Origin: Flavobacteriales bacterium
Lineage (GTDB): Bacteria; Bacteroidota; Bacteroidia; Flavobacteriales_G; JALEGO01
Reading direction: 5' to 3'
DNA: 47,819 bases
Assembly (NCBI GenBank): GCA_020631045.1
Contig: JAHDHZ010000001.1
Coordinates: 25,933 to 73,751, forward strand
Below the pieces are notes generated by a model. That model made no database searches, was not told the DNA's origin, and was given only the letters and a program-made list of their open reading frames with translations. Positions 1 through 47,819 of this stretch are shown piece after piece (position 1 is the first letter of the stretch; each line of letters opens with the position of its first letter). The position numbers and the translations under genes were made by a program.

Positions 1-644
1 TTGGTGTTGAAGAGCAATTTTATATTTTCTGGCCTTTAGTTTTAATGCTTTCTAAACCGAAGAATTATTTGAAAGTTTTTGTTGTATTTGTCTTGGTAAT
101 TGTTCTTTTAAAAGCACTTTTTTTATTTTGGGCAAATCAAAGTGGATGGCTAAAGACCTTACTTGCCATGAGTAAGTTTGAAAACATGGCCATAGGCGGC
201 ATCAGTGCTTATTTGGTGTTTTATAAAAGGTCGAACATTAAGTTTTTATTCTCAAAATTCATGCAATATTTAGCAATTATGCTTTGTATTTGTGCACTTT
301 TTTGGTTTCCTAAAGCTCTTGAAAACATTCAACATATTTTTTATGCATTTGCCTTTAGCATCATCATCATCAATACTGCATTAAATGACAACACTATTTT
401 TAGGCTTGAACACCCCTATCTAAAATGGCTCGGAGAATTGTCTTATGGCATGTACATGTATCATTTGATGCTCATTCCTTTACTTATTTTAATGCTCAAT
501 AAAATTGAAGGGCTTTCTTTAATGAGTTTTAATGTCTTATTGTATTTAAGCAGCTTCTTACTAACCATTTTAATCTCTAGATGTTCATATGTTTACTTCG
601 AAAAACCCTTCTTAAAAATAAAGTCCCGATTTATTCGAATTTAG
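1..644 (+). CDS. Acyltransferase-3 family membrane O-acyltransferase, 5' end outside window
   Basis: The reading frame is open from position 3 with no stop, so this is the C-terminal part of a longer gene, not a gene starting at the internal ATG at 45. The first visible residues, GVEEQFYIFWPL, match the conserved VEEQFY(I/L)xWP signature of the acyltransferase-3 (OafA/YrhL) family. About five or six hydrophobic segments follow, and the end carries the family's YFEKPF motif. Such enzymes transfer acetyl or other acyl groups to sugars of surface polysaccharides at the inner membrane. The GTG start of the polymerase-like gene lies 12 bp downstream, so the two are probably co-transcribed. The N-terminal R-X10-H catalytic motif cannot be seen because it lies outside the window. 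The family call is firm; the substrate is unknown. Confidence 0.87.
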   Translation, partial: GVEEQFYIFWPLVLMLSKPKNYLKVFVVFVLVIVLLKALFLFWANQSGWLKTLLAMSKFENMAIGGISAYLVFYKRSNIKFLFSKFMQYLAIMLCICALFWFPKALENIQHIFYAFAFSIIIINTALNDNTIFRLEHPYLKWLGELSYGMYMYHLMLIPLLILMLNKIEGLSLMSFNVLLYLSSFLLTILISRCSYVYFEKPFLKIKSRFIRI

Positions 645-656
645 AAATCACCTTAC

Positions 657-1955
657 GTGTCTACACTGCATCAAATACAAAATTTTAGAGCACTTTCTAG
701 AGCAAACAAACTTGTTTCTATTGCTGTATTACTCTCTATTTTTATTTATTCGATTGTCTTATTTAAGGCCCCATTTGAAGGATACTTAAGCTATTTGGTG
801 ATGTTGGTGTTTTTTCCTTTTTTTATCGGAAAATTCAGAATACCCAATACTTACTTTTATTTCGCCAGTTATTTTGTTTTAATTGGTATGTACAACATTT
901 ATGTAGGCAACAATACTCCAGGGGCATTTTTAAAAATTTTCTTGGGGCTATTCATGTCTTATTTGTTTTATTATTTTGTCTTCAGGGCCTATCAAATTAA
1001 CCTTCAATTGCTCTTTAAGCTTTATCTTTTAGGAGCTTACATCATGGCAGTTATTGGACTGATTCAACTGATTAGTTTTTTATTAGGCATTACCCCTGGC
1101 TATGATTTTACGTGGATACTCAACAAAAGTGGCCCAGTACTTGGTGGAAACTTAGGCATTCGTATAAACTCTTTTTATAGCGAACCCTCACAATTTGCCA
1201 TAACTCAATCTCCTGCAGCTTTTGTAGCCATTTATTCTTTATTACAAAAAGCGCCTAAACATCTGAGCAAATTCAGATCATGGATTATTTTACTCACCTA
1301 TTTATTTACATTCTCTTCGTTAGGATACATGGGCATTTTCATCATTTTTTTACTTCTTATTTTTAATCTTAGGCTTACCAAATATCTGATTTTCATTGTC
1401 CCCTTACTTGTGTTAATTTTTAATCTATTGTACAATTATGTAGATGAATTCAGAATTAGATTTGACGATACCATCTCTGTGTTTACCACCTCAAAATTTC
1501 AGCTGGGAAAATCACACGGATCAAGCATCATTTTGTATGACAACTTTCATGTAACGGTTGAAAATTTTAAAGAGAATTTTTTGTTTGGCTCTGGTCTTGG
1601 TTCTCACAGTATTGCATTTGAAAAACATTCCATCACTAAAAGCATTAGAAGTTTTGGTTTTGACGGCAACAGCCAAGATGCCAATTCAATGATGCTTCGA
1701 ATCATCTCTGAAACTGGTTTGTTTGGCATTGTACTTACCTTTTGGTTTCTCTTTAAGTTTTACACGCTCAAAAATGAAGATGATGATGATTTTTGGCTTA
1801 TTTCAAACAGTGCACTGGTGTTGATCTTGCTTTTTTTATTTAGGCAAGGACATTACTTTATCAATGGCTTTCCGTTTTTTGTGTTTCTGTATCATTATGC
1901 CCATCAACAGGCAAAACAAAAGATCTTGACAAACTTTGAGAAGGCCGCTCAATAA
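657..1955 (+). CDS. O-antigen polymerase / O-antigen ligase-like membrane protein (Wzy-type)
   Basis: A 432-residue polytopic membrane protein with about ten hydrophobic segments. It has the Wzy/WaaL layout: a large polar stretch around residues 265-350 between membrane segments, holding FGSGLGSH (about 309-316) and then a segment reading NSMMLRIISETGLFG, typical of O-antigen ligase/polymerase proteins. It probably polymerises or ligates undecaprenyl-linked repeat units on the periplasmic side. The start is GTG at 657, 12 bp after the upstream acyltransferase; no ATG lies nearer the conserved region. The 3' end overlaps the convergent acyltransferase gene by 95 bp. Sequence alone does not separate polymerase from ligase, because the family diverges strongly. 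Confidence 0.8.
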   Translation: MSTLHQIQNFRALSRANKLVSIAVLLSIFIYSIVLFKAPFEGYLSYLVMLVFFPFFIGKFRIPNTYFYFASYFVLIGMYNIYVGNNTPGAFLKIFLGLFMSYLFYYFVFRAYQINLQLLFKLYLLGAYIMAVIGLIQLISFLLGITPGYDFTWILNKSGPVLGGNLGIRINSFYSEPSQFAITQSPAAFVAIYSLLQKAPKHLSKFRSWIILLTYLFTFSSLGYMGIFIIFLLLIFNLRLTKYLIFIVPLLVLIFNLLYNYVDEFRIRFDDTISVFTTSKFQLGKSHGSSIILYDNFHVTVENFKENFLFGSGLGSHSIAFEKHSITKSIRSFGFDGNSQDANSMMLRIISETGLFGIVLTFWFLFKFYTLKNEDDDDFWLISNSALVLILLFLFRQGHYFINGFPFFVFLYHYAHQQAKQKILTNFEKAAQ

Positions 1956-2895
1956 ATCTCCAAAACACATAACTTGCTGTTAAAGCAACAAGAAACCCAA
2001 AGCCAACTACGCCTGCTTTTTGCAAACCAGAGTTTGCAAATCTTGAGAGTATATTCACAACAGCCGCCCCTGTGATGCCGTGAATCAAATACAATGAATA
2101 TGATATTTTACCAAAAAAATTACCACCTTTTAGGTTTATCTGGCCCAGAAAATGAATGAGTAGTAACCCCAAGTAAGCAATACCCAAATCTAAAAACCCC
2201 AAATTCAAATAACAGAAAACTGAAAATAATAGTGTGACTACTAAAAATTCTACTGTTTTCACATAATCATATCTAAACAACACATAAATATTGCCTAAGG
2301 CGAAATAAGGCGCCCAAAACGGGAAATTAGCCCTACTGTGCCATAAACTAAGTAAAACAACAGCTAGATAAAAACACATTCTAAACAACAACTTAGAATG
2401 CATTGCAAAAGAAAAAAATACTCCTAAAAATATATAATATTGAAATTCTATGGCCAGTGTCCAATATACTTGATTGATCCAATCGTATTGATCGAATAAT
2501 GAAATCAAATATCCCAAGTGTAAGAAAATAGAATCTATTGAAGGTAGATTTTGAAAAATGGCATGTTGATACCCAAAGTTTCTCATGATTAAAAACACAA
2601 TACATGCCAAAATTGATACTACATATGGGATTTCTATTCTGATGAACCTTCTAATGAAAAACCATTTGAATTTTTTAAGCCTATAATTTGATTTTATCAA
2701 TGAAATAGGAATCACCACTGCTGAAATCACAAAAAACAATTGAACTCCTTTTTGGCCATACTTAAACAAATCATAGACTTGACCATCAGAAATAAAATCA
2801 ATTGTTTTACAAACAAAGTGATACAAGCAAACTAACACTGCGGCAATTCCTCTTAGCGTATTGATCAAAGGTATATGATGCTTAGCCACTTTCAT
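1861..2895 (-). CDS. Acyltransferase-3 family membrane O-acyltransferase
   Basis: A 344-residue polytopic protein with the acyltransferase-3 (OafA-like) N-terminal signature NTLRGIAAVLVCLYHF. R15 and H26 form the R-X10-H motif required for acyl transfer in this family. WTLAIEFQYYIF is the counterpart of the VEEQFY motif, and RFIERPSQ near the end is the FEKPF equivalent. It is predicted to acylate a surface glycan in the inner membrane. Its ATG overlaps the TGA of the upstream glycosyltransferase (ATGA, 2892-2895), so the two are translationally coupled. After the IERP motif there is a polar tail of about 26 residues, part of which lies opposite the end of the convergent polymerase gene. Confidence 0.88.
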   Translation of the reverse strand: MKVAKHHIPLINTLRGIAAVLVCLYHFVCKTIDFISDGQVYDLFKYGQKGVQLFFVISAVVIPISLIKSNYRLKKFKWFFIRRFIRIEIPYVVSILACIVFLIMRNFGYQHAIFQNLPSIDSIFLHLGYLISLFDQYDWINQVYWTLAIEFQYYIFLGVFFSFAMHSKLLFRMCFYLAVVLLSLWHSRANFPFWAPYFALGNIYVLFRYDYVKTVEFLVVTLLFSVFCYLNLGFLDLGIAYLGLLLIHFLGQINLKGGNFFGKISYSLYLIHGITGAAVVNILSRFANSGLQKAGVVGFGFLVALTASYVFWRFIERPSQSLSRSFVLPVDGHNDTETQKTESH

Positions 2896-3929
2896 TTAAA
2901 ATAATTCAATACAGTATTTGCCCATGATAATAAGTTGTGCTGGGCTGCAATGTGGTGACTGTACTGGCCCATTTCTATCAACTCAGAAGGCTCTTTTTGC
3001 ATGATCTGCTCAAGAGTATTAGTGAGTGAGTCTACCTGTTCTACTTTAAATTTCAGGCCGTTTTGAGTGGTTAAAAACCGTTCACCTGCCCCAATTTGAT
3101 CACTTAAAACAAGTGGCATGCCTGAAAGTGCAAATTCTTGCACAACAACTCCCCAGGGTTCAAAATAGCTCGGCAAAACAAATACGCCAGCATGACCAAT
3201 CACCTGTTGCATCTCTGAGGGCTGCAAAAAACCAAAGTGTTTGATTTTTTGATGCTTGATGGGTTTCTCAGGCCCCGTACCAACACAATGCAAGCTCCAA
3301 TCAGAATAACGATCAGAGAGCTTTATAAAGCTGTCACACAGTGCATCAATGCCTTTGTGTTTTACGTATCTGCCGACAAACAACAACACTTTAGGATAGT
3401 TTTGTTTTTTATTTTCAAATGTTTGGTTGTAAATGTTTTTAAAATATTGCACATCACAACAATAAAAACCAGTTTGAACCTCTTGAGACTTAAACCCTAA
3501 TTTTAAGGCAAATTGCTTCTGTGCATCACCTGCTACAAAGCAATCTGTAAACTTAGGTTTTAACATTACAGCACTGTATAACCTTGAGAGCTGCTGTTTG
3601 AAAGAACCAGTCCAGTGGTTGTCAAAAAGCAAAACGGTTTTTCTTTTTTTCTTTCTATATTCTTTAGCGACCTGCAAATAGGGTTTGTGCATCCACCCAG
3701 AACAAAAAAGTACTTGAGCATCAATTTTTATGCAAACCTCAAGCAATTCTGTGCTTGTATATTGCTCTCTATTGTAAATCTTAAGTGCACCAAAATCAAA
3801 ATCGAAAGGCGCTTCTTTATTGATCTTTTTTCTAAATACATGCACCTCAATACCATGCTGCTCTACCAAATACTTTAAACATGCAATGGTATAGCCAGCT
3901 AACTCTTCATATAAAACAAGTAATTTCAA
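2892..3929 (-). CDS. Glycosyltransferase family 4-like (GT-B fold)
   Basis: A 345-residue glycosyltransferase. The C-terminal half has the glycosyltransferase group 1 pattern: LLFVGRYVKHKGID opens the nucleotide-binding domain, and E257 and E265 (FEPWGVVVQE) form the E-X7-E motif that contacts the sugar donor. It probably acts at the cytoplasmic face of the inner membrane on a lipid-linked polysaccharide intermediate. The start is TTG at 3929 (M-K-L-L-V-L-Y-E-E); no ATG precedes the first beta strand. An exact TAnnTTTG element lies 8 nt upstream (3938-3945), divergent from the asnB promoter. It is followed by the acyltransferase with an ATGA overlap. Donor and acceptor sugars cannot be read from the sequence. 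Confidence 0.88.
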   Translation of the reverse strand: MKLLVLYEELAGYTIACLKYLVEQHGIEVHVFRKKINKEAPFDFDFGALKIYNREQYTSTELLEVCIKIDAQVLFCSGWMHKPYLQVAKEYRKKKRKTVLLFDNHWTGSFKQQLSRLYSAVMLKPKFTDCFVAGDAQKQFALKLGFKSQEVQTGFYCCDVQYFKNIYNQTFENKKQNYPKVLLFVGRYVKHKGIDALCDSFIKLSDRYSDWSLHCVGTGPEKPIKHQKIKHFGFLQPSEMQQVIGHAGVFVLPSYFEPWGVVVQEFALSGMPLVLSDQIGAGERFLTTQNGLKFKVEQVDSLTNTLEQIMQKEPSELIEMGQYSHHIAAQHNLLSWANTVLNYFK

Positions 3930-3937
3930 GCTAAGCT

Positions 3938-3945
3938 CAAAATTA
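3938..3945 (-). promoter_or_regulatory. -7 promoter element TAATTTTG for the GT4/acyltransferase operon
   Basis: An exact match to the Bacteroidota -7 consensus TAnnTTTG on the minus strand, ending 8 nt before the TTG start at 3929. No TTG is seen at the usual 17-23 nt upstream spacing. It is back-to-back with the asnB element at 3971-3978. Confidence 0.5.
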
Positions 3946-3970
3946 TAAGAAACTGTTTAAAAAAAGCATC

Positions 3971-3978
3971 TACCTTTG
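3971..3978 (+). promoter_or_regulatory. -7 promoter element TACCTTTG for asnB
   Basis: An exact TAnnTTTG match ending only 5 nt before the ATG of asnB (3984). Known Bacteroidota promoters start transcription a few bases after this element, so the transcript should begin at or very near the start codon. No clear -33 TTG is visible. Confidence 0.55.
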
Positions 3979-3983
3979 CCGAT

Positions 3984-5810
3984 ATGTGTGCAATAAATGG
4001 TTTTATTGATTTTCAAAGTATTGAGCCCAAAGGCACAATCATTGAAAAAATGAACTTGGCCTTGGTGCACAGGGGCCCTGATGCTCAAAATGTATTTTCA
4101 AAACAACACACTCATTTAGGGCATTGTAGGCTGTCTATCATTGATTTGGCTAAAGGCTCAAACCAACCTTTTCATTCTTCTTGCGGCAATTACACCATTG
4201 TGTTTAACGGAGAAATCTACAATTACATAGAACTGAAAAAACAGTTGCCAAATTTTAAATTCAAAACAAATTCAGATACCGAAGTATTGCTTGAATTGTA
4301 TGTTGTGATGAAAGAAAAATGTTTAGACTTACTCAACGGCATGTTTGCTTTTGTGATTTTTGAACATCAAACAGGCAAATTGTTCATGGCCAGAGACCGA
4401 TTCGGCATCAAACCATTTTATTACCACTTAAACAATAAAGGATTTACATTTAGCTCTCAAATCAAAGGTTTGTTGGCCAGCAATCAGTTTGAAAGAGTTT
4501 TAAATCAAGACAAACTGCATGAATTTTTAATGCATCAAAGTATCAATGACCCTTATACACTAGTAAAAGATGTGATGAGCCTTCAAAGCGGACACTTTGC
4601 TGTTTTAGAACACAAGCAGCTCAGTATTTCTAAATGGTATGATCTTGAAAAAGTGATTCAAAATAAGAAAGCCAACAACTCTGATGCAAAAAAGAACATC
4701 AAAGAACTCTTCAATAAGGCTATTGCTTTACGTATGAGAAGTGATGTTGCCTTCGGAGCTTTTCTCTCGGGTGGAATTGACTCAAGCATGGTGGTTGCCA
4801 GCATGAGTCAATCAAGTGAAAAACCTGTTAAAACATTTAGCGTTGTTTTTGATCAACAAGCCTTCAGTGAGCAGCAATATGCAGAATTAATTGCCCAGAA
4901 ATACAAAACTGAACACACCAATATTTTACTAAAACCAGATGATCTACTGGCCATTTTAGATGATGCTTTTCAGATGATGGATCATCCAACAGCTGATGGT
5001 ATAAACACTTATTTGGTCTCAAAAGTCACCAAAGAGCATGGCCTTACAGTAGCGCTTTCTGGATTGGGTGGAGATGAGCTGTTTGTAGGATACAATCACT
5101 TTAAACTAGCTAAAAAAATTGCTCGGTTTCGGTACGTTTTTAGCCTTCCGCTTTTCTTGAGGTATTTGATGATTCAATGTGTTGGTCTGTTTAGCTCAGT
5201 TTCTGAAAAACTCAAAGCTGTTTTACTTATTAAGCGCTATGATTTAAGCATAATTTATAGCATATTAAGATCAAACTTCACACCTCAAATGAGTCAGGAC
5301 TTACTGGTAAAAAAGTCTGTAGATTCAAATACTGGTTTTATTGAACAAAAAGAAAATATTTATGCATCGATCTCATTGCTAGAATTTGACCACTATTTAA
5401 AAAATGTACTGCTCAGAGACTCAGATGTGATGAGCATGGCTCACAGCCTAGAAATTAGAGTACCTTTTTTAGATCACAATTTGGTTGAGTATGTAATTGG
5501 CCTGTCTGACAATCTCAAAGAACCTACTTGGCCTAAAAAATTGCTTACAGAAAGCCTTGATGGATATTTGCCCCATGAAATTATTCATAGAAAAAAAATG
5601 GGGTTTACTTTTCCTTGGAAAATTTGGCTTAAAAACGAACTCAAAACTTTGTGTGAACAACAACTCAAGTTTTTAAAATCGCTTTCTTATTTCAATGCTG
5701 ATTATATTGATACTTTATGGAACAGATTTTTAAACGATCAAATTAGCTGGTCTAGAATATGGATTTTAGTCTCACTTGGTAGGTGGATGCAAGAGAATGA
5801 CATTAAGTGA
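3984..5810 (+). CDS. asnB: Asparagine synthase (glutamine-hydrolysing), AsnB family
   Basis: A 608-residue class II amidotransferase with the usual two domains. The start is fixed by the Met-Cys sequence: Cys2 becomes the N-terminal nucleophile of the glutaminase domain, followed by LVHRGPDA and FNGEIYN. The synthetase domain has the ATP pyrophosphatase loop SGGIDS at 262-267 and GLGGDEL at 360-366. The reaction makes asparagine from aspartate, glutamine and ATP. In polysaccharide clusters, homologues (for example WbpS-type proteins) are thought instead to amidate sugar carboxylates. It is flanked by glycosyltransferases and its stop overlaps the next GTG start (GTGA), so the glycan role is plausible but unproven. 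Confidence 0.92.
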   Translation: MCAINGFIDFQSIEPKGTIIEKMNLALVHRGPDAQNVFSKQHTHLGHCRLSIIDLAKGSNQPFHSSCGNYTIVFNGEIYNYIELKKQLPNFKFKTNSDTEVLLELYVVMKEKCLDLLNGMFAFVIFEHQTGKLFMARDRFGIKPFYYHLNNKGFTFSSQIKGLLASNQFERVLNQDKLHEFLMHQSINDPYTLVKDVMSLQSGHFAVLEHKQLSISKWYDLEKVIQNKKANNSDAKKNIKELFNKAIALRMRSDVAFGAFLSGGIDSSMVVASMSQSSEKPVKTFSVVFDQQAFSEQQYAELIAQKYKTEHTNILLKPDDLLAILDDAFQMMDHPTADGINTYLVSKVTKEHGLTVALSGLGGDELFVGYNHFKLAKKIARFRYVFSLPLFLRYLMIQCVGLFSSVSEKLKAVLLIKRYDLSIIYSILRSNFTPQMSQDLLVKKSVDSNTGFIEQKENIYASISLLEFDHYLKNVLLRDSDVMSMAHSLEIRVPFLDHNLVEYVIGLSDNLKEPTWPKKLLTESLDGYLPHEIIHRKKMGFTFPWKIWLKNELKTLCEQQLKFLKSLSYFNADYIDTLWNRFLNDQISWSRIWILVSLGRWMQENDIK

Positions 5811-6949
5811 GTGACAAACCTAAAATACTGATCATTGTTGATTGGTTTACTCCTGCTTTCAGAGCTGGGGGGCCTATTCGCTCAATTGAACATTTGATTA
5901 ACCATCTTTATAAAGAAGTTGATTTTCATGTGCTCACCAGTGCTTATGACTTAAATACAGTTGATGCGGTAATTGGAAAAGAGCATCAAGACCGTTGGAT
6001 CAGTTTTGAAAATCTTTGTAAGGTTTACTATGCCTCGAGTTCTAGACATTTGATTTTAAACTTCCCCAAAATAATCGATACAAAACAATATCAATCAATT
6101 TACATCAATAGTTTTTTCTCTTTTGGGTATAGTATTTATCCTCTTTTGCGTTTGAGGGGTAGATCGAAGTTGATTACTCTTGCTCCAAGAGGTATGTTAG
6201 GAGGGCAAGCCCTTGAAATCAAATCTTTTAAAAAAACACTTTATTTAAAGACTGCGAAACTTTTAGGACTCTATAATAATGTACAGTTTCATGCCGCAAG
6301 TGACAAAGAAGCGCAAGACATTCAGCTTTTCTTTAAAAAGAATAAAAGATACGCCATTCAAAATCTTTCTGGTGTAAAACCCAATTTCAACCCAAGAACC
6401 AAACAAGCAAATGGCTTATTAAATATACTGTTTGTAGCACGTATTTGTGAGATTAAAAACATTCACAAAACCCTTGATTACATCTCAAAACTACCTAAAA
6501 GTGTACAAGAATTGATTCATTTTAAAATTGTTGGTCCTATTGAAGATCAGCAATATTATACTTTGTGTAAAAAGCTTGCTGATCAATGTCAGGCAAAGGT
6601 CGAATTTATAGGTGAATGCCCAGCTAAAGAGCTTGAAAAATATTACAGATGGGCACATTTGTTTGTAAGTCTTTCGTTGCACGAAAATTTTGGGCACAGC
6701 ATTGTTGAGGCTTTCAATTACGGACTTCCTTGTCTTCTAGGCAAACACACCACTCCGTGGAATGATCTATCAGAAAAAAATGTAGGACTTAACATTGATT
6801 CATTTTCTGAATTTCAAGAAGGAATCACTCATTTTTTAAAAATGGATTCACAAACATTTAATGATGTCTCAAAAAAATGCGCTAATTACTATCAAATTGA
6901 TGAAAAGGTAATAAAAGCTTACAAGAAAATGTTTTTAAATGACTCTTAA
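5807..6949 (+). CDS. Glycosyltransferase family 4-like (GT-B fold)
   Basis: A 380-residue glycosyltransferase. The N-terminus reads ILIIVDWFTPAFRAGGPIRSI, typical of group 1 enzymes with a glycine-rich loop. NILFVARICEIKNIHKTL starts the C-terminal Rossmann domain, and E293 and E301 (HENFGHSIVEAF) form the E-X7-E donor-binding motif. LAPRGMLGGQA around residue 128 is also seen in many polysaccharide cluster GT4 proteins. The start is GTG at 5807 inside the asnB stop (GTGA overlap), which implies translational coupling and a shared glycan assembly role. Its last 15 bp overlap the 3' end of the convergent M23 peptidase gene. The linkage it forms is unknown. Confidence 0.88.
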   Translation: MSDKPKILIIVDWFTPAFRAGGPIRSIEHLINHLYKEVDFHVLTSAYDLNTVDAVIGKEHQDRWISFENLCKVYYASSSRHLILNFPKIIDTKQYQSIYINSFFSFGYSIYPLLRLRGRSKLITLAPRGMLGGQALEIKSFKKTLYLKTAKLLGLYNNVQFHAASDKEAQDIQLFFKKNKRYAIQNLSGVKPNFNPRTKQANGLLNILFVARICEIKNIHKTLDYISKLPKSVQELIHFKIVGPIEDQQYYTLCKKLADQCQAKVEFIGECPAKELEKYYRWAHLFVSLSLHENFGHSIVEAFNYGLPCLLGKHTTPWNDLSEKNVGLNIDSFSEFQEGITHFLKMDSQTFNDVSKKCANYYQIDEKVIKAYKKMFLNDS

Positions 6950-7903
6950 CTGCTGACCTACTTTGAGCATTTTATTTCTTGACATGTGGTTTAATTCACA
7001 GATTTTTTTGATGGATATGCCATACTCATCACATATTTTGTGCAAATAATCTCCTTTTTTTACGGTATAAAATTCTGCTCCTTTCGGAAAGCATGCAAAC
7101 CCATACTTTTTACGTTTAACAACTATTTCATTGGTGGTGAGCGTACCGGTTTTAAAATCAATAAATGTTTCAGGGTTTAAGGGTTGGCCTAAAAACCGAG
7201 TTTCAAAATGTAAGTGAGATCCTGTTGAATGACCTGAGCTTCCGCCCAAACCTATGAGATCTCCTGCCTGAACACGATCACCTGTTTGTACTTTAAAGCG
7301 ATGCAAATGAGCATATATAGTTTCAAGGCCATTGTCATGCCTAATGATGATGGCTCTGCCGTATCCACCATAATATTTTGCTAAGCGCACCTTTCCGCTA
7401 AAAGCAGCACGCAGCGTATCCCAAACTTCTAAGTCTACATCAATACCTTTGTGCATTTTACCTTCTCGAAATCCGTATCGAGAAGTTACTACACCTTTTA
7501 TAGGATGTACATAATCATCTAAAAAAAGTTGAAGCGTCGAATCTTTTGAAATAGAAGCGTATTCTTCTTTGTAGGGATTTGCCTTATCGGTATCCCAATG
7601 CTCATAAACCTTATCGGTTACGTATTGTTTAGCGGGGCTTCTGAGCTCGTCAATCTTCAAATGCAAAGCCTCAACCAAATCAAAAGGAATAATCTCTAAT
7701 TCAAGTAAAGAATCAATCATTGTTGTGATGATTGATCGATCTAAAGGAATCATATAATTCACTTTATTCACTACAATTGGCGAATATTTAACAGAATTAC
7801 TGTTTAACGTGGTTTGGTTACCTAGTCTGCCATCAGCTCTGTTTAAAGCAGGAAAAAGCATTACCAGTAAAAAACAAACAGTATATACTTTGTTAACTTT
7901 CAT
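6935..7903 (-). CDS. M23 family endopeptidase with C-terminal LysM domain
   Basis: The open frame extends to 7972, but the start is placed at ATG 7903 because it gives a signal peptide (MKVNKVYTVCFLLVMLFPAL) and a 322-residue protein. The LytM/M23 domain spans about residues 140-245, with zinc ligands H151 and D155 (HKGIDVD) and the HxH pair H230/H232 (SHLHFE). A LysM peptidoglycan-binding module follows at about 276-320 (YTVKKGDYLHKICDEYG). It should cut peptide cross-links in peptidoglycan in the periplasm. The order catalytic-then-LysM is a common Bacteroidota layout. It is the last gene of the gmhA-serC-serA operon, overlapping yggS by 11 bp. Confidence 0.9.
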   Translation of the reverse strand: MKVNKVYTVCFLLVMLFPALNRADGRLGNQTTLNSNSVKYSPIVVNKVNYMIPLDRSIITTMIDSLLELEIIPFDLVEALHLKIDELRSPAKQYVTDKVYEHWDTDKANPYKEEYASISKDSTLQLFLDDYVHPIKGVVTSRYGFREGKMHKGIDVDLEVWDTLRAAFSGKVRLAKYYGGYGRAIIIRHDNGLETIYAHLHRFKVQTGDRVQAGDLIGLGGSSGHSTGSHLHFETRFLGQPLNPETFIDFKTGTLTTNEIVVKRKKYGFACFPKGAEFYTVKKGDYLHKICDEYGISIKKICELNHMSRNKMLKVGQQLRVI

Positions 7904-8576
7904 AGTTTCTATTGCCAAAAATCGCGCTACCGATGCGCACCATATTGCTGCCCGCATCAATGGCCAATTCATAATCAGCGCTCATGCCCATTGACAGCAC
8001 CTTGAAATCTGACGAAAAATAAGCTTTTATTTTTTCAAACAAAAATTTCAGCGCATTAAACTCCTTACCTATTAACGCCTGATCGCTTGTGTTTGTTGCC
8101 ATAGTCATCAATCCTAAAACCTTTACATATTGGTAGTTTTGAAAGGTATTTTCTTTGCAAAGAAACTGAATTTGATCTTCAGAAAATCCAAACTTAGAGT
8201 CTTCTTGAGCCATATGTATCTGCAATAAGACATTTACTTGTTTATTTTTCAATCGAGCTCTTTTTTCGATCTCATCAAGTAAGCTCAAAGAATCGACACT
8301 GTGTATTAAGTACACATAATCAATAATTTGCTTGACTTTATTTCTCTGTAAATGACCAATGAAATGCCATTTAATTTGATCAGGCAATTGCACAGCTTTT
8401 TGTATTAGTTCTTGAGCTTTATTTTCACCAAAATCAATCTGCCCCGCATCAAAAGCGCTTTGAATCATAGAAGAAGGCTTAGTTTTAGAAACTGCTATTA
8501 AACAAACATGATCGGGCAACTTAGCTTTAAAAGAAGTTATATTGTCTTTTACCGTATGGTGTACTTTATGATGCAT
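7893..8576 (-). CDS. YggS/PLPBP family pyridoxal-phosphate homeostasis protein
   Basis: A 227-residue single-domain fold-III PLP protein, the usual length for the family. K31 in IAVSKTKP is the PLP-binding lysine. Other signatures are FGENKAQEL, KWHFIGHLQRNK, LGLMTMA, and SMGMSADYELAI followed by VRIGSAIFG, which binds the phosphate. It is a carrier and regulator of free PLP with no established catalysis. The start ATG overlaps the stop of the DUF1015 gene by 11 bp. Its place after serC, a PLP-dependent transaminase, fits a supply role, though that link is inferred from context. Confidence 0.93.
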   Translation of the reverse strand: MHHKVHHTVKDNITSFKAKLPDHVCLIAVSKTKPSSMIQSAFDAGQIDFGENKAQELIQKAVQLPDQIKWHFIGHLQRNKVKQIIDYVYLIHSVDSLSLLDEIEKRARLKNKQVNVLLQIHMAQEDSKFGFSEDQIQFLCKENTFQNYQYVKVLGLMTMATNTSDQALIGKEFNALKFLFEKIKAYFSSDFKVLSMGMSADYELAIDAGSNMVRIGSAIFGNRNYES

Positions 8577-9744
8577 ATTGATAAATCAATAGAGCGCTTC
8601 TCAATTTAGGCTCTATAAAGGTACTCTTGGGAGGGAGTGTTCTTTGCAAGTCAGAGATTTGCATGAGTTGTTGGGTTGAAATCGGACGTAGAGCAAACAA
8701 TACTTCTGTTGTACTCATTTTGGCACAGACTTGCTGAATGTTCTGAGATGAATCTATGTAAGTAATCTGCTCTGTATTTCTTAGGTCTTTAAGTTCTAGA
8801 AAAGGCTTTAAAATTGTTTCAGATAACCTCTCTACTGGCAAAAAGCCTTCTTTATTCTCTTTCTCTTCAAGAGCATACCAAGATGAATTATGGTACATCA
8901 TCAAAGCTGTATGATCACTATATGCATCTTTCTTTTCAAGATTGTAATGCTCTTCTAAAAGAAGCTTTAGACTCTCAAAGCTTTTATTTTGAAGGGATAA
9001 CTTTCTGTGAAAAGCCTTGATGTTTAATTGATCATCAGAAATTAAATAAGCCAAAAATTTATCGTATTTATTTTGCTTTAATTGCTCATGTAGTAAAGCT
9101 GAAGAAGCAGAGCGATGATGGCCATCTGCAATGTAAAAAGCTTTTACTTTTTCAAACAGCTTAAGGTATGTATCGCATGAATCTGTAGCTTGAATTTTCC
9201 ATAACTGATGCAAGACTTGATCGTGGGTCACAAAATCATAAACAGGCTGCTGTTGCATACTATTTTCAATGAGTTCAGTAATCTCAGTATCTTGCTGGTA
9301 GGTCATCAATACAGGCTCTGCATGCATTTGTGTCGCTTTTAAATAAGATGCAAACATTTGCTCTCTTTTTGCCAAAGTACGTTCGTGCTTTTTAATCAAA
9401 CTGTTTTTATACTCATCAACAGAAACAAGACAGACCACACCAGTAAATGAATTTTGTTCAAAACTTTGTCTGTAGATGTATAAACAATCAGATTGCTCTT
9501 GAAGAAAAAATCCTTTTTCTTTGAATGAAGAAAATTTCTGAGCCACTTTTTTAAATTTCTCTCTCAGCGACAATTTTGCTGTTTGAATGCCCTGAGGATT
9601 TAAGACATGTATAAAAGAAAAAGGATTTGAAGCTAACTTTACCTTAAGTTGTTGCTCAGAATAAGAAATATAAGATCTTGTGGTGACCAAATGCACCTTG
9701 TTATGAACAGGCCGAATTGCTTTAAATGGAAAAATACGCGCCAA
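8566..9744 (-). CDS. DUF1015 family protein, linked to serine biosynthesis
   Basis: A 392-residue protein of the DUF1015 family. It opens with ARIFPFKAIRPV, the family's usual beginning, and carries the core FYIADGHHRSASSALL (about residues 205-220). No activity is firmly established, but the conserved ADGHHR core resembles nucleotide- or phosphate-handling folds, and the gene is often found next to serA/serC. The start is TTG at 9744; no ATG lies before the conserved N-terminal motif. It is 16 bp downstream of serA and overlaps yggS by 11 bp. Membership of the family is clear; any function in serine metabolism is inference from neighbours. Confidence 0.88.
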   Translation of the reverse strand: MARIFPFKAIRPVHNKVHLVTTRSYISYSEQQLKVKLASNPFSFIHVLNPQGIQTAKLSLREKFKKVAQKFSSFKEKGFFLQEQSDCLYIYRQSFEQNSFTGVVCLVSVDEYKNSLIKKHERTLAKREQMFASYLKATQMHAEPVLMTYQQDTEITELIENSMQQQPVYDFVTHDQVLHQLWKIQATDSCDTYLKLFEKVKAFYIADGHHRSASSALLHEQLKQNKYDKFLAYLISDDQLNIKAFHRKLSLQNKSFESLKLLLEEHYNLEKKDAYSDHTALMMYHNSSWYALEEKENKEGFLPVERLSETILKPFLELKDLRNTEQITYIDSSQNIQQVCAKMSTTEVLFALRPISTQQLMQISDLQRTLPPKSTFIEPKLRSALLIYQYAS

Positions 9745-9760
9745 AACTTAAACAAAATTT

Positions 9761-10717
9761 TCAACTAAAATACTCAAAAATATGTTCACATATTTCAATG
9801 CCAATTCTCTGTTGCGCTTCAATTGTAGAGGCCCCTATGTGAGGTGTAGATAAAATCTTTGAATGCTTTAACAATGCTGAATTAGGAGTGGGCTCTTGTT
9901 CAAAAACATCTAAAAATGCTCCTGCAATTTCATCTCTATCAAGCGCATCAAGCAATGCCATTTCATCTACCACTCCACCTCTAGCTGCATTTAACAAATA
10001 AGCATTTGATGGCATTTGTTTAAATTCAGATTCACCTATAATTGGTGATCTGTCTTTGGCTTTGGGAATATGTAGCGAAAGATAATCTGATTTTTGTAAC
10101 ACTTCATCAAAACTGCTCAGATGTTGTGAGAGTTTCATTTTTTGATCAGCAATTTTCAATTCAAGCTCAACAGTGTCGTTCAAAAAAGCATCATGGGCCA
10201 CTACCTTCATACCAAGAGCATATGCATAAGAGGCCAGAGCTTTACCAATTCTTCCAAACCCGATAATACCTAGGGTTTTACCCCTAAGTTCACTGCCTTT
10301 AAATGATTTTTTTAAGCTCTTAAAATGTTCATGGCCTTCTTTAGGCATTTTTTGAGCTGCTGCATCTAGTTTTCGAGACAAAGCAAACATTGCCCCAACA
10401 ATTAATTCTGCCACAGCAATAGATGATGACGAAGGCGTGTTAAATACCTTTACACCAAGCTCTTTGGCTTTGACTAAATCAATGTTATCAAGGCCTACCC
10501 CTGCCCTGCCGATCAACTTTAAAGTTTTACAAGCCTCTAATAAACTTGCATCAACTTTAGTCGCACTTCGCACCAATAAAACCTGATATTCTTCTTGATT
10601 GATTTGATTGATCAAGTCTTGTTGATCTACTTTTTGAGTTTCAACCTGAAATCCTGCTTGTTCTAACTGCTGTTTTGCAGAAAGATCAATTCCATCATTT
10701 GCCAGTATCTTAACCAT
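9761..10717 (-). CDS. serA: D-3-phosphoglycerate dehydrogenase, short form
   Basis: A 318-residue NAD-dependent D-2-hydroxyacid dehydrogenase. The open frame starts at 10744, but ATG 10717 is chosen because MVKILANDGID is the true first strand and it overlaps serC by only 8 bp. The domains are a substrate-binding domain (1-95 and the C-terminus), GLDNIDL, the Rossmann loop GKTLGIIGFGRIGKAL, then LLNAARGGVVDE and the catalytic His in STPHIGAST. It oxidises 3-phosphoglycerate to 3-phosphohydroxypyruvate, the first step of serine synthesis. It lacks the C-terminal ACT regulatory domain of E. coli SerA, so serine feedback through ACT is not expected. The operon position after serC supports SerA over other hydroxyacid dehydrogenases. 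Confidence 0.93.
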   Translation of the reverse strand: MVKILANDGIDLSAKQQLEQAGFQVETQKVDQQDLINQINQEEYQVLLVRSATKVDASLLEACKTLKLIGRAGVGLDNIDLVKAKELGVKVFNTPSSSSIAVAELIVGAMFALSRKLDAAAQKMPKEGHEHFKSLKKSFKGSELRGKTLGIIGFGRIGKALASYAYALGMKVVAHDAFLNDTVELELKIADQKMKLSQHLSSFDEVLQKSDYLSLHIPKAKDRSPIIGESEFKQMPSNAYLLNAARGGVVDEMALLDALDRDEIAGAFLDVFEQEPTPNSALLKHSKILSTPHIGASTIEAQQRIGIEICEHIFEYFS

Positions 10718-11771
10718 ATTGTTTTTCAAAATCTTGCATGACATCTACCAATACCTGAACACTTTCAATCGGCATGGCATTATATATTGAAGCTCTAAAT
10801 CCACCCACAGAACGATGGCCTTTAATGCCTACAATACCTGCACTGGAGCACATTTCTAAAAAGGCTTCAGAAAGTTGTTTATCTGTAAGGTTAAAAGTCA
10901 CATTCATCTTAGAGCGGCTTTCTTTTTGAGCATATCCAACCAAAAGAGCATTGCGATCAATCTCATTGTAAAGCAAATCAGATTTTTGATTGTTGATTTT
11001 TTCAATTTGCTGAACTCCACCCAAAGAAGTAATCCACTCAAGGGTCAACATAGAAACGTAAATAGGAAACACTGGAGGAGTGTTAAACATTGAATTTTTC
11101 TGGATTTGTAACTCTAGATCTAACATCGAAGGTAAGTTGCGCTGTGTTTTACCCAAAATCTCTTGATTGACGATGTATAAAGTCGTGCCGGCAGGTCCCA
11201 TGTTTTTTTGAGCTCCAGCATAGATTAAACCAAAATCTTGTGCATTGAATGTTCGTGAGAAAATATCAGAAGACATGTCGCAAACATGTATAGATTTATA
11301 ACTTTTAAAGTTTTGATATTGAGTCCCATATATCGTATTATTTGAAGTTGTGTGTAAATAGTCGCAATTCTCAACATATTCAAACTCAGGGATGTAATTA
11401 AAGCCTTGATCTTCAGAACTGGCAAGCGTATCTACATGACCAATTCTCTTAGCCTCTTTAATGGCTTTTGTAGACCAAGTGCCTGTATTGACATAGGCTG
11501 CTTTGGTCTTTAAAAGATTCAAAGCTAAAATGTAAAAAGCAGTACTTGCTCCACCCGATAAAAACAATACTTTTTGATTTTCGTTTAACCCTAATAACTC
11601 TTTCACTAAACTTTGAGCATTGTGCATAATTTGCACAAAATCATCTGAACGGTGAGACATTTCAAGTAAAGAAAGCCCTTTTGAATTATAGTCTAAAATA
11701 GCCTGAGAAGCTTTTTCAAAAACCGATTTAGGTAAAATAGAAGGGCCTGCTGAAAAATTGTGTTTTTGCAT
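10710..11771 (-). CDS. serC: Phosphoserine aminotransferase
   Basis: A 353-residue class V PLP aminotransferase. The N-terminus NFSAGPSILPKSVFEKA is the SerC hallmark. FLSGGAST binds the cofactor phosphate, YAGAQKNMGPAGTTL holds the Schiff-base lysine, and the end carries GHRSVGGFRASIYNAMP, another family signature. It converts 3-phosphohydroxypyruvate and glutamate to phosphoserine and 2-oxoglutarate, the second step of serine synthesis, and may also serve PLP synthesis. Its ATG directly follows the stop of gmhA, and its end overlaps serA by 8 bp. No serB is visible in the window. Confidence 0.96.
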   Translation of the reverse strand: MQKHNFSAGPSILPKSVFEKASQAILDYNSKGLSLLEMSHRSDDFVQIMHNAQSLVKELLGLNENQKVLFLSGGASTAFYILALNLLKTKAAYVNTGTWSTKAIKEAKRIGHVDTLASSEDQGFNYIPEFEYVENCDYLHTTSNNTIYGTQYQNFKSYKSIHVCDMSSDIFSRTFNAQDFGLIYAGAQKNMGPAGTTLYIVNQEILGKTQRNLPSMLDLELQIQKNSMFNTPPVFPIYVSMLTLEWITSLGGVQQIEKINNQKSDLLYNEIDRNALLVGYAQKESRSKMNVTFNLTDKQLSEAFLEMCSSAGIVGIKGHRSVGGFRASIYNAMPIESVQVLVDVMQDFEKQYG

Positions 11772-12356
11772 TTAATTAAAGATTTCTTTTTCAATCAACT
11801 CACATAAAATATGTCCGATAAGTATATGACATTCTTGAATGCGCGGGGTATCATCAGAAGGCACTTGAATAGTGATATCTGAAAGCAATTTGAGTTTAGA
11901 ATCTTTCGCTCCTGTCATAGCAATGGTTTTGACGCCTATCTCTTTTGCTTTTTCAAAAGCCTTTACAACGTTTGGTGAGTTGCCACTGGTAGATAATCCA
12001 AACAAAACATCTCCCCTAACTGCCTTTGCTTCAAGCATTCTACTAAATACATGATCATAGCCATAATCGTTGGCAACAGCTGTGACATAAGAAGTGTTCA
12101 CATGTAATGCCTCTGCATTGATGGGGGAGCGATCTTTGTAAAAACGGCCTGTGAGTTCTGCTGCGATGTGTTGAGCGTCAGCTGCTGAACCTCCGTTGCC
12201 GCAGAATAGGAGTTTTTGATCTGTTTTTAAAGCTTGAATACAATGTAAAGCCGCTTGCTCAACTACCTTTTTTAGCACTTGATCTTGATCAATTAACTCA
12301 TGAACTTTAAGTGATTTACTGAAAATTTGGTCGATATGATCTAGCAAGAAGCCCAT
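11772..12356 (-). CDS. gmhA: GmhA-like phosphosugar isomerase (sedoheptulose-7-phosphate isomerase)
   Basis: A 194-residue SIS-domain protein, the normal GmhA length. LFCGNGGSAADAQHIAAEL, LTGRF, and GLSTSGNSPNVVKAF are strong GmhA signatures; the C-terminus QECHILIGHILCELIE carries the metal or catalytic His region. GmhA converts sedoheptulose-7-phosphate to D-glycero-D-manno-heptose-7-phosphate for heptose of lipopolysaccharide or surface glycans. DiaA-type proteins share the fold, but the substrate loop here reads like GmhA. No other heptose gene (hldE, gmhB, hldD) is in the window. It is first in the minus-strand operon that runs into serC with zero spacing. A near-consensus TAACTTTC lies at 12364-12371. 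Confidence 0.87.
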   Translation of the reverse strand: MGFLLDHIDQIFSKSLKVHELIDQDQVLKKVVEQAALHCIQALKTDQKLLFCGNGGSAADAQHIAAELTGRFYKDRSPINAEALHVNTSYVTAVANDYGYDHVFSRMLEAKAVRGDVLFGLSTSGNSPNVVKAFEKAKEIGVKTIAMTGAKDSKLKLLSDITIQVPSDDTPRIQECHILIGHILCELIEKEIFN

Positions 12357-12395
12357 TGAAATTGAAAGTTAGACTTTTTAAGCCGTAAAAAAAAA

Positions 12396-14819
12396 CTAGA
12401 CGATCTCTTTGTTGAGAACGACTTTATAGACTGCAAATCCAATGATTAATAAGATCAGAAACGAAGCAAAATTCGAAACAAAAGCACCATATACAACAGG
12501 GGTATACTCAAAAACAATTTTGTGATTGCCCGCTGAAATAGGCAATGCTCTTAAAATATAGTTTGCTCTAATCATCTCAACAGGCTTTTCATCAATGAAA
12601 ACCTTCCACCCTCTTTGTGGGCCATACCAAACCTCTGAGAAAACAGCTAATTGATCACTGCTGCTGCTAGAAGAGTAAGTAAGCTTGTTTGGAGCATATT
12701 CTGTAAGAGAGATTTGACCTTTTGCATCACCTGCCTTAAGTGCAGGATATTGATTTTTAAATTCTTCAGTCAAGATGATAGCAGTTGAATCAGATTTAAA
12801 TGTTTCATTACTCATCGCTTCAATTTCTTGATTTGGATCATCAACCTTCTGGATATCTTTTACAAACCAAGCATTGCCCAATGCTTGACTATTCACTTGC
12901 AACTGCCCATTTTGATTGATGATGTATTTGGCATTTAACATGTTTAATACTGGTAAATTAAATTTTGAAATATGATAATCTATCATGTCTTGATAACGCT
13001 GCAACTTAGCTGCATGATACCCCCCCACAGTATTGTGATGATAAGAAGTATGAGCAGAGTTAAACGTATTGATCGATAAGTCAAGCACCCGATAAAACCC
13101 ACGTCCTTTGGGCTCTAATTGAAAAATTTGATTGTCTACTGGTCTTGGAGAAAACTTATATTCATACTTTTTTTCAGAAACCCAGCTATCTTCAGTTAAG
13201 TATCCCTTACCAACTTGCCAGACATCAAACAAAGCAATACATCCAACTAAAACAATGTAGAGGTACTTATTTTTCAAGAAATCTTTCAAATACAAATAAG
13301 TCAAAACAAAAATTACAACAAGCAGACCTAAAGACCGCAAAGCGTCATTGTACAGCAACTCCTTTCTTGTTTCAATAAAAATATCAAGAATTTGCGCGTT
13401 ATAATTTGCGTCACTTGCTCCGGTAAATGAAAATAGAGACGAGCCCAAAAGAATAAAAAGCAAGAGCAATCCACCCAAAAGAAAAAAGGCATTGCGCAAA
13501 GCTTTAAAAACATCTTGTTTAGAAAGATTTTCAAAAATCTTTTGCTGAGAAAGCGCTGCGGGAATGATCAGAAAACTTGCCAAAACGTTGAGGGCCGACC
13601 CAGGAGACCGAAATTTATTGAAAAGCGGAAAATGATCAAATAAAAACCGGTTTAAAATCTCAAAATTCTTACCCAAAGACAGTAAGGCTATGGTTATGGC
13701 TCCAAAAAGAAAAGGCCATTTCTCTTCTTTTTTAAGCAAGAACATGCCGATTACAAACAAAAAGAAAACATAAACTCCAAAATAATCAGGACCACTTGTA
13801 AATGGCATGCTACCCCAATACATTGGCGCTCTATACTTTTTATTTTTGGCCCGTTTAGCACCATTTTGTTTCAAAAGTTTTCCTGTAGCTGTTGAGCCAT
13901 TGACATATTCACCAGACCCACCTCCCATTACTCTAGGTACTAAAAGCGTTAACAAACTGGTTTTATCATTACTCCAATTCATCGCATAATCCCAAGCAAG
14001 ACCTTCAACGTTAGAGCTTTCTTGCTGATCTGATACATCTTTCTTTTGCAAAGTAGGCGTACCTCTCATCGTATCTTCAGAGAATTTTTTAGAAGAATAT
14101 AACTGCGCAAAGTTTGACAAAGCGGCTATAGCAGCACAAAGAATTAACACAGCTCCTGAAGAAATTAAACCTTTGATTGAAATACTTTTATTTTTAATTG
14201 AAATAATACTGTAGGCAATGACAAAAATGAGCATAGCAAGAGCCAGATAATACACCATTTGAATGTGGTTTCGCATAATGGCCGTAGAGAGAGCAAGAGT
14301 AAAAATTGCAGCCCCCGAAAAATATTTTCTTCTCAGAATTAACAGTGTAGAGCCCAAAATTGCAGGAAATACCGTCAACACATCAACCTTGTTTCCATGT
14401 CCTGCCTCAAGTAAAATAATGTGATTTACACTCAAACTAAACAACAAACTAAAAATAGAGGCAATCAATGGATTGACTCCTAAAAAAACAAGTGTTATAA
14501 AGCAAGTTATGGCAGCTTTTATGAAATAACCAGAAGGGTAAGATTGAAAAAAGTAAAATACTTTATTTACATAAAAAACAAGGTTTTGCTTCACTCCTGC
14601 AGAGAGTAACCCCCAAGGCATTCCTGAAAACATCGAAGGATTCCAATTTGATGAGATTCCACTCTCTTCTTTGTAATCCATTAAATGCTTACTCCAAGCA
14701 GTAGATGAAATAGCATCACCCGCATCAACTTTTTTGTCTTTGTATTGTGGAGCAAAAAATGAAAAAAGCACAACAAAAATTGCTGTAATTGCTATTAAAA
14801 AAGATGTTTTAAAGTTCAT
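12396..14819 (-). CDS. YfhO family large membrane protein
   Basis: An 807-residue polytopic protein of the YfhO family, a GT-C-like group common in Bacteroidota. The N-terminal half has about ten membrane segments; a first periplasmic loop holds MFSGMPWG near residue 70 and an acidic-polar loop follows the second segment (VDAGDA). The C-terminal part is a soluble beta-rich domain ending in EYTPVVYGAFVSNFASFLI with a last membrane segment. In Bacillus, YfhO is implicated in glycosylation of lipoteichoic acid; in Bacteroidota the role is unknown, but transfer from a lipid-linked sugar is the likely chemistry. It stands alone between gmhA and the divergent capsule gene. Confidence 0.88.
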   Translation of the reverse strand: MNFKTSFLIAITAIFVVLFSFFAPQYKDKKVDAGDAISSTAWSKHLMDYKEESGISSNWNPSMFSGMPWGLLSAGVKQNLVFYVNKVFYFFQSYPSGYFIKAAITCFITLVFLGVNPLIASIFSLLFSLSVNHIILLEAGHGNKVDVLTVFPAILGSTLLILRRKYFSGAAIFTLALSTAIMRNHIQMVYYLALAMLIFVIAYSIISIKNKSISIKGLISSGAVLILCAAIAALSNFAQLYSSKKFSEDTMRGTPTLQKKDVSDQQESSNVEGLAWDYAMNWSNDKTSLLTLLVPRVMGGGSGEYVNGSTATGKLLKQNGAKRAKNKKYRAPMYWGSMPFTSGPDYFGVYVFFLFVIGMFLLKKEEKWPFLFGAITIALLSLGKNFEILNRFLFDHFPLFNKFRSPGSALNVLASFLIIPAALSQQKIFENLSKQDVFKALRNAFFLLGGLLLLFILLGSSLFSFTGASDANYNAQILDIFIETRKELLYNDALRSLGLLVVIFVLTYLYLKDFLKNKYLYIVLVGCIALFDVWQVGKGYLTEDSWVSEKKYEYKFSPRPVDNQIFQLEPKGRGFYRVLDLSINTFNSAHTSYHHNTVGGYHAAKLQRYQDMIDYHISKFNLPVLNMLNAKYIINQNGQLQVNSQALGNAWFVKDIQKVDDPNQEIEAMSNETFKSDSTAIILTEEFKNQYPALKAGDAKGQISLTEYAPNKLTYSSSSSSDQLAVFSEVWYGPQRGWKVFIDEKPVEMIRANYILRALPISAGNHKIVFEYTPVVYGAFVSNFASFLILLIIGFAVYKVVLNKEIV

Positions 14820-14838
14820 AAGCTTTTTAACTAGGCGA

Positions 14839-14854
14839 TAAAGTTATACTTTTA
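14839..14854. promoter_or_regulatory. Possible divergent near-consensus -7 elements between yfhO and the capsule gene
   Basis: The 73-bp divergent gap holds two abutting 7-of-8 matches to TAnnTTTG: TAACTTTA on the minus strand (14839-14846) and TACTTTTA on the plus strand (14847-14854). Both end in A in place of G. Suggestive only. Confidence 0.25.
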
Positions 14855-14892
14855 TTTACAAATTTGTTTGACAATATCTAGCGAGATTTCAG

Positions 14893-16443
14893 ATGCCCCA
14901 ATCTTCAAATCAGATTCACACACTGGCCATTGATGCTTATCATCAATGCCACTTTGAACTCCTTGATCGGCTTTGCCAGAAAGATAACATCGCTCTTAAA
15001 TATATCTTATCAGGATCACAAGAAAACTTTAAAGGTGATCAGCAAACCATTAAAAAAATTGTACCGAAATTTAAAAGAGATGGGGTTGCAATAGAAAAGT
15101 CTACAGAGCTCATGTTTGGTGAGCAAATCAACAAACTAATAGATCGCCCTTTAAAAATTGATCGGCATTTTATCGAACAATGCAAAAGTATAGAGAGCTA
15201 TTTCTTAAGGGTTTCTGACAGGCATACAGCATTTCCTATATCTGTATATGAGCGTAGGCAATATTACCTACTTTTACTGAACCACTTCTATTTGATTTTA
15301 ACAGAATTGAATATTGGTAGGCTCATCAGCTTTGATACACCTCACAGTTTATCTTCTATTATATTGTACAAGCTCTGTGCGCTTTTAAAAATTCAATGCA
15401 TTCAATTAGAGTATCATACGCTTGATGATTATTCTGTTGTTTTTGATGGATATGAATTTCCTAGTATTCCCAAAGATTACTGCCAAGAAGAAAGTCTTGA
15501 ATACTTTAAGAATAGCCTAAATACAAACCTTGTAAAGAATCTACAACATACTGATCAGTATCTATCTGCATACAAAAAAAGAGATCAGAAAGTTTATATC
15601 AAAGATCATTTTTTATGGCCTTTAGCCTATATTTTAAGAACTGCAGCAAAAGTTATCACAAACCTGATACAAGGTATATTTTCTGGCTTTCTTAAGAAAG
15701 AAGTCTTGCACTTCACTTCTTTGAATAACATAAAAAATCGTTTTAATTATAGACTCTCAATCAACAAACCTATGGTTGAATTGGTGAATAAGAATATCTT
15801 TTACAATAAACTGGCTAGAATACCAGATCTAGAAAAACCCTATATCTATTTTGGCATGCATATGCAACCAGAAAAAACAACTCTGCCTATGGCTGGTGAG
15901 TTTGATAATCCGCTTCTTGCGATTACTATGCTCTCTAAAGCACTTCCTGATGGGTGGATGTTGTACGTCAAAGAGCATCCAAACCAATTTAACAACCGAA
16001 AAGTCACCAACAACAACTTTAGAAATAAAGCTTTGTACAAGGCAATTCTTAAACTTAAAAATGTCTTTCTTGTACCTTTATCTTATGCATCAGATGCTTT
16101 AATCTCAAAGGCCCAAATTGTCTCTACATTAACCGGATCAATCGGATGGGAAGCCTTAAAACAAAGTATTCCAGTAATTGCTTTTGGCAATACTTATTAT
16201 AAGGCATGTTCAGCAGTTGAATCTCCTGAATCAGTAGAATCCACCCAAAAAGCGATCGAGCGATTATCAAACATGAGCAAACAATCTATTCAGCTAGAGC
16301 TTTACAGATACTTACATTTTTATGAGAAAAATCACTTCTTGTGTAACAGCGGGAACAACGAAGTCACAATTAGCAATAACTCTTTGTCTAGAGATAAGCA
16401 GTTAGAGCATTTAGAACAGCATTTTTTACATTTTATTCATTGA
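14893..16443 (+). CDS. Capsule-type polysaccharide transferase (KpsC/KpsS-like GT-B), candidate
   Basis: A 516-residue soluble protein. The C-terminal third looks like the capsule synthesis (KpsS/KpsC-type, PF05159-like) GT-B domain: YIYFGMHMQPEKT opens the second Rossmann domain, DGWMLYVKEHPNQ holds the typical KEHP motif, and STLTGSIGWEAL (about 410-421) followed by PVIAFG forms the nucleotide-sugar-binding end. KpsC/S enzymes transfer Kdo from CMP-Kdo; related enzymes use other nucleotide sugars. The N-terminal 300 residues I do not recognise. It overlaps the next gene by 4 bp (TTGA) and is two genes upstream of pseB, so CMP-pseudaminic acid is a possible donor. That donor is inferred from context. 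Confidence 0.7.
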   Translation: MPQSSNQIHTLAIDAYHQCHFELLDRLCQKDNIALKYILSGSQENFKGDQQTIKKIVPKFKRDGVAIEKSTELMFGEQINKLIDRPLKIDRHFIEQCKSIESYFLRVSDRHTAFPISVYERRQYYLLLLNHFYLILTELNIGRLISFDTPHSLSSIILYKLCALLKIQCIQLEYHTLDDYSVVFDGYEFPSIPKDYCQEESLEYFKNSLNTNLVKNLQHTDQYLSAYKKRDQKVYIKDHFLWPLAYILRTAAKVITNLIQGIFSGFLKKEVLHFTSLNNIKNRFNYRLSINKPMVELVNKNIFYNKLARIPDLEKPYIYFGMHMQPEKTTLPMAGEFDNPLLAITMLSKALPDGWMLYVKEHPNQFNNRKVTNNNFRNKALYKAILKLKNVFLVPLSYASDALISKAQIVSTLTGSIGWEALKQSIPVIAFGNTYYKACSAVESPESVESTQKAIERLSNMSKQSIQLELYRYLHFYEKNHFLCNSGNNEVTISNNSLSRDKQLEHLEQHFLHFIH

Positions 16444-17924
16444 AAAAAGTTTTAATATATTCAAACACGGGTTTAAGCTCTAAGCAAATTGGATTAACCG
16501 CCGAGGTAATCGCTAATTTAAATGAGCAGAATGCTTCTATTACCTTAGTAAAGTGTGACAATGTTCTTGACAACTGTTATTTTAATCGCACGCACAATAT
16601 TTTAGCTTGCGCTTCGTGCCAAGGCAGATCTGATGCGCTCATCAATCAAATTGATTGTAAAAACTTAAATGTTGTCTCATTGAAAAAAATAAGTAAAGCT
16701 TATGCTGTTCAAATACCAAAATTTAAAAACCTTCAGGCGCTTTTAGATTATACTTACAAAGGGCATCAGATTGGAAGAGCGGTTTCATCTTCTATCATTT
16801 CATACAAAAGAGATTATGAATTAAACAGTGATAAATACGGCGATTTAATTGCTCTTGAAATTAAAAAATCAATCAATGTATTGCTCAATTTTGAAGCTAT
16901 TTTAGCCCAAAACACCTTTGATGAAGTCTACCTGTTTAACGGAAGGTTCTCTGAGGTATATCCTGTTTTATCACTTTGTGAGCAACAAGCCCTTGACTAC
17001 TTTTCTATTGAAGCAGGTGCTGGCAAAAATGTTGAATTATTTAAAAATCATTTACCCCATAGCATTGTAGGTAGACAAAAAACAATAGCATCTATTTGGT
17101 CTGCTTTCGATAAAAAAAAGAGGGTGCAAATTGCACAAAATTGGTTTCACTCAAAAAGAAACAAAGATGAGCAAATTGAAAAGTCATTTACTAAGGCTCA
17201 AGAAACTGGACTTGTACCTGACTTTCTAGATCAAAAAAAGAAAAAGATTTTGATTCTAAATTCTTCTGAAGATGAATTAAAAGTCATGGAAGAATGGCAA
17301 ACCCCTCTGTTTAAAGAACAAAATCAGGCCATTGACAAAATTGTGAGTCATTATAAGAACGATGATGCTAAACAGTTTATTTTAAGAGTGCACCCCAACT
17401 TAGGAAAAGTTGACAATCAACAAATTAGAGGTGTTCAAAAAATGGAGCATCAAAACCTTCATATCATAGGACCTAATGAAAAAGTTGACACTTATGCTCT
17501 AATTGAAGCTTGCGATATTATTTTAGTTTTTGCCTCTGCTACAGGACTTGAAGCTACTTTTATGAAAAAACCTTCCATTCTATTTGGCAAGTCTTTTTAT
17601 ATGCAAATGAATGCTGTATACGAACCAAAAACATATACTGAATTATATAAGTTATTAGACCATAAAAAACTACCTGCTAAACCTCAAGAAAATACATATA
17701 AGTACGCATTGTATATGTCTGTTTACGGAACCAAGACAAAATACTTTAAGCTAGCTGAAAAACGCCAAGAATCTACTTTTAAAGGCGAGAAAATAAAAGA
17801 TTTTCCAGTGCAAAGTTTCACATTGCTTTTTAAGTACTTAAGTTCTTTTTCTGTGTGGATTTCAACTCACCGAATATATTTTCAAAAACCCTTGAGTCTA
17901 TTTTCACTTTTTAAGTACAAGTGA
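16440..17924 (+). CDS. Putative capsule-type glycosyltransferase with N-terminal Cys cluster
   Basis: A 494-residue protein, probably GT-B. The C-terminal half has ILRVHPNLGK, an HP motif like the KEHP of capsule transferases, then DIILVFASATGLEATFMKKPSILFG (in parts, about 358-382), which matches the donor-binding end of that group. The N-terminal domain has C39, C46, C57 and C60 spaced C-X6-C-X10-C-X2-C; the CASC pair could bind a metal. The start is TTG at 16440, inside the TGA of the previous gene; no nearby ATG fits the first strand KKVLIYSN. It precedes pseB by 53 bp. Function as a polysaccharide or nonulosonic acid transferase is inferred. Confidence 0.62.
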   Translation: MKKVLIYSNTGLSSKQIGLTAEVIANLNEQNASITLVKCDNVLDNCYFNRTHNILACASCQGRSDALINQIDCKNLNVVSLKKISKAYAVQIPKFKNLQALLDYTYKGHQIGRAVSSSIISYKRDYELNSDKYGDLIALEIKKSINVLLNFEAILAQNTFDEVYLFNGRFSEVYPVLSLCEQQALDYFSIEAGAGKNVELFKNHLPHSIVGRQKTIASIWSAFDKKKRVQIAQNWFHSKRNKDEQIEKSFTKAQETGLVPDFLDQKKKKILILNSSEDELKVMEEWQTPLFKEQNQAIDKIVSHYKNDDAKQFILRVHPNLGKVDNQQIRGVQKMEHQNLHIIGPNEKVDTYALIEACDIILVFASATGLEATFMKKPSILFGKSFYMQMNAVYEPKTYTELYKLLDHKKLPAKPQENTYKYALYMSVYGTKTKYFKLAEKRQESTFKGEKIKDFPVQSFTLLFKYLSSFSVWISTHRIYFQKPLSLFSLFKYK

Positions 17925-17949
17925 GCTACTTTGATTTGTAAATTTCGAT

Positions 17950-17957
17950 TACCTTTG
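17950..17957 (+). promoter_or_regulatory. -7 promoter element TACCTTTG for pseB
   Basis: An exact TAnnTTTG match ending 20 nt before the pseB ATG (17978). A TTTG at 17930-17933 lies 16 nt upstream, slightly short of the usual 17-23 nt spacing, and could be the -33 element. It would let pseB be transcribed apart from the two upstream transferase genes. Confidence 0.5.
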
Positions 17958-17977
17958 GGTTCACATTATTGACATCT

Positions 17978-18979
17978 ATGCTCAACAACAAAACGATTTT
18001 AGTCACTGGCGGAACAGGTTCTTTTGGCAAAGCTTTCATCAAAAAAGTATTAACAAAATGGCCCAATGTTAAAAAAGTAATTATTTTTTCTAGAGATGAG
18101 CTCAAGCAATTTGAAATGGCTCAACAATTTCAAAACGATAAAAGACTACGTTTTTTCTTAGGTAACGTTAGAGAAGAAAAAAGACTTATAAGGGCTTTTG
18201 AGGATGTAGATTATGTGATTCATGCAGCTGCCTTAAAGCAAGTTCCTGCTGCTGAGTATAACCCAATAGAGTTTGTAAAAACCAATGTGATTGGAGCTGA
18301 AAATATCATCAATGCCGCTTTGAAGTGTAATGTAAAAAGAGTTGTTGCGCTTTCAACCGACAAGGCTGCAGCTCCCATTAATTTGTATGGAGCGACCAAA
18401 CTCTGTTCTGACAAACTCTTTATTTCTGCAAACAACATAAAGGGAAGCAAAGACATTCGCTTTTCTGCGGTAAGGTATGGTAACGTAATGGGATCAAGAG
18501 GATCTGTCATTCCTTTTTTCATGAAGAAAAAGAAAGAAGGTATACTCCCTATCACCGACCGTGAAATGACCAGATTTAACATTACTCTAGATGCTGGAGT
18601 TGACATGGTTTTATATGCGCTTGAAAATGCCTGGGGCGGAGAATTATACGTGCCAAAAATACCCTCCTACAAAATCACTGAACTGGCTACTGCAATTGCT
18701 CCAGAATGTGAACAAAAAATTGTAGGCATTCGTCCTGGAGAGAAAATTCATGAAGAGATGATCACAGAGTCTGATTCATACAATACAATAGACCTAGGAA
18801 AATATTACGCAATTTTGCCTCAACGGGTCAATTGGGATATTGAGCAGTACCTTGAAAAATTCGATGCTAAGTATGTTCAGAAAGGGTTTACTTACAATTC
18901 TGGAACAAATGATGAGTGGTTGAGTATTGAAGAGATTCGTCAGTTAATTGTAGATCATATTGATCCAGATTTTAACTAA
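17978..18979 (+). CDS. pseB: UDP-N-acetylglucosamine 4,6-dehydratase (inverting), PseB
   Basis: A 333-residue extended short-chain dehydrogenase. ATG 17978 is chosen over the in-frame TTG at 17969 because it directly precedes LNNKTILVTGGTGSFGKAF, the NAD(P)-binding loop. Other PseB markers are FSRDELKQFEM, ALKQVPAAEYNP, LSTDKAAAPINLYGATK with the active-site Y-x3-K, and RYGNVMGSRGSVIPFF. It catalyses C4-C6 dehydration with C5 inversion of UDP-GlcNAc, the first step to pseudaminic acid. The remaining pse genes lie on the opposite strand immediately downstream, with 42 bp between the 3' ends. FlaA1/CapE-type dehydratases are the close alternative, but the pse neighbours decide. Confidence 0.93.
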   Translation: MLNNKTILVTGGTGSFGKAFIKKVLTKWPNVKKVIIFSRDELKQFEMAQQFQNDKRLRFFLGNVREEKRLIRAFEDVDYVIHAAALKQVPAAEYNPIEFVKTNVIGAENIINAALKCNVKRVVALSTDKAAAPINLYGATKLCSDKLFISANNIKGSKDIRFSAVRYGNVMGSRGSVIPFFMKKKKEGILPITDREMTRFNITLDAGVDMVLYALENAWGGELYVPKIPSYKITELATAIAPECEQKIVGIRPGEKIHEEMITESDSYNTIDLGKYYAILPQRVNWDIEQYLEKFDAKYVQKGFTYNSGTNDEWLSIEEIRQLIVDHIDPDFN

Positions 18980-19021
18980 TAAGCTTTATTTTGTTATACA
19001 TTTTGATTAGTTCTGCTCTAT

Positions 19022-20029
19022 TTATATTTTAAATCGCTCGCCTTTTTCCCAATCTCTTTCAGCTTTAGTGCCTAATACAGCATCTAGATGCTTGGGATGT
19101 GCGCCATAACCCGGACGAACAGAACGTAGGTTTTCTTCAGTATAAATCTCACCCTTTTTAATATCTTGGGCTACATACAAACTGCGGGCAAATTGAATGC
19201 CTTTTTTCTGTTTTTCAGTCAGTGTATAGCCGCCATCTCCCAAAGAAGATTCTGCAGCACGTACCGCCCTGACCATTTCTGTAAAGGATTTTTCATCTAA
19301 AGAAAAGTCGGCATCTGGTCCGCCAATAGAGCTGTCTAAAATAAAGTGTTTTTCAATCACCTTTGCGCCTAAAGCAGTAGCTACTACTGGTAAAGTGATG
19401 CCTAAAGTATGATCTGACAAGCCTACTTTTACACCAAAGTCTTTAGACATTTGTTGCATCATATGCATATTAGCCTCTTCAATAGGGGCCGGATAAGCCG
19501 ACGTACATTTTAGCAAAGTAATGTTATCATTACCTGCTTTTTTACAGGTTTCAATTGCTAAAGCGATGGCATCATAACTAGCAATACCTGTAGACATAAT
19601 CATTGGTTTGCCTTTGCTTGCGGTATAACGAATTAGAGGAATGTCTGTAATTTCAAAAGAAGCAATCTTATAAATAGGATTGCCTAAATCTTCTAGAAAG
19701 TCTACAGCTGTTTTATCAAAAGGTGAAGAAAAACAAACCAAGCCTTCTTTTTGGGCCTCATCAAACAAAGCTTTGTGCCACTCCCAAGGTGTGTAGGCTT
19801 GCTTGTATAAAGCATGCAAGCTTTTTCCATCCCATAAGGTTCCACCCTTGATAATGAAATCTTCTTTAGTAGAATCTAAGGTTAAGCTGTCAGCCGTATA
19901 GGTTTGTAATTTTATGGCATCAGCCCCAGTACGTTTAGCGGCTCGAACAGTTTCTAAAGCCGTTTCAAGACTTCCGCCATGATTGGCAGATAATTCTGCA
20001 ATAATAAACACCTTATTTTCTGACATCAT
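19022..20029 (-). CDS. pseI: Pseudaminic acid synthase, PseI
   Basis: A NeuB-family synthase of 335 residues if started at 20029 (Met-Met; 20026 is equally possible). Longer in-frame starts would run into pseH and add a non-conserved leader. Signatures are FIIAELSANHGG, KLQTYTADS, CFSSPFD, STGIAS, and KVIEKHFILD, followed by a C-terminal SAF-type domain with LRSVRPGYGAHPKHL, a form typical of PseI and not of sialic acid synthases. It condenses the 2,4-diamido-trideoxy-altrose with phosphoenolpyruvate to give pseudaminic acid. It is the last gene of the pseC-pseF-formyltransferase-pseH-pseI operon and overlaps pseH by 14-17 bp. Confidence 0.94.
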   Translation of the reverse strand: MMSENKVFIIAELSANHGGSLETALETVRAAKRTGADAIKLQTYTADSLTLDSTKEDFIIKGGTLWDGKSLHALYKQAYTPWEWHKALFDEAQKEGLVCFSSPFDKTAVDFLEDLGNPIYKIASFEITDIPLIRYTASKGKPMIMSTGIASYDAIALAIETCKKAGNDNITLLKCTSAYPAPIEEANMHMMQQMSKDFGVKVGLSDHTLGITLPVVATALGAKVIEKHFILDSSIGGPDADFSLDEKSFTEMVRAVRAAESSLGDGGYTLTEKQKKGIQFARSLYVAQDIKKGEIYTEENLRSVRPGYGAHPKHLDAVLGTKAERDWEKGERFKI

Positions 20030-20591
20030 AAATATTGAATTTAGTATGAATAATGACATCTTTAAAGTCATTATGTACAAAGCAATGCTCTTTCAGTACT
20101 GCTTCTTTTTGAAAACCTGCGGCCTCAATCGCTTCATACAAATGCGGACGCAAATCAAAGGCATAAACAAATAATTTATGCAAGCCCAAATCTTTAAAGG
20201 CAACTTGTTCTAATAAGCTTAAATATCGTTTCCAATGCGCATGAAAGCCTTCTTTCTCTAAAGAGGTATCCATGATAAAAGACACTTCAGCATGCTTATC
20301 TAACCAATTAATATGCACTAAACCACCATAACCAATACAGATATTTTTTTTCAAATAAGAAAATAAAATTTGCTTGGGCGATTTCTGCTGAAATAAATCA
20401 GATACCGTCTGGCTAAAATAAGCCTCTTGAGCATCTTTGGTCAAAGGCTTATCTTGACGTAAATGATAGATCTGTTCATTGCGCCATTGCATAATATTAA
20501 AGCGATCTTCATAACGAATAGGCACTAAAGCATAGTTCTCAGATTTGAGCTGATTTTGCTTTAAAAAGGGATATGTTTCTGGAAATTTCAT
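20013..20591 (-). CDS. pseH: GNAT N-acetyltransferase, PseH-like
   Basis: A 192-residue GNAT-fold acetyltransferase of the RimJ/RimL-like group. LVPIRYEDRFNIMQWRNEQ is the typical N-terminal part, FSYLKKNICIGYGGLVHIN and AEVSFIM form the central strands, and GLHKLFVYAFDLRP...AIEAAGFQKEA is the C-terminal motif. PseH acetylates the C4 amino group of UDP-4-amino-4,6-dideoxy-N-acetyl-altrosamine with acetyl-CoA. The role is assigned from fold, size (PseH proteins are near 180 residues) and position in the pse operon. Its ATG overlaps the formyltransferase stop (ATGA). Since a formyltransferase lies next to it, which amine each enzyme modifies is open. Confidence 0.8.
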   Translation of the reverse strand: MKFPETYPFLKQNQLKSENYALVPIRYEDRFNIMQWRNEQIYHLRQDKPLTKDAQEAYFSQTVSDLFQQKSPKQILFSYLKKNICIGYGGLVHINWLDKHAEVSFIMDTSLEKEGFHAHWKRYLSLLEQVAFKDLGLHKLFVYAFDLRPHLYEAIEAAGFQKEAVLKEHCFVHNDFKDVIIHTKFNIYDVRK

Positions 20592-21472
20592 CTACTCAAA
20601 ACCATATTAACATATGCGTTGTTTTCAAGATCATTTGGATGATGCAATTCTAGCTCTAAAACCATATTCGGACACTTCACCCATAGACGAGTACCTTCCT
20701 GTTTTAAAATTAAACCATCAACATCCTCTGCTTTAAAACCTAAATTAGAAGTCTTTGCCCATTTAAAAATAAGCTTAGTTCTACCCGCATAATTAAAAGC
20801 TCCTGGATATGGGGGCGCTTGAGCGCGTACCCAATTTATGATGCGATTTGCTTGCCAATGCCAATCAATAGCCCCATCTTCAGGCGTTCGTTTGCCAAAA
20901 TAAGTGGCTTGATCATCATCTTGAGCTTGAAGAGAGAGACGATTATCTTGAATTCGCGCTAGAATTTCATCTAACATAAGCGGATATTGCTGCTTAAATT
21001 TTTCTAGAATATGATGACCGGTATCTTCAGGCTCTATTGGGATATGATGTTGCAAAATCAGATCACCTGAATCAACAGACTCTTCCATAATATGCGCACT
21101 AATGCCTGTCTGACTTTCCCCATTTATAATGGCCCATACATGAGGGGTTCGGCCACGGTATTTAGGCAATAAAGAACCATGAAAATTTATGGCGTATAAG
21201 CGCGGCTTTTTTATTAAGCGTTCAGGAATTAAAAACAAATAATTAATCGATAAGATAAGATCTGTTTTAAGTCGTTCGATAAACTCTTTTGCAGCTTCTT
21301 TTCTGGGGTTACCAATATAAAGGGGCCATTTTTTGCTTTGAGCAAGTTCTATAATCTCTGTAGAAGCTTTGTTTGTAAAAACGGATTTTACCTGATGTCC
21401 CTGATGCAGTAAATGCTCTAAACAGGCATAACCTAAACCTCCGCTTGCTAAGACACAGATACTAGGCTTCAT
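20588..21472 (-). CDS. Sugar N-formyltransferase (Fmt-like) in the pseudaminic acid operon
   Basis: A 294-residue 10-formyltetrahydrofolate-dependent formyltransferase. The catalytic triad is visible as N96, H98 (INFHGSLLPKYRG) and D134 (VDSGD), with a C-terminal OB-like region. True Fmt is at 45140-46075, so this is a second copy with another job; the shared core differs mainly in RTPHVW here against AAPINW in Fmt. It resembles the sugar formyltransferases that act on amino sugars (ArnA-N, VioF, FdtF types). It overlaps pseF by 11 bp and pseH by 4 bp and occupies the slot where pseG is normally found. It should formylate an amino group of the nonulosonic acid or its UDP precursor. Confidence 0.85.
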   Translation of the reverse strand: MKPSICVLASGGLGYACLEHLLHQGHQVKSVFTNKASTEIIELAQSKKWPLYIGNPRKEAAKEFIERLKTDLILSINYLFLIPERLIKKPRLYAINFHGSLLPKYRGRTPHVWAIINGESQTGISAHIMEESVDSGDLILQHHIPIEPEDTGHHILEKFKQQYPLMLDEILARIQDNRLSLQAQDDDQATYFGKRTPEDGAIDWHWQANRIINWVRAQAPPYPGAFNYAGRTKLIFKWAKTSNLGFKAEDVDGLILKQEGTRLWVKCPNMVLELELHHPNDLENNAYVNMVLSR

Positions 21473-22160
21473 CGGCTTGCTTTAATAATGTATACTTCAT
21501 TTCAGCTAAACGCCAATCAGACATATGGTCAATGTCCTGTACGTATTCAGGCTCCAATTTAATATAAGTAGATTGTTTTAACACCAGTGATTTATAAGCT
21601 TGTAATGCTTTGGTTTTAATCCAATAAAACTGTCCTGCATCATGGTAAGCAGGCTCTAAATCTTGGCTGCGGGCTTTTTCATGTTCTGGGTAGATATAAT
21701 GCAGCTCTTGGTTATCTGTTTTGAAGGCTCTTTGTATGGGAAAGCTAAAAGGCACAATGGGAATAACCGAATCTTTTTCTTTTTCAAATAGATGTGTAAA
21801 GCTTTTTTTTAAATCTTTTGTTTGTATTAAAGGTGCACAAGGGTATATGCAACAGAGATAATCAAAGTGTTGCCCTTGTTTTGCATAAGCTTCAAGCACT
21901 TCCAGCAAAACATCGACCGTTGTCGCAAAATCATCCGCCGTTTTTGCGCTTCTCATAAAAGGAACCTTGGCCCCATATTCTTTCGCAATTTCTGCAATTT
22001 CTGCATCATCGGTAGAGACCATTACTTCGTCAAAACAATCACTCTTGAGTGCTGCTTCAATTGAATAAGCAATGATCGGTTTACCCAAAAAATCTTTGAT
22101 ATTTTTTCGTGGTATGCGTTTGCTGCCCCCACGGGCGGGTATGATGGCTAAAGATTTCAT
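21462..22160 (-). CDS. pseF: Pseudaminic acid cytidylyltransferase, PseF
   Basis: A 232-residue CMP-nonulosonate synthetase. IIPARGGSKRIPRKNIKDF is the CTP-binding N-terminal motif, EVMVSTDDAEIAEIA and VPFMRSAKTADD follow, and CCIYPCAPL and DAGQFYWIK are typical of PseF in contrast to NeuA, which favours other forms at these places. It activates pseudaminic acid to CMP-pseudaminic acid. The ATG overlaps the pseC stop (ATGA, 22157-22160) and the end overlaps the formyltransferase gene by 11 bp, so translation is coupled along the operon. Confidence 0.93.
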   Translation of the reverse strand: MKSLAIIPARGGSKRIPRKNIKDFLGKPIIAYSIEAALKSDCFDEVMVSTDDAEIAEIAKEYGAKVPFMRSAKTADDFATTVDVLLEVLEAYAKQGQHFDYLCCIYPCAPLIQTKDLKKSFTHLFEKEKDSVIPIVPFSFPIQRAFKTDNQELHYIYPEHEKARSQDLEPAYHDAGQFYWIKTKALQAYKSLVLKQSTYIKLEPEYVQDIDHMSDWRLAEMKYTLLKQADEA

Positions 22161-23299
22161 TCAGCGTACTTTAAAACCGTCTGAATCACTTGCTCTTGCT
22201 CCGCATCACTTAAAGTCGGGTACATCGGCAAACTAATGCATCGGCTATAATAGTGCTCAGAATGTGATAAGTCGGCATCACCATAACCAATGGCCTGATA
22301 ATAACTCAAGGTATGAATAGGAATATAATGAATTTGAGCATAAATCTCTTCTTCTCTTAGGCGCTCATACAGAGCTTTTCGATTATTAACTTCAATAACA
22401 AACAAATGATAAGCGTGCTTATAACCTTGTGGGATATGTTGCATATTAAATTTACCAGCAAAGGCTTCTCGATAACGTTTTGCAATAGCATTACGGCGCT
22501 GAACACCTGATGCATTTTTTGACAATTGACTAATGCCTAAAGCCGATTGAATATCGGTTAAACGGTAATTAAAACCCAAATCATACATATCATAATACCA
22601 ACCGCCTTTTTCTTTAGGATCTATATCTTGTTTACTTATGCCATGAGAGCGTAATAAGTGTAAGCGTTTGTATAATTCTGCATTACGTGTAGTCAGCATC
22701 CCCCCTTCTCCGCAAGCTATATGTTTAACTGGGTGAAAAGAAAAAACTGAAATATCACTATACTGAGCACTACCACATTTAATTTCTTCTGCTTTGCTAT
22801 TTTGAAAAGAAGCACCTGGAGCGTGGCAGGCATCTTCAATAATCCAAAGCCCATGAACATCCGCTAAATCTCTAAAAGCCTCTAAATCGACAGCTAAACC
22901 AGCAAAAGCTACTGCTACTATCCCTTTAAAAAAGCCTTTTGGTTTAGATTCTATTAAAGCTTTAGTAGCCTCATAACTAATCACGTAAGTGTTGGGGTCT
23001 ATATCAGCAAACCAGACTTCAGCACCAACATAACGCACACAATTGGCAGAAGCAGCAAAGGTAATTGGCGTAGTAATGACTCGATCGCCTGCTTTACAAC
23101 CTAAAGCTTTAACAGCTAAATGCAAACCAGCTGTAGCATTGTTAATGGCTAAAGCATGCGAACTATCAACATAGGCCGCAAATTTTTCTTCAAAAGCTTT
23201 TACCTTAGGGCCCTGCGTTAAAAAATCGGCTTGTAATGTCTCTACAACTGCCTCTATATCTTGTTGATCAATATGTTGTCTTCCGTATGGTATGGCCAT
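22157..23299 (-). CDS. pseC: UDP-4-amino-4,6-dideoxy-N-acetyl-altrosamine transaminase, PseC
   Basis: A DegT/DnrJ/EryC1 family PLP aminotransferase of 380 residues from ATG 23299. The open frame runs to 23359, but AIPYGRQHIDQQDIEAV is the normal family beginning. K192 in SFHPVKHIACGEGGM is the PLP lysine; NNATAGLHLA, TPITFAASANCV and EDACHAPGA are further markers. It transfers an amino group to C4 of the PseB product. It heads the pse operon, 83 bp from the divergent wzx gene. No exact TAnnTTTG is found on its strand in that gap; TACATTAT about 20 nt upstream is a poor match. Confidence 0.93.
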   Translation of the reverse strand: MAIPYGRQHIDQQDIEAVVETLQADFLTQGPKVKAFEEKFAAYVDSSHALAINNATAGLHLAVKALGCKAGDRVITTPITFAASANCVRYVGAEVWFADIDPNTYVISYEATKALIESKPKGFFKGIVAVAFAGLAVDLEAFRDLADVHGLWIIEDACHAPGASFQNSKAEEIKCGSAQYSDISVFSFHPVKHIACGEGGMLTTRNAELYKRLHLLRSHGISKQDIDPKEKGGWYYDMYDLGFNYRLTDIQSALGISQLSKNASGVQRRNAIAKRYREAFAGKFNMQHIPQGYKHAYHLFVIEVNNRKALYERLREEEIYAQIHYIPIHTLSYYQAIGYGDADLSHSEHYYSRCISLPMYPTLSDAEQEQVIQTVLKYAE

Positions 23300-23345
23300 G
23301 ATATACCCTATAATGTATGGACAATTAAAATTACAAATTTTCACG

Positions 23346-23353
23346 TAGCTTTG
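23346..23353 (+). promoter_or_regulatory. -7 promoter element TAGCTTTG for wzx
   Basis: An exact TAnnTTTG match in the pseC-wzx divergent gap, ending 29 nt before the wzx ATG (23383). No TTG lies at the expected -33 spacing. Confidence 0.42.
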
Positions 23354-23382
23354 AGGCATATAAGCAAAATCCTTTTAATGAA

Positions 23383-24870
23383 ATGGGCCTCATAAAAAAA
23401 CAAGGTATTCAAAATACACTCATTAATTATTTGGGAATCGTATTGGGTTTTGTGAATATGAGTTTGATTTTTCCGCATTTACTTTCACAAGATGAAATAG
23501 GCTTAAGAGGATTAATGATTACTGTAGCAGGTTTAGGTGCTAATTTTTCTGCTTTAGGGATTATGCAACTTACTCAACGTTTTTTCCCTTTATTCAAAAC
23601 CAAGGATAAAACCCATCAGGGCTTTTTTAATTTAGTATTGCTTATCCCTCTTTTAGGTTTTGCCTTGTTATTATTTCTAAGCTTTGTTTTTCAAAATCAA
23701 ATTACAGATTATTATCAAGAGAAGTCTCCTTTATTTTCTCAATACTTTTCTTACGTGATACTCATGTGCCTTGGCTTACTTTATGCTAATGTATTGAATG
23801 CACATTTAGCTATCTTACTTAAAACGGTAGTACCTTTATTTATTCGTAGTGTTTTACTTCGTATACTATGGCTAATACAAGTATTGTTATATTATTACGG
23901 TTACATTTCTTTTGAAGGTTTCATTTTCTTTTTATCTCTAAGTTATTTCTTTCAAGTATTAGGTCTTGTAATATATGGACTATACCTAAAACAGTTTAAG
24001 CTATATTTTAAATGGCCTAAAGTGCGTAAAAAGCTTGGTTTTATTATGCTATCTTATGCGCTATTCTCAATTGCGGCAGGTTACCTAGGCATGATTACCG
24101 CAACCATTGACCAGCTCATGATAGCCTCTTTAATTGGAACAGCACCTTTGGCAGTATACTTAATTGGTCAATATTTTTCAAGTGTTATGATGGTTCCTGG
24201 CAGATCAATTCTATACATTGCAACGGGGGTCATCTCTTATCAAATTAAGCGTAAAGAATGGGATAAGCTCAGTAGTCTTTATAAAAAATCAGCATTGACG
24301 ATGGGCATTCCGGGCGCTTTCGTTTTTCTATTAATTTGGATCAATATAGATGACTACATCAAACTTTTACCTCCTGGTTATGAAGCTTTAAAATATGTTT
24401 TTTTCTTTTTAGGACTGGGTAACCTCTTTGAATTAGTAGCAGGAGCAAATACGCAAATCATTAGTTTAAGCAGGCATTACCGTTTCAATATTTATGCCGC
24501 CCTTTTTTTGGCGGGTATTGCTATACTCACAAATTACTTGCTCATCCCTATCTATGGCATACAAGGAGCGGCGATGGCCACTTGTATAAGTTTAGCTTTA
24601 TTTAATCTCATGCGCATGCTATTTTTAAGTTGGCGTATGCAGATATGGCCTTATGATGCTGATGGTTTTAAGAGATGTCTAGTCTGTGTCGTACCACCTA
24701 TTTTATTGAGCTTTTTATTTCGGTTTCAATTTGATAATATATATTTAAACGGTCTTTTAAACTCTTCGTTCTACAGCACTATATTTGCAATACTTATATG
24801 GTTTGTGAGACCTTCTGAAGATTTACACAAGCTTTTGTTGCAATACCTCTCTAAAATTAATTTAAAATAA
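23383..24870 (+). CDS. wzx: Oligosaccharide flippase (Wzx-type, MOP superfamily)
   Basis: A 495-residue polytopic protein with about 12-14 hydrophobic segments and few charged loops. The N-terminus (KKQGIQNTLINYLGIVLGFVNM) and the following SQDEIGLRGLMI are typical of polysaccharide biosynthesis/flippase proteins of Bacteroidota. TIDQLMIASLIGTAPLAVY around residue 240 and IPIYGIQGAAMATCIS near 390 match the conserved cores of the two halves. Wzx moves undecaprenyl-linked repeat units across the inner membrane. It is divergent from pseC and 6 bp upstream of a GT2 gene, consistent with export of a pseudaminate-containing unit. Confidence 0.88.
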   Translation: MGLIKKQGIQNTLINYLGIVLGFVNMSLIFPHLLSQDEIGLRGLMITVAGLGANFSALGIMQLTQRFFPLFKTKDKTHQGFFNLVLLIPLLGFALLLFLSFVFQNQITDYYQEKSPLFSQYFSYVILMCLGLLYANVLNAHLAILLKTVVPLFIRSVLLRILWLIQVLLYYYGYISFEGFIFFLSLSYFFQVLGLVIYGLYLKQFKLYFKWPKVRKKLGFIMLSYALFSIAAGYLGMITATIDQLMIASLIGTAPLAVYLIGQYFSSVMMVPGRSILYIATGVISYQIKRKEWDKLSSLYKKSALTMGIPGAFVFLLIWINIDDYIKLLPPGYEALKYVFFFLGLGNLFELVAGANTQIISLSRHYRFNIYAALFLAGIAILTNYLLIPIYGIQGAAMATCISLALFNLMRMLFLSWRMQIWPYDADGFKRCLVCVVPPILLSFLFRFQFDNIYLNGLLNSSFYSTIFAILIWFVRPSEDLHKLLLQYLSKINLK

Positions 24871-24876
24871 TTTATT

Positions 24877-25875
24877 TTGAAGTACTCGATCATTATTCCC
24901 ATATATAATCGGCCAGATGAAGCCCATGAACTCTTAGAGAGTTTATCTAAGCAAAGCGTTCAAGACTTTGAAATTATTATGGTGGAGGATGGTTCTAGTC
25001 ATCCTTGCAAACATATTGTCGAGATGTATGCTAAGCAGTTCAATATTCAATACTTTTTTAAAACCAATTCAGGTCCTGGAGATAGCCGTAATTTTGGCAT
25101 GCAAAAGGCTAAAGGAGATTATCTTATTTTCTTTGACTCAGATTGTTTGATTCCTGAGCACTATTTTAAAGAAGTGAATGCCTTTTTAAGTCAAAACCCT
25201 TTAGATTGTTTTGGTGGACCTGATGCTGCGCACCCCTCTTTTTCCATTGTTCAAAAAGCTATCAATTATGCGATGACTGCTCGCTTAACAACCGGAGGTA
25301 TTCGAGGTAAAAAAAATACTATAGATACCTATCAACCACGGAGTTTCAATATGGGTTTCACACAAGAAGTCTATCAAAAAATTGGGGGGTTTTCAGACAT
25401 TCATCCCGGAGAAGATCCAGATTTGAGTTATAGAATTATGCAAGCAGGTTTTAGGGTGGGACTGATTGAAAAGGCACATGTCTATCATAAACGACGCATA
25501 GATTTTAAAAAATTCGCTAAACAAGTCTATAAATTTGGCGTAGTTCGCATCATTTTAATGAAATGGTATCCGAAACATAAAAAGCTTACCTACTTTTTAC
25601 CGAGTACCTTTTTGCTAGGCAATCTTTTTTTAATGCTTTTATCAATATTTTACAGTTTCTGGTTCTTAATTCCAATTATTGTTTTTGCGATGATAAGCTT
25701 TGCAGATGCATTTTATCAAACAAAGCATACTAGTATCGCTTTCTACGCTGTATTGGCTAGCTTTATTCAATTTTTCGCCTACGGATATGGCTTTTTAAAA
25801 AGCTACCTACTTATAAAAATCCTAAAAAGAGACCCACGAAAAGCGCTGCCTGAATTTTTTTTTCTGGCTAAATAG
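24877..25875 (+). CDS. Glycosyltransferase family 2, membrane-anchored
   Basis: A 332-residue GT-A enzyme. YSIIIPIYNRPDEA is the GT2 opening, D87-S88-D89 is the DxD metal and donor site, and HPGEDPDLSYR near residue 190 carries the ED motif of the catalytic base. Two to three C-terminal membrane segments (about 245-315) anchor it. The start is TTG at 24877, six bases after the wzx stop; no ATG fits. It probably adds a sugar to the lipid-linked intermediate handled by the neighbouring flippase. Its last 8 bp overlap the 3' end of the convergent GT2 gene. Confidence 0.88.
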   Translation: MKYSIIIPIYNRPDEAHELLESLSKQSVQDFEIIMVEDGSSHPCKHIVEMYAKQFNIQYFFKTNSGPGDSRNFGMQKAKGDYLIFFDSDCLIPEHYFKEVNAFLSQNPLDCFGGPDAAHPSFSIVQKAINYAMTARLTTGGIRGKKNTIDTYQPRSFNMGFTQEVYQKIGGFSDIHPGEDPDLSYRIMQAGFRVGLIEKAHVYHKRRIDFKKFAKQVYKFGVVRIILMKWYPKHKKLTYFLPSTFLLGNLFLMLLSIFYSFWFLIPIIVFAMISFADAFYQTKHTSIAFYAVLASFIQFFAYGYGFLKSYLLIKILKRDPRKALPEFFFLAK

Positions 25876-26818
25876 TCTTCTCAATCAGATAGGCATTTCT
25901 CTCAGAAGAACTCCTTGAGATTAACTCCCCCAAAAACCCAGCTAAAAACAATTGAAAGCCTATAATCATCGTAGTTAATGCAATAAAAAATTCTGTTCGA
26001 TCTGCAATTAAACGTGCTGAAGTATTGATGAAAATTTTATCGATCACCATCCACCCCACGATCAAAAAACTTATGGCAAACATTACCAAACCCCAAACTC
26101 CAAACACATGCATGGGGCGCTTACCGAACTTTGAAATAAAAAGAATTGATAATAAATCTAAAGGCCCGTAAATAAATCTTGAGAGTCCGAATTTAGTAAC
26201 TCCGTATTTTCTTGCACGATGCTGTACTACTTTTTCACCTATTTTGTCAAAACCTGCACGTTTAGCAATTACTGGAATATAACGATGCATCTCACCGTAT
26301 ACCTCGATTGACTTTACGACCTCATTTTTATAGGCTTTTAATCCGCAATTAAAATCATGCAAATAAATGCCTGACATTTTTCGAGTCGCCCAATTGTATA
26401 ATTTGGTCGGAATCGTTTTACTTAAAGGATCATAGCGCTTTTTTTTATACCCAGAAACCAAATCATACCCCTGAGCCGTTACCATTTCATACATTTCAGG
26501 CAATTCTTCTGGAGAGTCTTGCAAATCAGCATCCATAGTAAAAACAACCTTTCCTTCAGCAAGTTTAAACCCCTCATTCAAAGCAGCTGACTTGCCATAG
26601 TTGCGCCTAAATTTTATGGCTTTGATGAGTTTCTCATGTTTCGTTTTTAATTGCTCAATAATGTTCCAAGAATCATCTTTAGATCCATCATCGACAAAAA
26701 TTACTTCGTAGCTGTGGCCCTCTAAGGAGTTTTGAATCCACCCAAACAATTCAGGTAATGACTCAGCCTCATTCAAAAGAGGAATCACAATACTTATGTC
26801 AATGTTATGCTTTGTCAA
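25868..26818 (-). CDS. Glycosyltransferase family 2, GtrB/DPM1-like
   Basis: A 316-residue GT2 enzyme with the polyprenyl-phosphate glycosyltransferase layout: ISIVIPLLNEAESLPEL, VIFVDDGSKDDSW, KFRRNYGKSAALNEGF, FTMDADLQDSPEEL (the DAD motif), HDFNCGLKAYK, HRYIPVIAKRAGF and HRARKYGVTKFGLSRF, then two C-terminal membrane segments. It should charge undecaprenyl phosphate with a hexose at the cytoplasmic face. The start is TTG at 26818, overlapping the DUF4199 gene's TGA (TTGA). The pairing of DUF4199 with this GT2 type recurs in Flavobacteriia. Confidence 0.92.
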   Translation of the reverse strand: MTKHNIDISIVIPLLNEAESLPELFGWIQNSLEGHSYEVIFVDDGSKDDSWNIIEQLKTKHEKLIKAIKFRRNYGKSAALNEGFKLAEGKVVFTMDADLQDSPEELPEMYEMVTAQGYDLVSGYKKKRYDPLSKTIPTKLYNWATRKMSGIYLHDFNCGLKAYKNEVVKSIEVYGEMHRYIPVIAKRAGFDKIGEKVVQHRARKYGVTKFGLSRFIYGPLDLLSILFISKFGKRPMHVFGVWGLVMFAISFLIVGWMVIDKIFINTSARLIADRTEFFIALTTMIIGFQLFLAGFLGELISRSSSERNAYLIEKTI

Positions 26819-27312
26819 ACTTTCTTATAAATTAACCCACAAACCAAAGAAATTAAAATGCCTGAAATTGTTTTTGAAAAAGCTTCTGAAAGACAAAGTG
26901 ATAGTAAACTCATTTCTTTGTATTTTGATTTAAACTGATTGAGGTTCTCATCTGAAAAAACAGAGGCCACAGACTCCATGTTTTCGAGAAGAATTGAAAT
27001 GGTCCAGTTTAATAAATTGGGTTTGAAAAAATGTGTGATTAAGTAAGTAAAAAAGGCAAATAATGTGGCATATACAAGCGTTATCAACACACCAGTCTTG
27101 AGCAAATACTTAAAACTTGCATGCTGTAGGCTAAACTTACTTAACCTGTTTAAAAACAAAGAAAGTAACAAAGCCTGAATGACAAAAGAGAAGAACTTGA
27201 ATTCAACAAAAGGATTTTGGTTTGCCAAAAAAACAGTGAAGCAAAAAAACAAAGTAAGCGCAAGGCTTATGAATGATGCTCTAAGAAAAATATATTTTTG
27301 ATAAGCTCCCAT
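26815..27312 (-). CDS. DUF4199 family small membrane protein
   Basis: A 165-residue protein with four hydrophobic segments (about 12-30, 38-58, 70-95 and 140-160), polar loop between the third and fourth, and the general pattern of DUF4199, a Bacteroidota family of unknown role. The start ATG is 7 nt from a TAGTTTTG promoter element. It overlaps the downstream GT2 gene by 4 bp, so the two are coupled; involvement in lipid-linked sugar metabolism is a guess from that pairing. Confidence 0.75.
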   Translation of the reverse strand: MGAYQKYIFLRASFISLALTLFFCFTVFLANQNPFVEFKFFSFVIQALLLSLFLNRLSKFSLQHASFKYLLKTGVLITLVYATLFAFFTYLITHFFKPNLLNWTISILLENMESVASVFSDENLNQFKSKYKEMSLLSLCLSEAFSKTISGILISLVCGLIYKKV

Positions 27313-27319
27313 TGCTCAG

Positions 27320-27327
27320 CAAAACTA
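27320..27327 (-). promoter_or_regulatory. -7 promoter element TAGTTTTG for DUF4199/GT2
   Basis: An exact TAnnTTTG match on the minus strand ending 7 nt before the ATG at 27312. It is back-to-back with the tpiA element at 27369-27376 in a 69-bp divergent gap. Confidence 0.5.
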
Positions 27328-27368
27328 TTAGTTTTTCAGCAAATTCATCTATAAAGACAATTAATTTC

Positions 27369-27376
27369 TACATTTG
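27369..27376 (+). promoter_or_regulatory. -7 promoter element TACATTTG for tpiA
   Basis: An exact TAnnTTTG match ending 5 nt before the tpiA ATG (27382). The transcript would begin at or next to the start codon. AAGGA sits between element and ATG but is too close to act as a Shine-Dalgarno site. Confidence 0.55.
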
Positions 27377-27381
27377 AAGGA

Positions 27382-28110
27382 ATGAGTAGAAAAATAATTG
27401 CCGGCAATTGGAAGATGAACCTCTCCACCAATCAAGGCATTGAGCTAATTCAACAAATTGAAGCGGTTGATACAAAACATACAATTATTGCTTTTCCATC
27501 ATTTGTAAGCTTAAGTTCAATTGCAAAAGAAGCTCAGAAAATATCTGTAGGAGCTCAAAACTGCGGGGCATTCCAAAATGGAGCTTACACAGGAGAGGTT
27601 TCTACCCAGATGATTAAAGATGTCAAAGCTGAATATGTACTAGTAGGTCATTCTGAAAGAAGAGTAATCTTAAAAGAAAACAACACTGATTTTAAAGCTA
27701 AGATTCAACGTTGCCTAGAACAAAACTTAAAAGTTATTTTTTGCATTGGTGAAAATTTAGAGCAAAGACAAGCAGGCAATGAGCAATCAATTGTCAGTGA
27801 ACAACTCAGTCAAGTGCTCAGTAGCTTTAACACATCTGAGTTAAGCAACATCACCATTGCCTATGAACCTGTATGGGCCATCGGCACGGGAAAAAACGCA
27901 AACAATGATCAAATTGAATCTATGCACCGATTTATCAAGCAGTTTTGTAAAGAAAGCTTCAAGACACAGTTTAAGGTCTTGTATGGAGGGAGTTGCAAGC
28001 CCACAAATGCGCAAGAAATATTCTCATGCAAAAGTGTTGATGGCGTTTTGGTAGGAGGCGCCTCCCTAAAGGCTGATGCCTTTATCTCTATCATTCAAGC
28101 AGCAGGCTAA
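27382..28110 (+). CDS. tpiA: Triosephosphate isomerase
   Basis: A 242-residue TIM barrel, slightly shorter than the usual 250. GNWKMN carries the substrate-binding Lys11, VGHSERR holds the catalytic His, AYEPVWAIGTGK has the catalytic Glu and start of loop 6, and YGGSCKP plus VGGASLKADAF form the phosphate site. It interconverts dihydroxyacetone phosphate and glyceraldehyde-3-phosphate. Its stop abuts the prmA start with no gap, so the two are co-transcribed. Confidence 0.97.
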   Translation: MSRKIIAGNWKMNLSTNQGIELIQQIEAVDTKHTIIAFPSFVSLSSIAKEAQKISVGAQNCGAFQNGAYTGEVSTQMIKDVKAEYVLVGHSERRVILKENNTDFKAKIQRCLEQNLKVIFCIGENLEQRQAGNEQSIVSEQLSQVLSSFNTSELSNITIAYEPVWAIGTGKNANNDQIESMHRFIKQFCKESFKTQFKVLYGGSCKPTNAQEIFSCKSVDGVLVGGASLKADAFISIIQAAG

Positions 28111-28938
28111 ATGCATTATACAGAAATACATTTCAATCAAATTTCTGAACAAAGAAAACCCATTGTGATCGCTTTTTTAAGCGAGCTTCAGTTTGAAAGT
28201 TTTGAAGATCAAAATGGATTGTCTTGTTTTATACAATCAAATCTATTCAGTCAAAAAGCCCTAGATGAAGTTTGCTCAGAATACTCCATTGATGAATCTT
28301 ACCAAATCATAGAACACAAAAAAGAAAACTGGAATAAAAATTGGGAACGCAACATCACTCCCATCATGATCGATGACATATGTCAAGTCCGATGTGATTT
28401 TCATCAAAAAAATGAGCAGCTATCTTACGATATCGTAATCAATCCTAAAATGAGCTTTGGCACGGGCCACCACCAAACAACACGGCTCATGCTTCAAAAC
28501 ATGCTAAAGCTTGAGATTAAAGATGCAGAGGTATTAGATATGGGCTGTGGAACAGGAGTTCTAGGCATTCTTGCATTACTGAAACAAGCAAAACATGTAA
28601 ACTTTGTTGACATAGATGATTGGGCCATTGAAAACACAAAAGAAAACATCAAAAAAAATACTACAAATACTAACTACAAGACCTTTATTGGAGGAATTGA
28701 ACAATTAGATGGTGAAAAAAATTACGACCTGATTTTATCAAACATCACCAAAAACATTAATTTAGAATACATTGAGTCATATAGATCTATCACAAAGCAA
28801 AATGCTAAGTTGGTTTTGAGTGGATTTTACATAACTGATAAAAACGATGTGGTTGAAAAAGCTAAGGCAGCTAGATTTGATCTCATCGAAACAAAACAAG
28901 AAGATAATTGGATTGCCCTATGTTTTCAAAAGCAATAA
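28111..28938 (+). CDS. prmA: Ribosomal protein L11 methyltransferase
   Basis: A 275-residue class I SAM-dependent methyltransferase. The N-terminal 100 residues are the L11-binding domain. NPKMSFGTGHHQTTRLM is the PrmA hallmark, VLDMGCGTGVLGILAL is motif I, NFVDIDDWAIENTKEN is the acidic loop, and LILSNITKNI stands for motif IV. It trimethylates ribosomal protein L11. The tpiA-prmA order is common in Bacteroidota. The gene's last 19 bp overlap the signal peptide region of the downstream secreted protein. Confidence 0.95.
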   Translation: MHYTEIHFNQISEQRKPIVIAFLSELQFESFEDQNGLSCFIQSNLFSQKALDEVCSEYSIDESYQIIEHKKENWNKNWERNITPIMIDDICQVRCDFHQKNEQLSYDIVINPKMSFGTGHHQTTRLMLQNMLKLEIKDAEVLDMGCGTGVLGILALLKQAKHVNFVDIDDWAIENTKENIKKNTTNTNYKTFIGGIEQLDGEKNYDLILSNITKNINLEYIESYRSITKQNAKLVLSGFYITDKNDVVEKAKAARFDLIETKQEDNWIALCFQKQ

Positions 28939-31900
28939 AAATAAGTCTCATCCTGTGCTTGGTATCACTGGGCACCTCACATCTTCTGGCTCAAAAGCAA
29001 TTGCTGAGATTTAGTGAAGACACCACAGAATTTTTCAAAGAACTAAAGGGCTATGTAGAAAACGCTCCAAACCGTGAAGTTGAAGCAAAGAAATTAATGA
29101 AGTCATTCGAACCTGTATGGTTTGGAGGAGCCTTCACCGACCACCAAAAAAAGCTTGTCTTAAAAGTCTCAAACTTCATGCTGAAGAAAAAAATGTCTCC
29201 TTTTCCTTTTTATAAGAATTATATTCTTGCTCTCATTGGTTTTCATCACAGTCAACAATCTGAAGATAGTTTTGATGCTTGGGCCTTGAACCTTGAAAAA
29301 ATCATTAAATCAAATAACAAGAGAAAACTTCAGAGTTATCTTGAATTTAGTAGTTATTTCTTTGAAGAAAATGCTGTATTTAGATCAAATTCTGTAAAAT
29401 GGGTTGTTGAAGCATCTGAATATTTCTTTGAATATGCCGATGTACCATTTATTGTATTTCCCTCTTTGAATTTAAAATGCTATTCTAAAGGTGACAGTGC
29501 AATTATTCATCATACCTCAGGAGTTTATTTTCCGACCACAAATACCTTTAAAGGAAAAACTGGAGATCTTTACTGGCAAAGAGCCGGATTTTCTCAACAA
29601 GAAGTGCGTGCTGAATTATCATCTTATAAAATTGATGTCAAAAAATCTACCTTTAATGCCGATTCTGTATTATTTTATAACACTTTTTGGTTTAACAAAC
29701 CTCTCAAAGGAAAGGTCATCGAAAAAGTTTTGGCAAACGTCACTCCAGAAAATGCTTCTTACCCTGAATTTATATCTTATGATCAGCGTATAAAAATACC
29801 AAACCTGTTAGATGATGTTGATTTTGATGGTGGGTTTACACAAAAAGGATCAAAAATCATCGGCTCAGGAACTCCTGATCACAAAGCCGCTTTATTTGTT
29901 TACAGAGATAATGCTCCTTTCATCACATTAGAATCTGAAGCTTTTTTGATAAAACCAGATAAAATTGCCTCAGCAAAGACGCAAACTACAATCTATTTAG
30001 ATGAAGATTCTATCACTCACCCTGACTTAACACTAAATATCTCCTCAAAAGACAAGCACATTAGTTTAACGCGTGTGGGAGACGGCTTACAAAAAACTCC
30101 ATACACCAATACCTACCATAAAACAGAAATGTATTTTGATCAATTTTCTTGGACCATTGGTGCACCTACGGCCTATTTAGGCCCTATTGAAGGTTCTGAA
30201 ATCTCAAATATGCTGCTAGAGTCAAACGATTACTACCAACAAGCAAACTTTGATCGATTGATGGGTATTGATGCTAAAAGCCCGTTGTATGTCATCAATA
30301 GATGTTCTAGAGACAATGGCGATGTTGACGAATTGTCTTTAAAAGAAATTGCCAATTGCTGGGGCATTTCTAGAGCTCAAGCCAAAGGCATGCTCTTAAG
30401 ACTTTCTACCCTAGGATTTGTACAATACAATGTGAGTAACGATATGATTACTATCAACCAAAAACTTAGGCACTACATTTATTCGAATGCTGAAAAAGAA
30501 GATTATGACAACATTCAATTTAAGTCAATCACCAAAGAAGGTAAAATCAATGGAGAGCTCAACTTATTAAGCAACAACATTCGCCTAAGTGGAGTTGATA
30601 TGGTCTTATTAAGTGATTCTCAGAAGGTTTACGTGTACCCTAAAGACGGAAATCTATTGTTAAAAAAGAATCGAGATTTTGAATTCACAGGAGTTGTAAA
30701 CGCAGGAGCTTTTGAGTTATTCGGAAAAGAGTACAAATTCAATTATCAAAACTTTAAAATTGAAATGCCTCAAATAGATTCAGCGCACACTTACGTGACA
30801 GCCGACCAAACAGATGAAAATGGCCGACCAATTGAATCTAAAGTAAAATCAACCATAGAAGATTTAAAGGGAGAGCTTTTAATCGACAATCCAGGAAATA
30901 AGTCAGGAATCAAACGCTTATCAAGATACCCTGTCTTTAAAAGCAAGGAGCCTTCTTTTGTCTATTATGATGCAAAACAAATTTTGGGTGGAGTATACAA
31001 TAGAAGCAAGTTTTATTTTCAAGTTAACCCTTTTGAATACGACAGTTTAGATCAAATTACTGCAAAAAGCTTAAACTTTGAAGGCACTTTGGTTTCTTAC
31101 GATATTTTTCCTGACATTGATGAAAAGCTAGGCGTAATGAATGACCTCTCTCTAGGTTTTGTGCACAATACACCTAGCGCTGGTCTTGATTGTTATCAAG
31201 GTAAAGGAAATTACAATAATGAAATCATTTTAAGCAACCGAGGACTAAGAGGAGACGGAGAACTCAGTTATTTGACCTCAATTGTAGAATCAAATGATTT
31301 TATTTTTTATCCTGACTCTATGAATACAATGGCTCAAAACTACAGTATTGAAGAAGTCCCTAACGGCACAGAGTTTCCTCCTGTTTACGGGCAAGATGTG
31401 CAAATACATTGGCAGCCTTACAATGATTTCATGAATGCTTCTAATGGTAAAAAGCCTATTGCCATGTATGATGGATCTAAATTTGAAGGCACTTTAACCA
31501 ACAAGCCTACTGGCCTTGAAGGAGATGGGATGCTTGCTTTTCAAAAAGCAGAATTAGAATCAAACCTAATGAAGTTTAAGTTCATGGACTTCTCTGCAGA
31601 TACCGCTGAGTTTAGGTTGAAAAACGATATCGCCAATGAAGATGCTGTAGCTGCTGCAAGCGCCATTTCTTTTGCTACAGACAATGTTAAAGCACATGTT
31701 GATTTTAGAGAAATGAAAGGTGATTTTTGGTCAAATGATGGTGGTAGTTTTGTTGACTTTCCTAGAAATAAATACATCGCTTTTATGGATAAGTTCACTT
31801 GGTACATGGAAAGTGAAGACATTGAACTTTCTGCCAGCACAAAGGTTAAAGATGAGAATACTGGTGTGCAGTTAGAAGGTGCCGAATTTATCTCAGTTCA

Positions 31901-33410
31901 TGAAAATCAAGACTCCTTAAGGTTTTTTGCGGGTGGAGCGATTTATAACGTTGATAAAAATATCATAAATTGTACCCGAATCAAATACATCTATGTTGCA
32001 GATGGTCTGGTGCACCCTGATTCAGGAAAAATGACCATTAAGAGAAATGCCAAAATTGATCCGCTTGAAAACTCAACTATTATTGCCAACAGTACAAATA
32101 GATACCATGAAATTTTTGATGCTAAAACAGAAATTTTAGGTAGATACAACTACAGAGCCTCGGGAAAATATAACTACAAAGACGGTGAAGGTAAATTGCA
32201 AGAAGTATTTTTTGAAGAAATTAAAGTAGATTCTTCAAAACAAACTATTGCTAAAGGATTTGTTGAAGAATCTGCCAATTTCACTATTAGTCCTAGATAT
32301 GACTTTAAAGGTGAAGTAGAATTGTATGCTAGTAAAAAGAACCTAACCTTTGATGGAAATGGCAAACTTAAACACAATTGTGAGCTGATCCCAAAAGATT
32401 GGTTTCGTTTTAGAGGTGAGTTAAACCCTAAAGATGTGCTTATTCCAATTGATACAGTATTGAGAAACGAAAAAAAGAATCCTGTAGTAGCCAGTGTTAT
32501 GATGAAAAACGATTCTGCACATCTGTATCCAAGATTCACTTCTTTGCCCAAAACCTATTCAGATCATGAGCTGATCCATGCAAGTGGTTTTTTGAGATTT
32601 AATGCAGAGAAAAATGTTTTTGAAATTTCTAATCTTGCTAAAATGGAAGAGCTAAGCTTACCTGGAAATTACATCAACATGAATGCTGATGATTGTAACA
32701 TGTACGGCGAAGGCAGACTTAACTTAGGTGTAGATTTTGGACATATGAAGGTTGATCCAGTGGGCAATATCACTTACTATGCCCAAGCAGATAGTGGGAT
32801 CATTAAAACAATGATGAGTTCAGATTTCTTTTTCTCATCTGAGGCCTTAGACTATATGGCTAAAACTTTTCAAGCCAACACTGCTGGTGAGCCTATTGAT
32901 TTTGATACTGAAGTTTTCACACATGGATTGCAAGAATATGTGGGCAAGAAAAAATCTGATAAACTCATTACAGATCTAAGTTTACTCGGAAAATTCAAAA
33001 AATTCCCAAAAGAGCTTGAAAAATCGCTGTTTTTCACTGATGTTCAGATGAGATGGAATCAAGAAACTAGGTCTTATGTTTCAATTGGCCAACTTTCATT
33101 AAGCAACATTAAAAACAACGTTATCAACCAAAAACTTAACGGCAATCTTGAAATTGTCAAAAGACGAAGCGGAGACATCTTTACACTTTATTTAGAAGTA
33201 GATGCCTACACTTGGTATTACTTCTTTTACACAAGAGGAATTCTACAAGTATTGTCATCAGATACTGGATTTAATGATATTGTAAAAAATACCAAAAACG
33301 ATAAGCGAAAAACCAAATACGGAAAAGGTAAAACATTCTCTTACATGCTTTCTTCTCCTAAGAAGCAAAAAGACTTTGTAAGAAAAATGCAACAAATTCT
33401 TGAAGAGTAA
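28920..33410 (+). CDS. Large secreted beta-rich protein of unknown function, with winged-helix-like insert
   Basis: I cannot name this protein. ATG 28920 gives 1496 residues with a clear signal peptide (KAIKISLILCLVSLGTSHLLAQ), so it is exported; the in-frame TTG at 28908 is less likely. About the first 200 residues look helical. After that come many alternating strand motifs resembling OstA/AsmA-like or other repeated beta sheets, e.g. FEGTLTNKPTGLEGDG, GLRGDGELSYL and DGNGKLKHN. Residues about 468-520 hold a segment that looks like a winged helix (SLKEIANCWGISRAQAKGML). No sorting domain or membrane beta-barrel signature is visible. It overlaps prmA by 19 bp and the next gene by 11 bp, which puts it in one operon with an SPOR-domain envelope protein and an M48 protease. 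Confidence 0.85.
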   Translation: MFSKAIKISLILCLVSLGTSHLLAQKQLLRFSEDTTEFFKELKGYVENAPNREVEAKKLMKSFEPVWFGGAFTDHQKKLVLKVSNFMLKKKMSPFPFYKNYILALIGFHHSQQSEDSFDAWALNLEKIIKSNNKRKLQSYLEFSSYFFEENAVFRSNSVKWVVEASEYFFEYADVPFIVFPSLNLKCYSKGDSAIIHHTSGVYFPTTNTFKGKTGDLYWQRAGFSQQEVRAELSSYKIDVKKSTFNADSVLFYNTFWFNKPLKGKVIEKVLANVTPENASYPEFISYDQRIKIPNLLDDVDFDGGFTQKGSKIIGSGTPDHKAALFVYRDNAPFITLESEAFLIKPDKIASAKTQTTIYLDEDSITHPDLTLNISSKDKHISLTRVGDGLQKTPYTNTYHKTEMYFDQFSWTIGAPTAYLGPIEGSEISNMLLESNDYYQQANFDRLMGIDAKSPLYVINRCSRDNGDVDELSLKEIANCWGISRAQAKGMLLRLSTLGFVQYNVSNDMITINQKLRHYIYSNAEKEDYDNIQFKSITKEGKINGELNLLSNNIRLSGVDMVLLSDSQKVYVYPKDGNLLLKKNRDFEFTGVVNAGAFELFGKEYKFNYQNFKIEMPQIDSAHTYVTADQTDENGRPIESKVKSTIEDLKGELLIDNPGNKSGIKRLSRYPVFKSKEPSFVYYDAKQILGGVYNRSKFYFQVNPFEYDSLDQITAKSLNFEGTLVSYDIFPDIDEKLGVMNDLSLGFVHNTPSAGLDCYQGKGNYNNEIILSNRGLRGDGELSYLTSIVESNDFIFYPDSMNTMAQNYSIEEVPNGTEFPPVYGQDVQIHWQPYNDFMNASNGKKPIAMYDGSKFEGTLTNKPTGLEGDGMLAFQKAELESNLMKFKFMDFSADTAEFRLKNDIANEDAVAAASAISFATDNVKAHVDFREMKGDFWSNDGGSFVDFPRNKYIAFMDKFTWYMESEDIELSASTKVKDENTGVQLEGAEFISVHENQDSLRFFAGGAIYNVDKNIINCTRIKYIYVADGLVHPDSGKMTIKRNAKIDPLENSTIIANSTNRYHEIFDAKTEILGRYNYRASGKYNYKDGEGKLQEVFFEEIKVDSSKQTIAKGFVEESANFTISPRYDFKGEVELYASKKNLTFDGNGKLKHNCELIPKDWFRFRGELNPKDVLIPIDTVLRNEKKNPVVASVMMKNDSAHLYPRFTSLPKTYSDHELIHASGFLRFNAEKNVFEISNLAKMEELSLPGNYINMNADDCNMYGEGRLNLGVDFGHMKVDPVGNITYYAQADSGIIKTMMSSDFFFSSEALDYMAKTFQANTAGEPIDFDTEVFTHGLQEYVGKKKSDKLITDLSLLGKFKKFPKELEKSLFFTDVQMRWNQETRSYVSIGQLSLSNIKNNVINQKLNGNLEIVKRRSGDIFTLYLEVDAYTWYYFFYTRGILQVLSSDTGFNDIVKNTKNDKRKTKYGKGKTFSYMLSSPKKQKDFVRKMQQILEE

Positions 33411-36400
33411 GCATTACATAACATTGAGCTTTTTGCTCATTCAAAGTTTTTTGATAGCTCAAGAACAATTGAGTGAAGAAACACTTAAAAAGCAAGGTCT
33501 AGAGCTTTTTGAACAACAAAAATTCAAAGAAGCTCAAAGTCATTATTCTAAACTCTACAGTAACTATAATACCAACATGCATTACTGCTATATGCTTGGA
33601 GCTAGTATATTGTACGGCCAAGAAAACAAAGAAGATGCTTTAATTTACTTAGAAAGAGCATTAAACAATGGAAACACTGAGCCTGATTTATATTATTACC
33701 TTGCAAAAGCCTATCACATAAATTATAGATTTTCAAATGCCATCACTTATTATAAAAAATATCAATCAACAGGAAAAAAACGTAAACAATTACCTGTTTC
33801 TAGAGAGATAGAAATGTGTGAGAATGGCAAAACGCTACTTTCTAACATTACTGATATTGCCGTAAAAGAAAAGAAAAGCATTGCACTTGAAGACTTTCAT
33901 AAATCATATACACATGGCGGATTTATAGGCAAAGTACTTAAGGTTCCACCCTTATTTTTATCAAAAATTGATAAAAAGAAAAAATTTAATTCAGTGATGT
34001 ATACCAATCCATCATTTCAGCGTATTTTCTTTGCTTCATACGGAGAATCAGAAAATTCTGGAACTGATATTTACTATGTTGAAAAAAATAAAAAAGACGA
34101 ATTTTCAGCTCCTGTAAAACTACCCAGTACCATCAACACCATTTATGATGAAGATTACGCATTTTACAACACTGCCAACAATACTCTTTATTTTGCCTCT
34201 AAAGGCCACAACAGTATGGGTGGATACGACATCTTTAAGTCTACATACAATGAAGCTGACAACAGTTGGAGTACTCCACAAAACATTGACTTTGCAATCA
34301 ATTCTGCTGGAGATGATTTTCTGATGATTACCAATGAAGATGAGAGCGAGGCTATATTTGCCTCAACAAGAACATCAGAGGCTTCAAAAGTTCATGTATA
34401 TACTGTGGCTTTGACTCGAGCTGCTGTTGATGCAGTAGTTTTAAAGGGAACATACAATTCTGATTTTGACAAAAATGTAGTCATTAGAGTGAAAAATCCA
34501 TCTACAGGCGAAGAAATTGGCAATTTCAAACCTGATCAACAAACTGGAGAATATTCAATTGTGTTGCCCAACGGTGGGGCATTTGATTACTATTTAGAAT
34601 CAGAAAAAGCTGAGAGCCTACACAAAGGAACCATCAATGTTCCTTACCAGGAAGACTTAGTGAGTCTAAGTCAAGATTTAGATTTCAATCTAGTAGGAGA
34701 AGAAGAAACCTTTGCCATCAATAATAAATTTGATGAAAAGGCATCGATCAATGATGAAAATATTAAAGCTACACTACTCAAGCAAAAACAACATCTAGAG
34801 GTGAATTATGATCAAGTAATTGAAAGAGCACAGAATAGTAAGCCTATCCACACCGAAAGAGAAAAAGAGCTCACTCATAACCACTCTATGTTATTAGAAA
34901 AAGCCCAAGCTCTCTTATACAAAAGAGATTCTATCGCAGAGCTTATTGGTCAAAAAAATAAAGCTTTATCTGCATCAAACAACTTAGAGATCAAAGAGGT
35001 TTCAAATAAACTTGAATTACAAAAAAACACTATTGAGCAAACAAACAGTAAGATTGAAGCCTATATCGCTGCCATTCAGGCTAATTCTGAAGATCTAGAA
35101 CTAGTTGATTCACTCAATCAATTAAATGAACACCTTGAGAACGATGCTTCAGATTTAAAATTTAACAGCTTATATAAAGATGATATTAATGAGATAAATA
35201 CTGATATTGAAGCCCTAGAAAAACAATTAAGTCAATTGAACTCTGAAGAAAAAACTACAATACAACAAAAAATCAATGAAAAAAGAACTGAAAAATCTAA
35301 TTTGATTGAAAAGCAAAACATGATAGGTGAATTTATTAAGAGTGAAACTTCTGAAGTTACTGCTATTGAATCAGCTTTTAATGCAATAGAGAATGATCAA
35401 GCTCTCACTGTTTCAAACACACCAGAAAAAGAGACTCAACAACAGCCTAATGAAAACTACTTTAGTGACTATTCAAGCAAAGAGACTACGATAAGCCAAG
35501 AAGAGAAACCTACTTTTTATGAAGAATGGAATGATAAGATCAAGCAAGATTTGCAAACTAAACAAATTGCCTTTGAGCAAACAGAGAATGGTTCTTTTGA
35601 GCAAGAACAATTGGCCATTCAAATCAAAGACTTAGAGCAACAATTGGCTTTAAACAATCAATATCTAGAAGAGCTAAACACACCAGATCAACAAATAATT
35701 GAAGATGATCAGTCCAAAGAAAATAACCAACTAAACCTTTTATCAAAAGAAAATCAAGCCGATCAATTAGTGCTTAACGAACTTGATGAAGAAATTGAAA
35801 TTTTCACTCTAAAAGCAGATGTTGAGACCAACAAATCAACCAAAGAGCAATTAAGACTTACCATAGATAGCTTAAAAGAAAAACGAGCCATTAAAACCGG
35901 AAGCATCCAAGCAAGAGAAGAAATTTCAGAGCATATTAATCAATTGAATGTTCAAAACACTCAAGATTATGATCAACTCTTTCAATCTGATGTTTTAAAT
36001 GAAAAGCTTATGGCATTAAACCAAGAAATCTCATTGTTAAAAGAAGAAAAACAAGTGATTGATGAAACACTTTTGAGTACATCTAAAAAAGACAAGCCTA
36101 CATTTAAAAATAAATCATCTGAGCTTAAACATGCCATTGTCTTAGCTCAGAGTAAAAAAGAAGTGATTGATAGCTTAAAATCAATTATTGACACCCTAGA
36201 ACAAACTAAATTATCAGCTTTGCTCACTGATAATCAAAACAATACTTTAGAATTTAACGATTCTGAAATTGACTCTCTAAACGCTTATAGTTTATTTGAG
36301 CCTTTGAGTGCTAACCAACAAAAAATAAACTCCAACACAAAAAAAATCAAACAACTCAAAGAAGCTAAAGTATCATATAGCCAATCTCAGATTGATTCTG

Positions 36401-37848
36401 TCGATCAAATCATTGAAAGCTTAGAACAAGAATCAACTCAACTAGGTAAAAAAAGTGCTGCCCTTTTAAGTCAATCTAATTCAAGTGAGGCAAGCAAAGT
36501 CTTATCATACATTAAAAGTGAACAGTTTAATGAACTGAGTGAAGATGATGTCCAAGAGCCTATAACAGCCCCCCTAACTCAAGAAAATCCTATCGATTCT
36601 ACTACGTTAGCTTCAATTGTAGTCAATGAAGAAATTGAAGATACTTCTCAGCAAGAGCAAACAAACAATGACCCAACAAAAACTGAAGCTTCTTTTGCTG
36701 AAAACAAAGAAGAAGAAAAAACTCCTTCGAGTTCAAAAAAACTTTCTGTAGGATTCAAAATTTTAGACCGTTCACAATTGCAAAATGCAGGAAAAATCAC
36801 CATCAATCCAGAAATTCCTGAAGGCATTATTTATAAAGTTCAAGTAGGAGCCTTTAGAAATCCTATCCCAGAAGACATGTTCAAAGAGTTCTCCCCTATT
36901 TCTGGTCAAACTACCAGTTCAGGGCTAACTCGATACCAAGCTGGAATTTTCTTAAGATTTAAAAATGCGAGTACTGCAAAAGATCAAATTCGCTCTATGG
37001 GCTACTCAGATGCCTTTGTAGTAGCTTATCAAAATGGTAAGCGTATTTCAATTAGCAAGGCTAGAGCTAATTCTGATCAGCAAATTGCAAATCAAAATCA
37101 AAGGGTAGAAACCAAGCCAACTCAAGAAACTGCCTCTAGTGTTCAAGAGCCAATTTCAAATCAAAAATTACAGTCAAACCAAGAAATCTCTTCTTTGATT
37201 GAAGATGTGAAAAAAATTGAGCAAGCCTTCTTGACTGTTCAGGTAGGAGCTTTCAGAGGTAAGTCAAATGATAAAAAATTGAACAGCATCTCTCCACTAT
37301 ATGCTGAATTTAAATCTGATGGATGGATTAAGTACAATACTGGCGTATTTTTCTCTTTAGATCAAGCCATTCAAAGAAAAAAGCAAATCATCAAAGAATA
37401 TGGTATTGAAGACGCTTTTGTTACAGCTTATCTTGACGGACAAAGAATTCGAGTTACTGAAGCATTAGATCTGATTAGTGAAAGCCCTTTAGCTCCACAA
37501 GAAGACTATACATCTACAACTAATAGCGATGTTCAACCAAACAGTAGTGCGCCTGAAAACGATAGCAATGACGAATCTACTCAATCGTTGTTAGGCACTA
37601 CATTTTCAATTTTATTATTTGAAAATAAAACCGCACTAGAAGTTGAAGATTTTGACCTACTCAATCAACTCAATAGTCAAGGTTATGAAATTACAGCAGA
37701 AAAAAATGAAAACGGTTCTTATACTTATTCATTAGGAAACTTTACGCAAAGAAGCAATGCTGAAAATAAATTAAATGAAATACAAACCAAATACTCAATT
37801 CAAGCAAAAATTATAACTTTAAACAACGGTTTTACCATAAACGAATAA
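33400..37848 (+). CDS. TPR - PD40 propeller - coiled-coil - SPOR envelope protein
   Basis: A 1482-residue exported protein. The start is TTG at 33400 (overlapping the previous gene by 11 bp), giving the signal peptide SKHYITLSFLLIQSFLIAQ; no ATG fits. Domains: TPR-like repeats at about 20-130; a PD40 beta-propeller at about 195-345 (IFFASYGES, LYFASKGHNSMGGYDIF); a carboxypeptidase-regulatory-like beta domain at about 345-430; a long Gln/Glu/Lys-rich coiled coil at about 457-1035; SPOR domains at about 1140-1222 (YKVQVGAFRN) and 1275-1355 (TVQVGAFRG); and a degenerate third at about 1400-1482. SPOR domains bind glycan strands stripped of peptides. The front half resembles T9SS PorE, which has an OmpA domain in place of SPOR. 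A peptidoglycan-tethered envelope scaffold is the inferred role. Confidence 0.88.
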   Translation: MKSKHYITLSFLLIQSFLIAQEQLSEETLKKQGLELFEQQKFKEAQSHYSKLYSNYNTNMHYCYMLGASILYGQENKEDALIYLERALNNGNTEPDLYYYLAKAYHINYRFSNAITYYKKYQSTGKKRKQLPVSREIEMCENGKTLLSNITDIAVKEKKSIALEDFHKSYTHGGFIGKVLKVPPLFLSKIDKKKKFNSVMYTNPSFQRIFFASYGESENSGTDIYYVEKNKKDEFSAPVKLPSTINTIYDEDYAFYNTANNTLYFASKGHNSMGGYDIFKSTYNEADNSWSTPQNIDFAINSAGDDFLMITNEDESEAIFASTRTSEASKVHVYTVALTRAAVDAVVLKGTYNSDFDKNVVIRVKNPSTGEEIGNFKPDQQTGEYSIVLPNGGAFDYYLESEKAESLHKGTINVPYQEDLVSLSQDLDFNLVGEEETFAINNKFDEKASINDENIKATLLKQKQHLEVNYDQVIERAQNSKPIHTEREKELTHNHSMLLEKAQALLYKRDSIAELIGQKNKALSASNNLEIKEVSNKLELQKNTIEQTNSKIEAYIAAIQANSEDLELVDSLNQLNEHLENDASDLKFNSLYKDDINEINTDIEALEKQLSQLNSEEKTTIQQKINEKRTEKSNLIEKQNMIGEFIKSETSEVTAIESAFNAIENDQALTVSNTPEKETQQQPNENYFSDYSSKETTISQEEKPTFYEEWNDKIKQDLQTKQIAFEQTENGSFEQEQLAIQIKDLEQQLALNNQYLEELNTPDQQIIEDDQSKENNQLNLLSKENQADQLVLNELDEEIEIFTLKADVETNKSTKEQLRLTIDSLKEKRAIKTGSIQAREEISEHINQLNVQNTQDYDQLFQSDVLNEKLMALNQEISLLKEEKQVIDETLLSTSKKDKPTFKNKSSELKHAIVLAQSKKEVIDSLKSIIDTLEQTKLSALLTDNQNNTLEFNDSEIDSLNAYSLFEPLSANQQKINSNTKKIKQLKEAKVSYSQSQIDSVDQIIESLEQESTQLGKKSAALLSQSNSSEASKVLSYIKSEQFNELSEDDVQEPITAPLTQENPIDSTTLASIVVNEEIEDTSQQEQTNNDPTKTEASFAENKEEEKTPSSSKKLSVGFKILDRSQLQNAGKITINPEIPEGIIYKVQVGAFRNPIPEDMFKEFSPISGQTTSSGLTRYQAGIFLRFKNASTAKDQIRSMGYSDAFVVAYQNGKRISISKARANSDQQIANQNQRVETKPTQETASSVQEPISNQKLQSNQEISSLIEDVKKIEQAFLTVQVGAFRGKSNDKKLNSISPLYAEFKSDGWIKYNTGVFFSLDQAIQRKKQIIKEYGIEDAFVTAYLDGQRIRVTEALDLISESPLAPQEDYTSTTNSDVQPNSSAPENDSNDESTQSLLGTTFSILLFENKTALEVEDFDLLNQLNSQGYEITAEKNENGSYTYSLGNFTQRSNAENKLNEIQTKYSIQAKIITLNNGFTINE

Positions 37849-37850
37849 CA

Positions 37851-38651
37851 ATGAAAAAACTTACAGGTATATTCTTATTCTGCATTTTTATACTTTCATG
37901 CCATAAGGTACCCATTACAGGAAGAAGACAACTTAAACTATTGCCTGAAAGTCAATTGATTGGCATGAGCTTGACAAACTATGATCAATTTAAGAGTCAA
38001 AATAAGGTCATTCCTAGTTCAGATCCTCAGGCTAAAAGAGTCATCAACATCTGTAAAAAAATTCAGGCAGCAGTCGTCAAATTTATGCATGACGAGCATA
38101 TGTCAAGTAAAATAAAAGGATTTCAATGGGAATTTAACGTAGTTGAAGACCCTGCGGTAAATGCATGGTGTATGCCAGGCGGAAAAGTAGTCGTATACAC
38201 TGGACTCATTCCTGTAGCGCAAACAGATGAAGGGCTAGCCACCGTAATTGGCCATGAAGTTGCTCATGCTATTGCAAAGCATGGTAATGAGCGAATGAGT
38301 CAAGCTATGGCCATCAATGGTGTTGGAATGGCTCTGAGCGTTGCCGCGGCACAAAAACCCACTGTAATGAACAACATATTTATGCAAAGTTATGGCCTGG
38401 CTTCTAACTTGGGGTCTTTAAAATTCTCTAGAACTCATGAGACTGAAGCTGATAAAATGGGTTTAATTTTTATGTCAATCGCTGGGTATGATCCTTCTAA
38501 GTCTATTGATTTTTGGAAGAGAATGGCTCAAGCAGGCGGCGGCGGCGCACCTGAGTTTTTAAGTACACACCCCTCTTCTGAAACAAGAATAAAAGACATT
38601 AAAGCATTTTTACCAGAAGCCATGAATTATTATCGCGCTTCGAAAAGATAA
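37851..38651 (+). CDS. M48 family metalloprotease, lipoprotein
   Basis: A 266-residue protein. The signal peptide ends in a lipobox (FILSC, Cys at about 17), so it is an outer-membrane or periplasmic lipoprotein. The zinc site is HEVAH at 135-139 (H135, H139) with E197 in THETEAD as third ligand. Other Oma1/LoiP-like features are AWCMPGGKVVVYTGL and the late FLSTHPSSETRI. Such proteases degrade or process envelope proteins; in E. coli BepA and LoiP help outer-membrane protein assembly. It follows the SPOR protein gene by 2 bp, so it is part of the same operon. Confidence 0.93.
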   Translation: MKKLTGIFLFCIFILSCHKVPITGRRQLKLLPESQLIGMSLTNYDQFKSQNKVIPSSDPQAKRVINICKKIQAAVVKFMHDEHMSSKIKGFQWEFNVVEDPAVNAWCMPGGKVVVYTGLIPVAQTDEGLATVIGHEVAHAIAKHGNERMSQAMAINGVGMALSVAAAQKPTVMNNIFMQSYGLASNLGSLKFSRTHETEADKMGLIFMSIAGYDPSKSIDFWKRMAQAGGGGAPEFLSTHPSSETRIKDIKAFLPEAMNYYRASKR

Positions 38652-38657
38652 GTTTAC

Positions 38658-38665
38658 TATATTTG
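38658..38665 (+). promoter_or_regulatory. -7 promoter element TATATTTG for tRNA-Arg
   Basis: An exact TAnnTTTG match ending 10 nt before the first base of the tRNA, a spacing that fits a short 5' leader. No TTG stands at the usual -33 position. Confidence 0.5.
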
Positions 38666-38675
38666 TATTCACATT

Positions 38676-38749
38676 GGCTCTGTAGCTCAACTGGATAGAG
38701 TATCTGACTACGGATCAGAAGGTTGAGGGTTCGAATCCTTCCAGGGTCA
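38676..38749 (+). tRNA. tRNA-Arg (anticodon ACG)
   Basis: A 74-nt cloverleaf. The acceptor stem pairs 38676-38682 with 38742-38748 (two G-U pairs), followed by discriminator A at 38749. The D arm is at 38685-38701 (GCTC/GAGT). The anticodon stem TCTGA/TCAGA encloses loop CTACGGA, with anticodon ACG at 38710-38712. The T arm holds TTCGAAT. The following bases read CAA, so CCA is not encoded. ACG reads CGN arginine codons and its A34 is normally deaminated to inosine by TadA. Confidence 0.97.
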
Positions 38750-38750
38750 C

Positions 38751-38788
38751 AAAAAAAGCACTTGTTTAACAGGTGCTTTTTTGTTTTT
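38751..38788. terminator. Bidirectional intrinsic terminator between tRNA-Arg and coaE
   Basis: AGCACTTGT (38757-38765) pairs with ACAGGTGCT (38769-38777) around a 3-nt loop, with one G-U pair. An A-run precedes it and a T-run follows it, so it works on both strands: after the tRNA and after coaE, whose stop codon lies in the T-run. Confidence 0.8.
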
Positions 38789-39377
38789 ATGCACTAGATG
38801 CGAGCAATGCTTCATGAATAAATAACACCTGATTGATCAGGCTCTCATCAATTTCATTGAGAACCTTAAAATCAAGATAAGGTTGTATGTCAAAATCAAT
38901 TTTTTGGCTTTTAATTTTTTTTAGCACAAGTTCTTCTGATGAATCATCTCTTTTTTTTAAAAAAGAAAGACGTCTTTGTTGCATACAATCAACCCAAATA
39001 ATTTTATCAGCATCTAAGTGAGTTCGTGTTTGAAATAAAAGGGCCGTCTCTTTTATAATATAGTTTTGCTTTGCATACTTTTTTTTGAATTGATCAAACT
39101 TATCAAACACAAAAGGATGAATAATTTTTTCTAGTGCCGTTTTTTTCTCTAAGTTTTGAAAAATATGCTGGGCAATAAAATCTTTGTTTAACTCCTGGTT
39201 TTCTAAATAAGCCTGCTTACCCAAAAGAGCTTGCACTTGAGTTTTAATCTCTTTATTGAAATAAGCCTGTTTGGCAAGAGTATCAGAATTAAATACCTTA
39301 ATGCCTAGTGCCCTAAAAATAGAAGCTACATGAGATTTTCCTGAGCCAATATAACCAGTAAGTGCTACAACTAGCAT
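38787..39377 (-). CDS. coaE: Dephospho-CoA kinase
   Basis: A 196-residue P-loop kinase. VVALTGYIGSGKSHVA is the Walker A motif near the N-terminus, NSDTLAK holds the conserved Asp that binds substrate, and IIKETALLFQT and ADKIIWVDC follow the CoaE pattern (the usual EsALLFE and D.viVV). It phosphorylates dephospho-CoA to CoA, the last step of coenzyme A synthesis. It lies one base after yajC in the order DUF1573-yajC-coaE that is widespread in Bacteroidota, and ends at the bidirectional terminator. Confidence 0.95.
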   Translation of the reverse strand: MLVVALTGYIGSGKSHVASIFRALGIKVFNSDTLAKQAYFNKEIKTQVQALLGKQAYLENQELNKDFIAQHIFQNLEKKTALEKIIHPFVFDKFDQFKKKYAKQNYIIKETALLFQTRTHLDADKIIWVDCMQQRRLSFLKKRDDSSEELVLKKIKSQKIDFDIQPYLDFKVLNEIDESLINQVLFIHEALLASSA

Positions 39378-39378
39378 A

Positions 39379-39684
39379 TTAGGTGTTCAATACCTTTGCT
39401 ACAGATGATTTGTCTACCTTTAGTTTAGATTCATGTGATTGAATGATCAAAGAATGTTTTTGAACCTCAATGACTTTGCCATGAATTCCACTGTTTAAAA
39501 TGATTTGATCAGATTTTTTTAATGCCTCTACCATGGTTTGGTGCTGTTTTATTTTCTTTTGTTGCGGACGAATCATAAAAAAGTAAAAGATCAATCCAAT
39601 CAGACCAAACATAATCATAGAAGAAGTGAAATCTCCCTGTTCTCCACCCTTAGGGGCCATCATTAAAAAATTAGCTAGATTCAT
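39379..39684 (-). CDS. yajC: Preprotein translocase subunit YajC
   Basis: A 101-residue protein with one membrane segment (about 22-40, MIMFGLIGLIFYFFMI) followed by the family motif RPQQKKIKQHQ, then a small beta domain with GIHGKVIEV. YajC joins the SecDF-YidC part of the Sec translocon in the inner membrane. Its ATG overlaps the DUF1573 stop (ATGA, 39681-39684). Confidence 0.95.
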   Translation of the reverse strand: MNLANFLMMAPKGGEQGDFTSSMIMFGLIGLIFYFFMIRPQQKKIKQHQTMVEALKKSDQIILNSGIHGKVIEVQKHSLIIQSHESKLKVDKSSVAKVLNT

Positions 39685-40148
39685 TCTTCAGATTTTTCTG
39701 GTGCAATGACCATTCCTTTGAGTGCTACAACATTGGTTGAAGGTTGCGTGTTTGCAACAATCGTAACGCGTTTATTCTGCTGTCCATTTTTATGGTCACT
39801 ATCAAAAACTACTTCGATTTTTGAGCTCTGCCCTGGTTGGATAGGTTTTTTTGGCCATTTGGGAACAGTGCATCCGCAAGTTGCTGTTGCAGAAGCAATC
39901 ACCAAATCAGTTTTTCCTGTGTTTTGAAATTCAAAAGAATGGTATACCTTCTCACCTTGAATGATTTCACCAAAATCATAGTACTCTTCAGTGAAAACCA
40001 TTTTGGGCAACAATGTTGAGTCTAGTACTACATCAGATGCTGTGTTTGGATTGTTAACCAAAGAAGCACTGATCTCTGAATTGTTTTGCTCGCAAGAAAA
40101 AATACCAAAGCCTAAAATCCCGAGAATAAAAATTGATGTTTGTTTCAT
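39681..40148 (-). CDS. DUF1573 domain lipoprotein
   Basis: A 155-residue protein. The signal peptide ends in a lipobox (GFGIFSC, Cys about 19), so it is a lipoprotein. The Ig-like DUF1573 domain spans about 48-150: YDFGEIIQGEKVYHSFEFQNTG is typical, ATATCGCTVP holds the conserved cysteine pair, and PGQSSKIEVVFD and LKGMV follow. The function is unknown; the domain is a relative of ASH/MSP-like domains. It starts 4 bp after the T9SS gene at 40153 and overlaps yajC. Confidence 0.92.
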   Translation of the reverse strand: MKQTSIFILGILGFGIFSCEQNNSEISASLVNNPNTASDVVLDSTLLPKMVFTEEYYDFGEIIQGEKVYHSFEFQNTGKTDLVIASATATCGCTVPKWPKKPIQPGQSSKIEVVFDSDHKNGQQNKRVTIVANTQPSTNVVALKGMVIAPEKSEE

Positions 40149-40152
40149 AAAA

Positions 40153-41868
40153 TTATTTAATTATTAGTTTTTGAAGTTGAATCCCTGAATCAGAAGATAT
40201 TTTCAACAAATAAATTCCACTAGATAAATCTGGAAGGCCAAATTTATACATATCAGAATTCTTTTGGCCTGTATATGTTTCTATTTTTATCGATTTTGAA
40301 GATAAACTAAGCAGCTCAATTTGTCTTATTTTTTGATCTGTTTGGATGTTTAATTGTTCATTTTGCAGAGCAGGATTTGGAAAAATCTTATGTTCTAAAA
40401 CACTTGAACCAATTATAGATAAAGGCTCAGAGGTAGAGCTTTTCACATGCATATACATAGCAAAAGTTGAAGCATAAAATGCTCCAAACTCATTCCAAGA
40501 ATTACCATCAAAAGAAAGTGCTGTTGTAGGAGCGTCTGTGTGCACAGAGCTCATTGCGGAAGCCACACCGGTTAAATTATCTTCAAAAACAACGAAATAA
40601 GTTCCTGCTTGTAGGGCAAGAGGGTTTGTAAATTGAAGGTTATAAAGCCCTAAAGCTGTTTCTCCTGTATCAGAGTCTAATACAGTTTTAAAAGCTGTTT
40701 GTGCTATCATAGAGCCTGGCTGACCATTAGCATTAGCCATATATAATTTGAGACTATAATTTTCGTTTAAACAAGAAGCATCAAAATAAAGATAGGCAGA
40801 AAGCGAGGTTAATGTATCTGGCTGATACAACTCAAATTTCTGAGCAAAACTAAAGTCATTTAAATTCGGATAAAAATTTGTAGCATTATAAGAATATCCT
40901 AATGTCGTATCTGTTACTCTAAATGTATAGGTCTGTTGATTATTTAGAATGTTACCATCGGGCATAGCAATGGAAAACCCTATAGATTGCATGCCTGTAT
41001 CTAATGGAGTTAAATTTCTTGTTTGAGCAAATTCAAAAACTTCTTGATTAAAAGGCATCAATTGACCTTGGTAATCTTCTTGAAAAGAAAATAATCCTTG
41101 AATGTTTACATCAACTGGAATCAGTGAAAAAGTTGAGGCTCCTAAGTTTTCAAGTTTTACTTTTACTTGGTAATTGGTCGGCAACTGAGATTTAGGGGTC
41201 TGAAGATATAAGCCTTGAGTAAAAAGCGCAGGAAGCTCTATAGCGACATCAGATCCCGTTGGCTCAGAAAACTCAACATCGTCAATCATCCATGCATAGT
41301 CCCAATTTCCTTGAAACCTAAACCTAAAATATACTTTTGGTTGATTAGCCGCAATAGAACTAATATTCAGTTGAATAAATTCAGTGTTATTAGTTTGTTG
41401 CAAAGGAAAAACTTCTTGATGAATATCAAAGACTTGCCAATTTAAGCTATCAGAACTTACTTCTAAACTCAAAGACTCTTGCCAAGAAAGTAAATAAGAT
41501 TCAAATGAAAACACTACAATATTTCTATTCGAACAATCAACAAACCCTTTATACGTCAACAAGGCATTTTGAGTATTTACCTCACTGTTGAATGCATTGG
41601 CATCGCTATCGTAAAGTGCAAAACTTGAAGGCGTGCTCGAATTCATTGTTCCCATTGAGCTGCTAAACTGCCCTTGAGGAGGCATAGAAGTAATTATCCA
41701 ATTTGCAGATACTGTATTGGTATTTGAAAATAACCAATCTAAAGAATCACTAAAATCATTTTGCCAAAACATAGCTGATGATTTTGTGTTTAAATCTTGA
41801 TTGTGCTTTTGAGCCAGAAGAGCACTAAAGATTGATAAACTTATAAAAAGTAAAAACAATTTTTTCAT
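40153..41868 (-). CDS. Secreted protein with T9SS type A C-terminal sorting domain
   Basis: A 571-residue exported protein with a signal peptide (KKLFLLFISLSIFSALLAQ). A jelly-roll-like region follows at about 30-200, ending in YAWMIDDVEF; a central beta-rich region lies at about 205-470; and the last 75 residues are a type A sorting domain, from IFPNPALQNEQL through LSSGIYLLKI to the terminal KLIIK. It should be carried across the outer membrane by T9SS and released or attached to the surface. It is paralogous to the next gene (41963-43834). Its ligand is unknown. Its own promoter is not clear, and it leads into DUF1573-yajC-coaE. Confidence 0.93.
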   Translation of the reverse strand: MKKLFLLFISLSIFSALLAQKHNQDLNTKSSAMFWQNDFSDSLDWLFSNTNTVSANWIITSMPPQGQFSSSMGTMNSSTPSSFALYDSDANAFNSEVNTQNALLTYKGFVDCSNRNIVVFSFESYLLSWQESLSLEVSSDSLNWQVFDIHQEVFPLQQTNNTEFIQLNISSIAANQPKVYFRFRFQGNWDYAWMIDDVEFSEPTGSDVAIELPALFTQGLYLQTPKSQLPTNYQVKVKLENLGASTFSLIPVDVNIQGLFSFQEDYQGQLMPFNQEVFEFAQTRNLTPLDTGMQSIGFSIAMPDGNILNNQQTYTFRVTDTTLGYSYNATNFYPNLNDFSFAQKFELYQPDTLTSLSAYLYFDASCLNENYSLKLYMANANGQPGSMIAQTAFKTVLDSDTGETALGLYNLQFTNPLALQAGTYFVVFEDNLTGVASAMSSVHTDAPTTALSFDGNSWNEFGAFYASTFAMYMHVKSSTSEPLSIIGSSVLEHKIFPNPALQNEQLNIQTDQKIRQIELLSLSSKSIKIETYTGQKNSDMYKFGLPDLSSGIYLLKISSDSGIQLQKLIIK

Positions 41869-41899
41869 ATGTATAAATTTACAAAATACTACCTAGAAC

Positions 41900-41938
41900 A
41901 AAAAAGCCTTGACTGTTTAAACAATCAAGGCTTTTTTT
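41900..41938. terminator. Intrinsic terminator between the two T9SS genes
   Basis: A 12-bp perfect stem, 41901-41912 with 41925-41936 (AAAAAGCCTTGA/TCAAGGCTTTTT), with an inner palindrome TGTTTAAACA in the loop. A- and T-runs flank it, so it is bidirectional in form; it ends transcription of the 623-residue T9SS gene on the minus strand. Confidence 0.82.
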
Positions 41939-41962
41939 CATAAAATTCTATGAATTAAGAAC

Positions 41963-43834
41963 TTATTTCACAGTCATTCTTCTTACAACAGCTCCTTTAT
42001 CTGTAATTAATTTCACAAAATAAATACCTTTTGCAAGGTTAGAAACATCTAAAGTTGTGTTTACAACTGAAGAACTAAAGTTAGAAGCAGCAACAATTGA
42101 ACCTGTAGCAGTCATTACTTGCAACTGAATATTTTTAGCACTTTCTAATTGAACTTGAATGTTTGCAAAGTCAGATGTAGGATTTGGGAAAACATTAAAC
42201 TTAGAAACATTTTCAATCAACTGATTTGAAACACCAGGATCTTCTGGATTAGGAGTCCCAAATCCTAAGAAAAATGATAAATCATATTGAAAGAATCCCC
42301 ACTGATCAGTAGCATCATTTAAATCTACACCAATTGAAGAACCACCTTCTCTAAATAAATCGAACCCTGGAGATAAAGTAGCTGATGAAGATAAATCATC
42401 AAATACGATCCAATAGTCTCCTGCTGGTAAGCTAACAGATGGCGTATTCAATCTAAAATCATAAAATCTTGGAATTGAAAACCCTGGGAAAGCAACAGTG
42501 TTTGCACCTGTATCAGCAGCAGTAATTGTCAATACTTCAGAAGAAGCTACAATATTTGTTGGCAATCCAGAAGTAGGATCAACATCATATAAATTCATCT
42601 GAGCTTGAGAACCTACTGAGTTTGGAGGAAAATAAAAGAATCCTGCCAATGATGTTAAATCAGCTTGGTTTTCAACTGAAACAAATTGAGCATAAGAAAA
42701 GTCATTTAAAATTGACCAAGTCTGAGAAAATCTACTTACTCCGTGCAATGAATCACTTACTTCCCATACTAAGGTATCGTTGTTATTTGAAAGATCTTCA
42801 TCAGTACCTGCAACAGTAATTCCGTGATCAATCAAGAATACTCCAGCTGCATTAAACGTACTTCCTGCAAGATCAGTAGTCGTTTGCACTGTATCAACAG
42901 CGCCAAAAGTTGCTAAGTTAGCAGAACTTCCTTGAGCTGTGAAAAAAGGTGTAGAACCCTGAACTTGAGCATCAGAAACAGATACAGTAGTTAAGGCTTG
43001 AAATGCATCAGCAGCAACATTAGAAACAACTGAATTTAGCTGGTAATTAGCTGCCAATTGAGAAATTGCTGTAGTCTCATAAGGCGTAAATCTCAAAGCT
43101 TCAACAGCACCATTTGTACCGCTCAACTCACCGATTTGAACATCATCAATCATCCAAGCATAATCCCATGTTCCTTTATATCTAAATCTAATGGTCACAT
43201 TAGACTGATTGTCTGCTACTGAAGAAATATTAATTGAAACCAATTCAGGATTTTCAGTTTGATCGTTAGGATCAACATCTGCATGAAAAGTAGAATCAAC
43301 AAAAGCCCAAGTAGATCCACCGTCATTACTCACCTCTAAAATAGGTGTGCCTGGATTGTTGTGAGATGGGTGATCACTAGGATACTGATAGTGTCTGTAA
43401 TATGACTCAAAATTGATGAAAATATTGGTCTTACCTGAACAATCAATAGAGCCTGCATATTGAATAGATGCATTTTGAACATCATTCTCTGAAGTTCCTA
43501 ATGCGTCAGAATCATAAAGTGCGAAGTTTCCTCCAGAAGTAGATGAAATAGGCCCCATTCCATTAGAAAAAGATCCTGATGGAGCTGCTGAACCAACAAC
43601 CCAATCTGAAGATGGAGTACTCGTATTTGAAAGTGTCCAGTCAGCTGGAGTATCAAAATTGTTTGTCCAAAAAGAAGTTAACCCTTTTTGAAAGTCTGCA
43701 ATGCTGTGCTTGGTTTTAGCCTCAAGCATGCTTAAATCTTTAACATTGTGTAAAGTTGTTTTCTTTGTCGAAAACTGAGAAAGAGCTGCCAACGCAGAGA
43801 AGCTCAAAATCGAAAATGTATATAATCTTTTCAT
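41963..43834 (-). CDS. Secreted protein with T9SS type A C-terminal sorting domain (paralogue)
   Basis: A 623-residue exported protein. The N-terminus (KRLYTFSILSFSALAALSQF) is a signal peptide. Residues about 55-235 form a jelly-roll-like region with YAWMIDDVQI, the middle is beta-rich, and the last 75 residues are a type A sorting domain: NVFPNPTSDFANIQ, LAKGIYFVKLITDKG and the basic end RRMTVK. It shares the order and motifs of the neighbouring 571-residue gene, indicating tandem duplication followed by divergence. The ligand is unknown. TAAATTTG at 43857-43864 is the likely promoter, and a strong hairpin ends the gene. Confidence 0.94.
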   Translation of the reverse strand: MKRLYTFSILSFSALAALSQFSTKKTTLHNVKDLSMLEAKTKHSIADFQKGLTSFWTNNFDTPADWTLSNTSTPSSDWVVGSAAPSGSFSNGMGPISSTSGGNFALYDSDALGTSENDVQNASIQYAGSIDCSGKTNIFINFESYYRHYQYPSDHPSHNNPGTPILEVSNDGGSTWAFVDSTFHADVDPNDQTENPELVSINISSVADNQSNVTIRFRYKGTWDYAWMIDDVQIGELSGTNGAVEALRFTPYETTAISQLAANYQLNSVVSNVAADAFQALTTVSVSDAQVQGSTPFFTAQGSSANLATFGAVDTVQTTTDLAGSTFNAAGVFLIDHGITVAGTDEDLSNNNDTLVWEVSDSLHGVSRFSQTWSILNDFSYAQFVSVENQADLTSLAGFFYFPPNSVGSQAQMNLYDVDPTSGLPTNIVASSEVLTITAADTGANTVAFPGFSIPRFYDFRLNTPSVSLPAGDYWIVFDDLSSSATLSPGFDLFREGGSSIGVDLNDATDQWGFFQYDLSFFLGFGTPNPEDPGVSNQLIENVSKFNVFPNPTSDFANIQVQLESAKNIQLQVMTATGSIVAASNFSSSVVNTTLDVSNLAKGIYFVKLITDKGAVVRRMTVK

Positions 43835-43856
43835 AGTTGTAAATTGAATAACCCCC

Positions 43857-43864
43857 CAAATTTA
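43857..43864 (-). promoter_or_regulatory. -7 promoter element TAAATTTG for the T9SS gene
   Basis: An exact TAnnTTTG match on the minus strand, ending 22 nt before the ATG at 43834. No TTG is found at the usual -33 spacing. Confidence 0.48.
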
Positions 43865-43909
43865 AAGCAATTCAATTAAAAAACCTGAAAGCAGAAAAAT
43901 TGTTGAAAA

Positions 43910-45127
43910 CTAACTGAAAAATAAATAGGCCATACAAATGGCAACAAGCACTCCAACCATATCTGCAAACACCCCACAAAATGCAGCATGACGAGTGTAT
44001 TTAATTTTTACAGATCCAAAATAAACCGCCAAAACATAGAAAGTAGTCTCTGTTGAACCCTGCATGATTGAAGTAATGCGCCCTACAAGTGAATCAGGTC
44101 CGAAGTTTTGCATAGACTCCACCATCATTGCACGAGCGCCGCTGCCGCTTAAAGGCTTCATAAATGCTGTAGGCAGAGCATCTATAAAAGCATAATCTCC
44201 AAACAAAAATTTCAAAGCATCCATCAAATGGTCTAAGGCTCCTGAGGCTCTAAAAAAACCAATTGCAAAAAGCATCGCTACTAAATAAGGAATGATTTGA
44301 ATACTGGTTTGAAAGCCTTCTTTCGCTCCGTCTATGAAATTAGCGTACACATCTTGTTTTTTAAGCAATCCAAAGAGAATAAAAGCAACAATCAGCAGAG
44401 CAATCATAAAATTTCCACCCAAAGAAGCATAAGCATTCATCACTTCTGAAGAAAGGCCCAAAAAGAAATAGACCATCAAACTCATCATCAAACTCATCAA
44501 TAAAAGTACTGTTAAGACAGTACTAGAAAACAAATTGATTTTTTGAAATAAAGATGTGATCAAAAGCCCAGCTAGGCTAGAACAAAAAGTTGTAATCAAT
44601 ATGGGTACGAACACATCTGTAGGCATGGCAGCTCCCATTGAAGCTCTGAGAGCTAGAATACTCACAGGAATTAATGTCAAACCAGAAGAGTTCAGCACCA
44701 AAAACAAAATCTGTGCATCACTAGCCGTGTCTTTTTTGGGATTGATCTCTTGCAAAGACTGCATTGCTTTTAATCCCAAAGGGGTTGCGGCATTGTCTAG
44801 ACCCAACATATTGGCTGAAAAGTTCATAATCATCGCCCCAATCGAGTGATGTCCCTTAGGTATAGAAGGAAAAAGTTTACCAAAAAACGGTGCTGTGAGT
44901 TTTGATAAAAATGCAATTAAACCTGCACGCTCTCCTACTTTCATGATGCCTAACCAAAAACTCATTACGCCAACTAAACCAAGAGCAATGTCTACTGAGG
45001 TTTGGCTCATTGAAAATGTACTGTCTACAAGGGCTGAAAAAATTGAAAAATCTCCTCTAAACCCTTGAATCAAAGCCCATAGAAAAGCAATTAAAATAAA
45101 AGCTACGAAAATATAATTGAGTACCAT
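43910..45127 (-). CDS. Fused SpmA-SpmB (nucleoside recognition/Gate domain) membrane protein
   Basis: A 405-residue polytopic protein. Residues about 1-200 match SpmA (FWLGIMKVGERAGL, MLGLDNAATPLGLKAM, LNSSGLTLIP) and about 205-405 match SpmB (LKPLSGSGARAMM, QGSTETTFYVLAVYFGSV). In Bacillus the two are separate spore maturation proteins; here they are fused in an organism with no sign of sporulation, which is common in Bacteroidota. Gate-domain proteins probably move small molecules across the inner membrane. It is 12 bp downstream of fmt and probably co-transcribed with it. Confidence 0.9.
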   Translation of the reverse strand: MVLNYIFVAFILIAFLWALIQGFRGDFSIFSALVDSTFSMSQTSVDIALGLVGVMSFWLGIMKVGERAGLIAFLSKLTAPFFGKLFPSIPKGHHSIGAMIMNFSANMLGLDNAATPLGLKAMQSLQEINPKKDTASDAQILFLVLNSSGLTLIPVSILALRASMGAAMPTDVFVPILITTFCSSLAGLLITSLFQKINLFSSTVLTVLLLMSLMMSLMVYFFLGLSSEVMNAYASLGGNFMIALLIVAFILFGLLKKQDVYANFIDGAKEGFQTSIQIIPYLVAMLFAIGFFRASGALDHLMDALKFLFGDYAFIDALPTAFMKPLSGSGARAMMVESMQNFGPDSLVGRITSIMQGSTETTFYVLAVYFGSVKIKYTRHAAFCGVFADMVGVLVAICMAYLFFS

Positions 45128-45139
45128 TTACTTGCTTGA

Positions 45140-46075
45140 CTAGTTAAAGATACAATTTTCGTCAAAACGATATCCTCTTAAAAAATCTTGTATCTGCATA
45201 CGTTTTTTACCTTGCATTTGAAGCTCATGAATCACTAAAACTCCTTGCTTGACATATATGTGTAAATAACTTTTATGGTCTGTCTGAATACTTGCTATGG
45301 GCCTGGTGTGGGGCTTAGAAATTCGTTCAACTTTAAAGAACTTAAAAAGTTTATCGTTAAAAGAGCAGTGGGCTGCCGGATATGGACTCAACCCCCTAAT
45401 AAAATTATATAACTCTTCAAGTGGTTTTGAAAAATCAATCTTGCATGTTTCTCTAAATAACTTAGGCGCTTGGTTTAAATTTTGTGCCTGTTTTTGAGCT
45501 TTAAGTACAATACTTGATGGATCAATTTGATCGAGTGTTTTTAAAATTAAGGCTCCGCCTAAATGCATAAGTTTATCGTGTAATTGCCCAGCTGTCATGT
45601 CAGATTCAATTGTTGTTATGCTCTGATCAATGATAGAACCCGTATCAATTTTTTCATCAATCATAAAGGTGGTCACGCCTGTTTGTTGTTCACCATTGAT
45701 GATTGCCCAATTGATGGGTGCAGCACCCCTGTACTGGGGCAGTAAAGAAGCATGTAGATTAAAAGTGCCTTTAGGAGGCATGTTAAACACAACCTTAGGT
45801 AACATTCTAAAGGCCACCACCACAAATACATCAGCATTCAATGCTTTGAGCTGTTCAGTAAAAGCTTCTTTTTTTAGATTTAAAGGTTGTAAAACAGGTA
45901 AATCAAGTTCAAGAGCTGTTTGTTTCACAGCACTTTGTGTAATTTTTCTGCCCCTACCCGAGGGCTTATCTGCAGCAGTAACTACTCCTAGAATTTTATG
46001 CTTAGATTGAATAATTTCTTTGAGTGCGTGGGCTGCAAAATCAGGAGTTCCGAAGAAAACAACATTTAGTGGCAT
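45140..46075 (-). CDS. fmt: Methionyl-tRNA formyltransferase
   Basis: A 311-residue enzyme of normal Fmt length. VVFFGTPDFAAHAL opens the protein, VVTAADKPSGRGRK is the Fmt-specific loop, FNLHASLLPQYRGAAPINWAI holds the catalytic Asn and His, and IDTGSII holds the catalytic Asp. The C-terminal domain follows. It formylates initiator Met-tRNA using 10-formyltetrahydrofolate. An exact TAGTTTTG promoter element ends 4 nt before its ATG. The second formyltransferase at 20588-21472 lacks the RGRK-type loop. Confidence 0.96.
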   Translation of the reverse strand: MPLNVVFFGTPDFAAHALKEIIQSKHKILGVVTAADKPSGRGRKITQSAVKQTALELDLPVLQPLNLKKEAFTEQLKALNADVFVVVAFRMLPKVVFNMPPKGTFNLHASLLPQYRGAAPINWAIINGEQQTGVTTFMIDEKIDTGSIIDQSITTIESDMTAGQLHDKLMHLGGALILKTLDQIDPSSIVLKAQKQAQNLNQAPKLFRETCKIDFSKPLEELYNFIRGLSPYPAAHCSFNDKLFKFFKVERISKPHTRPIASIQTDHKSYLHIYVKQGVLVIHELQMQGKKRMQIQDFLRGYRFDENCIFN

Positions 46076-46079
46076 GGCA

Positions 46080-46114
46080 CAAAACTAATATTTCTACCTT
46101 TGAATCATGCAAAA
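46080..46114 (-). promoter_or_regulatory. fmt promoter: TAGTTTTG (-7) with TTTTG (-33)
   Basis: On the minus strand TAGTTTTG occupies 46080-46087, only 4 nt from the fmt ATG (46075). A TTTTG at 46110-46114 lies 22 nt upstream, within the usual 17-23 nt spacing, and inside the start of the divergent RlmL-like gene. This is the most complete promoter match in the window. Confidence 0.6.
46095..46102 (+). promoter_or_regulatory. -7 promoter element TACCTTTG for the RlmL-like gene
   Basis: An exact TAnnTTTG match ending 4 nt before the ATG at 46107. It lies 7 nt from the oppositely oriented fmt element, within a divergent gap of only 31 bp. Confidence 0.55.
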
Positions 46115-47258
46115 CTACATTGCAAAAACACTCAAAGGCTTTGAAGAGCTTTTATCAGAAGAACTTAAATCTCTTGGAGCCCAACAAGTATTGCCCTTAA
46201 AAAGAGCCGTTCGATTTCAAGCAGATTTAAAAACCATGTACCGCATTCACATTGAATCAAGATTGAGTATTCGCCTGCTCAAACCCTTGTTTTTGTGCAC
46301 AGCAAAAAATGAGACTCAATTGTATGCTGAAATTCAAAAATTCGATTGGAGTTCGATTTTAGACAATGACCAAACATTTGCTATTTCAACTACCGTACAC
46401 TCTCAGTACTTTAATCACAGCAAATATGTGGCCTTAAAAACCAAAGATGCCATTGTTGATCAATTTAGAGACAAGACCGGTGAGCGTCCTAGTATTGATC
46501 GCATCACTCCTGATGTAGGCTTGCATGTACATGTTAGTAACCACAAAGTAGATGTACTGATTGATGCCACTGGGCAAGCGCTTCACAAAAGAGGATACCG
46601 ATCTGAACAGCACAAAGCCCCTTTAAATGAAATTCTAGCAGCAGGAATGGTTTTGTTAAGCAAATGGGATACCACAACACCTTTGATTGACCCTATGTGT
46701 GGCAGTGCAACCTTGTTGATTGAAGCGGCGATGATTGCAAAGAACATTGCTCCAAACCTCAAACGTTCTTTTTTCGCCTTCATGCTTTGGCCTTCATTTG
46801 ACAAAGCATTGCTTGACACTGTAAAGTTAGAGGCTGAGCAAAAAATCAACGACTTAAAACTCAACATTACAGGCCATGACCACGCCTACTCAGCCTTGAG
46901 AGCAGCCGAAGAAAACATCGATAAAGCAGGCCTTAAAGAGCACATCGTCATTGAAAAAAAACAAGTTGCTCAGTTAAGCAAAACTGCTGATAGTGGCACT
47001 TTGATCATCAATCCACCCTACGGAGAGCGCCTGTACAGAGGCAACATCAATGAAATGTATCAATCGATTGGCAGCGTGTTGAAACACCAGTTTAGCGGCT
47101 GGCAAGCCTGGATTATTTCTTCAAACAAAGAAGCCCTGAACCACATCGGGCTCAAGGCTTCAAAAAAAATTGCGCTAAACAACGGGGGCATTGAATGTAA
47201 ATATCAACAATACCAAATGTATAGCGGGAGCAAAAAGCTTAGTAAAAATAAAAGCTAG
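46107..47258 (+). CDS. THUMP-domain class I SAM-dependent RNA methyltransferase (RlmL-like)
   Basis: A 383-residue protein equal to the N-terminal half of E. coli RlmL. The ferredoxin-like/THUMP region covers about 1-160 (FEELLSEELKSLGA, RITPDVGLHVHVSNHKVDVLID). The methyltransferase domain has DPMCGSATLLIEAAMIA (about 195-211), the acidic GHDHAYSALRAAEEN, and the catalytic NPPYGERL (301-308). NPPY is typical of N2-guanine methylation; 23S rRNA G2445 is the expected target, though YpsC-type relatives are close. It lacks the second RlmK-like domain. Its last 20 bp overlap the convergent gene. Confidence 0.92.
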   Translation: MQNYIAKTLKGFEELLSEELKSLGAQQVLPLKRAVRFQADLKTMYRIHIESRLSIRLLKPLFLCTAKNETQLYAEIQKFDWSSILDNDQTFAISTTVHSQYFNHSKYVALKTKDAIVDQFRDKTGERPSIDRITPDVGLHVHVSNHKVDVLIDATGQALHKRGYRSEQHKAPLNEILAAGMVLLSKWDTTTPLIDPMCGSATLLIEAAMIAKNIAPNLKRSFFAFMLWPSFDKALLDTVKLEAEQKINDLKLNITGHDHAYSALRAAEENIDKAGLKEHIVIEKKQVAQLSKTADSGTLIINPPYGERLYRGNINEMYQSIGSVLKHQFSGWQAWIISSNKEALNHIGLKASKKIALNNGGIECKYQQYQMYSGSKKLSKNKS

Positions 47259-47819
47259 AAGGGTTCACCCCTGCTTCTACCGAACTCTTTAAATTACCCT
47301 GCTGATCATAAATGTTGATCAATCCTTTTGAAACAAAATCTTTGGCATCAGACACATAAAGGCTTTGATTTTCAGAATTATAAGCAATGCCATAGAAAGA
47401 TTGAGCCGCGCTCATAGGCAAAAACTCTGCATAAGACATTGAATTTAAATCAAGCTTTTGAACGCCATTTTGAATAAAATACAATACGTTTTCATTCGAG
47501 TTAATAGCCATTTTCGCTGGATAAATAGGATCTAAATCAATGTGATTCAACACAGTGTTTTGAGCAACATCAATCTTGTAAATAGCCCCCATTTGAACAG
47601 GATTTGTCCAAGAACTGCCTGCACACAACACCCATAGATTATTTTGAGCATCTAACCCTAATGCAGAAGGAGAAGCTCCTACAGAGATAGAATCACTCAC
47701 AACATCAGTTTGCGCATCAACAACATACACTAAGTTTTTATTTGGTGCAGTAATGTATGCCTTTTGATTGACAAGCAACATTTCTTCACTGTTTGAACCT
47801 AAATGAATGTGCCCTTGAT
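47239..47819 (-). CDS. Beta-propeller (YncE/DUF5074-like) surface protein, 5' end outside window
   Basis: The frame is open to the window edge (QGHIHLGSNSEEM precedes the internal ATG at 47781), so this is the C-terminal 192 residues of a longer protein. It has propeller-blade repeats such as KNLVYVVDAQTDVV, SPSALGLDAQNNLWVL, GAIYKIDVAQNTV and KMAINSNENVLYFI, each about 40 residues, as in YncE or DUF5074 proteins. It ends in NPSSFYFY with no T9SS sorting domain visible. Bacteroidota homologues are usually secreted or lipoproteins, but the signal is outside the window. Its 3' end overlaps the RlmL-like gene by 20 bp. Function unknown. Confidence 0.78.
   Translation of the reverse strand, partial: QGHIHLGSNSEEMLLVNQKAYITAPNKNLVYVVDAQTDVVSDSISVGASPSALGLDAQNNLWVLCAGSSWTNPVQMGAIYKIDVAQNTVLNHIDLDPIYPAKMAINSNENVLYFIQNGVQKLDLNSMSYAEFLPMSAAQSFYGIAYNSENQSLYVSDAKDFVSKGLINIYDQQGNLKSSVEAGVNPSSFYFY

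Follow-up and report, generated by a model that had tools for sequence, protein, structure and literature searches.

The window analysed here, a stretch of 47,819 nucleotides from a Flavobacteriales bacterium, carries a long gene, labelled BIG, within a block of neighbours that includes a SPOR-domain partner (Table 1). The open reading frame of BIG extends from an ATG at 28920 to a stop codon at 33410 on the plus strand and encodes 1496 amino acids, in agreement with the preliminary description; a TTG at 28908 is an alternative start, and the N-terminal sequence of the protein is MFSKAIKISLILCLVSLGTSHLLAQ. Sequence comparison confirmed BIG as a real gene and no chance reading frame, because full-length homologues are present in most of the genomes sampled across the class. 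The gene order tpiA–prmA–BIG–(plsY)–partner–clpS/M48 is conserved. Among loci with enough DNA, prmA was located at most 600 bp upstream of BIG in 51 of 75, and on the downstream side the SPOR/PorE-like partner came next in 32 and plsY in 28 of the 66 testable loci, with clpS and the M48 gene often following; pssA adjoins BIG in one of the 66. The linkage to plsY is weak, because the neighbours of BIG are mixed housekeeping genes. In the window the 3' end of BIG overlaps the partner gene, which starts with TTG, by 11 bp (33400–33410), as had been described, and the M48 gene starts after a 2-bp gap from the end of the partner gene. The M48 metalloprotease gene (37851–38651) is also kept beside the block in many relatives.

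Table 1. Genes of the BIG locus and predicted parts of the BIG protein (positions within the window; aa, residues of BIG).
Feature	Position	Strand	Basis
tpiA, conserved upstream neighbour	27382..28110	+	Pfam; synteny
prmA, directly upstream of BIG, 19-bp overlap	28111..28938	+	Pfam; synteny
BIG, exported protein, new family	28920..33410	+	ORF; full-length homologues across the class
Sec signal peptide, aa 1-24, without lipobox	28920..28991	+	Sequence; homologue N-termini
N-terminal six-helix domain, aa 35-150	29022..29369	+	AlphaFold2 model m61e9a2edbadf
First beta-groove-like region, aa 151-440	29370..30239	+	AlphaFold2 model; Foldseek; strand analysis
Winged-helix domain, aa 441-525, interrupting the beta region	30240..30494	+	Model; Foldseek; sub-threshold Pfam
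Second, longer beta-groove-like region, aa 526-1300	30495..32819	+	Both models; strand analysis
C-terminal part: helices aa 1307-1356, further strands, terminal helix aa 1480-1495	32820..33407	+	Model
Partner: signal peptide, TPR, PorE-like beta-propeller region, coiled coil, SPOR domains	33400..37848	+	ORF, Pfam, NCBIfam
M48 metalloprotease, BepA/LoiP-like, downstream neighbour	37851..38651	+	Pfam, NCBIfam; synteny

The partner resembles the PorE/CHU_0125 family in its beta-propeller region, as recognised by the NCBIfam profile, but it bears SPOR domains where that family has OmpA, and its score is far under the family cut-off. Its coiled coil is long, and relatives of the partner reach about 2,250 amino acids. 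The partner was found in 8 of 12 BIG-positive genomes and in none of 18 BIG-less ones (E up to 1e-30; Fisher p = 8e-5, uncorrected for shared ancestry), and once it was located about 155 kb away from BIG. The partner is not obligatory for BIG, since it is adjacent in 32 of the 66 loci. Nine prmA loci of genomes devoid of BIG were read: three show prmA–clpS (L175, L176 and L180), one shows prmA–plsY–M48 (L181), and the rest have different neighbours. The layouts of these four loci are consistent with a loss of BIG and the partner from the conserved block.

Homologues of BIG, usually full length and 30–50% identical, were found in 56 of 60 relatives and in 245 of 296 genomes sampled across Bacteroidia (136 of 165 genera), mostly in a single copy, and the mean pairwise identity among 73 of them is about 42%. 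The family is an old one. At least 462 relatives were returned when 84,980 species genomes were scanned. All but one of the best 80 carry Bacteroidota titles, the exception being labelled only as an uncultured bacterium; most are metagenome assemblies belonging to Flavobacteriales, Bacteroidales or Bacteroidota without further placement. In a phylum-level sample, which fell on very complete genomes, BIG was present in 11 of 297, and the difference between this count and that for the class indicates that the apparent rarity of BIG depends on the families sampled. Although most of the Bacteroidia families sampled carry the gene, several with many sampled genomes (f22–f25 and f30) lack it, and there it is, to judge from genome content, dispensable. 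No homologue was found in the plasmid collection. In one related genome a second match, short and divergent (29% identity), covers the last 125 residues of BIG at the C-terminus (G003:C451:3750-4112).

The preliminary description had proposed an exported protein, and the homologues agree with this: among the 69 with a usable start, a strong N-terminal hydrophobic stretch is present in 66 and a small residue–Q site in 65, while a lipobox occurs in none. A small residue followed by Q is typical of signal-peptide cleavage. The N-termini are therefore of the signal-peptide type, with no inner-membrane transmembrane anchor, and no conserved internal transmembrane segment was recognised from the sequences of the homologues. 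A soluble periplasmic location would be the simplest reading for BIG.

No match above threshold was obtained for BIG in Pfam, NCBIfam, PHROG or PDB by sequence and profile searches, on which grounds membership of a described family is rejected, and no paper naming the family was found in the literature search. The sole Pfam match, below threshold, is to the winged helix HTH_IclR (E 0.013, aa 470–503). The Pfam scans returned no domain of the AsmA or TamB type, no Chorein_N or related motif and, at E up to 1, no Lpt domain. The repeated G-x-G-x-L turns described earlier were recovered, five GxGxL motifs being observed against 0.47 expected (0 of 5000 shuffles reached five); the motifs are few, the enrichment is modest, and they lie mainly in the C-terminal half. 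Strong sequence repeats can be rejected, as the best internal pair by profile comparison (aa ~752–802 versus ~846–901) reached a probability of about 37%. The absence of a recognisable family, as originally stated, was thereby upheld, and neither a described family nor an ordinary adhesin fold emerged from the family and structure searches.

Structure prediction was carried out with AlphaFold2 from alignments of 71 and 72 homologous sequences (A2 and A3). The model of aa 25–960 (m61e9a2edbadf) had a pLDDT of 91.6 and a pTM of 0.73, that of aa 600–1496 a pLDDT of 90.2 and a pTM of 0.60, and the strand positions of the two agree in the overlap (Jaccard 0.99). Combined, the models contain about 96 strands, six N-terminal helices, a helix-rich insert at aa 441–525 and three helices at aa 1307–1356. 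Along the strands hydrophobicity alternates (z = 5.0, family average), so that one face is 7% charged and rich in F, L, I and V, and the other is 31% charged. When the model of aa 600–1496 was compared with the PDB by Foldseek, LptA (2r19 and 2r1a) and LptC (4b54) were the best local matches, with probabilities up to 1.00, TM scores (target) of 0.53–0.68 at about 3 Angstrom over nearly the whole length of LptA or LptC, and E-values of only ~0.02–0.3; the N-terminal model matched LptC (6mit). Many LptD entries rank high but behind LptA and LptC, with long alignments and TM of about 0.1–0.2. ApoB100 and LPD-3, which are lipid carriers, were also in the PDB list. In the library of viral structures, chorein (VPS13-type) proteins of mimivirus and tupanvirus ranked second and third (E 1.2e-5 and 1.9e-4), behind a phage tail fibre (probability 0.47, TM 0.09). 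The insert at aa 441–525 of the predicted model matches MarR-type winged helices with probabilities of 0.99–1.00, and weak, sub-threshold winged-helix Pfam matches occur in several homologues. The signal peptide and the near-neutral charge of this domain (mean net charge +0.2) speak against a cytoplasmic DNA-binding regulator. The preliminary description had missed both the embedded winged helix and the domain of N-terminal helices. Its suggestion of a repeated beta groove, as in AsmA/TamB or Lpt-type proteins, is supported by the confident models and by two structure libraries, but not by a profile relationship to OstA or LptD, and the local E-values are those given above.

The comparison with known lipid carriers places BIG closest to LptA or to a bridge-like carrier, although by sequence it is a member of neither family. 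With LptA it shares a cleavable signal peptide without a transmembrane anchor, but it is about ten times longer, has additional helical and winged-helix domains, and gives no sequence-profile match. Profile–profile comparison with the OstA and LptD of relatives gave probabilities of 1.5% or less, and homology to either is rejected on this basis. The concept of a long periplasmic beta groove is common to BIG and the AsmA-like proteins (TamB, YhdP and YdbH), and TamB is of similar size in these genomes (about 1,450–1,500 amino acids). However, BIG lacks an AsmA/TamB domain and has a cleavable signal peptide, whereas AsmA-like proteins have an inner-membrane anchor (PMC12045153). The bridge-like VPS13/ATG2 and LPD-3 proteins are represented among the structural matches by viral chorein and LPD-3, but BIG has no Chorein_N and the global alignments are weak and partial. 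OstA (549-aa frame), LptD (882) and TamB (1449) are encoded separately in the same genome as BIG, and OstA is present in 57 of the 60 related genomes. A replacement of Lpt or TamB by BIG can be rejected, as all of them coexist, and the job is not obviously vacant for BIG, because the organism already has these three proteins. Its own OstA/LptA-like gene (L182:2126-3667, G000 contig C33) lies on the same contig, upstream of the window and about 34 kb from BIG.

Taken as a whole, BIG may represent a new family of soluble periplasmic lipid-groove, bridge-like proteins that dock through dedicated domains, pass lipids between the membranes and have a SPOR tie in many lineages; we give this reading about even odds. 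The beta region of about 1,300 residues would form a long groove, hydrophobic on its inside, with the architecture of LptA and LptC extended several-fold within one chain. We infer a continuous groove, which would most likely shield lipid acyl chains and pass them all or part of the way between the inner membrane and the outer one, the candidate cargo being phospholipid, LPS or an aminolipid of Bacteroidota (sulfonolipid or ornithine lipid). The domain of six N-terminal helices and the winged-helix insert would probably serve to dock membrane-bound partners and not to bind DNA, and the SPOR partner may tie the assembly to peptidoglycan in about half of the loci. The lipid groove, in which we place moderate confidence, is backed by the Lpt-type and viral chorein matches, the alternating strand faces, conservation across the class mostly in a single copy, LptA-like export and the adjacency of plsY (28 of 66 loci).

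A different role, in the assembly of outer-membrane proteins, appears unlikely; BIG would then act as a chaperone or scaffold in the periplasm, its groove holding unfolded beta-strands while the M48 protease and the SPOR partner act in quality control. The long hydrophobic strand faces could hold peptide, and the conserved neighbour is a BepA-like M48 protease, but the closest solved folds are the lipid carriers LptA, LptC and LptD, and the M48 linkage proves little, because clpS, tpiA and prmA are conserved neighbours too. Whether the cargo is lipid or protein is also asked of TamB (PMC12045153). F. johnsoniae requires TamL and TamB, yet TamL depletion alters lipids little (PMC12045153). Given its elongated beta structure, the neighbouring SPOR protein and the co-occurrence described above, BIG could also be a structural spacer or filament of stacked beta-sandwiches between the outer membrane and peptidoglycan that carries nothing, which seems rather improbable, since the partner is adjacent in only about half of the loci and a spacer would need neither the uniform hydrophobic face nor the Lpt-type matches. 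That BIG is a divergent LptA/OstA paralogue, serving as an extra or longer LPS bridge in the standard Lpt pathway, is very doubtful: fold and signal peptide resemble LptA, but there is no sequence relationship to OstA, which is present in nearly all the same genomes and lies outside the operon. That BIG is secreted to the surface, for example as a repeat adhesin, is disfavoured as the most improbable reading of all and was rejected, for although BIG is long, beta-rich and exported, it has no T9SS C-terminal domain, adhesin family or adhesin repeats (Pfam, NCBIfam), its match to a viral tail fibre has a TM of 0.09, and its mostly single-copy occurrence, its mean identity and its operon with core genes are unlike adhesins.

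The lipid-groove reading leads to a more tentative proposal, that Bacteroidia possess an unrecognised envelope lipid conduit: a soluble giant groove in a single chain, showing no sequence relationship to Lpt or AsmA proteins, with extracytoplasmic winged-helix docking and a SPOR anchor, that would carry lipids from membrane to membrane beside Lpt and TamB. Finding a winged helix in a protein that is exported is already unusual. The phylum Bacteroidota is abundant, its members have an unusual envelope with sulfonolipids and ornithine lipids, and to our knowledge the lipid route to their outer membrane is largely unsettled. The absence of BIG from several heavily sampled families may explain why it has been overlooked. 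The predicted lipid groove of this unnamed family of proteins of some 1,500 residues, together with its class-wide, mostly single-copy occurrence, makes BIG a direct candidate for outer-membrane lipid delivery.
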